In this document: positions 1-49,299 of the stretch, piece by piece
Layout: each line of letters starts with the position of its first letter
Numbering within the stretch: position 1 is the first letter of the stretch
Source of the DNA: Methanosarcinales archaeon
GTDB lineage: Archaea > Halobacteriota > Methanosarcinia > Methanosarcinales > Methanocomedenaceae
Assembly: GCA_021108405.1 (NCBI GenBank)
Contig: JAIOQW010000226.1
Span: forward strand, 1 to 49,299
Direction: 5' to 3'
DNA: 49,299 nucleotides
Made by a program: the position numbers and the translations under genes
Notes under the pieces: generated by a model
Seen by the model: only the letters and a program-made list of their open reading frames with translations
What the model was told of the DNA's origin: nothing
Databases searched by the model: none

Positions 1-344
1 ATGAGGTCATAGAAGCTATATTTTTCAGGGATTTTCGTATCTGTGTTTATCTGTGGCTATCATTTTCGCCCTATGAGAGGAAAAAGGAACCGCAGATAAA
101 AGTTGCAATGAATTTCAATTATCTGGCAGGAATAGATATAATCTAATTTTCTTGATTTATCTGCGTCTTAAAAATCACAGGAAAATGGGATCGTGTTAGA
201 TTACATATCTTGCGATGTTACATGGTTGACTCGACTAGGTATTTTAGAAGAGATATTAGAGGAAGCTTGCATTAATTTAAACAGTTCCGGAGATACTATC
301 ATATTAAGCGAATATGTTACTACACCTTTACAGGCGAGTTTGGC

Positions 345-428
345 ATGAAGTTTCAAATTCTATCTACAAAAGAAGTAATTAAAGTTCTTAAAAAGGAAGG
401 GTATCAAGTTATACTTGATATACTATAA
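345..428 (+). pseudogene. HicA-like toxin N-terminal remnant
   Basis: A 27-codon frame opens with residues (MKFQILSTKEVIKVLKKEGY) that resemble the start of HicA mRNA interferases, which usually begin M-K-x-x-x-x-S-x-K-E-V-I-K-x-L. It runs straight into the palindrome of the window's repeat family (402-421) and stops. HicA proteins are usually 60-80 aa, so the catalytic His region is missing. The start ATG overlaps the TGA of an open upstream frame (ATGA at 345-348), as in co-translated toxin-antitoxin pairs. I could not recognise that upstream frame as HicB. The toxin assignment is inference from about 20 residues. Confidence 0.4.
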
Positions 429-436
429 AAAAAAAG
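402..436. repeat. Palindromic repeat, ATATCAAG module alone
   Basis: TATCAAGTTATACTTGATA is a near-perfect palindrome followed by TACTATAAAAA. The same unit with the same A-rich tail recurs at 27910-27944 and, shortened, at 39268-39295. It terminates the HicA-like frame at 345 and lies just past the 3' end of the minus-strand aldolase gene, so it could also act as a transcription-end hairpin. Confidence 0.7.
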
Positions 437-457
437 TGAACTAATTATAGCTCACAT

Positions 458-1597
458 TCATCCCATTGCATTTCTAACTATCTGAGCCGTACCTTCAGCC
501 TTAAACGCTTTTAAAAATATCAATGTTTCGGCATATGCCAGTGCATCGATTATCTTTATTGTATCATCATGTACTGAATATATTCTATCAAAGAACTGTT
601 TTATAGCAAACTTACAGTATTTACCAAATAACTCATTATCTGCCTTGCCCGGGGCAGAGTCCCTATACGTATCCAGGGTCCAGTTCCATATATCATTATA
701 CAGTTCAGGCTCGTATACCTTGAAAATATCCCATACCATGTTCTGATAGAAAGTTGCTACATTCCCCTTAACAATATCACCATGCGGGAAATGGTTATGT
801 ATCAGGTCCCTGGGCGTACCTGTTATTCCGTGCTGGGCAATCCTTACATCAAGGTTATTATCCTTTAATGCTTTTGCTACCGCAATAGTTTGTGGGATAT
901 CAATAGATACCTGCTCGACCAGATTACCCTGGGCATCATAGGTATTTCCATGAACACTTCCATTAGCGATCGCCAGCACCTGTGGATTGACACCGTTCTC
1001 ATTGAGTGCTTTGATAAAAGTAACTGCCTCATCAGGTTGTGTAAGTACACGACCCTGGGCATCCTCTCTACCTATCTCGCCTACTTCAACTTCAAGACCA
1101 TATGGCTTGCCATCCAACTTCTCTTGTATATGCTTTGCCACTTGTGTAGTTGCATCAATATTATCTGAGAGTTCTTCACGCAGGTTTCCTCCCTGGAAAT
1201 TGAATAAATGGGATGCATCAATCGCAAAAGACGTGAAACCAGCAGCGATCTGGCCGCTCACCAGTTCTTTAGTCCCTTCTATATCCTCTTTTGTACCTTT
1301 CTTAATTCCAATATGATCAGCATGTAGTGCCCATATGTCAAATCCCACGTCCTGCGCCGCCTGCTTGCTCCTGGCACTAAAATCCGCAGGATTGAGTCCT
1401 GAATACCCACCTGATAAGTCGCATTCCGACCTGGCAAGTTCCAGGATCAATGCAGCATCAACTTCCTTTGCTGCTCTGAATATCCCACGTGTTACTAAAG
1501 CGATCCTGGGATTTGCAGCAAGAACAATGCCTTTATTATTTTTTAAACTGTCAAATAATAAAGAACCGGGTTTTGGTTCGAATTTTCCATTACTCAT
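458..1597 (-). CDS. fba: Class II fructose-bisphosphate aldolase family protein
   Basis: The 379-aa protein looks like a metal-dependent class II aldolase, which cleaves or forms fructose 1,6-bisphosphate (or a related ketose bisphosphate) in glycolysis and gluconeogenesis. Visible family marks are the metal-ligand stretch ALHADHIGIKKG (about residues 90-101), IDASHLF near 126, LEVEVGEIGRED near 168 and the glycine-rich NGSVHGNTYD segment near 212. The length fits the longer class II members. A GGAGG box lies about 8 nt before the ATG. It is the last gene of a minus-strand run lysA, ferredoxin, geranylgeranyl reductase, aldolase, with only 28 nt before it. Substrate (fructose or tagatose bisphosphate) cannot be settled from sequence alone. 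Confidence 0.85.
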   Translation of the reverse strand: MSNGKFEPKPGSLLFDSLKNNKGIVLAANPRIALVTRGIFRAAKEVDAALILELARSECDLSGGYSGLNPADFSARSKQAAQDVGFDIWALHADHIGIKKGTKEDIEGTKELVSGQIAAGFTSFAIDASHLFNFQGGNLREELSDNIDATTQVAKHIQEKLDGKPYGLEVEVGEIGREDAQGRVLTQPDEAVTFIKALNENGVNPQVLAIANGSVHGNTYDAQGNLVEQVSIDIPQTIAVAKALKDNNLDVRIAQHGITGTPRDLIHNHFPHGDIVKGNVATFYQNMVWDIFKVYEPELYNDIWNWTLDTYRDSAPGKADNELFGKYCKFAIKQFFDRIYSVHDDTIKIIDALAYAETLIFLKAFKAEGTAQIVRNAMG

Positions 1598-1625
1598 TTA
1601 TTTGCCTCCACTCTAAAGTGAATAT

Positions 1626-2858
1626 TCAATCTATGTTTTCAATATCATCGAAATCAACACCTTTGATCTCTTTGATATCTTTAAATATACTCCTCAAGTC
1701 CCATAATAGTTTCTTATTAGTTTTAAAAAGTGTCCATACTAATCCTAAAAGACTGACAGTCTTAAGATCCATATTTTCAAGTGAATCAGCAAGAGTGTTC
1801 ATATCATCATCACTCAATGTTAAAAATCGATTCTTTACAATAAGACTGGTATCAATGTTCTTTCCTATTTCAGCACGCCATTTCCTTTCATATTCCTGTA
1901 AGAATTCCGCAGAAACATCCGAGCTTTTAATAGCTTTAACTGCTACTTTACCTGCCATATCACCTGCCCAGATAGAATTGAATATTCCTCCACCAGTAAG
2001 CGGGTCAGATTGACGGGCAGCATCTCCGACCAGAATGAGACCATTTGATACGGTTCGTTCTATTGTTCCGCAAGCAGGAACACCACCATATATGAGTTCA
2101 ATTATCTTTCCTTTCGGATATTTCTTTTTAACAAAATCATCTAACAGATCATTAACTGTTTGGTTTTTCGGAAGAAATCCGGAAATCCCTATCCCTACAT
2201 TGGCCTCGTTCTTACCTTTTGGAAATACCCAGATATATCCGGTTGGTGCAATCCCGTTTCCAAGATAAAACTCACAGAAATCAGGATCTACATCTATGTC
2301 GGTAATCAAATACTGCATACATGAACACAAACCCCCTGGTTTTATAGTAGTATCAATGCCTGCCCACCGCCCAATTTTTGATTCTACTCCATCAGCACCT
2401 ATTACAATATCACATTTAATATCATAGCTCTTTCCCATATGTTGTGCAATTATACCTGTTACATATCCATTATTTGTCAGAAGTCCGGAAGCTCTTGTCT
2501 TTACCATTACCTGGGCTCCGGCATGGGCTGCCTCCATAGCCAGTGCCCGATCAAATACCTTACGCTCAAGTACATATCCCACTTCAACACCAGAGAGTTC
2601 TTCCCCCATCTCTACCATTTTCCCGTTAGGTGCGTATATCCTGGAACCCTTGACCTCAGCAGATATCCATGCAGGGTCAGGCCGGACAAAATTCCTTATG
2701 TATTCTTTATTGACTCCTTCCGCACAACGGACAGGATCACCTATCTGCTGTCGTTTTTCTATCATCAATACATCAAGACCTCTACTTGCGGCAGTTTTAG
2801 CAGTGGTAGAACCAGCAGGACCTGCTCCAACTACTATTATATCATAGCGGTCTTTCAA
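1626..2858 (-). CDS. Geranylgeranyl reductase family flavoprotein
   Basis: This is an FAD-dependent geranylgeranyl reductase (about 410 aa), the type that saturates the isoprenoid chains of archaeal membrane lipids. The dinucleotide-binding motif [19 protein letters not shown] is at the N-terminus, the second FAD motif [18 protein letters not shown] lies about two thirds along, and [15 protein letters not shown] is in between. A longer frame is open to 2909, but the better start is TTG at 2858: a GGAGGT box stands 7 nt upstream, and the TTG overlaps the TGA of the ferredoxin gene (TTGA), which implies translational coupling. The adjacent ferredoxin is the likely electron donor, as in Methanosarcina. 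Start choice is inference, the family is clear. Confidence 0.9.
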
Positions 2859-3028
2859 GTCGAGACCTCCAGCGCTCCAACCGGACACAACCTTGAACAT
2901 ATTCCACAATTATTACAAGTATCATCCACTACGATCCATGTCTCAATAAGTTCAATAGCGCCCATAGGGCATACACTCACACATGCACCGCAATACCCGC
3001 ATTTATATCTATTCACATTAATTACCAT
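2855..3028 (-). CDS. Small 2[4Fe-4S] ferredoxin, partner of geranylgeranyl reductase
   Basis: A 57-aa frame contains two complete CxxCxxCxxxCP clusters, [12 protein letters not shown] and [12 protein letters not shown], the signature of a bacterial-type two-cluster ferredoxin. It is a soluble low-potential electron carrier. Its TGA overlaps the proposed TTG start of the geranylgeranyl reductase, and the reductase ribosome site lies inside its last codons, so the two are made together. The natural inference is that it feeds electrons to saturate archaeal lipid chains. The gene is short and overlaps a longer spurious extension of its neighbour, so it is easily missed. Confidence 0.9.
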
Positions 3029-3076
3029 GATAGTTCAACTACTTTTTTAAATCATAAAAATATATCGAAAAATATA

Positions 3077-4357
3077 TCAAAGGAACCGGGATGGAATAAC
3101 CTGGTTCATTATCAGGTCATCATAGTGTTCGCCCTTTCTTATTACATCTACCTGACCATTATTAACCAATAATTCAGTGCATCGAGGCCGTCCGTTATAC
3201 TGGCTGCTCATACTAAAACCATAGGCTCCAACATCAAGAATAGCAATAATATCATCTTTAACTACAACAGGCAGTTCCCTGTCAGATGCAAGGATATCAC
3301 CTGTTTCGCATATGGGACCTACAACTGTATAGATACCGGATACTTTGGCATCTACTTTATTAGCCACTACAACATGATGATAACTATCATACATAGCAGG
3401 CCTGATAAGTAGATTAAATCCTGCATCCACACCTACGAATTTCCTGGTTGCGGTCTTAACAGTATTTACTTTAGTAAGCAAAATGGTAGTATCTCCTACA
3501 ATATAACGGCCGGGTTCTATTATCAGTTTAAGGTTAATTCCGATGGCCTGTGAACGTTTATTGAAAATAGGGAGTACGATATCAGCCAGATCTTGTGGGG
3601 TAGGTGCCATCTCACCTTTTTTATAGGGTATACCCAATCCGGAACCAAGATCTAAAAATTCCAGTTCCACACCTAACCTGGTAACCTGCTCAACCAGGTC
3701 CATCATACGATTAATAGCTTCACTGAATGGTGATGTATCAAGTATCTGACTGCCAATATGACAGTGCATTCCAATCGGGTTTATACCTGGCAGTTCTATA
3801 GCTTCTTTGTAAGCTGCTACAACATCTTGATGTGGTATGCCGAATTTGGATGTTTTTAATCCGGTACTGATCTTCGGATGGGTTTTTGGTGATACATCAG
3901 GGTTAACCCGAAATGCAATATCAACTGTTTTTTGCCCGGATGATGCTATCCGGCTTAATGCATGCAACTCATCAAGTGAGTCAACTGATATTCTTACTCC
4001 TGTCTCTACAGCCATTGCCAGTTCACGGTCGGTTTTGGAATTACCGTTGAATAATATTTTGTCCTTTGGAATGCCTGCTAACAGTGCCAGATAGAGTTCA
4101 CCATCACTGAACACATCAGCTCCCGCACCTTCCTGTGCAAGGATACGCATGATAGTCAGGTTATAATTGGCTTTTGCTGCATAATACAGATCTGCATGTG
4201 AAAAAGCCTTCCGGTAAGTATTAAAATTATCCCTGATACGTTGTTCGTTGGTTACATATAATGGGGTACCAAACTCTTGTGTAAGATTGGTAGTATCCAC
4301 TCCACCTATGATGAGATGACCAGTACGTTTTTCCAGATGATTTTGTATTGTGAACAT
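3077..4357 (-). CDS. lysA: Diaminopimelate decarboxylase
   Basis: This 426-aa PLP enzyme converts meso-diaminopimelate to lysine. Family marks are the PLP-lysine stretch YAAKANYNL, CHIGSQI, LDLGSGLGIPY, EPGRYIVGD, CETGDIL and GAYGFSMSSQYN. The frame is open to a TTG at 4369, but ATG at 4357 is preferred because a GGAGG box sits about 6 nt upstream and would be inside the gene otherwise. It leads a minus-strand run into ferredoxin and geranylgeranyl reductase with about 48 nt between. That lipid and lysine genes are co-transcribed is inferred from spacing only. Confidence 0.95.
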   Translation of the reverse strand: MFTIQNHLEKRTGHLIIGGVDTTNLTQEFGTPLYVTNEQRIRDNFNTYRKAFSHADLYYAAKANYNLTIMRILAQEGAGADVFSDGELYLALLAGIPKDKILFNGNSKTDRELAMAVETGVRISVDSLDELHALSRIASSGQKTVDIAFRVNPDVSPKTHPKISTGLKTSKFGIPHQDVVAAYKEAIELPGINPIGMHCHIGSQILDTSPFSEAINRMMDLVEQVTRLGVELEFLDLGSGLGIPYKKGEMAPTPQDLADIVLPIFNKRSQAIGINLKLIIEPGRYIVGDTTILLTKVNTVKTATRKFVGVDAGFNLLIRPAMYDSYHHVVVANKVDAKVSGIYTVVGPICETGDILASDRELPVVVKDDIIAILDVGAYGFSMSSQYNGRPRCTELLVNNGQVDVIRKGEHYDDLIMNQVIPSRFL

Positions 4358-4494
4358 TACTACCTCCAATTAATATATCAGTTATCTGATATGGTAATAT
4401 AATAAGATCCCGATCATTGATTGTGTATGCAGCTTTATAACTACGATAATGTAATAAAAACCTTTTTAAGATAAGTATGTTATGTATCCATTTT

Positions 4495-4629
4495 AAAAAA
4501 TGTTCACTCCGTTCACATTTTCTAATCCTCGGCTCTCTTAAGAGCCTCGGGCGAAGATTCTACGAATCTTCTAATCTTCAGCTTCTTCGAAGCTTCAGTC
4601 AAGAAAATCCGACCGAAGGGAGGATTTTA
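4495..4629. repeat. Modular palindromic repeat, copy at gyrA 3' end
   Basis: Five hairpin modules follow one another: TGTTCACTCCGTTCACA, GGCTCTCTTAAGAGCC, GAAGATTCTACGAATCTTC, GCTTCTTCGAAGC and AAAATCCGACCGAAGG with its mirrored half. The linkers (tctaat, cttcag, tcaag) recur in other copies. The last module (4605-4629) is inside gyrA and encodes its C-terminal residues and stop. All modules could fold in RNA from either strand. Confidence 0.85.
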
Positions 4630-7106
4630 TCCTCATTACTTATCTTGTTGTTATCCACAACTACACGTGCAACAGCCATTACTTTATCTTTATTTTTTAC
4701 ATTCATGATCTTCACACCCTGGGTATTACGTCCCTGAATCCTGATATCAGATACAGGTACACGAATAATAATTCCTCCTGAAGTGGTCGCCATCAACTCG
4801 TCTGCTTCATTGATAGCCTTCACATCAACAACCAGACCGTTGCGTATACTGGATATTATGGTAATAACACCCTGACCTCCCCTGTTCATCTTCCTGTATT
4901 CCCCGAATTGCGTCCGTTTTCCAAATCCGTTCTCAGTTACAGTTAAAAGAGTTGCATCATCCCGTACAATATCCATTCCCACCACATAATCATCACCAAT
5001 AAGCCTGATACCTCTAACTCCACGAGCACCTCTTCCTGTAGCACGTACATCTGCCTCACTGAACCGAATAGCTTTACCATACCTGCTCCCGATGATTATA
5101 TCTTTATATCCATCTGTTAATTTGACGATCTTGAGTTCGTCTCCTTCATCAAGGGTTATAGCTATGATCCCGCTTCGTCTCGGGTTGCTGAAAGCTGACA
5201 GAACGGTCTTTTTCACCACACCACATCCGGTCGCCATGATCAGGTACTGGTCATTCTTGAATACCTTTACAGGTATCTGGGCAGTGATATTCTCATCACT
5301 GTCCACTTCGATCAAATTAATAATTGCTTTACCACGGCTTTGCCTTGAAGCATCGGGGATCGAATAGACTTTAAGCCAGTATACCCGGCCCTTATCGGTA
5401 AAGAACAGTATATAGTCATGTGTGGACGCTACAAACAGATCAACTACAAAATCTGTTTCCTTAGTATCCATGCCTATTACACCTCTACCTCCCCTGCGTT
5501 GCTGTTTATATGTATCAACAGGCAGACGTTTGATATATCCGCTATTGGAAATTGTAACAACCACATCTTCAACAGGTATCAGGTCCTCATCTTCCATATC
5601 GGTATTACCATCAATGATCTCGGTTCGTCTATCATCGCCATATCGATCCTTGATATCTGTGATCTCCTGTTTGATAATACTAAAAATCTTATTCTTATCA
5701 CCCAGTACTTCCTGTAGCCACCTGATCGTCTCCATTAATTCTTTGTGCTCGTTATCGATCTTCTCCCGCTCCAGACCGGTAAGCCTCTGAAGTCTCATAT
5801 CCAGAATTGCCTTTGCCTGCTCCTGCGTGAGATCAAGTTCGGTTATTAGTCTGGTTTTTGCCTCATCTGTTGTCTGGCTTTGGCGTATCAAAGCAATGAC
5901 CTGGTCAATATGGTCCAGGGCTATCTGGAGACCTTCTAAGATATGTGCGCGTTTTTTGGCTTTTTCCATCTCAAATATACTGCGGCGCGTTACTACTTCC
6001 ACACGGTGGTCTATGAAATGCCTGATAATATCTTTCAAGCCCAGTATCATAGGTTGACCATCAACCAATGCCAGATTTATGATCCCAAAACTGGATTCCA
6101 TCTGGGTATGCCTGAATAACTGGTTCAGTACAACATCTGCATTAGTACCCCGGCTAAGTTCTATCACAACTCTTATACCATTTCTGTCAGACTCGTCTCT
6201 CAAGTCTGTTATACCTGAGATCTTTTTTTCTTTTACTAAATTTGCTATGTTCTCGATAAGTTTAGCTTTATTTACCTGGTAGGGCATCTCATTGATAATG
6301 ATGGTTTCTTTATTTTTATGTTGCTCAACAGTTGTTTTGGCACGGATCTTAATAATGCCACGCCCGGATTCATATGCGCGGTGTATCCCACTTTTGCCAT
6401 AAATGTAGGCACCTGTCGGAAAATCGGGTCCATGTACCACACTCATCAATTCCTGGGTGGTAACTTCCGGGTTATCTATGGTCATTGCCACAGCATCTGC
6501 GATCTCACGCAGGTTGTGCGGAGGCATATTTGTCGACATACCTACTGCAATACCTGTACTGCCATTGATAAGCAGATTGGGAACTTTCGCAGGCAGAATA
6601 ATAGGTTCTTTGAGACTCCCGTCATAGTTAGGTATAAAATCAACAGTATCTTTATCAAGATCGTCCAGGATCTCCTGCGCTAAATTCCACAAACGTATCT
6701 CGGTATAACGCATGGCTGCAGCAGCATCGCCGTCAATGGACCCAAAATTACCCTGACCATCCGCCAGTGGATAGCGCATACTAAAATCCTGTGCCATCCG
6801 TACCATTGTATCATAGATCGCAGCATCACCATGGGGGTGATATTTACCCATGACATCTCCTACTATCCTGGCAGATTTTTTATAGGGCTTGTCATGGGTC
6901 ATGCCCTGTTCCTTCATGCCAAATAGAATGCGTCTGTGAACTGGTTTTAGACCGTCACGCACATCAGGCAGTGCCCTGCCCACGATCACGCTCATGGCAT
7001 AATTAATATAGGATGTCTTCATTTCATCTTCTATATTGACAGGGATGATCTTTTCGACTTGTTCATCCGGGTCCGGTTGATTATTGTCTGTCACGGTATC
7101 GTTCAA
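4599..7106 (-). CDS. gyrA: DNA gyrase subunit A
   Basis: At 835 aa this is a full-length bacterial-type GyrA, the DNA-cleaving subunit that introduces negative supercoils with GyrB. Visible are the N-terminal [40 protein letters not shown], the active-site region [12 protein letters not shown] with catalytic Tyr, the GyrA box QRRGGRGV, and repeated C-terminal beta-pinwheel blades. Archaea with gyrase obtained it from bacteria. The start is TTG (7106) with GGAG about 12 nt upstream; a GTG five codons in is the alternative. The last nine residues (KILPSVGFS) and the stop are encoded by a palindromic repeat module, so the native C-terminus has probably been replaced. gyrB is not in the window. 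Confidence 0.97.
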
Positions 7107-7200
7107 CTTAAGTAATAACTCCTGTATATTGTAGATATGAACATTTGTGATCTAAATGACTTCAGATACAATAACCCTTATGGAATAAACTTTTTTAATA

Positions 7201-7262
7201 GTATATAAAGTATAACTTAATATATCGAAAATGTTCACTCCGTTCACATTTTCGAATCTTCG
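7201..7262. repeat. Modular palindromic repeat, copy upstream of gyrA
   Basis: This has the ATATCAAG-type module in decayed form (agtataacttaatatatc) joined by gaaa to the TGTTCACTCCGTTCACA module, then a fragment of the gaatcttcg linker. Read on the minus strand it gives CTTTATATACTATT about 95 nt before gyrA, so it may also carry a promoter TATA box for that gene. Confidence 0.65.
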
Positions 7263-7666
7263 TCTCTACAAACTGCAATACAGTTTCTATCTTTCCTGTA
7301 CATAGCCTTCCAAAGATTATTATCAGCTGAGTGCCAGGTTCCTTATATTTGCGCTCAAGGAAATCAAGCTCTCGAATACGGTTTACAAATTACATATTTA
7401 CGATTATAATAATCGTAATTATGATCTATAAATATGTCGTTGAGCCCCTGGGGTGAACACACCGCCCCATCTCCCGGTTTCTGCTGCCCATCACATTACC
7501 CCCCTATCTTTGAGATGTTCGAAGAAGCATTTGAGCTTTATATTGACAATCTCAGGAAATCCCATAAGATTAAAATGGATGAAGAGGCAAAACTTTAAAG
7601 TGATAGCAAATACCCATACTTAATTAAACAACAAGTGTTTCTATATTATAAGCAAGATGTGATAAC
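7263..7666. other. Gene-free stretch with a small ORF remnant
   Basis: No full gene is visible. A GC-rich patch at about 7440-7505 (tgctgcccatcacat) shares wording with 13125-13140. A 27-codon frame at 7515-7598 on the plus strand (begins MFEEAFELYIDNLRKS) looks like the tail of a small helical protein, possibly an antitoxin, but is too short to classify. 7391-7420 holds an AT-rich inverted repeat around cgattataataatcg. Confidence 0.4.
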
Positions 7667-7948
7667 ATGTCCACAGTGCTACATAAATTATCGAAAGAAA
7701 TGGGTATCAAAGAAAGTGAACTTGTCACCCAGAGTGTAAAAGCATACATCCGGTCTGAACTGAGTAAAATTGAGTCACAACTTTATGTACTCTATCATAA
7801 GTATAAAATAAAATCTGTCCAAGAACTGGAGCATGCTATAGAGAAGGGAGAAGTTGTAGAATCAGATGTGCTCGATGATCTAACCAAAATAGATTATCTT
7901 GAATCCGAGAAAACAAAAATGATGAACTTTTTTAGGGATGTTAGATGA
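7667..7948 (+). CDS. Putative antitoxin, partner of TumE-type toxin
   Basis: The 93-aa helical protein has an N-terminal stretch (MSTVLHKLSKEMGIKESELVTQSVKAYIRS) of the kind seen in ribbon-helix-helix or DNA-binding antitoxins, then a charged segment. Its TGA overlaps the ATG of the next gene (ATGA), typical of antitoxin-toxin co-translation. Known relation: DUF6516/TumE-type toxins are encoded next to small antitoxins in this order. The role is inferred from position; DNA-binding would imply autoregulation. No classic RHH motif can be proven by eye. Confidence 0.65.
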   Translation: MSTVLHKLSKEMGIKESELVTQSVKAYIRSELSKIESQLYVLYHKYKIKSVQELEHAIEKGEVVESDVLDDLTKIDYLESEKTKMMNFFRDVR

Positions 7949-8307
7949 TTGATTCGCTGTTTCTAAAACTTGCCAATATCGCAGAAACAGAATTCGCTGA
8001 TGTTACGACATGTTGCGAAATAAAAGAAGGAAAGTTAAGACTATTTATTGTGGATGAGACATTCCTGGATATATGGTTCTCAAGACAGCTTAAGGGAAGA
8101 TATGCATACCATTGGGAGAGGAGGCATTTGGATAATACTATCTACCGTTGGGATAATGCAAAACATGAGGTATGGAAGAATGTCAAGACATTCCCACATC
8201 ATTTTCATAATAGAATTGATAATAATGTATCTGAAAGTTTCCTGCCACAAGACCCGGAAAAGGCATTAAGGTTTATTTTAGGTTTTGTTAGGGAGATTAT
8301 CTATTAA
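7945..8307 (+). CDS. TumE-like (DUF6516) toxin-antitoxin protein
   Basis: This 120-aa protein matches the DUF6516 family that databases call TumE-type toxin. Typical features are the N-terminal EGKLRLFIVDETFLDIWFSR, an aromatic core with YAYHWER, the Trp-rich RWDNAKHEVW, the histidine-rich FPHHFHNRI, and a C-terminal DPEKALRFILGFVREII. The family is proposed to include RNA-targeting toxins; the histidine pair is the likely active region, which is my inference. It overlaps the upstream antitoxin-like gene by 4 nt. Both look intact. The pair sits next to repeat elements on both sides, consistent with an accessory locus. Confidence 0.75.
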   Translation: MIDSLFLKLANIAETEFADVTTCCEIKEGKLRLFIVDETFLDIWFSRQLKGRYAYHWERRHLDNTIYRWDNAKHEVWKNVKTFPHHFHNRIDNNVSESFLPQDPEKALRFILGFVREIIY

Positions 8308-8324
8308 GATGAGAATTAATTTTA

Positions 8325-8483
8325 GTATATCAGGTATAACTTGATATATCGAAAATGCTCACTCTGTTCACATTTTCTAACCTTCGGCTCTTTTAAGAGC
8401 ATCATGCGAAGATTCTACGAATCTTTTAATCTTCAACTTCTTCGAAGCTTCAGTCAAGAAAATCCGACCAAAGGGAGGATTTT
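8325..8483. repeat. Modular palindromic repeat, longest copy
   Basis: All six module types occur in one 160-bp block, in order: GTATATCAGGTATAACTTGA, TGCTCACTCTGTTCACA, GGCTCTTTTAAGAGC, GAAGATTCTACGAATCTTT, ACTTCTTCGAAGCTTC and AAAATCCGACCAAAGG with its mirror. Order matches the gyrA copy (4495-4629) with one extra module in front. It lies 17 nt after the TumE-like gene. Confidence 0.85.
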
Positions 8484-8698
8484 ATTCTCATCATAAATCT
8501 GTGCTTATCTACGGTTCGAAACTCGTACGAATCCACACGGTTGTCTACCACCCTGCCATCCAGGTGGGCTGCGGGGACAGGATAAAGTGCAGATGCTGTG
8601 GTGGCGGGAGAGTGATGGGAAGAAAAGGTTCCCATACAGGTGTATAGATGGGACGGAACTACAAAAAGCTTTTATCTATTTGGTTCTAAGAGTATATC
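8484..8698. other. Gene-free stretch with a GC-rich intergenic repeat
   Basis: No gene is supported. 8493-8512 has the aaatctgtgcttatctacggtt wording of a scattered repeat also seen at 40-62, 155-175 and 12663-12680. 8519-8625 is GC-rich and similar to 12537-12640 (both have acgaatccaca then gggctgcg and a gcgggagag or gcaggagag end), suggesting two diverged copies of one element. Confidence 0.4.
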
Positions 8699-8869
8699 AT
8701 GAGTTCAGAAATTGAAAAAGAATATAGCATGTCATTTGATGGGCTTTCAAGGAAATTAGAAACAGGAGCTTCTATTCCGGAAGAAGATGACTGGATGGAA
8801 TGGGAAGCTGCCGGGAATATGCTGAAAATTTGGAAAAAAGCTGCCAGAGAGACTGGTATAAGTACATAG
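8699..8869 (+). CDS. Small acidic protein of unknown function
   Basis: A 56-aa frame beginning with ATG reads MSSEIEKEYSMSFDGLSRK and continues through an acidic, Trp-containing middle (EEDDWMEWEA). I do not recognise it. A TATA-like tttatcta lies about 28 nt before the ATG with no clear ribosome site, which would suit a leaderless transcript. Downstream frames to about 9020 contain protein-like snippets in different frames (SSIVDSIISMDSDALGFFID, then LKILKDPKKFKRLTDIADVF), so this may be the front of a frameshifted gene. Confidence 0.4.
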   Translation: MSSEIEKEYSMSFDGLSRKLETGASIPEEDDWMEWEAAGNMLKIWKKAARETGIST

Positions 8870-9093
8870 GACAGTTAAAATCTTGAAGGAATCAAGTATT
8901 GTAGACTCCATTATATCGATGGATTCCGATGCTTTAGGGTTTTTTATAGATTGAAGATTTTAAAAGACCCGAAAAAATTTAAAAGACTCACTGACATAGC
9001 CGATGTATTTAAGTAGACAACATACATACATTGACCTATGTTCCTGTCAATAGATGAAAAACAGTTCAAGTTCTGGAAGTTGAGGGGATTAGC

Positions 9094-9843
9094 ATGACAC
9101 TGAATTTTGCTAAGACTGTACGGAAAATGATGGGATGGTGCCCGAATGTAACTCAAGCGAGATACAGATCGATGCAGCCTGTCGATTTTATAAATCCTTC
9201 ACAAACACCATCCAGCAGATCAAACGTTGAAAATGTTCAATTTAAAAATGTAATGTTCCCTGCATATAATTTCTTGTTATCTATTTGCTTTTCGACAAGT
9301 TTTTTTTTGATCTTGCAATTTTCCATACATCTGGACTATGCAATCTCAATTCCAATCATTGTGGCAATATATTCCTTCTTATATTTAGTTGTGGTCAAAA
9401 CATTTCAGGCAAGTGTTTCTATCGATGAAAACGGTGTGCATTTAAAGTCCTTTTTGTTCAAGAATATTACATTGGATTACAACGACATCAGATCAGTCAC
9501 GCCAAAAAAACCAATGAAACCAATAAAATTTTCAACTAAAATCAAGATACTTTTAGCAATCCCACTAACTTTTATTATTGCATTGTTCACTTATTCAATG
9601 GTGGCATATGGGGAGTGGCAATGGATCCTGGCAGTTATTCCATTGCTGCCGGGATCCTTGTTTTTGAAATATAGGTACGACAGGAGATATCATGACATGG
9701 ATGTACAATTGTCTATCCAATCCGAAAACAAAAACCGTTATATAAGATGGTATGAACTCACGTCCTATTATTCAGTTATAACAGACGTGATGACTGCATC
9801 TCGAATACAGGCTGCTATTGAACATTACAGGGAGGTACAGTGA
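9094..9843 (+). CDS. DUF1673-like membrane protein (array copy 1)
   Basis: The 249-aa protein starts with the family hallmark K-x-M-M-G-W-C-P-N (residues 9-18), known from DUF1673 proteins of Methanosarcina, followed by a polar linker and four predicted membrane helices (about 50-72, 76-96, 148-168, 173-190). A cytoplasmic-type tail follows (QSENKNRYIRWYELTSYY). Function is unknown for the family. It heads a tandem run of related genes spaced by 1 to a few nt or overlapping. Copy 4 (11180-11450) retains nearly identical ends of this gene. The start has GAGG 9 nt upstream. Confidence 0.8.
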   Translation: MTLNFAKTVRKMMGWCPNVTQARYRSMQPVDFINPSQTPSSRSNVENVQFKNVMFPAYNFLLSICFSTSFFLILQFSIHLDYAISIPIIVAIYSFLYLVVVKTFQASVSIDENGVHLKSFLFKNITLDYNDIRSVTPKKPMKPIKFSTKIKILLAIPLTFIIALFTYSMVAYGEWQWILAVIPLLPGSLFLKYRYDRRYHDMDVQLSIQSENKNRYIRWYELTSYYSVITDVMTASRIQAAIEHYREVQ

Positions 9844-9844
9844 G

Positions 9845-10585
9845 ATGGTCTCTTTTAAAAGTGTTAAAAGAATGATGGGGTGGTGCCCGCAAAAGGATTT
9901 CAGGTTTATACAAGCTGGGGATACAAAGCACAGAACAGGCATACATGATTTTTGTGACGGATATGGCGACACGCAAAAAAAGCGTCGGGAAAAGGTGCTT
10001 GTGGACGTCCCTGTTCTGGATTCAGGCATGATACGAATTTTACTTCCGGTCTGGATTGTAGGATTAATGTTAATGACCATTATCAATCATTATTCTATCC
10101 TTGATTTTTTTATTATCTTCGCATACTACCTTACCCTCTTACTAGTGGTTCTTCAAAATCGCACAACAGTAGAACTTACACATGGTACAATAATCATCCA
10201 CAGGCCTTTTCTCCGGTCTATTGTGATACAAAAAAATGATGTTATTAAAACTCAAATCATAAAGAATTTATCCCATACAACGCGCTGGATTTTACGCATT
10301 GTTGAATTAATTATTCTGGTCTTTCTGGCCACCCATAATATCAATGCTATATACATAAATATAGAACAATCCCTTACGATGCTGGTCACTATTGTTAATA
10401 TTATCTCATTCCCCCTCATAACTGTGATGACCGCCGTTTTATTCTATAATAACGAGATAAGGATGCATTATCAGGTTTCATTGCATGTGGCAACAAATAA
10501 GCGTCAATTCAATTTTTATGTTGATAATCCGGATGAATTTTCAGTGATGTTGCAGCACACAGGGGAGGTTACACTCGATGGCTGA
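9845..10585 (+). CDS. DUF1673-like membrane protein (array copy 2)
   Basis: The 246-aa protein begins MVSFKSVKRMMGWCPQKD, sharing the GWCP motif with copies 1, 3, 4 and 5. A longer frame is open from 9818, but a GGAGGT box and alignment with the other copies favour ATG at 9845. Membrane helices lie at about 62-80, 84-102, 146-165 and 180-205. Outside the N-terminal motif it is only weakly similar to copy 1, so the array is old or fast evolving. It overlaps the next copy by 8 nt. Function unknown. Confidence 0.75.
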   Translation: MVSFKSVKRMMGWCPQKDFRFIQAGDTKHRTGIHDFCDGYGDTQKKRREKVLVDVPVLDSGMIRILLPVWIVGLMLMTIINHYSILDFFIIFAYYLTLLLVVLQNRTTVELTHGTIIIHRPFLRSIVIQKNDVIKTQIIKNLSHTTRWILRIVELIILVFLATHNINAIYINIEQSLTMLVTIVNIISFPLITVMTAVLFYNNEIRMHYQVSLHVATNKRQFNFYVDNPDEFSVMLQHTGEVTLDG

Positions 10586-11177
10586 ATTTGTTGATTATGT
10601 CAAAAAACTGATGGGATGGTGCCCCAAAGTGGGCGCAATTGAGACAAAAAAAGCAGTGCAATTCGATGACATTGTGGTAAATGCATCTGATAAAGGCAGG
10701 GAATTAACCCACATAACTATGAAATGGTGGAATAAATATCATAACTTGATTTTACTAATATCAATTCTTGCTATTCTCACTGACATTAATATGATGATTT
10801 CGTGGCAAGGAAGGAACATAGGTATTTTTCTGGCTGGACTGTTTTTAGGGATATTGATAAGCACGGTTACATGGAAAACAACCTGGCATTCTTTAGACAG
10901 GATATCGACACATACACCCCATAAAACTGTTATGAAACCTTCAAAAAAACGGATGCTTGTTTTTTGCATCATTATTTTTCTATATGTGGCAGCAATTACA
11001 TATTTTATGTCCATTTATGACTGGAAAAAAGTTACTGCATTTCTTTTAGGCCTTGGGACATCCGTTTTGTGGTTATCGTACTTTCAGATTCTATATTGGG
11101 AGTGGAAAAACAGGAAGACATTGATAAAGTCCGGGTATTTCAATCGAATTTTTGTGGCATCAAATTGGAGATATTAA
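10578..11177 (+). CDS. DUF1673-like membrane protein (array copy 3)
   Basis: The 199-aa protein begins MAEFVDYVKKLMGWCPKVG and has helices near 53-72, 76-96, 126-146 and 150-172. It is about 50 aa shorter than copies 1 and 2 and ends shortly after the fourth helix (KSGYFNRIFVASNWRY), so it lacks most of the tail domain; it may be truncated. GGGGAGGT precedes the ATG by 8 nt. Function unknown. Confidence 0.7.
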   Translation: MAEFVDYVKKLMGWCPKVGAIETKKAVQFDDIVVNASDKGRELTHITMKWWNKYHNLILLISILAILTDINMMISWQGRNIGIFLAGLFLGILISTVTWKTTWHSLDRISTHTPHKTVMKPSKKRMLVFCIIIFLYVAAITYFMSIYDWKKVTAFLLGLGTSVLWLSYFQILYWEWKNRKTLIKSGYFNRIFVASNWRY

Positions 11178-11179
11178 GA

Positions 11180-11450
11180 ATGATAACAGTCATTGAGCAT
11201 ATTAAAAGAGTGATGGGGTGGTGCCCCAATGTAACTCAAGCAAGGTACAGATCGATGCAGCCTGTCGATTTTATAAATCCTTCACAAACATCATCTGGCA
11301 GATCAAACATTAAAATTGTCCATCCAATCAGAAAACAAAAATCGGCATACTAGATGGCATGAAGTTACATCCAATTATTCAATTGTCACGGATGAGATGA
11401 CTGTATTCCGAATACAGGATGCTATTGAATATTATAGGGAAGCAAAGTGA
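11180..11450 (+). pseudogene. DUF1673 array copy 4, internally deleted and frameshifted
   Basis: The first 50 codons (KRVMGWCPNVTQARYRSMQP and on to PSQTSSGRSN) are almost identical to copy 1. The sequence then jumps, around 11315, to the last 45 codons of copy 1 in a different frame (LSIQSENKNRHTRWHEV through AIEYYREAK) and ends at the TGA at 11448. About 160 codons carrying all four membrane helices are missing. The open frame stops at a TAG at 11351. It is a clear deletion derivative made after copy 1 was duplicated. Confidence 0.85.
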
Positions 11451-11454
11451 AATA

Positions 11455-11702
11455 GTGTTTTTTGAAAATGTTAAAAGAATGATGGGCTGGTGTCCATAAA
11501 AAAAGTAGTCTATAATCGTGAGGATGTAATTTTTTCATATGATGCACTTTGCACCAGCATTGCTGCTTACAATGAAAAAAATAAGTATATGGATCTTCCA
11601 GTCCAGATGTTTGACTGGTGCATATTTGTTATTATGTTCGGCTTTATTGATCTATTATTAGTTGGCATCCAGAGGTCGGAATATGTTCCTTTATCCACGT
11701 AA
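11455..11702 (+). pseudogene. DUF1673 array copy 5, start and frame lost
   Basis: Alignment with the start of copy 2 shows ATGGTC replaced by ATAGTG, so the original start is gone, though a GTG remains. Residues VFFENVKRMMGWCP follow and hit a TAA at once. A +1 shift continues as KKVVYNREDVIFSYDAL and into a membrane helix (MFDWCIFVIMFGFIDLLLVGI) before stopping at 11702. The junction copy 4 to copy 5 mirrors the junction copy 1 to copy 2, showing the block was duplicated. Confidence 0.7.
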
Positions 11703-11821
11703 TAAACATGATTTATCGATGTTGATGAGTATTGCTCCCGAAAAGTTAAAATCACGAAAATAGACATTAGAAATAAAAATGGCAGGTACATTTAAATACA
11801 CGAATAAATACACTTAAACAT

Positions 11822-12052
11822 ATGGCTCATAAAACATTAACTATTTCAGAAGAAGCTTACAAAAGCCTTGTTCAGCTAAAAAAAGAGGGGGAAAGCTTTA
11901 CTGCCCTTATAAATCGTATAGCAGAAATCGTCAGAAAAAAGCCGTTAAAAGAATTTGCCGGAAGATTGAAAGACGATGAATTTAAAAAAGCGGCCATTGA
12001 AATAAGGTCCAGTGGAACTGATATTTCCCGTTTAGAGCGTGCAAAACTATGA
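11822..12052 (+). CDS. vapB: VapB-type antitoxin
   Basis: The 76-aa protein (MAHKTLTISEEAYKSLVQLK, then ESFTALINRI) matches the archaeal VapB/DUF217 antitoxins that bind and neutralise the PIN toxin and repress their own operon. The N-terminal beta strand plus helix fits DNA binding, and the C-terminal part would wrap the toxin. Its stop overlaps the toxin start (ATGA at 12049). A TATA-like tttaaatacacg lies about 30 nt upstream, suiting a leaderless mRNA. Confidence 0.9.
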   Translation: MAHKTLTISEEAYKSLVQLKKEGESFTALINRIAEIVRKKPLKEFAGRLKDDEFKKAAIEIRSSGTDISRLERAKL

Positions 12053-12432
12053 CAATACTGGATACCGATTATCTGGTTGCTCTTCTTAGAGGTGATGCAG
12101 ATGCAGCCGCTTATGCTGATAAGATCAAAAACCCAAAAACTACCATCATCAATGCTTTCGAACTCTATTACGGGGCAGACCGTTCTACAAAACCCGATAA
12201 ATCCCACATAGAAGTAAATTCTTTACTGGGGTCTATGGATATACTTAGATTTGAAATGCCCGCTGTACTTACATCTGCCAAAATCCAGGCTGAACTAATG
12301 AATGCCGGCAATCCTGTAAATATCCTTGATGTTCTGATTGCAGGTATTGTAATGGTAAATAACGAAGAGTTTCTGACAAGAAATGTCAATCATTTCAACA
12401 GGATCAAAGGCTTGAACTGGAAAGAATGGTAA
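12049..12432 (+). CDS. vapC: VapC-type PIN-domain ribonuclease toxin
   Basis: The 127-aa PIN-domain protein keeps the acidic active-site residues in order: D in ILDTDYLVALL (residues 4-6), E in NAFELYYGA near 39, D in NILDVLIAG near 92, and the C-terminal N/D region FLTRNVNHFNRIKGL. VapC toxins cleave tRNA or rRNA and are held inactive by VapB. The pair looks intact and functional, unlike the neighbouring DUF1673 remnants. Confidence 0.92.
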   Translation: MTILDTDYLVALLRGDADAAAYADKIKNPKTTIINAFELYYGADRSTKPDKSHIEVNSLLGSMDILRFEMPAVLTSAKIQAELMNAGNPVNILDVLIAGIVMVNNEEFLTRNVNHFNRIKGLNWKEW

Positions 12433-12789
12433 CAGTGGTGATGAAGAATTTGCACCGAATAATTAGTGCAACCGCATATGCGCATATATTATTTATCAAC
12501 AATTAGAGGATGGTACATCACGTTCCATGTGGTTTAAAACTTACACGAATCCACAGGGCCGGCTGCTGCCCCGACGGGCTGCGAGTGGGAGGGCACAATG
12601 CAAAGAAGTAGGGCGGCAGGAGAGCATAAGAAGGGGTGAGGGGCTGGACAGCATTTTAATACGAACCGCAGATAGACGCAAATTGAAAGTTGTCGTTAAG
12701 TGTTTCACCGCGAAGGGCGCAAAGATCGCAAAGATAATGTTGCTTTAACTTTGCGTTCTTTGCTGTGCAGAATTTTATATAAATTATAT

Positions 12790-12985
12790 GTAACTATTCA
12801 GCTACCCCAAAGGTAGGATGCCGATAACGAAAAGCCGTTTATTTTCACTTGTGCTCATTCACTATATATTTTATCATACTGATTCTATTGACATTGATTT
12901 CATCGAGATTCAACAAATATATGTCATTAAATAATACAGGACTATTTATCCCACCGATAACGTTTATGCATGGCTGAATAGTTAC
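12790..12985. mobile_element. IS66-like MITE, 196 bp
   Basis: The ends are perfect 13-bp inverted repeats GTAACTATTCAGC / GCTGAATAGTTAC. Immediately outside them is an 8-bp direct repeat AATTATAT (12782-12789 and 12986-12993), a target-site duplication. Terminal GTAA and 8-bp duplications are the known marks of the IS66 family. The interior has no ORF, and CCGATAACG occurs near both ends in direct orientation. It would need a transposase in trans. Confidence 0.8.
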
Positions 12986-13412
12986 AATTATATTTAATAG
13001 CCATGGCGGCACCCCCACCGCACACCACTTCCCGACTCACGCTCTGCGCATGGGCACCCATACCCGGTCCGCAGCGCCATTATCCATGTGCTTGACGGTA
13101 ATCCAGCCGCCTATACAGCACCGCTGCCCATCACATCACCTCAACTCCTGAGCTGCATGGTGTTGGGGACTGCTTTTGCTGCAATTGCCCCCTCAAAGAA
13201 CCAGCAACATGTTTACCGGTAACGTTGCCCACCAGTGCTTTGCTTTTGTTCTTGGCCCTATCGATGTATTCTAGGTTCGCTCTTATGAACTGTAACGAAA
13301 TAACTTAAATAATTTCATCCATGTGGATTAATAAAGTAAATCTATTCAATTCTTTCAATTTATCGCAATAGCGAAAACTATTTATTAATGTAATAATAGA
13401 TTATTATTTATG

Positions 13413-13442
13413 TATTCAATTGAATAATTGATTTAAACAATT
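13413..13442. promoter_or_regulatory. Palindromic operator-like site before the wHTH operon
   Basis: TATTCAATTGAATA (13413-13426) is a perfect 14-bp palindrome, followed directly by a second inverted repeat AATTGATTTAAACAATT (13426-13442). Both lie 24-53 nt before the ATG of the winged-HTH gene, where archaeal TATA boxes lie, so a repressor binding here would block transcription. That the wHTH protein is the ligand is inference. Confidence 0.55.
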
Positions 13443-13465
13443 AATTAAAAGATAAGAGGTATATC

Positions 13466-13699
13466 ATGATTGAAATGAATAATCAAGAAAGGAAAATTAT
13501 AAAAGCACTTAACTCCTTGGGAAAGAAAACTTACACCAGTAAAATTGCAAATGAAGCAAAACTATCTTCAGGAACAGCAAGTAAGTATCTTATGGCTTTA
13601 AAAATTAAAGGCTTAGTAACAAAAGATTCATCGCAACCTCCTCATATTTATTGGGAATTAACTGATAGTAAAGAAATTGAAGAAATATTGCAATCTTGA
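13466..13699 (+). CDS. Winged helix-turn-helix regulator
   Basis: The 77-aa protein is a compact winged HTH: helices around ERKIIKALNSL and YTSKIANEAKL, recognition helix SSGTASKYLMALKIKGLV, then a wing VTKDSSQPPHIYWELT. This layout is that of MarR/TrmB-like and Rok-like DNA-binding domains without a sensor domain. AGAGG lies about 8 nt before the ATG. It overlaps the next frame by 23 nt and is the first gene of a five-gene AT-rich operon, so it is probably the autoregulator acting on the palindromes just upstream. Confidence 0.8.
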   Translation: MIEMNNQERKIIKALNSLGKKTYTSKIANEAKLSSGTASKYLMALKIKGLVTKDSSQPPHIYWELTDSKEIEEILQS

Positions 13700-14138
13700 T
13701 TTAAAAATTCCAGACGAAATGTTAATTGAAGAAGTTACACCAAAATTGTTGAAAATAACTGATACTTTAATAGAGAATATCGAAGATGAGGCGATAAGTA
13801 GAGAAACATTGGATGAGTTAGTTAAAACACTCTTAGATGACGACGTTTATCTTTCTGAATTTGCGAATAAATTAAGTCCGAAAGAGCTTTCAGTTATTTA
13901 TATTTCTAGAAATTTAATCAACGAACTTTGGGGGAATTTAGCTACAGATGCTTCATTTGGAATGGAATTTTTTAAAGATTCTCAACATTTTAAGAATTTC
14001 AAACTCAACTTAAGCTATTATATTAAATTATCATTAGAAGATCAAGATAATGAAGCTATCACAAAATTATATGACGCAATATCATCATATTTTAAATTAG
14101 TAGTAGAACTTATGCAATTAGGCGAAAAGGAGATTTAA
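13677..14138 (+). CDS. Unknown helical protein in AT-rich operon
   Basis: I do not recognise this 153-aa protein. It is acidic, appears all-helical (for example ISRETLDELVKTLLDDD and AITKLYDAISSYFKLVVELM), and has no cysteines after the start, no signal peptide and no membrane segment. The start given is a TTG inside the wHTH gene; an in-frame ATG at 13719 is an alternative, and neither has a strong ribosome site. Only 3 nt separate it from the PRTase-like gene. Its placement between a regulator and two pyrimidine-type enzymes suggests a regulator partner or an adaptor, which is a guess. Confidence 0.6.
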   Translation: MKKYCNLDLKIPDEMLIEEVTPKLLKITDTLIENIEDEAISRETLDELVKTLLDDDVYLSEFANKLSPKELSVIYISRNLINELWGNLATDASFGMEFFKDSQHFKNFKLNLSYYIKLSLEDQDNEAITKLYDAISSYFKLVVELMQLGEKEI

Positions 14139-14141
14139 TTA

Positions 14142-14792
14142 ATGACTACTTCATCAGTTCGTTGGGAACTTTGGAAGGATGGAAAAGAAATTTTTATAAA
14201 AAGAGGCTCTATAAAGAGCAGTATCCGAGGATTTAAATCTGGAATATATGATAATTACTATATTGATTTCGATATTATAACTAGTGATCCTTTACAAGCT
14301 AAAAATGTAGTGGAACAATTAACTTATAAAATTAATGACATTAAAACAAAACAAAGAATAGATTATTTGGGATTTTTAGAGAAAAGAATAAAAGGAACAA
14401 TAGGAGCTTTACAGGCATCTTTAGCAATTTCTGTTATGACTGGAATACCACATATCATTATAAGACTGAGTAAAGAACTTGACTTTGATAGAATCAAAAT
14501 CCCAAATCGGTCTAGTTTAACTAGAAATTCACAATTATCAGGATTAAATGTAGTTCTAATTACAGATCATATTACAACAGGCAATGAAATAATAAAATCA
14601 GTAGATACAATAAGAAATAACGGCGGAACAGTTAGTGATGTAATAACTTATACTGTTAGACTGGATAAACTCAATCATAAAAAATTCGAAGACAGGAATT
14701 TAGAATTGCATAGTATTTACAAAATTCCAGATGATATCCCATTCGAATATATTGAAAAGATTGAAGGAAATAAATTGTCAATAAATATTTAA
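14142..14792 (+). CDS. Orotate phosphoribosyltransferase-like protein
   Basis: The 216-aa protein has a type I PRTase fold signature. GFKSGIYDNYYIDFD (about 30-44) matches the orotate-PRTase hood motif, and VVLITDHITTGNEII (137-151) is the PRPP-binding loop. Known PyrE enzymes join orotate to PRPP giving OMP. Two departures are visible: the usual acidic pair in the PRPP loop (E-D) reads T-D-H here, and the catalytic flexible-loop region is longer (RLSKELDFDRIKIPNRSS). It may be a divergent PyrE or a PRTase of other specificity. Its own downstream partner is an OMP-decarboxylase-like gene, two genes on. Codon use is more AT-rich than in the core genes. Confidence 0.75.
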   Translation: MTTSSVRWELWKDGKEIFIKRGSIKSSIRGFKSGIYDNYYIDFDIITSDPLQAKNVVEQLTYKINDIKTKQRIDYLGFLEKRIKGTIGALQASLAISVMTGIPHIIIRLSKELDFDRIKIPNRSSLTRNSQLSGLNVVLITDHITTGNEIIKSVDTIRNNGGTVSDVITYTVRLDKLNHKKFEDRNLELHSIYKIPDDIPFEYIEKIEGNKLSINI

Positions 14793-14817
14793 CAGGAATT
14801 CTCATGGAGAAATTACT

Positions 14818-15564
14818 TTGGCTAATACAAGGAATGACATTGCACAAAACGAAATAGAATGGAATGTTGTTTTTTCAGAGAAGTCTCGCAACCATACCAT
14901 CTCAATAAAATGGAACGAAATTTCAAAATTGGCAAAATGGCCATGGGAAAAAGAATTTCATTCAATTTCATTTGACAGCCAATCACCAATTAATAGCCAA
15001 AGGATTCGATTTATGGAAGGTGAAAATGATCTTTCTGATGATGTAGTGTTGCCAATCAAATTGGATACTCTTTCAAGTAGTACAACAGATTCAAGTATTC
15101 CAATTAATCTACAAGAGTTGACTACAAAAATAAAATTTGATTTATTTTCAAAAAAAAATATTATTTCCGAATGTAGATTTAAAGAAGGGAGAAGCCAACG
15201 GAAACGTTTCGGTGAGTGGTGGTTTGAACCTTTTCATTTTAATACAAAACTTAAAGCTTCAAGTATTCACTTTACATTACATTTACCTGAATTAAATTGG
15301 TGGAAAAGATGGTTATTCAATTTATTCAAAATTACTGAACGAAAATATTATGATGTTATTTGGATTCCATATTCAAGTAAATATACGGTTAACGTTAATA
15401 AAAAAGGTGAAGTTTCATTAACTATTCCAGAAAAAGATTTATCACCAGATAGCGAAATATGGTATATTCTGCCAAAATTCAATCTAAAGGGAAGTCTAAT
15501 TCGCTTAATAGGATTGATAAGTATAGGTGTAGCAGGAAGTTATATTGCATATTTATTACTATAG
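14818..15564 (+). CDS. C-terminally membrane-anchored protein of unknown function
   Basis: The 248-aa protein is unrecognised. It looks beta-rich and Trp-rich (WPWEKEF, FGEWWFEPFHF, LNWWKRWLFN) and ends with one hydrophobic segment (about 226-248, LIRLIGLISIGVAGSYIAYLLL) with no residues after it, so it is probably tail-anchored with its body in the cytoplasm. There is no signal peptide. The start is TTG with a GGAGA box about 8 nt upstream; the nearby ATG at 14804 is out of frame. It is placed between two pyrimidine-type enzymes with 20-25 nt gaps, suggesting they form one unit that may work at the membrane. Confidence 0.65.
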   Translation: MANTRNDIAQNEIEWNVVFSEKSRNHTISIKWNEISKLAKWPWEKEFHSISFDSQSPINSQRIRFMEGENDLSDDVVLPIKLDTLSSSTTDSSIPINLQELTTKIKFDLFSKKNIISECRFKEGRSQRKRFGEWWFEPFHFNTKLKASSIHFTLHLPELNWWKRWLFNLFKITERKYYDVIWIPYSSKYTVNVNKKGEVSLTIPEKDLSPDSEIWYILPKFNLKGSLIRLIGLISIGVAGSYIAYLLL

Positions 15565-15584
15565 TATAAGAAGGATGTGAAAAA

Positions 15585-16343
15585 TTGGATCTTTTTAATC
15601 TTAAATATGGAATAATTCCTGCTTGTGATGTCAAACTACTGGATGATTTAGAAGATCTAGTAAAGTCAACTTGTAATATTAAAGGAATCGTAGGTTATAA
15701 AGTAGGTGCTATTTTAGGACTCAAATATGGTTTACCTGCTATAGTTGAAACAATATCAACTTACACAAATCTGCCAATTATATATGACCACCAAAAATTC
15801 GGAACTGATATTCCTGATATTTGTGGAGGGGATATGCTTGAAGTGCTTAAAGAAGCAGGTATTAATATCGTAATAATATTTCCACAGGCGGGTCCAGATA
15901 CTTTAAAAGCTGCGATTGTTGGTTCTATTGACCCTAAATTGAAAGATACTGTTAAAGGATGCTACAAATTTGGATTATCACCAATTGTAGGCGGAGAAAT
16001 GACGCATAATAAATATATTGAAAGTGATGGTGGATATTTAACAAATGAAGCACCTGAGAGGATGTATTTAGATGCTGCTAAACTTGGAGTAGAATATTTT
16101 GTAGTGCCTGGAACAAAAGTAGAAAAAATGAAGAAATATCGTTTAATGTTATCAAAAGCATCAAAGAATCCAAAATTTCTTTTTCCAGGTATTGGACGTG
16201 ACTATCAAGGTGGTGATATAATTGAAGCTTTCAATGCAGTTAAACCTTTTTCCAGTTATGCAATTGTTGGAAGAGCAATTTATGCTGCAGACGATATTAA
16301 AGAATCAACGGAAAGATTATGTGAAGTCATACGAAAGTTCTAA
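15585..16343 (+). CDS. Orotidine 5'-phosphate decarboxylase-like protein
   Basis: The 252-aa protein is a TIM barrel of the OMP-decarboxylase/HUMPS group: PACDVK at strand 1, GYKVGA near 38 at strand 2, YDHQKFGTDIPD at 67-78, and the phosphate-binding end LFPGIGRDYQGGD plus AIVGRAIY. Canonical OMP decarboxylase has D-x-K-x-x-D; here it reads D-H-Q-K-F-G-T-D, with one extra residue in each gap, a variant also known in some annotated decarboxylases. It probably makes UMP from OMP, but the variant means another barrel reaction is possible. The TTG start has AAGGA about 10 nt upstream. It is the last gene of the operon. Confidence 0.75.
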   Translation: MDLFNLKYGIIPACDVKLLDDLEDLVKSTCNIKGIVGYKVGAILGLKYGLPAIVETISTYTNLPIIYDHQKFGTDIPDICGGDMLEVLKEAGINIVIIFPQAGPDTLKAAIVGSIDPKLKDTVKGCYKFGLSPIVGGEMTHNKYIESDGGYLTNEAPERMYLDAAKLGVEYFVVPGTKVEKMKKYRLMLSKASKNPKFLFPGIGRDYQGGDIIEAFNAVKPFSSYAIVGRAIYAADDIKESTERLCEVIRKF

Positions 16344-16432
16344 ATCATATATTCAAACTCTTATTATTGAAATCCCAATTAATCTTCGAGAGATGTTGTT
16401 GTATCCTATATGGAAAAATAATTGAGCATTTT

Positions 16433-16750
16433 TTATTCTTCTTCTACTTGATCATCCAACCCTAGCTCCCTAAGTGCTATTCTAGTTTCTTCGATTTTTT
16501 GATTTGAAATTCCATCTTTTAAAGCAACTTCCACTTTAAGAATTAATCTTAAATCATTTTCATTAGCAAATTTCGATAGAACTTTCGTATAAAAATTCAT
16601 CCATTTTTGTGATGGTATCTCACCGTCCCATGTTATTTTATGCACAATGTTTCCAATTGGTGAAAAAGTAGATTCGGAATCTGGAAATCCGCCATCTGAT
16701 TCTTTTATAGGAGGAACGTTTGTTCCACCTGTTAGTAAACGATAAAATAT
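16433..16750 (-). pseudogene. C-terminal remnant of a DUF499-like ATPase
   Basis: An open minus-strand frame without a start begins after a stop near 16751 and reads FYRLLTGGTNVPPIKES, a variable linker, then ITWDGEIPSQKWMNFYTKVL and a tail LRELGLDDQVEEE. This is the wording of the extreme C-terminus of the large DUF499-type ATPases, which occur with DUF1156 methyltransferases in archaeal and bacterial defence-type loci. About 105 of roughly 1000 residues remain. It faces the five-gene operon. The family call is from recall and should be verified. Confidence 0.55.
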
Positions 16751-16939
16751 TCAGGACAAAACCAATGGAGATATCAGGGCATAAATTCAGATTTGTTTAG
16801 CTCAGTTTTATTTATTAACCACGAAGGGCACAGAGGCAATAAATGAAACCATAAACTTTATCCTTTAATATAATCCATATCACTGTACAGTTAGTAAAAT
16901 TAAGTCCAAGAACAAAACATCCAATACTATGTGGTAAAC

Positions 16940-18370
16940 ATGAAACAAAAAGATAAAAAAACCATTGTTCTATTCAACCCAATGCCTGTAAAACATCCGG
17001 TAGAGATCAGGAATAAAATGACCACATCTCTCCAGGTTCCACTTATCAATGTCCCGCTTTCTCTTCTGGCTATAGCAAGAATGGTCAAAAACGATTATAC
17101 AATCAAGATCGTAAATGCTGTCGTAGACACCAATTATAAAGAACTGATCCTCAACGCCTGTGAAAATGCACTATGTTTTGGTGTTAGTAGTATGACATGT
17201 TACCAGATCCGGGACGGACTTGACATTTCCATGGCAGTAAAGGAGCGCTATCCCTCCCTTCCTGTTATCTGGGGTGGGTACCACCCCACCACCCAGCCGG
17301 AACAGACACTTAATAACCCTAATATCGATATAGTTGTAAGAGGACAGGGTGAGTTGACCTTCAAAGAGGTTGTGGAAAAATTAGATCACAATTTGCCACT
17401 TACTGACATATCAGGCATATCCTATAAAGAAGAAGATCGTATCATAACCAATCCGGACCGTGATTTTACAGACCTCAATCTATTCCCTCCCATCCCCTAT
17501 GATCTGATCGACGTAGAACGCCATATCAAAGATTATAAATTCGGAGACCGGTGCCTGGATTATTACATCAGTCAGGGGTGTGCAGCAGGATGTCATTTCT
17601 GCTCCGAACCTCTTTTTTGCGGTAGACACTGGTCAGGACTTGAGCCTGAGACTGTGGCATCTGAACTTGAATATCTGGCAAAAACATATAATGTGGATAC
17701 ATTTATGATAAGGGATAGTGATTTTTTCCTGAATGTCAATCGAGTTAAAGAGTTATGTAAACTTCTTATCGAAAAGGATCTTAATCTCCATCTTAGTAGT
17801 GTTAACGGGAGGATGGAGCATCTTTCACGTATAGATGAAGAAGTACTATCATTATCCCGCAGGGCCGGTGTATGGGAGGTCTTCATAGGTATTGAAAGCG
17901 GATACCAGGATGCTTTAGACGCCATGAATAAAGGTGCAAAGGTAGATCAGATAATGTCCTGTACCCGACAGTGCATTAAGCATGATATCGATCTGCGTGC
18001 TTCGTTTATGGTTGGCATCCCGGGTGTGGATACTAAAGAAGAGATAAAGAGGACATTCCAGGCAATGCATACGATCATCTCTGCTTACGGTAAAATAGAA
18101 CGACTTGAACACCTGGACATTCTGCTTTCGTTCTTTACACCATATCCCCAAACCCCTCTCTACAACCGTGCAGTCGAAAGAGGATTGAATTATCTAAAAA
18201 CTCTTGAGGATTGGGGTGACTTTGACCAGTTTGATTTTAAAGCACCCTGGATGCCACAGGAATATCATGATCTTGTTAAAAAATTCAGGGATGGTATGCC
18301 CTGGAACTCGGGATGTGATTTCGATGGGTGGTGTTATTTCTATTCAGGGATAATGGATGAACTGGAATAA
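16940..18370 (+). CDS. B12-binding-domain radical SAM protein
   Basis: The 476-aa enzyme has an N-terminal cobalamin-binding Rossmann domain (about 10-150, with VIWGGYHPTTQPEQTL) and a radical SAM domain opening with CAAGCHFCSEPLFC (CxxxCxxC binds the 4Fe-4S cluster). Such proteins do methylations or carbon-skeleton chemistry, for example in cofactor, lipid or tRNA modification; substrate cannot be inferred. A GTG start three codons earlier (16931) is possible; ATG at 16940 is chosen. It stands alone, 33 nt before adenine deaminase on the same strand, with no shared function apparent. Confidence 0.88.
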   Translation: MKQKDKKTIVLFNPMPVKHPVEIRNKMTTSLQVPLINVPLSLLAIARMVKNDYTIKIVNAVVDTNYKELILNACENALCFGVSSMTCYQIRDGLDISMAVKERYPSLPVIWGGYHPTTQPEQTLNNPNIDIVVRGQGELTFKEVVEKLDHNLPLTDISGISYKEEDRIITNPDRDFTDLNLFPPIPYDLIDVERHIKDYKFGDRCLDYYISQGCAAGCHFCSEPLFCGRHWSGLEPETVASELEYLAKTYNVDTFMIRDSDFFLNVNRVKELCKLLIEKDLNLHLSSVNGRMEHLSRIDEEVLSLSRRAGVWEVFIGIESGYQDALDAMNKGAKVDQIMSCTRQCIKHDIDLRASFMVGIPGVDTKEEIKRTFQAMHTIISAYGKIERLEHLDILLSFFTPYPQTPLYNRAVERGLNYLKTLEDWGDFDQFDFKAPWMPQEYHDLVKKFRDGMPWNSGCDFDGWCYFYSGIMDELE

Positions 18371-18403
18371 ACTTTTTTACACAATACACCAATAACCTTA
18401 CCC

Positions 18404-20134
18404 ATGAACCTTAAAAAAAGGATATTTGCCGGTACAGGGCAGATTAAGGCAGATACTATACTGGAATATTGTAAAATTATAAACGTTAATACTAAAGAAA
18501 TAATACACGGTGACATTGCAATAACATCAGGAATTATATCAGGTATAGGTGATGTCTCGGATTTAAAGGACAGCAGCACCCATATTATTGATATAAACAA
18601 TAGGTACGTATCTCCAGGTCTTATCGACGGGCATGTTCATTTCGAGTCCAGTATGGTAACCCTGTCCCAGTTTTGTACAAAAGCATTACGTCACGGTACA
18701 ACCAGTATCGTAATCGATCCTCATGAAATTGCAAATGTGCTGGGCATACAGGGGATCGAACTGGTACTAAAAGAGGCAAAGAACATACCTCTGAATATAT
18801 TTGTTACCATATCCTCATGCGTTCCTGCCACAACTTTTGAAACCTCAGGGGCTTTACTGGACCGAACCGGGATAGAATCACTACTGGACAATGAGATAGT
18901 AGTGGGACTTGGTGAAATGATGGACTTTCCCGGTGTACTCAGCGGGAATGAAAACAATCTTGCTAAGATCACATCGGCACTTGAGCGCAGACTAATAGTG
19001 GACGGTCACTGTCCCGGACTTACCGGCAGCGAACTGTGGGGATATATGTGTGCAGGGGCATCATCTGACCATGAATCAATTGAATATGAAGAAGCACTGG
19101 AAAAACTGCGTCTTGGTATGATGTTGATGTTAAGGGAAGGTTCGGCAGCCCGGTCACTTGATAGTTTTTTACCCCGTCTGGTCAAGGAAGGTATATCATT
19201 GGAGAATGTATGCTTTGTTACTGATGATAAGCATCCGGAAGACCTGATCTCAGGATATATAAACTTAATTGTAAAAAAAGCCATTGCCCTTGGAGTAGAC
19301 CCATTAACTGCAGTATCTATGTGTACAGTAAATACTGCTAAGCATTATCATGTGGATCATCTGGTAGGGTCAATTAGCATAGGGCGAAAAGCCGATCTGG
19401 TGGTCTTAAATGATCTTGAAAAATTTGCGATCCATTCAGTGTTAGCAGGCGGTATTCCGGTTGATACGCAAATACCTGGATTTACCTATCCCGACTATGT
19501 ATTTAATACCATCAAGTATAAACAGATCGCACCGCAGGACTTAAGAATAATTAATACTCCTGATACAGATGTTACTGTCAATGTTATCAAGGTTTTTCCT
19601 GATATGATATTTACCCAAAAAATTACTAAACAGATCAGGACAGACAAAGATGGTGTAATATTGCCTGATGTGGATAATGATATCTTATGTACTGCGGTAA
19701 TAGAGCGTCACGGATTAAACGGCAATATCGCCTCTGGTCTTGTGCAGGGGTTCAAGTTACGATCAGGTGCTTTTGGCCAAAGTATCGGTCATGATAGCCA
19801 TAATGTTATAGTAAGCGGAACAAACTTTACTGATATGGCCCTTGCTGCTAATGCTATTAGAGAAATGAAAGGAGGAATCGTGTTAGTACAGGGCGAAGAG
19901 GTAATTGATAGTCTCCCGTTGCCCTTTGCCGGATTATTGAGTGTGGATCCTGTTGAGGTCGTAGCTAAAAAGCTCGAAGAGCTACATGGAATTATTAACG
20001 ATATGGGATGTACACTACCGGCACCTTTTATTACTCATTCCTTCATTGCATTGCCTGTAATACCAGAGCTGCGGTTAACTGATATGGGGCTGTTCGATGT
20101 TGGGAAGTTTAAGCCGGTCAGTGTTGTTATCTAA
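18404..20134 (+). CDS. ade: Adenine deaminase
   Basis: The 576-aa amidohydrolase converts adenine to hypoxanthine and ammonia in purine salvage. Family marks are the metal-binding GLIDGHVHFESSM, HGTTSIVIDPHEIANVLG, VDGHCPGLTG, the SDHES motif and VTDDKHPEDL, then the C-terminal domain with GQSIGHDSHNVIVSGTN and LRLTDMGLFDV. Length is as expected. No ribosome site precedes the ATG, and ctttttta about 33 nt upstream may be the TATA region of a leaderless transcript; the same wording precedes alaS. It converges with the KamA-like gene, overlapping 4 nt. Confidence 0.96.
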   Translation: MNLKKRIFAGTGQIKADTILEYCKIINVNTKEIIHGDIAITSGIISGIGDVSDLKDSSTHIIDINNRYVSPGLIDGHVHFESSMVTLSQFCTKALRHGTTSIVIDPHEIANVLGIQGIELVLKEAKNIPLNIFVTISSCVPATTFETSGALLDRTGIESLLDNEIVVGLGEMMDFPGVLSGNENNLAKITSALERRLIVDGHCPGLTGSELWGYMCAGASSDHESIEYEEALEKLRLGMMLMLREGSAARSLDSFLPRLVKEGISLENVCFVTDDKHPEDLISGYINLIVKKAIALGVDPLTAVSMCTVNTAKHYHVDHLVGSISIGRKADLVVLNDLEKFAIHSVLAGGIPVDTQIPGFTYPDYVFNTIKYKQIAPQDLRIINTPDTDVTVNVIKVFPDMIFTQKITKQIRTDKDGVILPDVDNDILCTAVIERHGLNGNIASGLVQGFKLRSGAFGQSIGHDSHNVIVSGTNFTDMALAANAIREMKGGIVLVQGEEVIDSLPLPFAGLLSVDPVEVVAKKLEELHGIINDMGCTLPAPFITHSFIALPVIPELRLTDMGLFDVGKFKPVSVVI

Positions 20135-21642
20135 AAATAGTACCATATGGAACTATATTCATCAATATCTTCTCCATCCTGATATAACCTCTGTAAATAA
20201 TCATATATTGATATATCCGTATAATTATATGGTTCAACCAGTTCGAACTTATATTCCCATGGATAAAAACGATATACACGTCTCCCATCAGGCAGTATCA
20301 TGATCACCTCATGGTTCTGCCATGAACGTAGATGGGATTTTCCAAGTCTCGGCACATTGAATACAGATTCATCTGTTCTCTCCAGCCCGGGAAGAAGTCT
20401 TGCCTCTTCTTCTCTTTCTTGCTCTATTCGTGATATCGGAACCCTGTAATCCTGTGTTTCTCCTTTACCTTTGGTATTAAAAGTATAATACGGGTCAATA
20501 CCTGACTTTTTCATAGTCTCTCTTAGCAAGCAGGTTTCAAACCGTCTGCTGTTATAATAGGTGAAAACCTGCTGGTTGTAGATGTTCATACCTTTTAGCT
20601 TGATCTTCGAAACAGCATCCAGTACATCAGGAGTAAGCTCGGTTGAATGCTGGAAATGAGTGATAATACATAATTCTCTTACTCCTAGCTTATGGTATTT
20701 ACTAAAAATATCTACTAAATTATCAGTAAATCGAAACGGCAGGGTCACCAGGGTTCTTGTCCCTATCCTGATCCGTTCTATATGTTCGATACCTGAGAGT
20801 TTTTCCAGTATCCAGTCAAGGTAATGGTCATTCAATGTCAAAGGGTCCCCTCCGGTTACCAGAACTTCACTGATATACGGATTATTAGCTACCCATTCAA
20901 TTGAATCAATAATGTCCTGTTTGTTGATATCGGTTTTTTTAATGTCTTTGATCTCCCAGTTTCTCTGGCAGTACACACATATCTGCGGACATGAATCATA
21001 AGGTTTAATAATAAGTATGTTGGGATACCTTCGAGTAATTCCGTTAATGGGACTGGTGGATTCTTCTTCCATAAAATCCAGACTGAGACCTTTATTAATA
21101 CTCTCTTTATAATTACTGCAATAATTGATGCCGGGCAGGACCTGGGCTCTTATTGAATGGTCGTATTGTTTATTGTTACTGCTGTCAAATAATGAAAGGT
21201 AGTAGGGTGTTATCTGGAAAATAATACCATATTCTTTAGCCATTTCCAGACCTGTTAATTCATTTTCATCCAGTTTGATAATACTCTTTATAGTATCTAC
21301 ATCTGAGATGATATGTTTTAAGTGCCAATGATAATCTGTCCAGTCCTCCTCATCGGCTTTAAAATATCGAAGGATTTCTTCTTTCATCCGATCTCTTTCA
21401 TCTATCAGGTCCTTATTAAGTCCTGTTTGATACTTACAAAAACTGTTTTTCATTTTCTGTGCATATTCATCAAGAAACTTAGTACGCTCAAGAGCGGCTT
21501 CCCTTCCTTCAAGTGCTAAAAATTGCGGTGTTTCCTTTTTGCTGTATAATCCAGATCTTCCATTTATCCCCCTGAATAAATAGATAAATTCGCAAAGAAA
21601 ACCTTTTGTGATGTTCGCAGGTACTTTATTCTTTATTACCAT
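20131..21642 (-). CDS. KamA-family radical SAM protein
   Basis: The 503-aa protein belongs to the lysine 2,3-aminomutase (KamA) branch of radical SAM enzymes. The cluster motif is C218PQIC222VYC225QRNWE, followed by SEVLVTGGDPL and RIGTRTLVTLPFR typical of aminomutases. Classic KamA proteins are about 420 aa; this one has a roughly 200-aa N-terminal region before the radical SAM domain and the unusual C-x3-C-x2-C-Q-R-N sequence instead of C-R-R. It may act on another amino acid or substrate. No acetyltransferase (AblB) gene for N-epsilon-acetyl-beta-lysine lies beside it. A small unknown gene precedes it by 14 nt. Confidence 0.85.
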   Translation of the reverse strand: MVIKNKVPANITKGFLCEFIYLFRGINGRSGLYSKKETPQFLALEGREAALERTKFLDEYAQKMKNSFCKYQTGLNKDLIDERDRMKEEILRYFKADEEDWTDYHWHLKHIISDVDTIKSIIKLDENELTGLEMAKEYGIIFQITPYYLSLFDSSNNKQYDHSIRAQVLPGINYCSNYKESINKGLSLDFMEEESTSPINGITRRYPNILIIKPYDSCPQICVYCQRNWEIKDIKKTDINKQDIIDSIEWVANNPYISEVLVTGGDPLTLNDHYLDWILEKLSGIEHIERIRIGTRTLVTLPFRFTDNLVDIFSKYHKLGVRELCIITHFQHSTELTPDVLDAVSKIKLKGMNIYNQQVFTYYNSRRFETCLLRETMKKSGIDPYYTFNTKGKGETQDYRVPISRIEQEREEEARLLPGLERTDESVFNVPRLGKSHLRSWQNHEVIMILPDGRRVYRFYPWEYKFELVEPYNYTDISIYDYLQRLYQDGEDIDEYSSIWYYF

Positions 21643-21656
21643 TCCTGAGAGGGCTT

Positions 21657-21929
21657 TTAAGGCAGAGAATTGGGTTTGATTGTGGTTTTAAGAACCCTTA
21701 TACAATCTCTTGCATTCTTTTTCTCAAGAATGTTCAGGTCTTTAAATTGCTTATCCGAATAGATATTAAACAGGTGTTTATCTATGTTGTTTAAATAAAG
21801 AAGTAATTGATGCCTGGCATCATGTAATTTAGTATTTTTTTTTAATATTCGATATATATGAAGATCAGATCTACATAATATTTCAAATAATTCGTCCTTA
21901 CTACATGTTATTAAGTTTTTCATAATCAC
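21657..21929 (-). CDS. Small protein of unknown function upstream of KamA-like gene
   Basis: The 90-aa basic helical protein (MKNLITCSKDELFEILCRS) is unrecognised. It is 14 nt before the KamA-like gene on the same strand, so probably co-transcribed and perhaps functionally linked. It has two cysteines near the N-terminus (8 or 9, and 18), no membrane segment and no known motif. Alternative starts exist at codons 1 and 3. Confidence 0.5.
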   Translation of the reverse strand: MIMKNLITCSKDELFEILCRSDLHIYRILKKNTKLHDARHQLLLYLNNIDKHLFNIYSDKQFKDLNILEKKNARDCIRVLKTTIKPNSLP

Positions 21930-22196
21930 GGATTTTTTTATATGCTGATTAAGTATCTACTTTGAATCCAAGGGTAATTAACACCCTTTCATAATCTGAC
22001 ACCTGGAAGTTGACACGATACTATATTTTAAAATTATTCCTATTTTTTTAAGCTATGAATAACACTATTTTTTAAGTTATAAATATAGCATGATTATTAG
22101 TATTAAAAGTATTGGTTTTAATATAGTATCAAGTATAACTTGATTTACTTATAAATGCTTCATATTTTCATATTATGCTGGTGTGATACTATCCAA

Positions 22197-24113
22197 ATGA
22201 AAAAAAAGAACTACCCTAATAATAACATATGGAATATCAAGGATTCAAAAGAACTCTACAAGATCAATAGCTGGGGAGACGGATACTTTGATATAAACAC
22301 TAACGGCAACCTGGTGGTAAAACCTGGTAATGGAGAAAATGAAATTGAGATTCGTCAGGTGATCGAGTACCTCAAAACAAAAAATATCAACACACCTATA
22401 CTCCTACGGTTTCCCCGGATACTTGAAAGCAGGATACATGAATTATATGAATCATTTACCGGATCAATTACCGAATTCGCATATGATGGAACATATAAGG
22501 GTGTATTTCCACTAAAAGTGAACCAGCGTAAGGATGTGGTAGAAGAGATCATCAGGGCAGGAAAGAAATATCACTACGGACTTGAAGCTGGTAGTAAACC
22601 CGAATTTATTGAAAGTCTGTTCTTCAATCTTGATCCTGAAGCATTGATGATCTGCAATGGCTATAAAGATAAACATTATATCAAGACTGCACTTGCGTTT
22701 TCTCTTATCAGGAAAAATATTATACTGGTAATCGACCGGATAGATGAGATCCATGATGTTATAAAGTATTCAAAAGAACTATCAGTAAACCCAAAGCTTG
22801 GTATCAGGTTGCGATTATATTCAAAAGGCAGCGGAAAATGGGTCGACTCCGGTGGTGAATCTGCTAAATTCGGACTGACTACAGAAGAACTGCTTAGCGT
22901 TATTGATATATTATCCACTCACAATATGCTATGCAATCTGAAGATGCTGCATTTCCATATCGGTTCCCAGATAACAAGGATCCGAAGGATACAGGATGCT
23001 GTAAAAGAAGCTTCCAGGATATATGCAAAAGTCAAAGAAATAGTACCGGATCTTGAGTATTTCAATATTGGCGGAGGTCTTGGTGTTGATTATGAAGGGA
23101 GCAAGACATCTGCAGACTCCAGTACTAATTATTCCATGCAGGAATACACTAATAACGTTGTATTTACTGTAAAAGAGATCTGTGACCAGGAAGGGATCGA
23201 ACATCCTACTATTGTATCAGAGAGCGGAAGAGCTGTCGCAGTATTTCATTCTTTGCTTGTTACACATCTGGTATCTGAAATATCTGCTATACATAGCAGT
23301 AATATCAAACATGATAAGTATGATACTCCCATCATCAATAAATTCCACAGATGCTTTATGGATATAAATACGAAGAACTACCGGGAATCATATCACGACA
23401 GCCTGGAATATAAAGATGAACTTATTAATCTGTTTAATCTCGGTGCGCTCAGTTTGGAAGATAAAGCTAAAGGAGAGGCCATGTTTTATGGGATCTGCCA
23501 GAAAATATTCAAAATTATACACCAAACCCGGGATCATTCCCAGGAATTCGACCGGATAAATAAGTTGATGTCAAAAAGATATATTGGTAATTTCTCCCTG
23601 TTCCAGTCAATGCCTGATTTTTGGGCTGTTGAGCAGTTGTTCCCTATCATGCCTATTCAACGGCTGGATGAAAAACCGCAATGTTTCAGTACTATACTGG
23701 ATATGACATGTGATTCGGACGGAGAGATCGATAAGTTCGTATGTATGAAAGATACCAGTGGTCTGCTTGAGATACATGCTCCTGACAAACAGCCATATTA
23801 TATAGCGATCCTGCTACTGGGGGCATACCAGGATGCCATAGGTGATCTGCATAACCTGTTCGGAGCCGTTCATGAGGCACATGTCATTGTAACAGCAAAG
23901 AACACCTGGGAGATAAAAAAGATAATCAAAGGAGATAGTATAAGTTCAGTGCTTGATATGCTACAGTTCAATAAACAAAACCTGATAAGCAATATCCGCT
24001 CAATGATTCGCGAATCAGTGGAAGATCATGTGATAAGTCAACAAACGGCAAATAATATAGCAAATGATATAATAAAGCAGATCAATGATTATACATATCT
24101 TAAATTTGATTGA
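22197..24113 (+). CDS. speA: Biosynthetic arginine decarboxylase
   Basis: The 638-aa PLP enzyme decarboxylates arginine to agmatine in polyamine synthesis. Marks of SpeA are YKGVFPLKVNQRKDVVEEI with the PLP lysine, YGLEAGSKPE, LHFHIGSQI, FNIGGGLGVDYEGS, VSESGRA, the DFWAVEQLFPIMPI region and TCDSDGEIDKF. A longer frame opens at 22155, but those 14 residues are hydrophobic and unlike the family, so ATG 22197 is preferred. Archaea normally use a small pyruvoyl-type arginine decarboxylase, so a full bacterial-type SpeA suggests acquisition from bacteria. An upstream segment (22129-22150) has a decayed ATATCAAG palindrome. Confidence 0.93.
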   Translation: MKKKNYPNNNIWNIKDSKELYKINSWGDGYFDINTNGNLVVKPGNGENEIEIRQVIEYLKTKNINTPILLRFPRILESRIHELYESFTGSITEFAYDGTYKGVFPLKVNQRKDVVEEIIRAGKKYHYGLEAGSKPEFIESLFFNLDPEALMICNGYKDKHYIKTALAFSLIRKNIILVIDRIDEIHDVIKYSKELSVNPKLGIRLRLYSKGSGKWVDSGGESAKFGLTTEELLSVIDILSTHNMLCNLKMLHFHIGSQITRIRRIQDAVKEASRIYAKVKEIVPDLEYFNIGGGLGVDYEGSKTSADSSTNYSMQEYTNNVVFTVKEICDQEGIEHPTIVSESGRAVAVFHSLLVTHLVSEISAIHSSNIKHDKYDTPIINKFHRCFMDINTKNYRESYHDSLEYKDELINLFNLGALSLEDKAKGEAMFYGICQKIFKIIHQTRDHSQEFDRINKLMSKRYIGNFSLFQSMPDFWAVEQLFPIMPIQRLDEKPQCFSTILDMTCDSDGEIDKFVCMKDTSGLLEIHAPDKQPYYIAILLLGAYQDAIGDLHNLFGAVHEAHVIVTAKNTWEIKKIIKGDSISSVLDMLQFNKQNLISNIRSMIRESVEDHVISQQTANNIANDIIKQINDYTYLKFD

Positions 24114-24145
24114 TCAATGATATCAAATTTATAAGGAGAAAAAAA

Positions 24146-24307
24146 ATGAGCGATGGTGTATATCAAGGCAATATCAAACGTATAGATGATCTCCCAATAA
24201 TGGTTGCCAGTGACTGTATTGATTTCCCTACCTTCTTCCCTAAACCTTTTCACAGCACATCATCTATTTTTTTAAAATGCGGTAGTGCAATAATTATACG
24301 GAAGTAA
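24146..24307 (+). CDS. Short ORF of unknown function after speA
   Basis: A 53-codon frame has a good AAGGAG ribosome site 7 nt before ATG and begins MSDGVYQGNIKRIDDLPIMV. After about residue 33 it becomes low-quality sequence (FHSTSSIFLKCGSAIII), so it may be the first part of a larger gene cut off by deletion. Unrecognised. It lies 32 nt after speA. Confidence 0.4.
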   Translation: MSDGVYQGNIKRIDDLPIMVASDCIDFPTFFPKPFHSTSSIFLKCGSAIIIRK

Positions 24308-24362
24308 GTCAAATCATTAAATCAATACCTTTAATATAACCGTTTTCAATATACCACACGAT

Positions 24363-25265
24363 ATGGAATCGAATATGCTCATTGACCCCTACGGCCGCAA
24401 GATATCCAGCCTGCGTATATCTATAACAAGCAGGTGCAATCTTAACTGCTTCTATTGTCACAATGAAGGGCAGAACGGGTATGAGAATGAAATAAGCCCA
24501 AAAGAGATCGTAAAGATCATCAAGGTTGCTGCGGGCCTGGGTATAAGACGGGTGAAATTCTCAGGTGGTGAGCCACTGGTAAGAACAGATTTTGAAGAGA
24601 TGTTATCATCTCTTCCTTCACTTCAAAATGTTTCTGCTACTACTAATGGTGTACTGTTATCCGAAAGGGCTACCGGACTTAAGACAGCCGGACTGGATAG
24701 GGTGAATATAAGCATGGACACTCTTGACCCCGGGGTCTATGCAAAAATATGTGGCTGCAGCGAGAATATACATCAAAAAGTACTGGATGGTATAGACGCA
24801 GCCGTAAATGCCGGACTGACACCTGTCAAATTGAATATGGTAATGCTGAATGGTTCGAGATCAGATGAACTGGATAACATGATCGATCATATAAAAAGAT
24901 ATAATGGGGACGTGATACTCCAGGTGATCGAACCAATGGATTTCGGTCATAAATGGCAGAAAGTTGATATGGATGCTATTGAAAATAAATTGCAATCCCG
25001 GGCATCTTCAGTTGTTGAGCGTAAATTGCACCGCAGAAAAAAATATCAGATAGACGGTGTGGAAGTGGAAGTGGTAAGACCTATTGACAATTCAAAATTC
25101 TGTGCCAACTGCAACCGCCTCAGAGTAACGGCTGACGGTAAATTGAAACCATGTTTATTGAGGGATGATAATCTTGTTGACATACATCAAGCCAGTAATA
25201 GTGAATTAAAGGATTTATTCTATAAAGCAGTTAAAAAGCGTGAACCGTTCTATAAGGGTGTTTAA
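24363..25265 (+). CDS. moaA: GTP 3',8-cyclase, molybdenum cofactor synthesis
   Basis: The 300-aa radical SAM enzyme makes the first step of molybdopterin synthesis from GTP. It has the N-terminal cluster ligands C25, C29, C32 (SRCNLNCFYCH), the SAM motif FSGGEPL, TTNGVLL and NISMDTLDP, and the second cluster ligands C247, C250, C264 (FCANCNRLRVTADGKLKPC). It ends FYKGV without the C-terminal Gly-Gly pair that reaches into the active site in bacterial MoaA; archaeal members often lack the same tail length. Molybdenum or tungsten enzymes (for example formylmethanofuran dehydrogenase) need this cofactor. Confidence 0.92.
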   Translation: MESNMLIDPYGRKISSLRISITSRCNLNCFYCHNEGQNGYENEISPKEIVKIIKVAAGLGIRRVKFSGGEPLVRTDFEEMLSSLPSLQNVSATTNGVLLSERATGLKTAGLDRVNISMDTLDPGVYAKICGCSENIHQKVLDGIDAAVNAGLTPVKLNMVMLNGSRSDELDNMIDHIKRYNGDVILQVIEPMDFGHKWQKVDMDAIENKLQSRASSVVERKLHRRKKYQIDGVEVEVVRPIDNSKFCANCNRLRVTADGKLKPCLLRDDNLVDIHQASNSELKDLFYKAVKKREPFYKGV

Positions 25266-25906
25266 GTGGATGTCATAAAATAGAGGATAAATGATGTGAC
25301 ATAGGTCTCAATGAGTGCTGCAACGAACAATAATGGTACTATTATAGAAACAAAGAAAATAATTGCACTAATAACTTCTTGCTTAATGTTTATTTCTATT
25401 TTTTTAACTGAGGCTTTGAAAGAGCCGAAGATTAGAAGATTCGTAGAATCTTTGACCAATATTTTTTGAGCCAGAAGTATGCCTAATCTTAACCCGATAC
25501 TTGCACTAAGCAATATCATGGGTATTTCAATGATCCCATGCGGTATCAGTGCGAATAGTACTACTATTACACCTAATTGATCAATAGTCTCAAAGCAGAT
25601 CGCACCTATAAGTACACCGTTGAAAAGGATAAACAAGACCGGCCATATCCCGAAGAATATCCCCATTACCATGGCAAGGAAACTGGTCATGGTATTATTA
25701 AAAAAAATGAACAGCATGATCTTTATATGGGATTCATTAGCGAGCCAGCCGTAAGATTCTTCAAATTGGGCTATTAGACCTTCAACCATTCCCGGGTTGC
25801 TATATGCGGTTATGTATCCGGCTGCGATAGCAAGCGCAAACAGGCATGTGTTGAATATAAAATAATACTTGATCGATATCAAATAAGTCAGGCGATTGTT
25901 AATCAT
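25262..25906 (-). CDS. SpoIIM-like (DUF95) membrane protein with repeat-derived insertion
   Basis: The 214-aa integral membrane protein matches the stage II sporulation protein M / DUF95 family: FIFFNNTMTSFLAMVMGI, FGIWPVLFILFNGVLIG and ALIPHGIIEIPMILL are typical. In archaea the role is unknown. Five or so helices are visible. Residues 151-166 (VKDSTNLLIFGSFKAS) are encoded by a palindromic repeat (25411-25457) in frame, between the amphipathic stretch and the last helices, without breaking the frame. Its ATG overlaps the stop of the DUF63 gene by 4 nt, so the two form one unit. It overlaps the end of moaA by 4 nt, convergently. Confidence 0.85.
   Translation of the reverse strand: MINNRLTYLISIKYYFIFNTCLFALAIAAGYITAYSNPGMVEGLIAQFEESYGWLANESHIKIMLFIFFNNTMTSFLAMVMGIFFGIWPVLFILFNGVLIGAICFETIDQLGVIVVLFALIPHGIIEIPMILLSASIGLRLGILLAQKILVKDSTNLLIFGSFKASVKKIEINIKQEVISAIIFFVSIIVPLLFVAALIETYVTSFILYFMTST
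25411..25457. repeat. Modular palindromic repeat inside SpoIIM-like gene
   Basis: Two modules, GGCTTTGAAAGAGCC and AAGATTCGTAGAATCTTT, joined by the linker gaagattag, match the modules at 4530-4572 and 36803-36829. The element is 47 bp but contributes an in-frame segment of about 16 residues without a stop, so it either inserted in frame or is older than the gene's present form. Confidence 0.75.
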
Positions 25907-26751
25907 ATTCCAAATACCATCCTTAGTGTATTTCTTATTGCTGGCGCCAGACCAAGTATTATGATTATCAGTTTCATCAGGTCTTTTAATCTTTCCGATT
26001 CATCATCTTGTTCAAACTGTGTATCAAGGATATATATCACAGGTATGAATATAAGTATTTTTAACGGGAACATGATACTGGCAGTTCCTGTAAGATCTAT
26101 AAGAAAGGTTGGTACTACATGTTTTTCGTGGTATTCTAATAAGTCCACACCAATAAAAGTAGATGAAGCATCCAGCAAGTGAGCCCATAGAATAGTAATA
26201 TTAACTGGTTTGTTGAATAGGGTATATCCGGTCTTTTTAAAAATAATATAAATTATCAAGGTAATTCCGGATCCGAGTAGGAACACTGTGATCAAAATAC
26301 CAGGATCAACTATATTTTCTACCGATAGCAGAACCCCAATATTGATCAGTGACCACATAATACCTGCAGCAGCAAAACTCCTTTTCCAGTTATCAATATA
26401 GCCGGATTTGTGCAGTTTAATAGAAATTATTAACAGCAGGATCGTTATGATAAACATCAATACATAAATAGGGGGAGTAATGAAAACATACTTTAGAGGC
26501 GGATCAAATATCTGCGCATCTTCCATGACCCGTAATGTAGACCCTACTATAATATATGGAATAATAGCCTTTGAAAAATCCCAATCAGCTCTAACATCAA
26601 ATTTATTTAATATTTTCAATATGACAACGATAACAAACCCTAGTATTAATGCCCATGTTATTGTGTTCACCGGGTTATAACCCTGATCATAAATGATGGG
26701 ATCAATATAATATGTATAAATAAAATCTTGTAATGCTTCAAAAATCCCCAT
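25903..26751 (-). CDS. DUF63 family membrane protein
   Basis: The 282-aa protein has seven or eight membrane helices and the DUF63 features seen in archaea: an N-terminal amphipathic stretch with Tyr/Asp (YTYYIDPI), GSTLRVMEDAQIFDPP, HLLDASSTFIGVD with an acidic-aromatic pattern, and a C-terminal GLAPAIRNTLRMVFG. Function is unknown. It is the upstream partner of the SpoIIM-like gene (4-nt overlap), and it is divergent from glycerol-1-phosphate dehydrogenase with only 30 nt between, so both are probably expressed from the same short intergenic stretch. Confidence 0.85.
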   Translation of the reverse strand: MGIFEALQDFIYTYYIDPIIYDQGYNPVNTITWALILGFVIVVILKILNKFDVRADWDFSKAIIPYIIVGSTLRVMEDAQIFDPPLKYVFITPPIYVLMFIITILLLIISIKLHKSGYIDNWKRSFAAAGIMWSLINIGVLLSVENIVDPGILITVFLLGSGITLIIYIIFKKTGYTLFNKPVNITILWAHLLDASSTFIGVDLLEYHEKHVVPTFLIDLTGTASIMFPLKILIFIPVIYILDTQFEQDDESERLKDLMKLIIIILGLAPAIRNTLRMVFGI

Positions 26752-26781
26752 AGTTTATAACCTTTTACGATATTATATGGT

Positions 26782-27867
26782 ATGTTTCATATGAATGACA
26801 CTGATAATTTCAAATCCAGATGGATGCTGACACCCAGGATCGTAGTTGTAGGTAACGATGTGATCAATGATATCGGTAATGTATGCAACGCACTTAAACT
26901 TAATGGGAATGCTTTAGTCGTCAGCGGACCCACTACAATGCATACTGTCGGTAGTAAAACAGTTCAATTACTGGAAGATCATGGTCTTGATGTTCATTCC
27001 GTAGTAGCTGCAACCTCACAAATGAGTGAAGTGGAAAAGGTAGAGCAACTTATAAGTGAAATTGACCAGAAAAAGCGTGTCTTTTTACTAGGTGTAGGTG
27101 GAGGTAAAGCTATAGATATTGCAAAACTGGCATCCCAGCGAATAAAAAGCAGTTTTATAAGTGTACCAACGGCTGCCTCACATGATGGTATAGTATCATC
27201 CAGGGCATCAATTACTAAAAATTCCATATCTGCCTCCATAGAAGCTGAACCTCCTGTGGCAGTTGTGGCAGATACGGTGGTCATATCCCGGGCCCCTCAC
27301 AGACTGCTGGCATCAGGATGTGGAGATATTATCTCAAAATGTACTGCAGTCCGGGATTGGGAGCTGGCGCACCGTCTTAAGAATGCAAAGTTCAGTGAGT
27401 ATGCATCCCATCTTTCCATGATGACTGCAAAGATACTGATGAATTCAGCTCAATCTATCAAACCCGGTAATACCGAATCTGCCAGGATGGTGGTTAAGGC
27501 ACTGGTTGCCAGTGGTGTTGCTATGAGTATAGCCGGGTCATCACAACCTGCCAGTGGTTCTGAACATAAGTTCAATCATGCATTGAACACTATCGCCCCG
27601 AAACCAGCTCTACATGGAGAACAGTGTGGGGTGGGTTCGATAATGATGATGTATCTACATGGCGGGAACTGGCAAAAAATACGCCAGAGCCTTAAGGCTA
27701 TCGGTGCACCTGTTAATGCAGAAGAGCTAGGAATTGAGCCTGAATATATAATAAAAGCTCTGGTGGCTGCTCATACTATACGTCCTGAGCGATATACCAT
27801 TTTGGGAACCGGATTGACTTACGAGGCAGCTAAAAAACTTGCCCGGATCACACAAGTTATTGAATGA
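26782..27867 (+). CDS. egsA: sn-Glycerol-1-phosphate dehydrogenase
   Basis: The 361-aa NAD(P)-dependent enzyme reduces dihydroxyacetone phosphate to sn-glycerol 1-phosphate, giving archaeal lipids their stereochemistry. Visible motifs are [30 protein letters not shown], the metal ligand region [20 protein letters not shown] and [12 protein letters not shown]. The start could be codon 1 or the ATG at codon 4; no ribosome site is present and TTTATAA lies about 28 nt upstream of the first ATG, which points to a leaderless transcript. It works in the same pathway as the geranylgeranyl reductase near the left edge. Confidence 0.95.
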
Positions 27868-27880
27868 TGGATGCATAGAA

Positions 27881-27940
27881 CAAAATCCTTGCTAACGCTC
27901 GGATTTTCGATATATCAAGTTATACTTGATATACTATAAA
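27881..27940. repeat. Modular palindromic repeat after egsA
   Basis: AAAATCCTTGCTAACG with its mirror CTCGGATTTT is followed by CGATATATCAAGTTATACTTGATATAC and TATAAAAA. This is the two-module form; the same second module is at 402-421 and 34485-34512. The final TACTATAAAAA may act as a TATA box for the UPF0179 gene that starts 55 nt downstream. Confidence 0.8.
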
Positions 27941-27994
27941 AAAATTAATAATTGATAACAGATTGATAGTTACCTAAGATCAGGAGAAATCATA

Positions 27995-28441
27995 ATGAAT
28001 GAAGATACTATTGTAACACTCGTAGGCATAAGAATGGCAACGCCAGGCTTAGAGTTTATATTTAAGGGAAATATCCCTGATTGTAACGGATGCAGGTTCA
28101 AGAATTCCTGTTTGAACTTAACCGAAGGAGCCCGGTATAAGGTTGTAAGTGTGAGGAATACATCTCCTATGGATTGTTCTATTCATGAGGGAGGAGTTCA
28201 AGCAGTAGATGTTATCGAAACACCCTGGACAGTTATGGTAGAAAGCAGGATGGCAATTAGTGGTTCGACTATCATCTACAAACCGATCCACTGTAATGAA
28301 ACCGAATGTGAGATGATCAAATTCTGCGACAACCCAGGTCCTGCTGCGAATAAAAAATATAAGATATTAAACATCTCCAGTGAACCAACAGGAAAATGTA
28401 TTAAAAATTATTCATTGAAGTTAGTGGATATGCAAGAATAA
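27995..28441 (+). CDS. UPF0179 family protein
   Basis: The 148-aa protein matches the archaeal UPF0179 family: TLVGIRMATPGLEFIFKG, then CNGCRFKNSCLNL and CETECEMI-type pairs. Eight cysteines in CxxC-like groups suggest metal binding, but no function is known. AGGAG precedes the ATG by 9 nt. The 57-aa gene follows 78 nt on. Confidence 0.85.
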   Translation: MNEDTIVTLVGIRMATPGLEFIFKGNIPDCNGCRFKNSCLNLTEGARYKVVSVRNTSPMDCSIHEGGVQAVDVIETPWTVMVESRMAISGSTIIYKPIHCNETECEMIKFCDNPGPAANKKYKILNISSEPTGKCIKNYSLKLVDMQE

Positions 28442-28519
28442 TTCACCGTTAATTATAAGCTTACCAGATACTATGTAAAACAATCAGATTGATAATATAA
28501 TTATTCAGGAGGATAAATC

Positions 28520-28693
28520 ATGGGAAAAACCGGTTCTATTGAATGGGGTCGAATAAAAGGCAGAAAGGGTAAGGTAAGATTAGTGCAAAAAAGTAATTTA
28601 ACACACAACCGCCCTGGTCCGGCTCAGCGATACAATTCATCAGGTTCAAAACGCAGACGATTTAAACGTTCAGCAAAAGCTATCCAGAAATAG
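28520..28693 (+). CDS. Conserved 57-aa basic protein of methanogens
   Basis: The frame begins [18 protein letters not shown] and ends with a run of Arg and Lys ([17 protein letters not shown]). From recall it matches a small conserved euryarchaeal family of unknown function (possibly DUF5350). High positive charge suggests RNA or ribosome binding. A strong AGGAGG box is 7 nt before the ATG. It is too short for many gene finders. Confidence 0.75.
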
Positions 28694-28698
28694 TGAAT

Positions 28699-29577
28699 TT
28701 ACTTTTTAACAGGTTGTTCCGTACTGAGAATTAATGTACTTGATAATATCAACAAACCACCTACCAGGGTGGTCATAGTGATAGACTGGCCCAGTATAAT
28801 AAAAGCAAAGATCACAGCACTGAGTGGTTCAAGCAATCCGATAATGCTGGCATTCTGGGCTTTGATGTGCATAAGACCGTTAAAATAAAGAATTGAACCT
28901 GCAGCAGTCGGAAGAAGACCAATGAGTATGAGCAGATGCAAATTATCAAGCAGCACTTCATAGGATAATGAAGTAGAATAAGGTAAAAAGATGACCAGGA
29001 TTATCATTGTGCCCCATGTGGCCTGTGCCGTACCTGTATAAGAATCCCTCAGATATCTTGATACCATGATCATACAGGCATAGAACAGACCTGATATCAA
29101 TCCGGCACCCAGTCCGAGTATATATTTACCGTCCATGTCCTGAAATACACTATCTGGCCTAATAATAAGAAAAACCCCGATTATGGACAATATAAGTGCA
29201 AACAGACTGTTTCTGGTGATCGGCTCATTCAATATGAATGGAGACAGGATAATGACATAAATGGGGGCAGTGTATAATAAAAGTACGGAAATAGAGACTG
29301 TAGTATTTTTGACTGAGAAGAAATAGAAGAGCATGGTAGCTGCATGAAGTAAACCCAGCAGGAAGAGATAGGGCTTTTTTTCATTTAAGTGCAGTTCACC
29401 GAGCCTGCTACAGCATACCAGAAAGAGTATAATGCCACTAAGTCCGATAAGGAGTCGATAGAAGATGATAGAACGCAAGGGCATCTGTGTGATAAGAGTT
29501 ATGAATATCCCGATAAGGCCAAAAAGAATAGATGCTGATGCAACCTGCAAATAGCCTTTATGGGAAGAAGAGAACAT
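28699..29577 (-). CDS. EamA/DMT-family transporter
   Basis: The 292-aa protein has ten hydrophobic helices in two EamA repeats: ASILFGLIGIFI, YTAPIYVIILSPF, and FYACMIMVSRYL in the middle, LLPTAAGSILYFNGL and GLLEPLSAVIFAFIILGQ in the second half. Drug/metabolite transporters of this kind export amino acids, metabolites or nucleotide sugars. A longer frame opens at 29646 but would overlap the histidine kinase gene; ATG at 29577 begins at the expected place before helix 1. It follows the kinase by 16 nt. Confidence 0.88.
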   Translation of the reverse strand: MFSSSHKGYLQVASASILFGLIGIFITLITQMPLRSIIFYRLLIGLSGIILFLVCCSRLGELHLNEKKPYLFLLGLLHAATMLFYFFSVKNTTVSISVLLLYTAPIYVIILSPFILNEPITRNSLFALILSIIGVFLIIRPDSVFQDMDGKYILGLGAGLISGLFYACMIMVSRYLRDSYTGTAQATWGTMIILVIFLPYSTSLSYEVLLDNLHLLILIGLLPTAAGSILYFNGLMHIKAQNASIIGLLEPLSAVIFAFIILGQSITMTTLVGGLLILSSTLILSTEQPVKK

Positions 29578-29593
29578 GAATGGATAGAGGATA

Positions 29594-31954
29594 TTAATAG
29601 TATTTAGATGAATTGAACACATCCTGTACGATCCTAACCAGATCATCAGGCATGTATGGTTTACTGATGACTCCCTTAAAGCCGTATTTTTTATAATTTG
29701 CCATTATCGCATCATTAGAATAACCACTTGATACTATTCCCCTTACATCAGGGTCAATCTTGACCAGCTCCTCGATGGTCTCTTTACCCCCCATCCCGCC
29801 CGGAATGGTCAGGTCTAATATAACCAGATCGAATGGATTTCCCGATTCCTGCGCTTTTTTGTACAGTTCAATAGCCTGCGCTCCATCACAGGCGGACTCG
29901 GTCACATATCCATATGCTGTTAGGATCTCGGTTAAAAGGAATCTGATATTTTCATCATCATCCATTACCAGGATCCTTTCACCTAAACTGTCAGGAGGTT
30001 TTTCAATAACATCCACAGAAGCCTTTGGCGATACCTTCTCTTGAGCAGCCGGAAGATAAATATGAAAAGTTGATCCGGTGCCTACTACTGATTCCACAGT
30101 GATCTGCCCGCCGTGTTTATTAATAATTGAATATGCTGTCGCAAGTCCGAGACCACTTCCTTTCTCTTTTGTTGTGAAAAAGGGATCAAATATTGAAGAG
30201 ATATGTTCTTTTAATATACCTGTCCCATGATCCTCTATTGATATTTTAACAAAGTCTTCGTTTTGAAGTAATATGGTGTTCTCATTTTTACGTGGGATAA
30301 TAACATTCTCGCACCGAACCCGGATCATTCCACCCACTGGCATAGCCTGATCAGCATTAATGATAATATTGCTGATGGCCTGGGTGATCTGCACTTCATC
30401 AGCATCAATATTGTAAAGATTATCAGGTATCTTGAACTTACATTTAACATTAGAGCCTCTTATTGCAAAATTGACAGACTCTTCTATCAGTTTCGCTATG
30501 GAAATAATTTTTTTAATTGGCTCCCCACCTTTTGAGAAAGTGAGTAATTTATGGGTCAGGTCCTTCGCACGTAGAGATGCTTCCTCTGCCTCCGAAAAAA
30601 CTTTAAATATCTTATCTTCCGGATCGATGTCCTTTCTTGCAAGTGAGAGATTGCCAATAACTACGGTAAGGAGATTATTGAAGTCGTGTGCGATCCCGCC
30701 GGCAAGTATTCCAACGGATTCCATCTTCTGCGCGTGATACAACTGCTCATAAGTATACTTCAATTCAGTAGTCCGCTCAATAACGCGTTCTTCCAGTTCT
30801 TCATTGATCTGTTGCATTTGTTCCTCTAACTGCTTGCGCTCGGTAATGTCATTTCCAAATCCAATGATCTCGACCAGGCGACGGTTTTCATCGTACATAT
30901 TGAGTGAATTCCATAGGATCACACGTTTTTTACCATCCCTGGTGGTAAGTCTCATTTCATAATCACATATGTCCCCATTTTCAATTTCTTTAAAAAACTC
31001 TCCAACCTGCTTGTACTCATCTTCCGGATAGAAGAGGTGCCACCAGTTTTGGCCTATCAACTCCTCAGCGCTATAACCGGTGATATGTTCGCCTGTTGGG
31101 TTTATGAAAGTGGTTGTGCCATCCTGCGCAATCCCACAGATAATGGTGGGTGCACCAGCGACAATTTTTCTTGAATAGTCTTGCTCTACTCGCAGATCTT
31201 CTTGCGTTTGCTTATACTCTGTAATGTCCTTTAGTGTTCCCAGTACTGCAGTCTTGCCTTGATACTTGATGAGGCTGCAGACCATATAGACAGTAGTCCG
31301 AATTGTTTGGTTTTTTTTTATGCCGTGGAATTCGTAATCATTTGGCACCTTCTCACCTTTCATCATTTTAATGTAGCGATCCCCAACCATATCCATATCC
31401 TCAGGTGCCACTAGGTCTTTGAAATCCATACCTATAATTTCATCAACTGTATAACCGGATATTCTGGCAAATGCCTCGTTTACATACTTGAGCTTTCTGT
31501 CCTGGATGAGAAAAAGACCATCCTGAATATTATCAATCAGGGTACGGTACATATTCTCGCTCTCTATTAATTTCTTCTCTATCCGGCTTTTATTCAGGGC
31601 CATTTCAATGGATGCAAGAAGCTGCCTCTCCTGGAACGGTTTTATAATGAATGCATACGGCTCAATGTTTTTGGCTTCTTCTATCAACTTAAAATCCGAA
31701 TATGCAGTTATAAATATAATCGGAATTCCCAGTTTATCTTTGATCTCACTTGCAGCCTCTATTCCGTTTTTCTTCCCTTTAAGTATAATGTCCATTATTA
31801 TCAGATCAGGACTATGCTCAATTGCCTGTTGAATAGCATCGTTTGCACTGACAACACTCTCTACCACCTTATAACCAAAATCGGTAAGCAATTTTTCCAG
31901 GTCTTCAGCCACAATAGCTTCATCTTCAACTATCATTATTCTTGCTTTTTCCAT
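29594..31954 (-). CDS. Hybrid sensor histidine kinase (REC-PAS-PAS-HisKA-HATPase-REC)
   Basis: The 786-aa cytoplasmic protein has, in order: a receiver domain (5-120, phospho-Asp 55 in IIMDIILKG, KPF), PAS (135-250), PAS (260-375), a short coiled coil, HisKA with the phospho-His in LAGGIAHDFNNLL (about 425), HATPase with NADQA and DHGTGI plus GSGLGLATAYSI (about 520-640), and a C-terminal receiver (660-780, ILDLTIPG, KPY). No membrane helix is present, so it senses inside the cell, perhaps through PAS-bound ligand, or is driven through its N-terminal receiver by the kinase encoded just upstream (31926-32621), which it overlaps. Confidence 0.95.
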   Translation of the reverse strand: MEKARIMIVEDEAIVAEDLEKLLTDFGYKVVESVVSANDAIQQAIEHSPDLIIMDIILKGKKNGIEAASEIKDKLGIPIIFITAYSDFKLIEEAKNIEPYAFIIKPFQERQLLASIEMALNKSRIEKKLIESENMYRTLIDNIQDGLFLIQDRKLKYVNEAFARISGYTVDEIIGMDFKDLVAPEDMDMVGDRYIKMMKGEKVPNDYEFHGIKKNQTIRTTVYMVCSLIKYQGKTAVLGTLKDITEYKQTQEDLRVEQDYSRKIVAGAPTIICGIAQDGTTTFINPTGEHITGYSAEELIGQNWWHLFYPEDEYKQVGEFFKEIENGDICDYEMRLTTRDGKKRVILWNSLNMYDENRRLVEIIGFGNDITERKQLEEQMQQINEELEERVIERTTELKYTYEQLYHAQKMESVGILAGGIAHDFNNLLTVVIGNLSLARKDIDPEDKIFKVFSEAEEASLRAKDLTHKLLTFSKGGEPIKKIISIAKLIEESVNFAIRGSNVKCKFKIPDNLYNIDADEVQITQAISNIIINADQAMPVGGMIRVRCENVIIPRKNENTILLQNEDFVKISIEDHGTGILKEHISSIFDPFFTTKEKGSGLGLATAYSIINKHGGQITVESVVGTGSTFHIYLPAAQEKVSPKASVDVIEKPPDSLGERILVMDDDENIRFLLTEILTAYGYVTESACDGAQAIELYKKAQESGNPFDLVILDLTIPGGMGGKETIEELVKIDPDVRGIVSSGYSNDAIMANYKKYGFKGVISKPYMPDDLVRIVQDVFNSSKYY

Positions 31955-32621
31955 TATCACCATCTTCCATGTCGAATTCCATATTAAAAGTTGTTCCTTC
32001 TTTACTGATGACTTCCAGGGTACCCTGCAGTTGATGTTCTACCAGGATCTTTACCAGACGCAAACCTAGTGATTTAGTGGTATTAATATTAAATCCTTCT
32101 GGTAATCCAATACCATCATCACTGACAGTCAGGTTGACCCTACCTATTTCCGTTTTACTGAGAATCACCTCTATTTTCCCTTCTTTTCTTTTATCAAAGG
32201 CATGCTTTAATATGTTTGAGAGCAGTTCATTGATAATTAATCCAACTGGTGTTGCAATCGATATGGGGAACGGATGATCAATTACTGAAACGACTTCAGT
32301 GATCTTCGTATCCTTAAATGAATAACTCCGGATCAACTGCCTGAGCAACTTATCAACAAACCTTTTTATATTTATTTCTGATAAATTCTCGCTTTCATAT
32401 AATTGGGAATGGATCAGAGCCATAACTTCTATTCTGTTCCTGGATTCCGAGAGTACGTCAATTGTAGTATCATCTTTAGTAATTCGTGCCTGCAATTTGA
32501 GCATACTCGAAACAACCTGGAGATTGTTCTTTACGCGGTGATGTATCTCACGCATTAACACCTCTTTTTCTTTTAAGGATGCTTTTATCTGGTCTTCTGC
32601 GGCTTTACGCTCGATAACCAT
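31926..32621 (-). pseudogene. Histidine kinase domain, C-terminal half of a frameshifted membrane kinase
   Basis: The 231-residue frame starts with the end of a HAMP-to-kinase linker (MVIERKAAEDQI, KEKEVLMREIHHRVKNNLQ) and contains HisKA_2 (phospho-His in MREIHHRVKNN) and HATPase (LIINELLSNILKHAF, DDGIGLP). It lacks any sensor. Upstream in the other frame the nucleotides give FNQM, the usual continuation into a kinase, so the gene appears to have been joined to 32585-33277 and broken by a deletion in the HAMP domain. No ribosome site precedes its ATG. It may still be made by frameshifting or reinitiation. Confidence 0.75.
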
Positions 32622-33277
32622 CTGGTTAAATGAGCATCATTTTTCACTATATCTATCCTGAAGTCAAAATCCCCCTCACTCACTCTCTTTGTTCCCTTTA
32701 CCAGTGCTTCAATGGGCCTGGTCATCCTGCTTGTTAAGATAATACTTAAACAAATACCAAACACCAGAATCACAGCACCTATACCGATGATCCGATTTGT
32801 AATCCTTGTGATAGATTCAAGAAGATATGCTCTTGAAAACCCAATGTAAACTTTTGCATCCATATCTTCAAGCACGCGGACACCAATATCCTGTATGGGT
32901 TCCCCGTCTGATGATAGTGTTTGAATTGCAATTTTTTCTTGGGATGGTATCATGTTCGAAGTGACAAGTTCAACCGGAAAGCCATTGTTAAATGTGCTGG
33001 TAATTACCGTTCCGTCAAAACCGACTATATAAATATATTTTACCTTTGCATTTTGATCTTTAATGTTGTCAATACTCTTTTGAACTAATATGATATCTTT
33101 ATTCAATATGGGAATTGCAAGGTTGCAAGCCATATGTTCTGTGATTGCCAGCTCCTTATCTAATATCTCTTTTTCAAGAATTTCCCCCATCATATGATTA
33201 ACAGAACCTACTACAAGTATAGTTAAAATGAACAGCAGACTTATAATCAGGAAGTTAAATTTATACTTTATCCTCAA
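32585..33277 (-). pseudogene. Sensor half (cache-like, two TMs, partial HAMP) of the same kinase
   Basis: The 230-residue frame has a first membrane helix (8-28), an extracellular domain with IYIVGFDGTVITSTFNNG (cache-like), a second helix (about 162-182) and a HAMP domain (RMTRPIEALVKGTKRVSEGDFDFRI) that runs out at IVKNDAHLTRWLSS. The expected 7-8 residues before FNQM are missing. It overlaps the kinase frame by 37 nt in another frame, as a frameshift would give. Confidence 0.75.
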
Positions 33278-33288
33278 TCCATCATCTC

Positions 33289-34239
33289 CTACTCTATTAC
33301 ACCATACCTAATTGCTAACTCTCTTAGCTCGGTATAATTCGATTCATTGGCCTCTATGAAACCATATGCCATTTTGGTCTTATCCCAGTCAGTTAGATTC
33401 CTTGCATGCTTCCCTTCAGGCTTAAAATCCAGCAGTGCTTGTTTCACATCCTCCAAAAGCTCAATATCAACATCCTTGTTTGCTGATATTCCATTGTTTG
33501 GGTAATGATCAGAAACTGCTATAATCCTCAGTTTCTTCTCTTTTACAAGGGAAAACGCCAGCGTATCATCCACTACACCTGCGTCATATTCTCCTTTCAT
33601 CACTGCTTCTGCACAGTAACTGTGTCTCTCCAGATACACATAATGTTTAAGATTTAGTAGCCTTATTGTTGCATTTTCAAGCATTTTTCGTGGGATTATA
33701 TGCCCCTGTGCCGAGTCGAATGAACCGAAACAGAAACTCTTGCCACGTAAATCTTTTAATTCTGTGATATTACTATCCCATTGTGTGACTATTACAGCGA
33801 TCTGGTTGCTGCTATCTTTTGCATTCAAACTTTGGGTTATACAGGTAATACCATATTCATCATGCGCTTTAATATAGCTGAGTGCATCGAGTGTTGCAAA
33901 TTGAGTGATGCCTTTGCCAAGATTATCCTCTGTGGTTTCGTTTCTTGATGTGAAATATATCTTGAATGTGCGCCCGGTCTCCTTGCTTAAATATAGTAAA
34001 AACGGTGCATACATCCTTGCTTCTTCTTGTGGGTTCTCGGGAAAGTCAAACCCAAAATACACAACATCCGGATCATCCGGTGAAATTCGGACTAGTTCTT
34101 GTGTTGTTTTATTAAAATCAATTTCGATGTTCTCTTGCTTATCAATGCAGCTTGACAATAGAATTGAGGTGATAATAAATAAAAACACCAATAATTTGCT
34201 TTTATTAGATTTCTCAACGAATTTATATATCTCTATCAA
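33289..34239 (-). CDS. PhnD-like phosphate/phosphonate-type substrate-binding lipoprotein
   Basis: The 316-aa secreted protein begins with a hydrophobic signal and a lipobox (ITSILLSSC, Cys31), then the periplasmic-binding fold of the PhnD group: YFGFDFPENPQEEARMYAP, GITQFATLDALSYIKA, LKDLRGKSFCFGSFDSAQGHIIPRKML, GEYDAGVVDDTLAF. No permease or ATPase is next to it; instead a sensor kinase follows by about 12 nt. In such arrangements the binding protein delivers a ligand signal to the kinase. The ligand (phosphonate, phosphite or another oxyanion) is not shown by sequence. Confidence 0.8.
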   Translation of the reverse strand: MIEIYKFVEKSNKSKLLVFLFIITSILLSSCIDKQENIEIDFNKTTQELVRISPDDPDVVYFGFDFPENPQEEARMYAPFLLYLSKETGRTFKIYFTSRNETTEDNLGKGITQFATLDALSYIKAHDEYGITCITQSLNAKDSSNQIAVIVTQWDSNITELKDLRGKSFCFGSFDSAQGHIIPRKMLENATIRLLNLKHYVYLERHSYCAEAVMKGEYDAGVVDDTLAFSLVKEKKLRIIAVSDHYPNNGISANKDVDIELLEDVKQALLDFKPEGKHARNLTDWDKTKMAYGFIEANESNYTELRELAIRYGVIE

Positions 34240-34400
34240 GTCTCATACCTCTCAGCCCACCTATTACTGATAAAAATATAGCTATCTTTAATGCAGTATA
34301 CCATGATATTGTTTTCCACTGGTTCAAACCTCTTTTAATGATCACTTAATTTTTATGGGCCTAATTCAATCACGGTTTCACATAAAAATAACTCTATAGA

Positions 34401-34512
34401 ATAAAATCCTCCCTTCGGTCGGATTTTCTTGACCGATATTCCAGAGGAATGGAGGATTAGAAAATGTGAACGTAGTGAGCATTTTCGATATATCAAGTTA
34501 TACTTGATATAC
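34401..34512. repeat. Modular palindromic repeat after PhnD-like gene
   Basis: Order: AAAATCCTCCCTTCGG with mirrored half, TTGACC linker, a degraded module (ATTCCAGAGGAAT), GGAGGATTAG linker, AAAATGTGAACGTAGTGAGC, then the CGATATATCAAGTTATACTTGATATAC module. Intergenic region 34240-34705 has nothing else but this and the next copy. Confidence 0.85.
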
Positions 34513-34596
34513 AAATGTGATTTATTGTATTAAGTAATATAATACCATTGCTTTTTACATTTTATAATACAGGCACACAACCTGTGGAATGCAGGA

Positions 34597-34720
34597 TGAA
34601 GATTCTGCGAATCTTCTAATCTTCAGCTTCTTCGAAGCTTCAGTCAAGAAAATCCGAGTGTAAGCGAGGATTTTGTTCTATTAGAGTAAGAACTAAATCC
34701 AAGCGCTACCGAGGATTTTG
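34597..34720. repeat. Modular palindromic repeat at end of NIL-ferredoxin gene
   Basis: Order: GAAGATTCTGCGAATCTTC, CTAATCTTC, GCTTCTTCGAAGC, CAGTCAAGA, AAAATCCGAGTGTAAGCGAG, then a second partial module AATCCAAGCGCTACCGAGG at 34697-34716. The last partial module lies inside the ferredoxin-type gene and encodes its final residues and stop. Confidence 0.8.
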
Positions 34721-35104
34721 TTTAACGACCTTCAATGCACCATGAGGACACATAGTTATACACAATCCGCACTGGATACATTTACTTACATCCATTACCA
34801 CGCACCATTCCTCATCAAAAGATATCACACCTGTGGGACAGACTGAAATGCACGCACCGCAGTTGATACATTCCTCGTCGTCTTTGATCACAGGTTGCTC
34901 TAAAGGTATGATCTTTGCACCACGTTTTATTAAAGCTGCCGTGACTTCATCATACTTGTCTCGAGGCACATCTATTATTATTTCTCCCCCTGATGGTTTT
35001 ATATCTGCCCTGTCCACATTTAATAATGCGCCTGTCTCAAGAACGGTTTCGGCAATTAACGGCCGTGCTATAATTTCCGGTGTTACAAATAACAGAAACT
35101 TCAT
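34706..35104 (-). CDS. NIL-domain ferredoxin, partner of aspartate-semialdehyde sulfurtransferase
   Basis: The 132-aa protein has an N-terminal NIL-type domain (about 1-65) and two ferredoxin clusters, CINCGACISVCP (79-90) and CIQCGLCITMCP. Homologues in Methanosarcina (MA1822) are needed for homocysteine formation together with the DUF39 protein (MA1821) encoded just upstream; the 4-nt ATGA overlap fits a functional pair. The last few residues (QNPR) and TAG come from a palindromic repeat module, so the C-terminus has probably changed. Confidence 0.9.
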   Translation of the reverse strand: MKFLLFVTPEIIARPLIAETVLETGALLNVDRADIKPSGGEIIIDVPRDKYDEVTAALIKRGAKIIPLEQPVIKDDEECINCGACISVCPTGVISFDEEWCVVMDVSKCIQCGLCITMCPHGALKVVKQNPR

Positions 35105-36609
35105 TTATCCCGCCTCCTGGCCATCAGTTTGCTAAAATCATCACTGGTTATAATACCTACTACTTTACGGTGTTTATCGATCACTGGCATGGCACTGATA
35201 TTATATTGCTCAAGTCTGCATGCCGCAATATCAATAGGTTCTGTGGCATCTGCTGTGATTACGTTCTTTGTCATTGCGTCTTCCAGTCTGTCATGTTTAT
35301 TCTTAGCCACTGCCCTGGCAATATCCCATGCAGTGATAATGCCTACGAGCTTATCATCTTCAGATACCACAGGTAGATGACTGAAATTACTGTCCATGAT
35401 CATTTTAGCGGCATCTTCTATACACAGGTCCTGCTTGATAGTAGTGATCCTGGTGGGCATTACATCTATTACCATAGGCATATCCTGGGTCTGTTTCATG
35501 GGTTTACAAACTCTTGTATTTGAAATTCTTTCAACTGGTAGTGTTGGATAGAACTTACCTTGTTTAACCCATTCTTTCAATTCAGTTGCAATGGCTCTGG
35601 CATCATGGAAGCTGGATAAGGGTGAAGTAGGGATATCATGACCGTTAATATCGATCATTCCTGATTTTAATTCTTCATAGGTCACATTACGCAATACCGG
35701 TTTGTTAAATCGTAATACACTATAGTCAAGGATACTGGTTGTGATGTCTGCATCAGTCACTGCAGTAGCCTTTGCCAGATCGCTATTAAGTATAGGTATA
35801 GGTATTCCGATTCCCACATATAGTGATGTACCGTATCCATTGAATGTAGCACCCCTAATATATTTTTTATCCATTTTTTTCAGATCTCCCTGTACCATCA
35901 GAGTCCCAAACTGATCACCGGGATCATGCTGTGTACCTTCACCTGTGACATATCCCTGTGTACCGCTAAGAAAGATCCTTGTGCCCATACCTATGGTCCT
36001 GTATTCCGGATCATTGGATAGTGGTGAAAGTACACCTGAGCCGGAATATGTTATATTAGTGCAATTGGGAAGCAAGGTACCCATATATGTATACAGGGTC
36101 CGGTTAGAACTATTGGAAGCACAGGCATATTTCTGATAGGCATTTCTGGGATTCATCATTATTGCCTGATTGAGATCTTCAATTGTGAGTGTGGTGTCCA
36201 GTAGTTTGCGCGGGTAGCAGTCAGTTCCCTGTGATATGGCATGGATATCAATTGACTTGCCGCTAACAAGATCCTCGATCACATGTGCTCCTCCATATTT
36301 CATTCCCTGTGTGCTGCTTAATTGTGCTGCACCTATATATGCATCAACTGCAGCTACACCTGTGTATGCTTCAACATCATTGAGCCATAATCTTTGCATT
36401 TTAATAGGTGGATCGGAATGTCCGAAGTTCAACCATACACCTGATGAGCACATAGCACCAAAAGTACCGGTAGTAACAATATCCACTTCCTTAGCAGCTT
36501 GTTCTGGTCCCAGTTGTGATACTATATCAGGCATTTCTTCGGCCGTGACAACATGAACGCTGCCGTCAGCAATCCTGGTATTAATGTCTTCAATGGTCTT
36601 CTCTGTCAT
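35101..36609 (-). CDS. L-aspartate semialdehyde sulfurtransferase (DUF39 with CBS domains)
   Basis: The 502-aa protein is the homocysteine-synthesis enzyme of methanogens (COG1900/DUF39), which places sulfur on aspartate semialdehyde without O-acetyl or O-phospho-homoserine. Features are TTGTFGAMCSSGVWLNFGHSD, the Cys-containing QGTDCYPRKL and NAYQKYACASNSSNRTLYTYMG, and two C-terminal CBS domains (about 385-500, DNFSHLPVVSEDDKLVGIIT and QYNISAMPVIDKHRKVVGIIT) for nucleotide or cofactor sensing. ATG 36609 is preferred over a GTG at 36618, with a GTGAT ribosome-type site between. It overlaps the ferredoxin partner. Confidence 0.92.
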   Translation of the reverse strand: MTEKTIEDINTRIADGSVHVVTAEEMPDIVSQLGPEQAAKEVDIVTTGTFGAMCSSGVWLNFGHSDPPIKMQRLWLNDVEAYTGVAAVDAYIGAAQLSSTQGMKYGGAHVIEDLVSGKSIDIHAISQGTDCYPRKLLDTTLTIEDLNQAIMMNPRNAYQKYACASNSSNRTLYTYMGTLLPNCTNITYSGSGVLSPLSNDPEYRTIGMGTRIFLSGTQGYVTGEGTQHDPGDQFGTLMVQGDLKKMDKKYIRGATFNGYGTSLYVGIGIPIPILNSDLAKATAVTDADITTSILDYSVLRFNKPVLRNVTYEELKSGMIDINGHDIPTSPLSSFHDARAIATELKEWVKQGKFYPTLPVERISNTRVCKPMKQTQDMPMVIDVMPTRITTIKQDLCIEDAAKMIMDSNFSHLPVVSEDDKLVGIITAWDIARAVAKNKHDRLEDAMTKNVITADATEPIDIAACRLEQYNISAMPVIDKHRKVVGIITSDDFSKLMARRRDK

Positions 36610-36769
36610 GGAAATCACTTTTCATGGTAATATTAATGCATGATATATATTACTTATGGTTATGATACCATACATATATCTGCTACCTTCTGTTGCTATG
36701 GTGAAAAGGTACTGCCTGTTATCACGATAGTATCTTGACTATATTAAAGAACATTGGTAAAGCAAAGAA

Positions 36770-36836
36770 TAAAATCCTCGCTTACGCTCGGATTTTCTTG
36801 ACTAAGGCTCTTAAAAGAGCCGAAGGTTAGAAGATC
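36770..36836. repeat. Modular palindromic repeat before roadblock gene region
   Basis: Two modules: AAAATCCTCGCTTACG with mirror CTCGGATTTT, linker cttgactaa, then GGCTCTTAAAAGAGCC and the linker gaaggttagaag. The interval 36610-36955 otherwise shows no gene. Confidence 0.8.
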
Positions 36837-36955
36837 TGAAACAAGAAATAAGTCACATTAAAGACACAATAGAAAAAAAAGTGAATAAAGTAGGCGTTGA
36901 GGTTTAAAAAATACCTTTTAGTAGTATTTCAATATGTCTGAATCTTAACTTTAAA

Positions 36956-37330
36956 CTAAGTAATCAACAATTGTTCTATTTTTTTAGCAGTACTATTCAT
37001 TTCTAAAAAGAGTGGCCCTAAATTGACATTATCTGATGTCAGTACAATAAAATGAGCTTTAGGGCCGGCACATATTATAACAAGTTTACTGTGTTCGCAT
37101 TCAACAACAATACGGTTGGAATGTCCTTTTTTAAATTGCATTGTTATAAAGTCACCGGCATTTTGTAATGTGGAACTCATGGCTGCCAGTGTATCGGCAT
37201 TGGTCCGGGGCGGGACCAGTGAAACCATATTAATACCACTCTGGCTTGTGACAAGTGCAGCTTCTATGCCGCCCATTGCTTTGAAACCGGCAAGAAGTTC
37301 AGTAAGTTCGGATAATACATCTTGTACCAT
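36956..37330 (-). CDS. Roadblock/LC7-domain protein
   Basis: The 124-aa protein covers one roadblock/LC7 fold (VLSELTELLAGFKAMGGIEAALVTSQSG, a middle sheet with ADTLAAMSSTLQNAGDF, and FIVLTSDNVNLGPLFLEM). In archaea such proteins dimerise and act as scaffolds or GTPase (MglA-like) regulators. There is no GTPase gene next to it in the window. It is divergent from HerA with 190 nt between. Confidence 0.85.
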   Translation of the reverse strand: MVQDVLSELTELLAGFKAMGGIEAALVTSQSGINMVSLVPPRTNADTLAAMSSTLQNAGDFITMQFKKGHSNRIVVECEHSKLVIICAGPKAHFIVLTSDNVNLGPLFLEMNSTAKKIEQLLIT

Positions 37331-37521
37331 ATTTAAATCCTTTATAATGTATATTATAATTATACGAATTCATGCTCATTATTATGTATATGACTAACAA
37401 AGATATAAAGGTTTCCATGTTATTATAATAATGATGAGCATACACACGATATATAATTAGTTATTCATATCGCTATATTCATATTATGTACGGTCAAATA
37501 CCATAACAAGGAAGTATAACA

Positions 37522-39165
37522 GTGACAAGGGATTCAATAGGTGTGATTTTTGGCAAAACAGGTACGCATGAATTTAAGTTTGCTATACCTGATACCAGTC
37601 TGGTCAAACGTACTGATTATATAAAAGTATGGCATGAGAGTGATGGATGGATACTGGCACAGGTTATATCAATGACATCAAGCAGTGATGATTTTAATCT
37701 GGAGAGTGCTATAAATGCAGCAAGTGGCCAAAAGGTAAAAAATCCGGAAAATATATTTGAAGCTGAGGCTTTAATTATTGGATTTCGTGATAGAGAAGGT
37801 CTATTAAGGGTTCCACGCACTCCCTTTTCATCAGGAGATAAAGTTTTCACTGCAGATCATGATATGATACGCAATATTCTTGGTCTCTCTAATGGTAATA
37901 TTTATATCGGGTTGCTGGAAGGGCATGATATTAAAGTATCTCTTGATATGAACGGCCTGATCCAGAAACACTGCAGTATACTGGCAAAGACAGGGAGTGG
38001 TAAGTCATATACCGCAGGTGTAATACTGGAAGAAATATTAGAGCACAGGATACCGCTACTAATTATCGACCCTCATGGGGAATACGGTTCACTTAAGGTC
38101 TCTGGCCCCGGGAACATGCAGGAGGTATACAACAAATACGGGATATCACCACAAGGTTATGGGTCCCAGATCACTATATACACACCTGCAAATAAAGTTT
38201 TAAACCGTGATGCTGATGATGTATTCAGGATGGATGGAATAAACTTAAGCACAAAGAACCTGATACAAATTCTTCCTGATGAAAAATCAAGTAACCAGCA
38301 AGGTATCCTGTATGAAGCTATTACTAAACTAAAAGCCGAGACTGATCGCTATACAATTGATGATATCATATTCGAGGTAGGAAACAATAAGAGCAAATTG
38401 AAATGGAGCGTGATAGCATCATTAGAATCTATCAAGGAGTCCGAGATCCTATCAGAACATCCCACTAAAATAACACAACTCTTTTCACCTGATAAGGCAT
38501 CGATTATAGATATGAAAGGTGTATCTCCACCACTTCAGGGTATGATTGTGGCAAAACTGTGCAATGATCTGTTCGAGGCCAGGAAAATGGGTAAAATACC
38601 TCCCGGGATGCTGGTAGTGGAAGAAGCCCATAATTTTTGCCCTGAAAGGGGATTTGAAAAAACTGCCAGTACTGAGATATTGCGTACTATAGCTTCAGAG
38701 GGCAGGAAATTCGGACTGGGCATGATGGTCATTAGCCAGCGGCCGGCACGGATAGATAAGAATGTGTTAAGCCAGTGTAATACCCAGATCATTATGAAAA
38801 TGACCAATCCTAATGACTTAAAGGCAATAAGTAAGGGGCTGGAAGGTATCAGCAGTGAAGTGGAAGAGGAATTGAAACGTCTTCCGCCGGGTGTGTCTAT
38901 TCTGGTATCAAATGACATTGAGCTTCCTGTTATAGTGGATATCAGGGTTAAGAAAAGTAAACATGGCGGTGAATCTGTTAATATCGTTAGTTCATCTGTT
39001 CCGGCCCGGAGTGAATCTTCAAAAGATCCTGTTAAGTTTGAAGATAGTTTAGTGAGGAAAAAAGAAAAAAAGGAAACTGAGATACTAAAGAAACCGGATA
39101 AATCGAATCAAGAGAATGGTAGTAGTTTGTTTCGGAAGTTATTCGGGTCATCTAAGGAGAAATAA
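37522..39165 (+). CDS. herA: HerA-like DNA-translocating ATPase
   Basis: The 547-aa protein has an N-terminal HAS-barrel (about 1-100), Walker A AKTGSGKSYTAG at 154-165, the HerA signature PLLIIDPHGEYGSL, Walker B MLVVEEAHNF near 371, and the SQRPARIDKNVLSQCNTQ sensor region. HerA forms hexamers and with NurA nuclease resects DNA ends; no nurA is visible here. The C-terminal 60 residues are a Ser/Lys/Glu-rich tail without a known domain. The start is GTG with AAGGAAG 7 nt upstream. Confidence 0.92.
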   Translation: MTRDSIGVIFGKTGTHEFKFAIPDTSLVKRTDYIKVWHESDGWILAQVISMTSSSDDFNLESAINAASGQKVKNPENIFEAEALIIGFRDREGLLRVPRTPFSSGDKVFTADHDMIRNILGLSNGNIYIGLLEGHDIKVSLDMNGLIQKHCSILAKTGSGKSYTAGVILEEILEHRIPLLIIDPHGEYGSLKVSGPGNMQEVYNKYGISPQGYGSQITIYTPANKVLNRDADDVFRMDGINLSTKNLIQILPDEKSSNQQGILYEAITKLKAETDRYTIDDIIFEVGNNKSKLKWSVIASLESIKESEILSEHPTKITQLFSPDKASIIDMKGVSPPLQGMIVAKLCNDLFEARKMGKIPPGMLVVEEAHNFCPERGFEKTASTEILRTIASEGRKFGLGMMVISQRPARIDKNVLSQCNTQIIMKMTNPNDLKAISKGLEGISSEVEEELKRLPPGVSILVSNDIELPVIVDIRVKKSKHGGESVNIVSSSVPARSESSKDPVKFEDSLVRKKEKKETEILKKPDKSNQENGSSLFRKLFGSSKEK

Positions 39166-39172
39166 TAAATTG

Positions 39173-39295
39173 GAAAATCCTCCTTTCGGTCGGATTTTCC
39201 GGATTATTACATTATTTTTGATATAATAAAAAGAACAAAATCCTCGCTGACGCTCGGATTTTCTTGAGTATATCAACTTGATATACTATAAAAAG
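39173..39295. repeat. Modular palindromic repeat, two units after herA
   Basis: Unit one (39173-39200) is AAAATCCTCCTTTCGG with its mirror. A 35-bp AT stretch follows, and unit two has AAAATCCTCGCTGACG with its mirror, linker cttgag, and TATATCAACTTGATATAC, an ATATCAAG module lacking its central TATAC. TATAAAAA ends it. Convergent genes herA and the CTERM protein lie on both sides. Confidence 0.85.
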
Positions 39296-39306
39296 GGGAT
39301 AGAACC

Positions 39307-40200
39307 CTATCCTCTCTTTCTCATTATTATATATGCTGCTGCCAGTATTCCTGCGATGAACGTTACTGCTCCAAAACCTGGTATTCCACCATCGTCGGTT
39401 GGTTCTTCAGTGGTCACTGGTGTTGGTGTGGAAGCAACCTGTTCTGTTTGGGTTTGAGCGGGTTGTGTTTGATCTTCTGTGGCATCTATGGATTCAGTAG
39501 ATGTTGGTGTAGGAGTTCCATGGTATTTCCAGTAGTTTGAACTTCCACCGCTAGAACTTCTTCTTCTTGACGATTCCTTCTCAGATAACTCGAAAGATGT
39601 AGAAGAACTGGAGAAAGATTTATCATTATTACAACCGGTATTGATCTTTCCTGTAACATCATATGTACCTGCAGTCGCATCTGTAGAATCTATGGTAATT
39701 TTATATGAGAGTTTGGTATATTGGTTCACATTTGGTTTTGTGTTTCCATATCCATACCCATACCCATAACCAACAAATGAGTACCCAAATCCATATCCAT
39801 CGAATGGTGCATCATTTCTATTTGTAAGATTTCCAAAAGAATCATCCTCACTGCCTACCCATCCATGTGTTTTAACCAGTTTTATCTTGTAATCACCTAC
39901 CGGTTTTTCAGAATTAACTGCAGTACCGATATCACTTGCCTTGAAAACCAAGGTCCCATTGGAAGATCCGTCAATATGGGGAAGTCCTTCAATTGTGAAA
40001 TCAGCGATAGGTATTTTTTCATTACCTCCGATAGTCACATTGAAATAGAAATATCCTGTATCTCCAACAGTTGTAGGCATATTAGTTGTATCTACTTTAA
40101 CAGTAACTGCACCGGCCGGTTCGGAAATAATGAGCATTAGTATAACTAACATAGTTATGACAACACTAATAATACGGCTTTTGTTTTGTGATTGTTTCAT
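39307..40200 (-). CDS. Secreted surface protein with PGF-CTERM-like anchor
   Basis: The 297-aa protein has a signal peptide (KSRIISVVITMLVILMLII, cleavage near SEPAGA), an extracellular beta-rich region, a Tyr/Gly run (GYGYGYGYG, from tandem ccatac/ccatat DNA near 39741-39790), a Ser/Arg patch (SRRRSSSGGSS), a Thr/Pro/Gln-rich stalk and the C-terminal GGIPGFGAVTFIAGILAAAYII with positive end, the PGF-CTERM sorting signal processed by an archaeosortase. ATG at 40200 has GAGGT 6 nt upstream; a longer frame to 40236 lacks that. The function of the ectodomain is unknown. Confidence 0.8.
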   Translation of the reverse strand: MKQSQNKSRIISVVITMLVILMLIISEPAGAVTVKVDTTNMPTTVGDTGYFYFNVTIGGNEKIPIADFTIEGLPHIDGSSNGTLVFKASDIGTAVNSEKPVGDYKIKLVKTHGWVGSEDDSFGNLTNRNDAPFDGYGFGYSFVGYGYGYGYGNTKPNVNQYTKLSYKITIDSTDATAGTYDVTGKINTGCNNDKSFSSSSTSFELSEKESSRRRSSSGGSSNYWKYHGTPTPTSTESIDATEDQTQPAQTQTEQVASTPTPVTTEEPTDDGGIPGFGAVTFIAGILAAAYIIMRKRG

Positions 40201-40236
40201 CTTTTTACCTCGCTTCATGAATAAATTAAATATCAA

Positions 40237-40655
40237 ATTGACTATATTGATTTATTTTAATATTAAATAATTAATCCCTACTTACAGTAGTTTACTTTCC
40301 AATCATATAAAAATCTTTCTAGACAGGCTGGCAGGGTCTTGGCTGAGTTATAGGTTGGGATTACAAGGGATAGCAAGCAAGCTCATTAATTTAAATATTC
40401 TCCGGGTCTTTTGTTCGTTGTGTGGGTGTCAGGCCTCTGCTATGGGTGTTCGATCTTGCCATGGAAAATATAGCTTCAACGACCCCACATATGCAATTAT
40501 AATCTCAACCTTATCCACAGGATGATCCTGCCCACGAAATACTTAAGTAGCGATCAGGAAATAATAAAAAGTCATAAAAAACCTAATCCTAACTAATATA
40601 CATATATAATACTAAACGATATAGAAAACCCAAAATAACACAGGAGAAAAATAAT
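40237..40655. other. Gene-free stretch before ilvD
   Basis: I see no gene, repeat module or clear structure here. Near 40590-40640 AT-rich sequence with tatatataatac likely contains the ilvD promoter; a CAGGAG box ends it. The part 40380-40530 is of average composition without a long frame. Confidence 0.5.
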
Positions 40656-42326
40656 ATGAAATTGCGTAGTAATGATGTCACAAAGGGAATGGAAAGAGCA
40701 CCTCACAGATCACTGCTTAAAGCTGTGGGTGTAACTGATTATGAAATGGACCTGCCTTTTATAGCTGTAGTAAATTCCTGGAATGAGATCATACCCGGAC
40801 ATATTCATCTGGACAAAGTAGCGGAAGCAGTAAAAGCCGGTATCAGGCTTGCCGGAGGTGTCCCCTTTGAGTTCTCTACAATAGGTATCTGTGATGGTAT
40901 TGCCATGGGGCATGAGGGTATGAAGTATTCATTACCAAGCAGGGAGCTTATAGAAGACAGCATCGAAGTAATGGTCCAGGCTCACCGCTTTGATGGTATG
41001 GTACTGGTACCCTGCTGTGATAAGATCGTACCCGGTCATCTAATGGCGGCAGGAAGACTGGATATTCCAGCGGCTGTTGTTACTGGCGGTCCTATGCTGC
41101 CCGGGTTCGTGCATGATGAGAATAAAGACCTGATTTCTGTTTTTGAAGGTGTGGGCGAGAGGCAGAACGATAGGATAAGCGATAAAGAACTAAAGGACTT
41201 AGAAGATTACTCATGTCACAGTGCAGGTTCCTGTTCCGGTCTGTTCACAGCCAATACCATGGCTTGCATGACCGAAGCACTTGGAATGAGCCTGCCCGGT
41301 TGTGCATCAACTCATGCAGTAGATGCAAAGAAGATCAGGCTGGCTAAAGAGACGGGAATGAAGATCATGCAATTGGTGGAAAATGGGATCACTCCCAGCC
41401 AGATCGTCACCCAAAGCTCAATTGATAATGCAGTCTGTGTTGATATGGCTATAGGTGGCAGTACCAATTCGGCCTTACACCTGCCTGCTATTGCCAGGGA
41501 GTTCGGACTTGACCTGCCATTGGATCGATTCGATGAGATGAGCAGGACCACACCCCATCTTGTTAACTTACGCCCCGGTGGAAACCAGTTCCTGATCGAT
41601 CTTGACAAAGCTGGCGGAATACCGGTAGTGATGCAGCGACTTGGAGACTTGCTGGATCAGGATGTACTTACTATTAGCGGCAATACCCTGCAAGAGAACT
41701 TATCAGGCATAACAGTAGTAAATCCCAAAATGAGCGCCAGTATTATAAAAACACTCACTGATCCCGTACATCCCGAAGGTGGTATCGCTATATTAAAAGG
41801 CAACCTTGCACCTGAAGGTTCGGTCATTAAACAAACAGCAGTTCATCCTGATATGATGGTACATAGTGGTCCTGCACGTGTTTTTGATAGTGAAGAAGAA
41901 GCTATGCATGCTATCATGGACAGGACGATCAAACCAGGTGATGTAATTATCATACGTTTTGAAGGACCTATGGGTGGACCTGGCATGAGAGAAATGTTAT
42001 CTCCCACGGCTGCCATTGCAGGAATGGGGCTTATTGAGTCAGTGGCACTGATCACTGACGGGAGATTTTCAGGAGGTACAAGAGGACCCTGTATAGGGCA
42101 TGTAACACCTGAAGCAGCCCACGGCGGTCCTATAGCTTTTATTAAAGAAGGAGATATTATCGAGATAGATATTCCAAACAGGTCTTTAAATGTTAAAGTT
42201 CCACCGGAGGTACTTAAAGAGCGAAAGGACCAATGGGACCGACCTGTGTCAAATATTAAAAAAGGCTACCTTGTGAGATATCAACGCTCAGTAGGCACTG
42301 CGTCTAAGGGTAGTGTACTTTCATAA
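40656..42326 (+). CDS. ilvD: Dihydroxy-acid dehydratase
   Basis: The 556-aa iron-sulfur enzyme makes 2-keto acids for valine, leucine and isoleucine. Cluster ligands are seen in [14 protein letters not shown] and [33 protein letters not shown] and [26 protein letters not shown] are other hallmarks. Length is typical. A CAGGAG box is about 10 nt before ATG. A small membrane-anchored OB-fold gene follows 2 nt later. Confidence 0.97.
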
Positions 42327-42328
42327 GT

Positions 42329-42709
42329 ATGCTGCAAAAAGAAGAAAAGATCACAATTGTATTGATGGTTATGTCACTTCTGGTGCTGATCATCATATAT
42401 TTTGGTTTTATTGCAGTCAGTCCGATACCACAGGAATATTCAGATCAGTCTGATATATATGATAGGGTTATTCTATATGGTGAAGTGGTAAGTAAACGGT
42501 TTACTTACACAGGAAATCACCTGATACTTACTGTGGATTCAAATGGAGACCTGATGAAGGTATTTATTCCCGAGAATAATGGTGCTGCCAAAGTCGACCA
42601 GTATGTAGACAAAGCAGATACTGTGGAAATAATCGGGAAAGTGGATGAATATCAGGGTGAAAGAGAGATCATTGTATCAGACCCGAAAGATATTACTGTA
42701 GTGGAATGA
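42329..42709 (+). CDS. Membrane-anchored OB-fold protein
   Basis: The 126-aa protein has one N-terminal membrane helix (9-31, ITIVLMVMSLLVLIIIYFGF) and an outside beta-barrel of tRNA-anticodon/OB type (VILYGEVVSKRFTYTGNHLILTV, DTVEIIGKVDEYQGEREIIV). Similar proteins are found in methanogens with unknown function, perhaps binding nucleic acid or sugar at the cell surface. It lies directly behind ilvD but no functional link is evident. Confidence 0.75.
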   Translation: MLQKEEKITIVLMVMSLLVLIIIYFGFIAVSPIPQEYSDQSDIYDRVILYGEVVSKRFTYTGNHLILTVDSNGDLMKVFIPENNGAAKVDQYVDKADTVEIIGKVDEYQGEREIIVSDPKDITVVE

Positions 42710-42712
42710 TGA

Positions 42713-42844
42713 TTAATGTGCTGTCGCCTGACGCACTAACTCCGGAACTTCACTCACTGGGCGATTCCGTTGTCCGCTCCAGGTACCCTCTGTGCCAGGC
42801 AATATCGCAATAATTTCCCGCGTTGGGGTTGTCTTATCGATCAT
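42713..42844 (-). CDS. Doubtful 43-aa ORF in GC-rich intergenic patch
   Basis: The frame starts at ATG 42844 (MIDKTTPTREIIAILPGTEG) and has unusual Arg/Gln-rich text different from neighbours, with base composition higher in GC than the flanks. It could be the end of a horizontally acquired gene that has been cut away. The rest of the gap 42845-43015 has an AT-rich promoter region before the cytochrome gene. No family recognised. Confidence 0.25.
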   Translation of the reverse strand: MIDKTTPTREIIAILPGTEGTWSGQRNRPVSEVPELVRQATAH

Positions 42845-43015
42845 TGATAGACTCTGTCAGTAACTCACGCAAGGACCTATACAACACGAGAATATATAAT
42901 TAATTCTAAAGTATAAAAATCTTAGGATACCGCAGGTCACAATCTTTAGAAATATTTATATTGTAATAGTTAGATATACCTAATTATTAAAATTTTTAAT
43001 AAGGTGGTATGAATT

Positions 43016-43342
43016 ATGAAATTCAATAAAATATTAATTGCACTGATTATCATGGCACTAATGTGTATTATAGCAACAGCCTTACCAAATTTAGATCACT
43101 TAACTGAAGAAGACTGTCGTGAATGTCATGGAAATGAAAAAGGAAAAACAGTAGCTGTTCATCATGAAAGCGGTGATTTTTCAAAGTGTAAGTCATGTCA
43201 TATTTTTCCACTTAAAAATGACTTTCGCAGTTGTTTTAATTGCCATGTGGATTTTGATCATCATGATGGTGCTCAGGGTAGATGTGCTGATTGTCATGAA
43301 GATAAACAAAAAGGAAAAGGGCGCAGAAATAAAGATCAATAA
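43016..43342 (+). CDS. Small secreted tetraheme cytochrome c
   Basis: The 108-aa protein has a signal peptide (1-22) and four CxxCH heme-binding motifs: C34-H38 (CRECH), C58-H62 (CKSCH), C73-H77 (CFNCH) and C90-H94 (CADCH). Extra His residues (49-50, 82-83) can be the sixth iron ligands. It has no anchor, and a basic tail. Multiheme cytochromes carry electrons outside the membrane in Methanosarcina and ANME archaea. No cytochrome-maturation genes are in this window. AAGGTGG lies about 9 nt before ATG. Confidence 0.93.
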   Translation: MKFNKILIALIIMALMCIIATALPNLDHLTEEDCRECHGNEKGKTVAVHHESGDFSKCKSCHIFPLKNDFRSCFNCHVDFDHHDGAQGRCADCHEDKQKGKGRRNKDQ

Positions 43343-43365
43343 CACCATAGAGTAATTATACAACC

Positions 43366-43656
43366 ATGTATATCAAGATACATGAGAGTGAGTTATCTGT
43401 ACTTTTAGCTGTGTGTGATCGCGAACTCATAGGAAAGACTGTGCGAGGTTGCGGATTAAAATTGGAAATATCAGAGTATTTTTATAAGGGTGAACTGGCT
43501 GATATTCCACAGGTTCAGGCTGCTCTAATGGAAGTCACTACCGCAAACATAATAGGAGAGCGAAGTGTTGAAGCTGCCATATCCTGTGGAGCCATTGACA
43601 CTGGTAGCGTGATAGATATAGGTGGTATACCTCATGCACAGATGTTTCGTATGTGA
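43366..43656 (+). CDS. DUF424 family protein
   Basis: The 96-aa protein matches the archaeal DUF424 family, with ESELSVLLAVCDRELIGKT, SEYFYKG, ANIIGERSVEAAISCG and IGGIPHAQMFRM. Function is unknown; members occur near translation genes in many archaea, which fits the alaS gene next to it. It follows the cytochrome gene by 23 nt. Confidence 0.88.
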   Translation: MYIKIHESELSVLLAVCDRELIGKTVRGCGLKLEISEYFYKGELADIPQVQAALMEVTTANIIGERSVEAAISCGAIDTGSVIDIGGIPHAQMFRM

Positions 43657-43673
43657 TTGACATATTTATAGGA

Positions 43674-43780
43674 ACAAAATCCTCCCTCTGGTCGGATTTT
43701 CTTGACTGAAGCTTCGAAGAAGCTGAAGGTTAGAAAATGTGAAGCATTTTCTTATGTATATATTCCTATAGAGTATATAC
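43674..43780. repeat. Modular palindromic repeat between DUF424 and alaS
   Basis: Order: AAAATCCTCCCTCTGG with mirror, linker cttgactga, GCTTCGAAGAAGC, linker tgaaggttag, AAAATGTGAAGCATTTT (a shortened TGTTCAC module), then a substitute hairpin GTATATATTCCTATAGAGTATATAC at the place of the ATATCAAG module. alaS begins 72 nt on. Confidence 0.75.
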
Positions 43781-43851
43781 TACCAGGAATATAATAATTA
43801 CTATGACGTAAACTTTTTTAATATTAACACCATTAGACACTCGGATATACC

Positions 43852-46611
43852 ATGTTAGACGATGAATATCAGCTCGATTATTTCCTTAATAACGGTTTTG
43901 AGAGAAAAATATGTCCCAAATGCGGTAGTGCTTATTGGACAAGAGACCCTGATAGGAATAACTGCGGAGATGCACCCTGTGCGCCTTATTCATTTATAGG
44001 CAACCCTGTTTTCAATAAACCATACGATCTTTCTACAATGAGGGAAAAATTTCTCTCATTTTTTGAATCACGCGGTCATACCAGACTTGACAGGTATCCT
44101 GTGATTGCACGATGGCGGGACGATATCTATCTTACAATAGCAAGTATAGCCGATTTCCAGCCTTTTGTGACATCAGGATTAGTCCCACCACCTGCTAATC
44201 CGCTCACCATCAGCCAGCCCTGCATCAGGTTGCCTGACCTTGACTCAGTAGGCAGAAGCGGAAGGCATCTTACTAATTTTGAGATGATGGCACACCATGC
44301 TTTTAATAATTCTCAAAAAGAGATATATTGGAAGGACAGGACTGTACAGTACTGCGACGAACTGCTTGCTGAGATGGGGGCTGATGCCAATGCAGTAACA
44401 TATAAAGAAGAACCATGGGCTGGCGGTGGTAATGCCGGGCCATGTGTGGAAGTGCTAATAGGTGGGCTTGAAGTAGCTACCCTGGTGTTTATGAACATGC
44501 AGCAGAAAAAAAGTGGAGATATCATAATAAAGGGAGAATCCTATGAGAAAATGGACAACTACATAGTGGATACAGGCTATGGTCTGGAGCGGTTTGTCTG
44601 GGCCAGTACCGGTTCTCCCACTATATATGATGCAGTTCTTCCTGAGATGGTAAATGAACTTATGGGTCTGGCAGGAATAGATCATAGACTGGATGACCCT
44701 GAATACGCCAGTATCCTGTCAAAGAATGCAAAGCTGGCAGGATTGATGGATATCACAGGAGCGGCAAACCTGATGCAGTTGCGCAAGAAAGTTGCTGCGG
44801 ATATAGGTATTGAAGTTGATACACTACAAAGTATTATGGAACCTGTAGAGCGGGTGTATGCTATTGCAGACCACAGTAGGTGTCTTGCATTCATGTTCGG
44901 TGATGGTATTATCCCGTCAAATGTAAAAGCAGGATATCTGGCACGATTAGTACTGCGCAGAACCATCAGGTTGATGAACGAAGCCGGAATAAACGTACCG
45001 CTCAATGAAATAGTCACTATGCAGATAAAACAAATGCATGATTATCCCGAATTCAGTCAGCATCTGGATACCATAGTGGAGATCCTTAAAAGGGAACAGG
45101 TAAAATATTCAGATACACTCGATCGCGGCAGGCGTATGGTGGCAAAGTCTGCACAGCACTATCTGGATAAAGGTAGGGAATTCCCGCTGGATGAGATCAT
45201 CCGGATGTATGATACTCACGGTATACCTCCGGAAATAACCTCGGATGTATCCCGGGAGATCGGTCTTCAGATAGACCTTCCGGATACATTCTATTCACTG
45301 GTGGCCGAAAGTCACAGTAAGGCAGAAGAAACGGATGAAATTAAGAGTATTCCAGAAATAGAAGGACTGCCGCCAACAAAGCGATTATATTATTTTGAGC
45401 CTGAGGAACTGGATTTTGAAGCTAAGGTTGTGGCAGTGATAGACAGGCAGGTAGTACTTGATCAGACCCTGTTCTATCCTGAAGGGGGTGGGCAGCCTGC
45501 TGATCACGGTATATTTAGATACGGAAATGTTTCATACCATGTAGCAGATGTTCATATCGAAAATGGAATTATACTGCATGCAGTAACAGAAGATAAGATA
45601 GATATCAAGCCCGGAGATAATATAAATGGTACTGTTGATAGTAAACGGCGCTGGGCTCATAAACGCCATCATACTGCAACGCATGTAGTGAACGATGCAG
45701 CTAAGAAAGTACTGGGAGATCATATCTGGCAAGCCGGTGCACAGAAGAGTGAAGACAAGGCACGGATCGACCTATCACATTTCAAACGCATCACCAGTGA
45801 CGAACTAAAACAGATCGAGCTTATAGCCAACAGGACTGTGATGGCTGATATACCTATAGAATCATTTTGGATGGACAGGATAGAGGCTGAGCAGGAGTAC
45901 GGTTTTATATTATACCAGGGCGGTGTCCCGCCAGGTAAAAAGATACGCGTGCTGAAGGTGGGAGATGATGTTGAGGCCTGCGGCGGAACCCATGTGAGTA
46001 ATACAGGACTTATCGGGCCTATCAAGATATTGAAGACCGAACGGATACAGGATGGGGTGGAGCGGATAGAGTATGCAGCCGGGGAAGCAGCAGTTAAGCG
46101 GTGGCAGGAGATGGAGGACCTGCTTTACCGGAGTGCTGATGAGTTGAAAGTTACACCCGAGCATCTGCCTGAGACTATTAACCGGTTCTTTAATGAGTGG
46201 AAGCAGTTTAAGAAGGATATTGACAGATTAAAGGGGGATTTAGCAGAATCATATGCCGTAAATTTATTAGAATCTGCTGAAGACATTGAAGGATTTAAGG
46301 TCGTTGCCAGGAGAATACTAGGAGCAGATATAGAAGAACTAATTAAAATGGCAACAAGATTAATGGAAGATCCTCATGCAGTGGTGCTTTTAGCAAGCGA
46401 ATCTAATGGCGTGAAAATTGTAGCTTCATGTGGGCAATTTGCATTACAGCGTGGTGTGAATTCGGGGACAATTGTCAGGGAGATGTGTAAAGTAGTTGGT
46501 GGCGGCGGCGGCGGCCGTGCAGAACTTGCACAGGGTGGCGGTCCTGATGTGGAGAGGATTGAGGAAGCGCTTAAGAAGGGTGAAGAGTTAGTTGAACATG
46601 TGATAAAATAA
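43852..46611 (+). CDS. alaS: Alanyl-tRNA synthetase, archaeal type
   Basis: The 919-aa enzyme charges tRNA-Ala. It has the archaeal N-terminal extension with a zinc-like CPKCGSAYWT, class II aminoacylation core (FFESRGHTRLDRYPVIARWRDD, EVLIGGLEVATLVFMNMQ), editing domain HHTATHVVNDAAKKVLG with the zinc site ending EACGGTHVSNTG, and the C-terminal C-Ala glycine-rich domain (VVGGGGGGRAELAQGGGP). It has no ribosome site; aaactttttta lies about 40 nt upstream as before ade, a possible common promoter element. Confidence 0.97.
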   Translation: MLDDEYQLDYFLNNGFERKICPKCGSAYWTRDPDRNNCGDAPCAPYSFIGNPVFNKPYDLSTMREKFLSFFESRGHTRLDRYPVIARWRDDIYLTIASIADFQPFVTSGLVPPPANPLTISQPCIRLPDLDSVGRSGRHLTNFEMMAHHAFNNSQKEIYWKDRTVQYCDELLAEMGADANAVTYKEEPWAGGGNAGPCVEVLIGGLEVATLVFMNMQQKKSGDIIIKGESYEKMDNYIVDTGYGLERFVWASTGSPTIYDAVLPEMVNELMGLAGIDHRLDDPEYASILSKNAKLAGLMDITGAANLMQLRKKVAADIGIEVDTLQSIMEPVERVYAIADHSRCLAFMFGDGIIPSNVKAGYLARLVLRRTIRLMNEAGINVPLNEIVTMQIKQMHDYPEFSQHLDTIVEILKREQVKYSDTLDRGRRMVAKSAQHYLDKGREFPLDEIIRMYDTHGIPPEITSDVSREIGLQIDLPDTFYSLVAESHSKAEETDEIKSIPEIEGLPPTKRLYYFEPEELDFEAKVVAVIDRQVVLDQTLFYPEGGGQPADHGIFRYGNVSYHVADVHIENGIILHAVTEDKIDIKPGDNINGTVDSKRRWAHKRHHTATHVVNDAAKKVLGDHIWQAGAQKSEDKARIDLSHFKRITSDELKQIELIANRTVMADIPIESFWMDRIEAEQEYGFILYQGGVPPGKKIRVLKVGDDVEACGGTHVSNTGLIGPIKILKTERIQDGVERIEYAAGEAAVKRWQEMEDLLYRSADELKVTPEHLPETINRFFNEWKQFKKDIDRLKGDLAESYAVNLLESAEDIEGFKVVARRILGADIEELIKMATRLMEDPHAVVLLASESNGVKIVASCGQFALQRGVNSGTIVREMCKVVGGGGGGRAELAQGGGPDVERIEEALKKGEELVEHVIK

Positions 46612-46684
46612 ATATAATAGCTTTAAATACGTGATCCAACGAATCAACAGAACATATTTATTGATATATAGCTGTTATCAAATT

Positions 46685-47018
46685 TGAAGACCCCCTGCGA
46701 TAGCCGGGGGATGGTACCTATCCCTAAAAAAGCATTTGTCATAGATGCATAAAAAGGATAAGTTAAAATATTAATAATAAGCCAATAAATATGTTACCAT
46801 AAATGTATAGAAAAACATACAAATTTCGGATATATCCTAACAAGAATCAACAAGCTGCTTTAATATTCACGCTTAACATATGCAGGCATCTCTATAATGC
46901 TGCAATCAATATACTCAACAAAGTAGGCCAGGGACTGGCCAAACTAACGCCTGTGGAGATGGTCAGAAGATCGTCAGCGAAGCAGGAAGCCCCATCCGTT
47001 AGGGTGGGGTAGTTCACA
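46685..47018 (+). mobile_element. Internally deleted IS200/IS605-type (TnpB-only) element
   Basis: At the left is a hairpin CCCCCTGCGATAGCCGGGGG (46691-46710), and at the right GCCCCATCCGTTAGGGTGGGGT (46989-47010) followed by agttcac, the typical subterminal hairpins of TnpB-only IS605-family elements. Between them is only the start and end of tnpB. The boundaries are estimated. The tnpB 3' end and right hairpin are where the guide (omega) RNA lies in full elements. Confidence 0.65.
46803..47012 (+). pseudogene. tnpB remnant, N-terminus fused to C-terminal tail
   Basis: The first 40 residues (MYRKTYKFRIYPNKNQQAAL and on to RHLYNAAINI) are the conserved TnpB start. The frame then jumps to the usual poorly conserved tail (GLAKLTPVEMVRRSSAKQEA, SVRVG). 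More than 300 codons with the RuvC-like nuclease are missing, yet the frame is intact, as expected from a single in-frame deletion. Confidence 0.8.
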
Positions 47019-47028
47019 TTGTAATATC

Positions 47029-47418
47029 ATGAAGATAGAAGATGTCGTTTCAACTTTAATGAAATTCAAACTTGTTCACTCTATTATCCTCTATGGTTCA
47101 AGGGCTATAGGGACCCAAAGAGAAGAAAGCGATTTTGATTTATGCATTATGCCGAACCCTGGCATGAGTATTGGTTTAAAAGAGAGAATAGCTCTTGAAA
47201 ACTCGATACCGGAGAATATAGATCTTTCGCTGATGGATGAACTGCCTGTTAACATCCGTAAGAGGGTTTTTCTTGAAGGAAAAGTACTCTATACTAAAGA
47301 TCTTTATTATATCCTGACCTTGGCAAAGGAAACAGAGATGGAATATATAAGGTATAGAAATCTTAAAAAAGATTACCACAAAGCAGTTATGAATAGGGTT
47401 AAGGCAAGAATCAGGTGA
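47029..47418 (+). CDS. MNT-domain nucleotidyltransferase antitoxin
   Basis: The 129-aa protein has the minimal nucleotidyltransferase motif ILYGSRAIGTQREESDFDL (GSRxxG then DxD, residues 23-37). MntA proteins AMPylate and neutralise their HEPN partner HepT. The C-terminal part (LYYILTLAKETEMEYIRYRN) is a helical extension. It sits 10 nt after the TnpB remnant and its stop overlaps the start of the HepT-like frame (GTGA). The gene looks intact. Confidence 0.85.
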   Translation: MKIEDVVSTLMKFKLVHSIILYGSRAIGTQREESDFDLCIMPNPGMSIGLKERIALENSIPENIDLSLMDELPVNIRKRVFLEGKVLYTKDLYYILTLAKETEMEYIRYRNLKKDYHKAVMNRVKARIR

Positions 47419-47603
47419 TTGATTTGGACAAGGAACGAATAACCGATAAAATGGATGATCTGGAACAATGCTTAATTGAACTTGAGGAATATCTTCCGGA
47501 GGGAGTTGATGAGTATCTGGGCAGTTGCGATGCAAATACTGCTACTGGAGAAATTACACTCATACAAATACAAACACAACCAATGAAATACCTTTGGAGA
47601 TAA
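47415..47603 (+). pseudogene. Truncated HepT-like (HEPN/DUF86) toxin
   Basis: The GTG-started frame begins MIDLDKERITDKMDDLEQC as in DUF86 HEPN proteins, but after residue 35 (EGVDEYL) it turns into unrelated sequence (SCDANTATGEITLIQIQTQ) and ends at 62 residues. HepT proteins are about 130-145 aa with the catalytic R-x4-6-H near the end, which is absent. It is therefore non-toxic, and the MNT antitoxin is left alone. Confidence 0.65.
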
Positions 47604-47694
47604 TTGAAAACATCCGTATCGATTTTTCAAGCACTGAATTTCCGCTTAAAGATCATGCGATATACATCAGGGTGGTGATAACACGACACAGAAA

Positions 47695-48792
47695 ATGTTT
47701 GGATTAGCTATATTGCTATTCGTTATACTCGGAACGGCTTCGTCTCTGGCGAATGAAAATGTGACCCAACTAACCAGCAGTTCGACGCTTGATTGTTTTT
47801 GGTCATGGAGTCCTGATGGAAAAAAGATTGCTTTTACTTCCAATCATTCCGATATTTCCGATATCTGGGTAATGGACAGCAATGGGAATGACAGGCTTCA
47901 ACTTACCAGCGCAGGAGTGACTTTCAATCCAAAATGGAGTCCGGATGGAACAAAGATTGCTTTCACATCCAATCGTTCTGGTGACTGGGACGTTTGGGTG
48001 ATGGATAGCGATGGAAGCAATCAAGCACAGCTGACCACCAGTTCTGCAAAAGACCTTTTTTCATCATGGAGTCCAGATGGAAGAGAGATTGCTTTTATAT
48101 CCAATCGAACTGGAAATGAGTTTATTTACGTGATCGATAGCGATGGGGAAAATGAGATTCAAGTCACTGCCAATTCGACAGAAGATCATCTTCCGGTATG
48201 GAGTCCGGATGGAAGAAAAATTGTTTTTGTATCAAATCGAACTGGAAATACAGACATATGGATGATGGATGACGATGGTGGTAATAAGAAGCAACTAACC
48301 AAAGATGAAGGATTTGACTGGCTTCCGGCATGGAGTCCTGATGGGACCAGGATTGCTTTTGTTTCTGATCGCTCTGGTGATCTGGATGTTTGGGTGATGG
48401 ACAGCGATGGTAGCAACATGGTACAACTTACCACTGGTGGATTGTTCATTGGACTTCCGGCATGGAGTCCTAATGGAAAAAAGATCGCATTTTCTGCATC
48501 ATTTAATCGGTCTGACACTGTGAACATCTGGATTATGAATAATGATGGTAGTGACAGGAAGCAACTAACCACAGGCAATAGCAATCTCTACCCGATGTGG
48601 AGCCCAGATGGAAAGAAGATCGCATTTACTTCGGATTCAGATGGTAATATCTGGGTGATGACAATTGAAGAGATGACAACTCCTGCAAAGACAACAACCC
48701 CAATAGCAAATACACCAGCATTCGAGGCTGCGATCACAATATTTGGGTTATTTATTGTGATGTATATTGTAAGACTAAGAAGAAAATCTTGA
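47695..48792 (+). CDS. TolB-like beta-propeller protein with C-terminal anchor
   Basis: The 365-aa protein has a signal peptide (1-20), seven repeats of the PD40/TolB kind (each with WSPDGKKIAFTSN or similar and DIWVMDSDGSN), giving a propeller, then a Thr/Pro linker and a C-terminal helix (TPAFEAAITIFGLFIVMYIV) followed by RLRRKS, close to a PGF-CTERM-type anchor. Likely a cell-surface binding or scaffold protein. ATG at 47695 lacks an evident ribosome site. Confidence 0.85.
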   Translation: MFGLAILLFVILGTASSLANENVTQLTSSSTLDCFWSWSPDGKKIAFTSNHSDISDIWVMDSNGNDRLQLTSAGVTFNPKWSPDGTKIAFTSNRSGDWDVWVMDSDGSNQAQLTTSSAKDLFSSWSPDGREIAFISNRTGNEFIYVIDSDGENEIQVTANSTEDHLPVWSPDGRKIVFVSNRTGNTDIWMMDDDGGNKKQLTKDEGFDWLPAWSPDGTRIAFVSDRSGDLDVWVMDSDGSNMVQLTTGGLFIGLPAWSPNGKKIAFSASFNRSDTVNIWIMNNDGSDRKQLTTGNSNLYPMWSPDGKKIAFTSDSDGNIWVMTIEEMTTPAKTTTPIANTPAFEAAITIFGLFIVMYIVRLRRKS

Positions 48793-48909
48793 TAACTATT
48801 TTAAATTATCATCATTTAAAGTCCCACCTTTATCGAAAAACTAAATAGTATATGAATCTAACTTATCATTATAATGTTGGAACAGACCTCTGAAAAGGAG
48901 TCATTTAAG

Positions 48910-49260
48910 ATGATCAGAAAGAAAAAATTCGACGCCGTGGCGGGTGATAAAAAATTAAAGGAGCTATTAAATTTTCAAAACAAATATAAAATTCCGGAGG
49001 ACGCACCCCTGGGTATTATAATCAGTACTGATGAACCAGACAAAAAAAAAGACTATGTCATTTTTATTGTTAGTGACCTCCACATGGGGGTCCATACAAA
49101 AAACAGGATTATCAAGACACGACAAAAAAACCAATCAGTAGATGTGATAAGTGACTGGAATGTGGACAAGTCAGATTCTAATTTATTTGATAAATACCAG
49201 GCATCAAAATTTGTAAAATGGTTGGAGTTTGTTGAGAACGAATTAGGGAATTCCCAATAA
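48910..49260 (+). CDS. Metallophosphoesterase N-terminal fragment
   Basis: The 116-aa frame has an AAGGAG box 8 nt before ATG. A domain of about 50 residues precedes DYVIFIVSDLHMG, the first motif (D-x-H) of calcineurin-type phosphoesterases. The later motifs (GDxxD, GNHD/E, and the two His motifs) are absent because the frame ends at 49260. It is truncated, or the gene is shifted beyond the window. A longer frame opens at 48874. Confidence 0.55.
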   Translation: MIRKKKFDAVAGDKKLKELLNFQNKYKIPEDAPLGIIISTDEPDKKKDYVIFIVSDLHMGVHTKNRIIKTRQKNQSVDVISDWNVDKSDSNLFDKYQASKFVKWLEFVENELGNSQ

Positions 49261-49299
49261 ATAATTTACCCAAATGTGGGTTTTATGGTGACATCCCAC

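Follow-up and report, generated by a model that had tools for sequence, protein, structure and literature searches.

Phosphoribosyltransferase (PRTase) folds with altered catalytic loops act as ligand sensors in PurR, PyrR and GfcR, and PurR and GfcR each combine a DNA-binding domain and a PRT domain in a single polypeptide. In retrons of type III-A, a PRTase and a winged-helix protein jointly form the accessory effector module (PMC12548924). In Ter-type stress systems, PRTases are proposed to make a nucleotide, according to work cited in PMC5512222.

The locus described here is located in a window of 49,299 nucleotides, the whole stretch of DNA that was analysed. Between positions 13466 and 16343, five compact, co-oriented open reading frames (ORFs) were confirmed, preceded by a short palindrome:

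13413-13426, no strand: perfect palindrome of 14 bp, TATTCAATTGAATA, before gene 1, a possible operator
13466-13699, plus strand: gene 1, winged-helix DNA-binding protein of 77 aa (HTH_5, 1.7e-05, above the cut-off)
13677-14138, plus strand: gene 2, all-helical protein matching no known family, 153 aa from a TTG start, with the motif WxNxATDASF
14142-14792, plus strand: gene 3, PRTase resembling orotate phosphoribosyltransferase (OPRT) (TIGR00336 pyrE, 1.8e-10, below the cut-off)
14818-15564, plus strand: gene 4, 248-aa protein matching no known family, with a single C-terminal transmembrane segment (from hydropathy and homologues)
15585-16343, plus strand: gene 5, orotidine 5'-phosphate decarboxylase (OMPDC) of the DHQKxGTDIP type (PF00215, 6.8e-11)

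A 23-nt overlap followed by gaps of 3, 25 and 20 nt reproduces the tight packing described in the sequence-only reading, and the AT-richness that it remarked on is borne out for the window copy, with 30.0% GC in the cassette vs 39.3% in the remainder of the window. The TTG starts that it listed hold in part. TTG is the earliest possible start codon of genes 2, 4 and 5, and the homologues of gene 5 start at the equivalent residue, but for gene 2 the ATG at 13719 is as likely as the TTG at 13677, so the overlap between genes 1 and 2 is uncertain.

With gene 5 as the query, 394 genomes of the phylum were searched, and the surroundings of its relatives were then read. Many relatives are situated within one family of another class, and in two Methanophagales (ANME-1) genomes, on contigs publicly named JAPWVK010000092.1 and JAFNKG010000006.1, the whole unit recurs in identical order with likewise tight spacing:

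G418, contig C92 (locus L040), 6011-8761, plus strand: cassette copy with the same gene order
G333, contig C111 (locus L041), 6216-3476, minus strand: cassette copy with the same gene order

Beyond these two and the window genome, the five-gene order was not found among the 394 genomes. Identities of the G418 and G333 copies to the window are 61/58% for the OMPDC, 39/35% for the PRTase, 31/37% for the helical protein and 22/22% for the membrane protein. Across the 394 genomes, the PRTase profile yields E-values below 1e-100 in the same three genomes only, with the next matches at 1e-10, and the membrane-protein profile finds real matches there only; an extra match in G309 proved on inspection to be a PCNA-like gene and was rejected as chance. 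The helical profile matches 2 of the 51 Methanophagales genomes, both of them cassette carriers, and when 84,980 species genomes were scanned with the PRTase alignment, in a pattern-limited search, the two named Methanophagales contigs were the only matches. At all three loci the PRTase is accompanied by the helical gene, the membrane gene and the OMPDC, and the proposed association of the helical and membrane genes with both enzymes thus withstands the comparison. Because the identical order recurs in two genomes of another class, the unit exceeds chance, and the five-gene module is well supported as an inherited unit; the known loci are three, all from metagenome-assembled genomes (MAGs), so co-inheritance rests on few events. 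Between G418 and G333, the four testable genes are under purifying selection (dN/dS <1), the NG86 values being about 0.10 for the OMPDC, 0.18 for the PRTase, 0.37 for the membrane protein and 0.40 for the helical protein. Low GC was rejected as a hallmark of the cassette: the G418 copy has 36.4% vs 41% in its flanks, and low GC is not intrinsic to the cassette because the G333 copy, at 39.1%, equals its flanks. No match to the PRTase, membrane protein or OMPDC was found in a plasmid collection, and profiles of the PRTase and of the helical and membrane proteins picked up no relative in viral contigs. Searches of the open-access literature gave no account of this operon; the five-gene cassette is apparently undescribed.

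The PRTase finds its best matches among OPRT models, including OPRTs of the PDB, and appears to keep an OPRT-like N-terminal motif, SGxxxxYYxDF. Where PyrE has its N-terminal motif of the SGxxSxYxxD type, the window copy reads FKSGIYDNYYIDF, and the relatives carry the variants FRVGFEESYYMDF and LRRGGKSPHYSDF. Against TIGR00336, gene 3 reaches 40.9 bits (36.7 bits in the genome scan), below the cut-off of 106.8. Furthermore, the PPi loop is altered to EKxxxGTxG, the catalytic loop to RLxKE followed by KIP, and the PRPP motif TDHxTxG (TDH-x-T-(T/G)-G) replaces (E/D)DxxTxG, each in all three copies; the acidic pair of PyrE, (E/D)-D-x-x-T-x-G, is found in none of them. The altered motifs reported earlier are therefore real and conserved. 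In the PRTase tree, the three cassette copies group together (100/99), and a long stem (1.73) separates them from the other sampled PRTases. Because the altered loops are conserved in all three copies, a functional but changed PRTase fits better than decay. The protein may be catalytically dead.

Compared with a PyrE-PyrF pair, the cassette likewise unites enzyme families of consecutive steps in one operon, with an OMPDC that keeps its catalytic residues. It differs in that three loops of its PRTase are altered and the protein scores under the pyrE cut-off, in two additional conserved genes matching no known family and a regulator, in being extra to the pyrE/pyrF-type genes of the hosts, and in a patchy distribution. 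In PurR and GfcR, an HTH or winged-helix function is similarly tied to the PRT fold; however, the cassette carries the two functions on separate genes (13466-13699 and 14142-14792), and its operon also holds the OMPDC enzyme and the membrane protein. As in retron type III-A, a PRTase is paired with a winged-helix protein, but the cassette PRTase is nearer to OPRT models (1.8e-10), with weak matches to the PADLOC model PRTase_III-A (E-values of 0.0011 and 0.0059), and the cassette also has an OMPDC and a membrane protein. No retron reverse transcriptase was seen adjoining the unit when the nearest genes were scanned with Pfam and the ORF list was inspected. The Ter-type systems, as cited in PMC5512222, share with the cassette a PRTase-bearing accessory module proposed for nucleotide making in conflict or stress, whereas the cassette uses an OMPDC instead, and the Ter-type PRTase model is absent among the Pfam matches of the cassette PRTase. 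No Ter partner genes (TerD/TerB/TerC) were noticed among the neighbours. Membership in the retron III-A or Ter systems is not supported. The closest analogies are the PRTase/winged-helix effectors of retron type III-A (PMC12548924) and the stress PRTase systems of PMC5512222 with their proposed nucleotide making.

Gene 5 scores 42.9 bits against PF00215 (cut-off of 27), and its catalytic residues K39, D68, K71 and D75 are conserved, together with the phosphate-side VGR. In all members, D-H-Q-K-x-G-(T/S/N)-D-I-P replaces D-x-K-x-x-D-I-P, with the Lys and both Asp retained and two extra residues. The motif had been described as altered, which is correct for the spacing, two residues wider, but the catalytic residues are kept and ANME-1 PyrF is of the same type. 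Because this motif is common to ANME-1 PyrF and to the PyrF of a phage-like cluster with PyrE-like and PyrD-like genes, gene 5 is probably a real, working OMPDC of the ANME-1 PyrF lineage. Its relatives in Methanophagales share 48-67% identity, and in several ANME-1 genera the DHQK type is the only PyrF-resembling PF00215 gene; the other PF00215 matches in ANME-1, proteins of 390-450 aa, would be fused or related HUMPS-family enzymes. In the OMPDC tree, the cassette copies cluster with those of the Methanophagales genus g81 that neighbour UbiD (100/98), whereas the ANME-1 copies that are likely housekeeping fall outside this clade; G333 has both kinds. The g81 copies (L036-L039), the closest OMPDC relatives at 65-67% identity to the window, adjoin a UbiD-family decarboxylase, with no other cassette genes. 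The phage-like cluster lies at 4579-6684 of contig L131 (IMGVR_UViG_3300033143_006101, 252,876 bp), where a PyrE-like gene, a PyrD-like gene and a PyrF of the DHQK type stand side by side as a late pyrimidine pathway carried by a virus.

The hosts possess pyrimidine genes of their own. The window genome contains a canonical PyrF beside haem-biosynthesis genes (L062; 2.5e-48) and a separate PyrE above the cut-off (L072), and G418 an adjacent PyrE-PyrF pair on C184. In G333, C132 carries a further PyrF of the DHQK type, and C100 an OPRT-like gene below the pyrE cut-off. Since pyrE- and pyrF-type genes lie outside the cassette in all three genomes, the cassette is extra to them in each, and the suggestion of a new unit, for which a host with its own pyrE and pyrF had been anticipated, survives this comparison. 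The host genomes are draft MAGs, in which claims of absence are soft and claims of presence are not. Kinship and gene content suggest a Methanosarcinales-like, possibly ANME-2, archaeon as the host of the window. Two further OPRT-like genes were observed. In the window genome (G000, C51; L122, 6502-8135), a PRTase-GNAT fusion adjoins a second OPRT-like gene near seeming type I restriction-modification genes, and in G418 (C123; L124, 6263-7886), the gene immediately upstream of an OPRT-like gene, in the same orientation, encodes a protein with a TIR domain (CAP12/Pycsar-effector-like, Pfam 5e-09).

The winged-helix gene has a homologue in G418 (L040, 6011-6232; 35% identity over 60 aa), and in G333 the N-terminal part of the gene is degenerate. 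Gene 1 is likely the autoregulator of the operon. The 14-bp palindrome of the window is equalled in 8.9% of dinucleotide shuffles, and an 18-bp perfect palindrome at the G418 copy in 0.85%. As putative operators, both are weakly suggestive of autoregulation by the winged-helix protein, with which they would fit.

For gene 2, no convincing family was found in Pfam, PADLOC, NCBIfam or PDB families, and for gene 4 Pfam gave no match to the window protein; searches of PDB sequences with both proteins returned nothing significant. Homologues of gene 2 are present in L040 and L041, and those of gene 4 hold the equivalent position in both loci, with weak but significant likeness (pairwise BLASTP E-values of 2e-06 and 0.006 against the ANME-1 copies). 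Structure prediction, which had been recommended, gave a confident or matched fold for neither protein: the AlphaFold model of gene 2 is all-helical (pLDDT of 72), with no significant match in a fold search, and the model of gene 4 is poor (pLDDT of 47), with fold matches too poor to interpret. The transmembrane segment of gene 4 is located at about residues 226-248, and the hydropathy peak is C-terminal in all three copies. Among the genes compared across all three copies, gene 4 evolves fastest, as might be expected of a component that senses or faces a target.

At its borders, the unit interrupts the synteny of related genomes. In G024, from the genus of the window, the right-hand neighbour of the unit has a counterpart of 94% identity, similarity ends at window position 16919, and a different gene, glutamine-amidotransferase-like by inspection, lies beyond the breakpoint. 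On the left of the G418 copy, the neighbouring gene (QueC by inspection) is followed by a different gene in the congener G461; similarity to both congeners ends just short of the end of this neighbour, and the contig of congener G390 ends at the position of the border. On the right, homology to a congener picks up again at L040 8807, within a native OMPDC-like gene (8807-9518). In G418 this gene lacks its 5' part, which a longer relative in G461 (L133, 1451-2119) appears to have. This sixth gene was rejected as a member, being native to the genus and merely abutting the border. Because congener homology stops beside the unit in the window genome and G418, the unit is best described as a laterally acquired accessory cassette, sporadic in two archaeal classes, and synteny loss is the best-supported signal of mobility. 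The defence-type and mobile surroundings pointed out in the sequence-only reading are partly upheld: a VapBC pair lies at 11822-12432, and the cassette neighbourhoods contain toxin-antitoxin and transposase genes, but none of them is a clear defence island, and the cassette does not sit among established defence genes at the examined loci. Elsewhere in the window, tandem DUF1673-family genes at 9094-11501 carry repeated 5' segments (direct repeats of 112 and 191 nt) and look recently duplicated, and a small gene pair at 7667-8307 resembles by eye a TumE-type (DUF6516) toxin-antitoxin, its second gene weakly matching PADLOC PDC-M44B. The segment at 12440-13300 is GC-rich (55% at 13000-13300) and has no long ORF; short pieces of it are found again on other contigs of the window genome, suggesting repeat remnants.

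We tentatively favour, as a possibility still short of even confidence, an auxiliary, self-regulated and membrane-linked module that makes or senses pyrimidine nucleotides in stress or defence. The winged-helix protein would repress the operon from the AT-rich palindromes of the promoter. On release, the OMPDC, probably active on OMP, and the altered PRTase would act on a pyrimidine base or nucleotide, while the C-terminally anchored protein, with the helical protein as adaptor, would hold the enzyme pair at the membrane and gate it. The output would be a local pyrimidine nucleotide change (UMP, an analogue, or consumption of PRPP/OMP), serving a response to stress or viruses and not the housekeeping supply of UMP. 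A bolder version is rather doubtful: a stress or antiviral system of a new kind in archaea, tied to the membrane and passed between ANME-1 and another class of methane-cycling archaea. In it, a repurposed OPRT-fold protein and an OMPDC would produce or use up a pyrimidine nucleotide on infection, under the control of two orphan proteins and of a winged-helix protein that represses itself. Beyond the generic winged-helix and PRTase folds, none of the five genes matches a known defence family, and with no clear defence island around them, the specific defence function raised earlier is not supported.

Alternatively, the cassette may be a transferred and regulated pyrE-pyrF pair that boosts UMP, with the two helpers scaffolding the enzymes at the membrane. 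The apparently fully functional OMPDC, its relative in the phage-like PyrE-PyrD-like-PyrF cluster, and the SGxxxxYYxDF motif and OPRT matches of the PRTase speak for this account. It is unlikely all the same, as the PRTase is far under the pyrE cut-off with its PPi loop, catalytic loop and PRPP motif altered in every copy, all three hosts already have pyrE/pyrF-type genes, and the operon contains no other pyrimidine gene while two unrelated genes matching no known family are conserved alongside. The plain transferred pyr cluster, offered earlier as the simpler explanation, is likewise weakened because the PRTase is divergent, but may still hold. By analogy with PurR and GfcR, a non-catalytic PRTase could instead partner the winged-helix protein as a split sensor of PRPP or nucleotide, controlling the OMPDC and the membrane protein. 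The shared operon, the conserved motif changes and the precedent of PurR, PyrR and GfcR as ligand sensors agree with such a sensor, which is improbable given that the DNA-binding and PRT domains are on separate genes with the helical gene between them, that the G333 winged-helix gene is degenerate although its PRTase is intact, and that the orotate-side motif is partly kept. Chance neighbours or a decaying remnant with no common function, to which the strong AT-richness of the window copy only and the degenerate G333 gene might point, are scarcely credible: three independent assemblies share an identical, compactly spaced order, and four of the genes are under purifying selection (dN/dS of 0.1-0.4).

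With three divergent copies and altered motifs in the PRTase, both the auxiliary pyrimidine module that we tentatively favour and the metabolic account can be put to the test. The cassette, which moves from one class of uncultured archaea to another, links the chemistry of late pyrimidine synthesis with two protein families that have no known relatives. If it is a defence or signalling module, it would be, to our knowledge, the first OPRT/OMPDC pair so used; if it is metabolic, it would represent a mobile, regulated and membrane-linked UMP unit.
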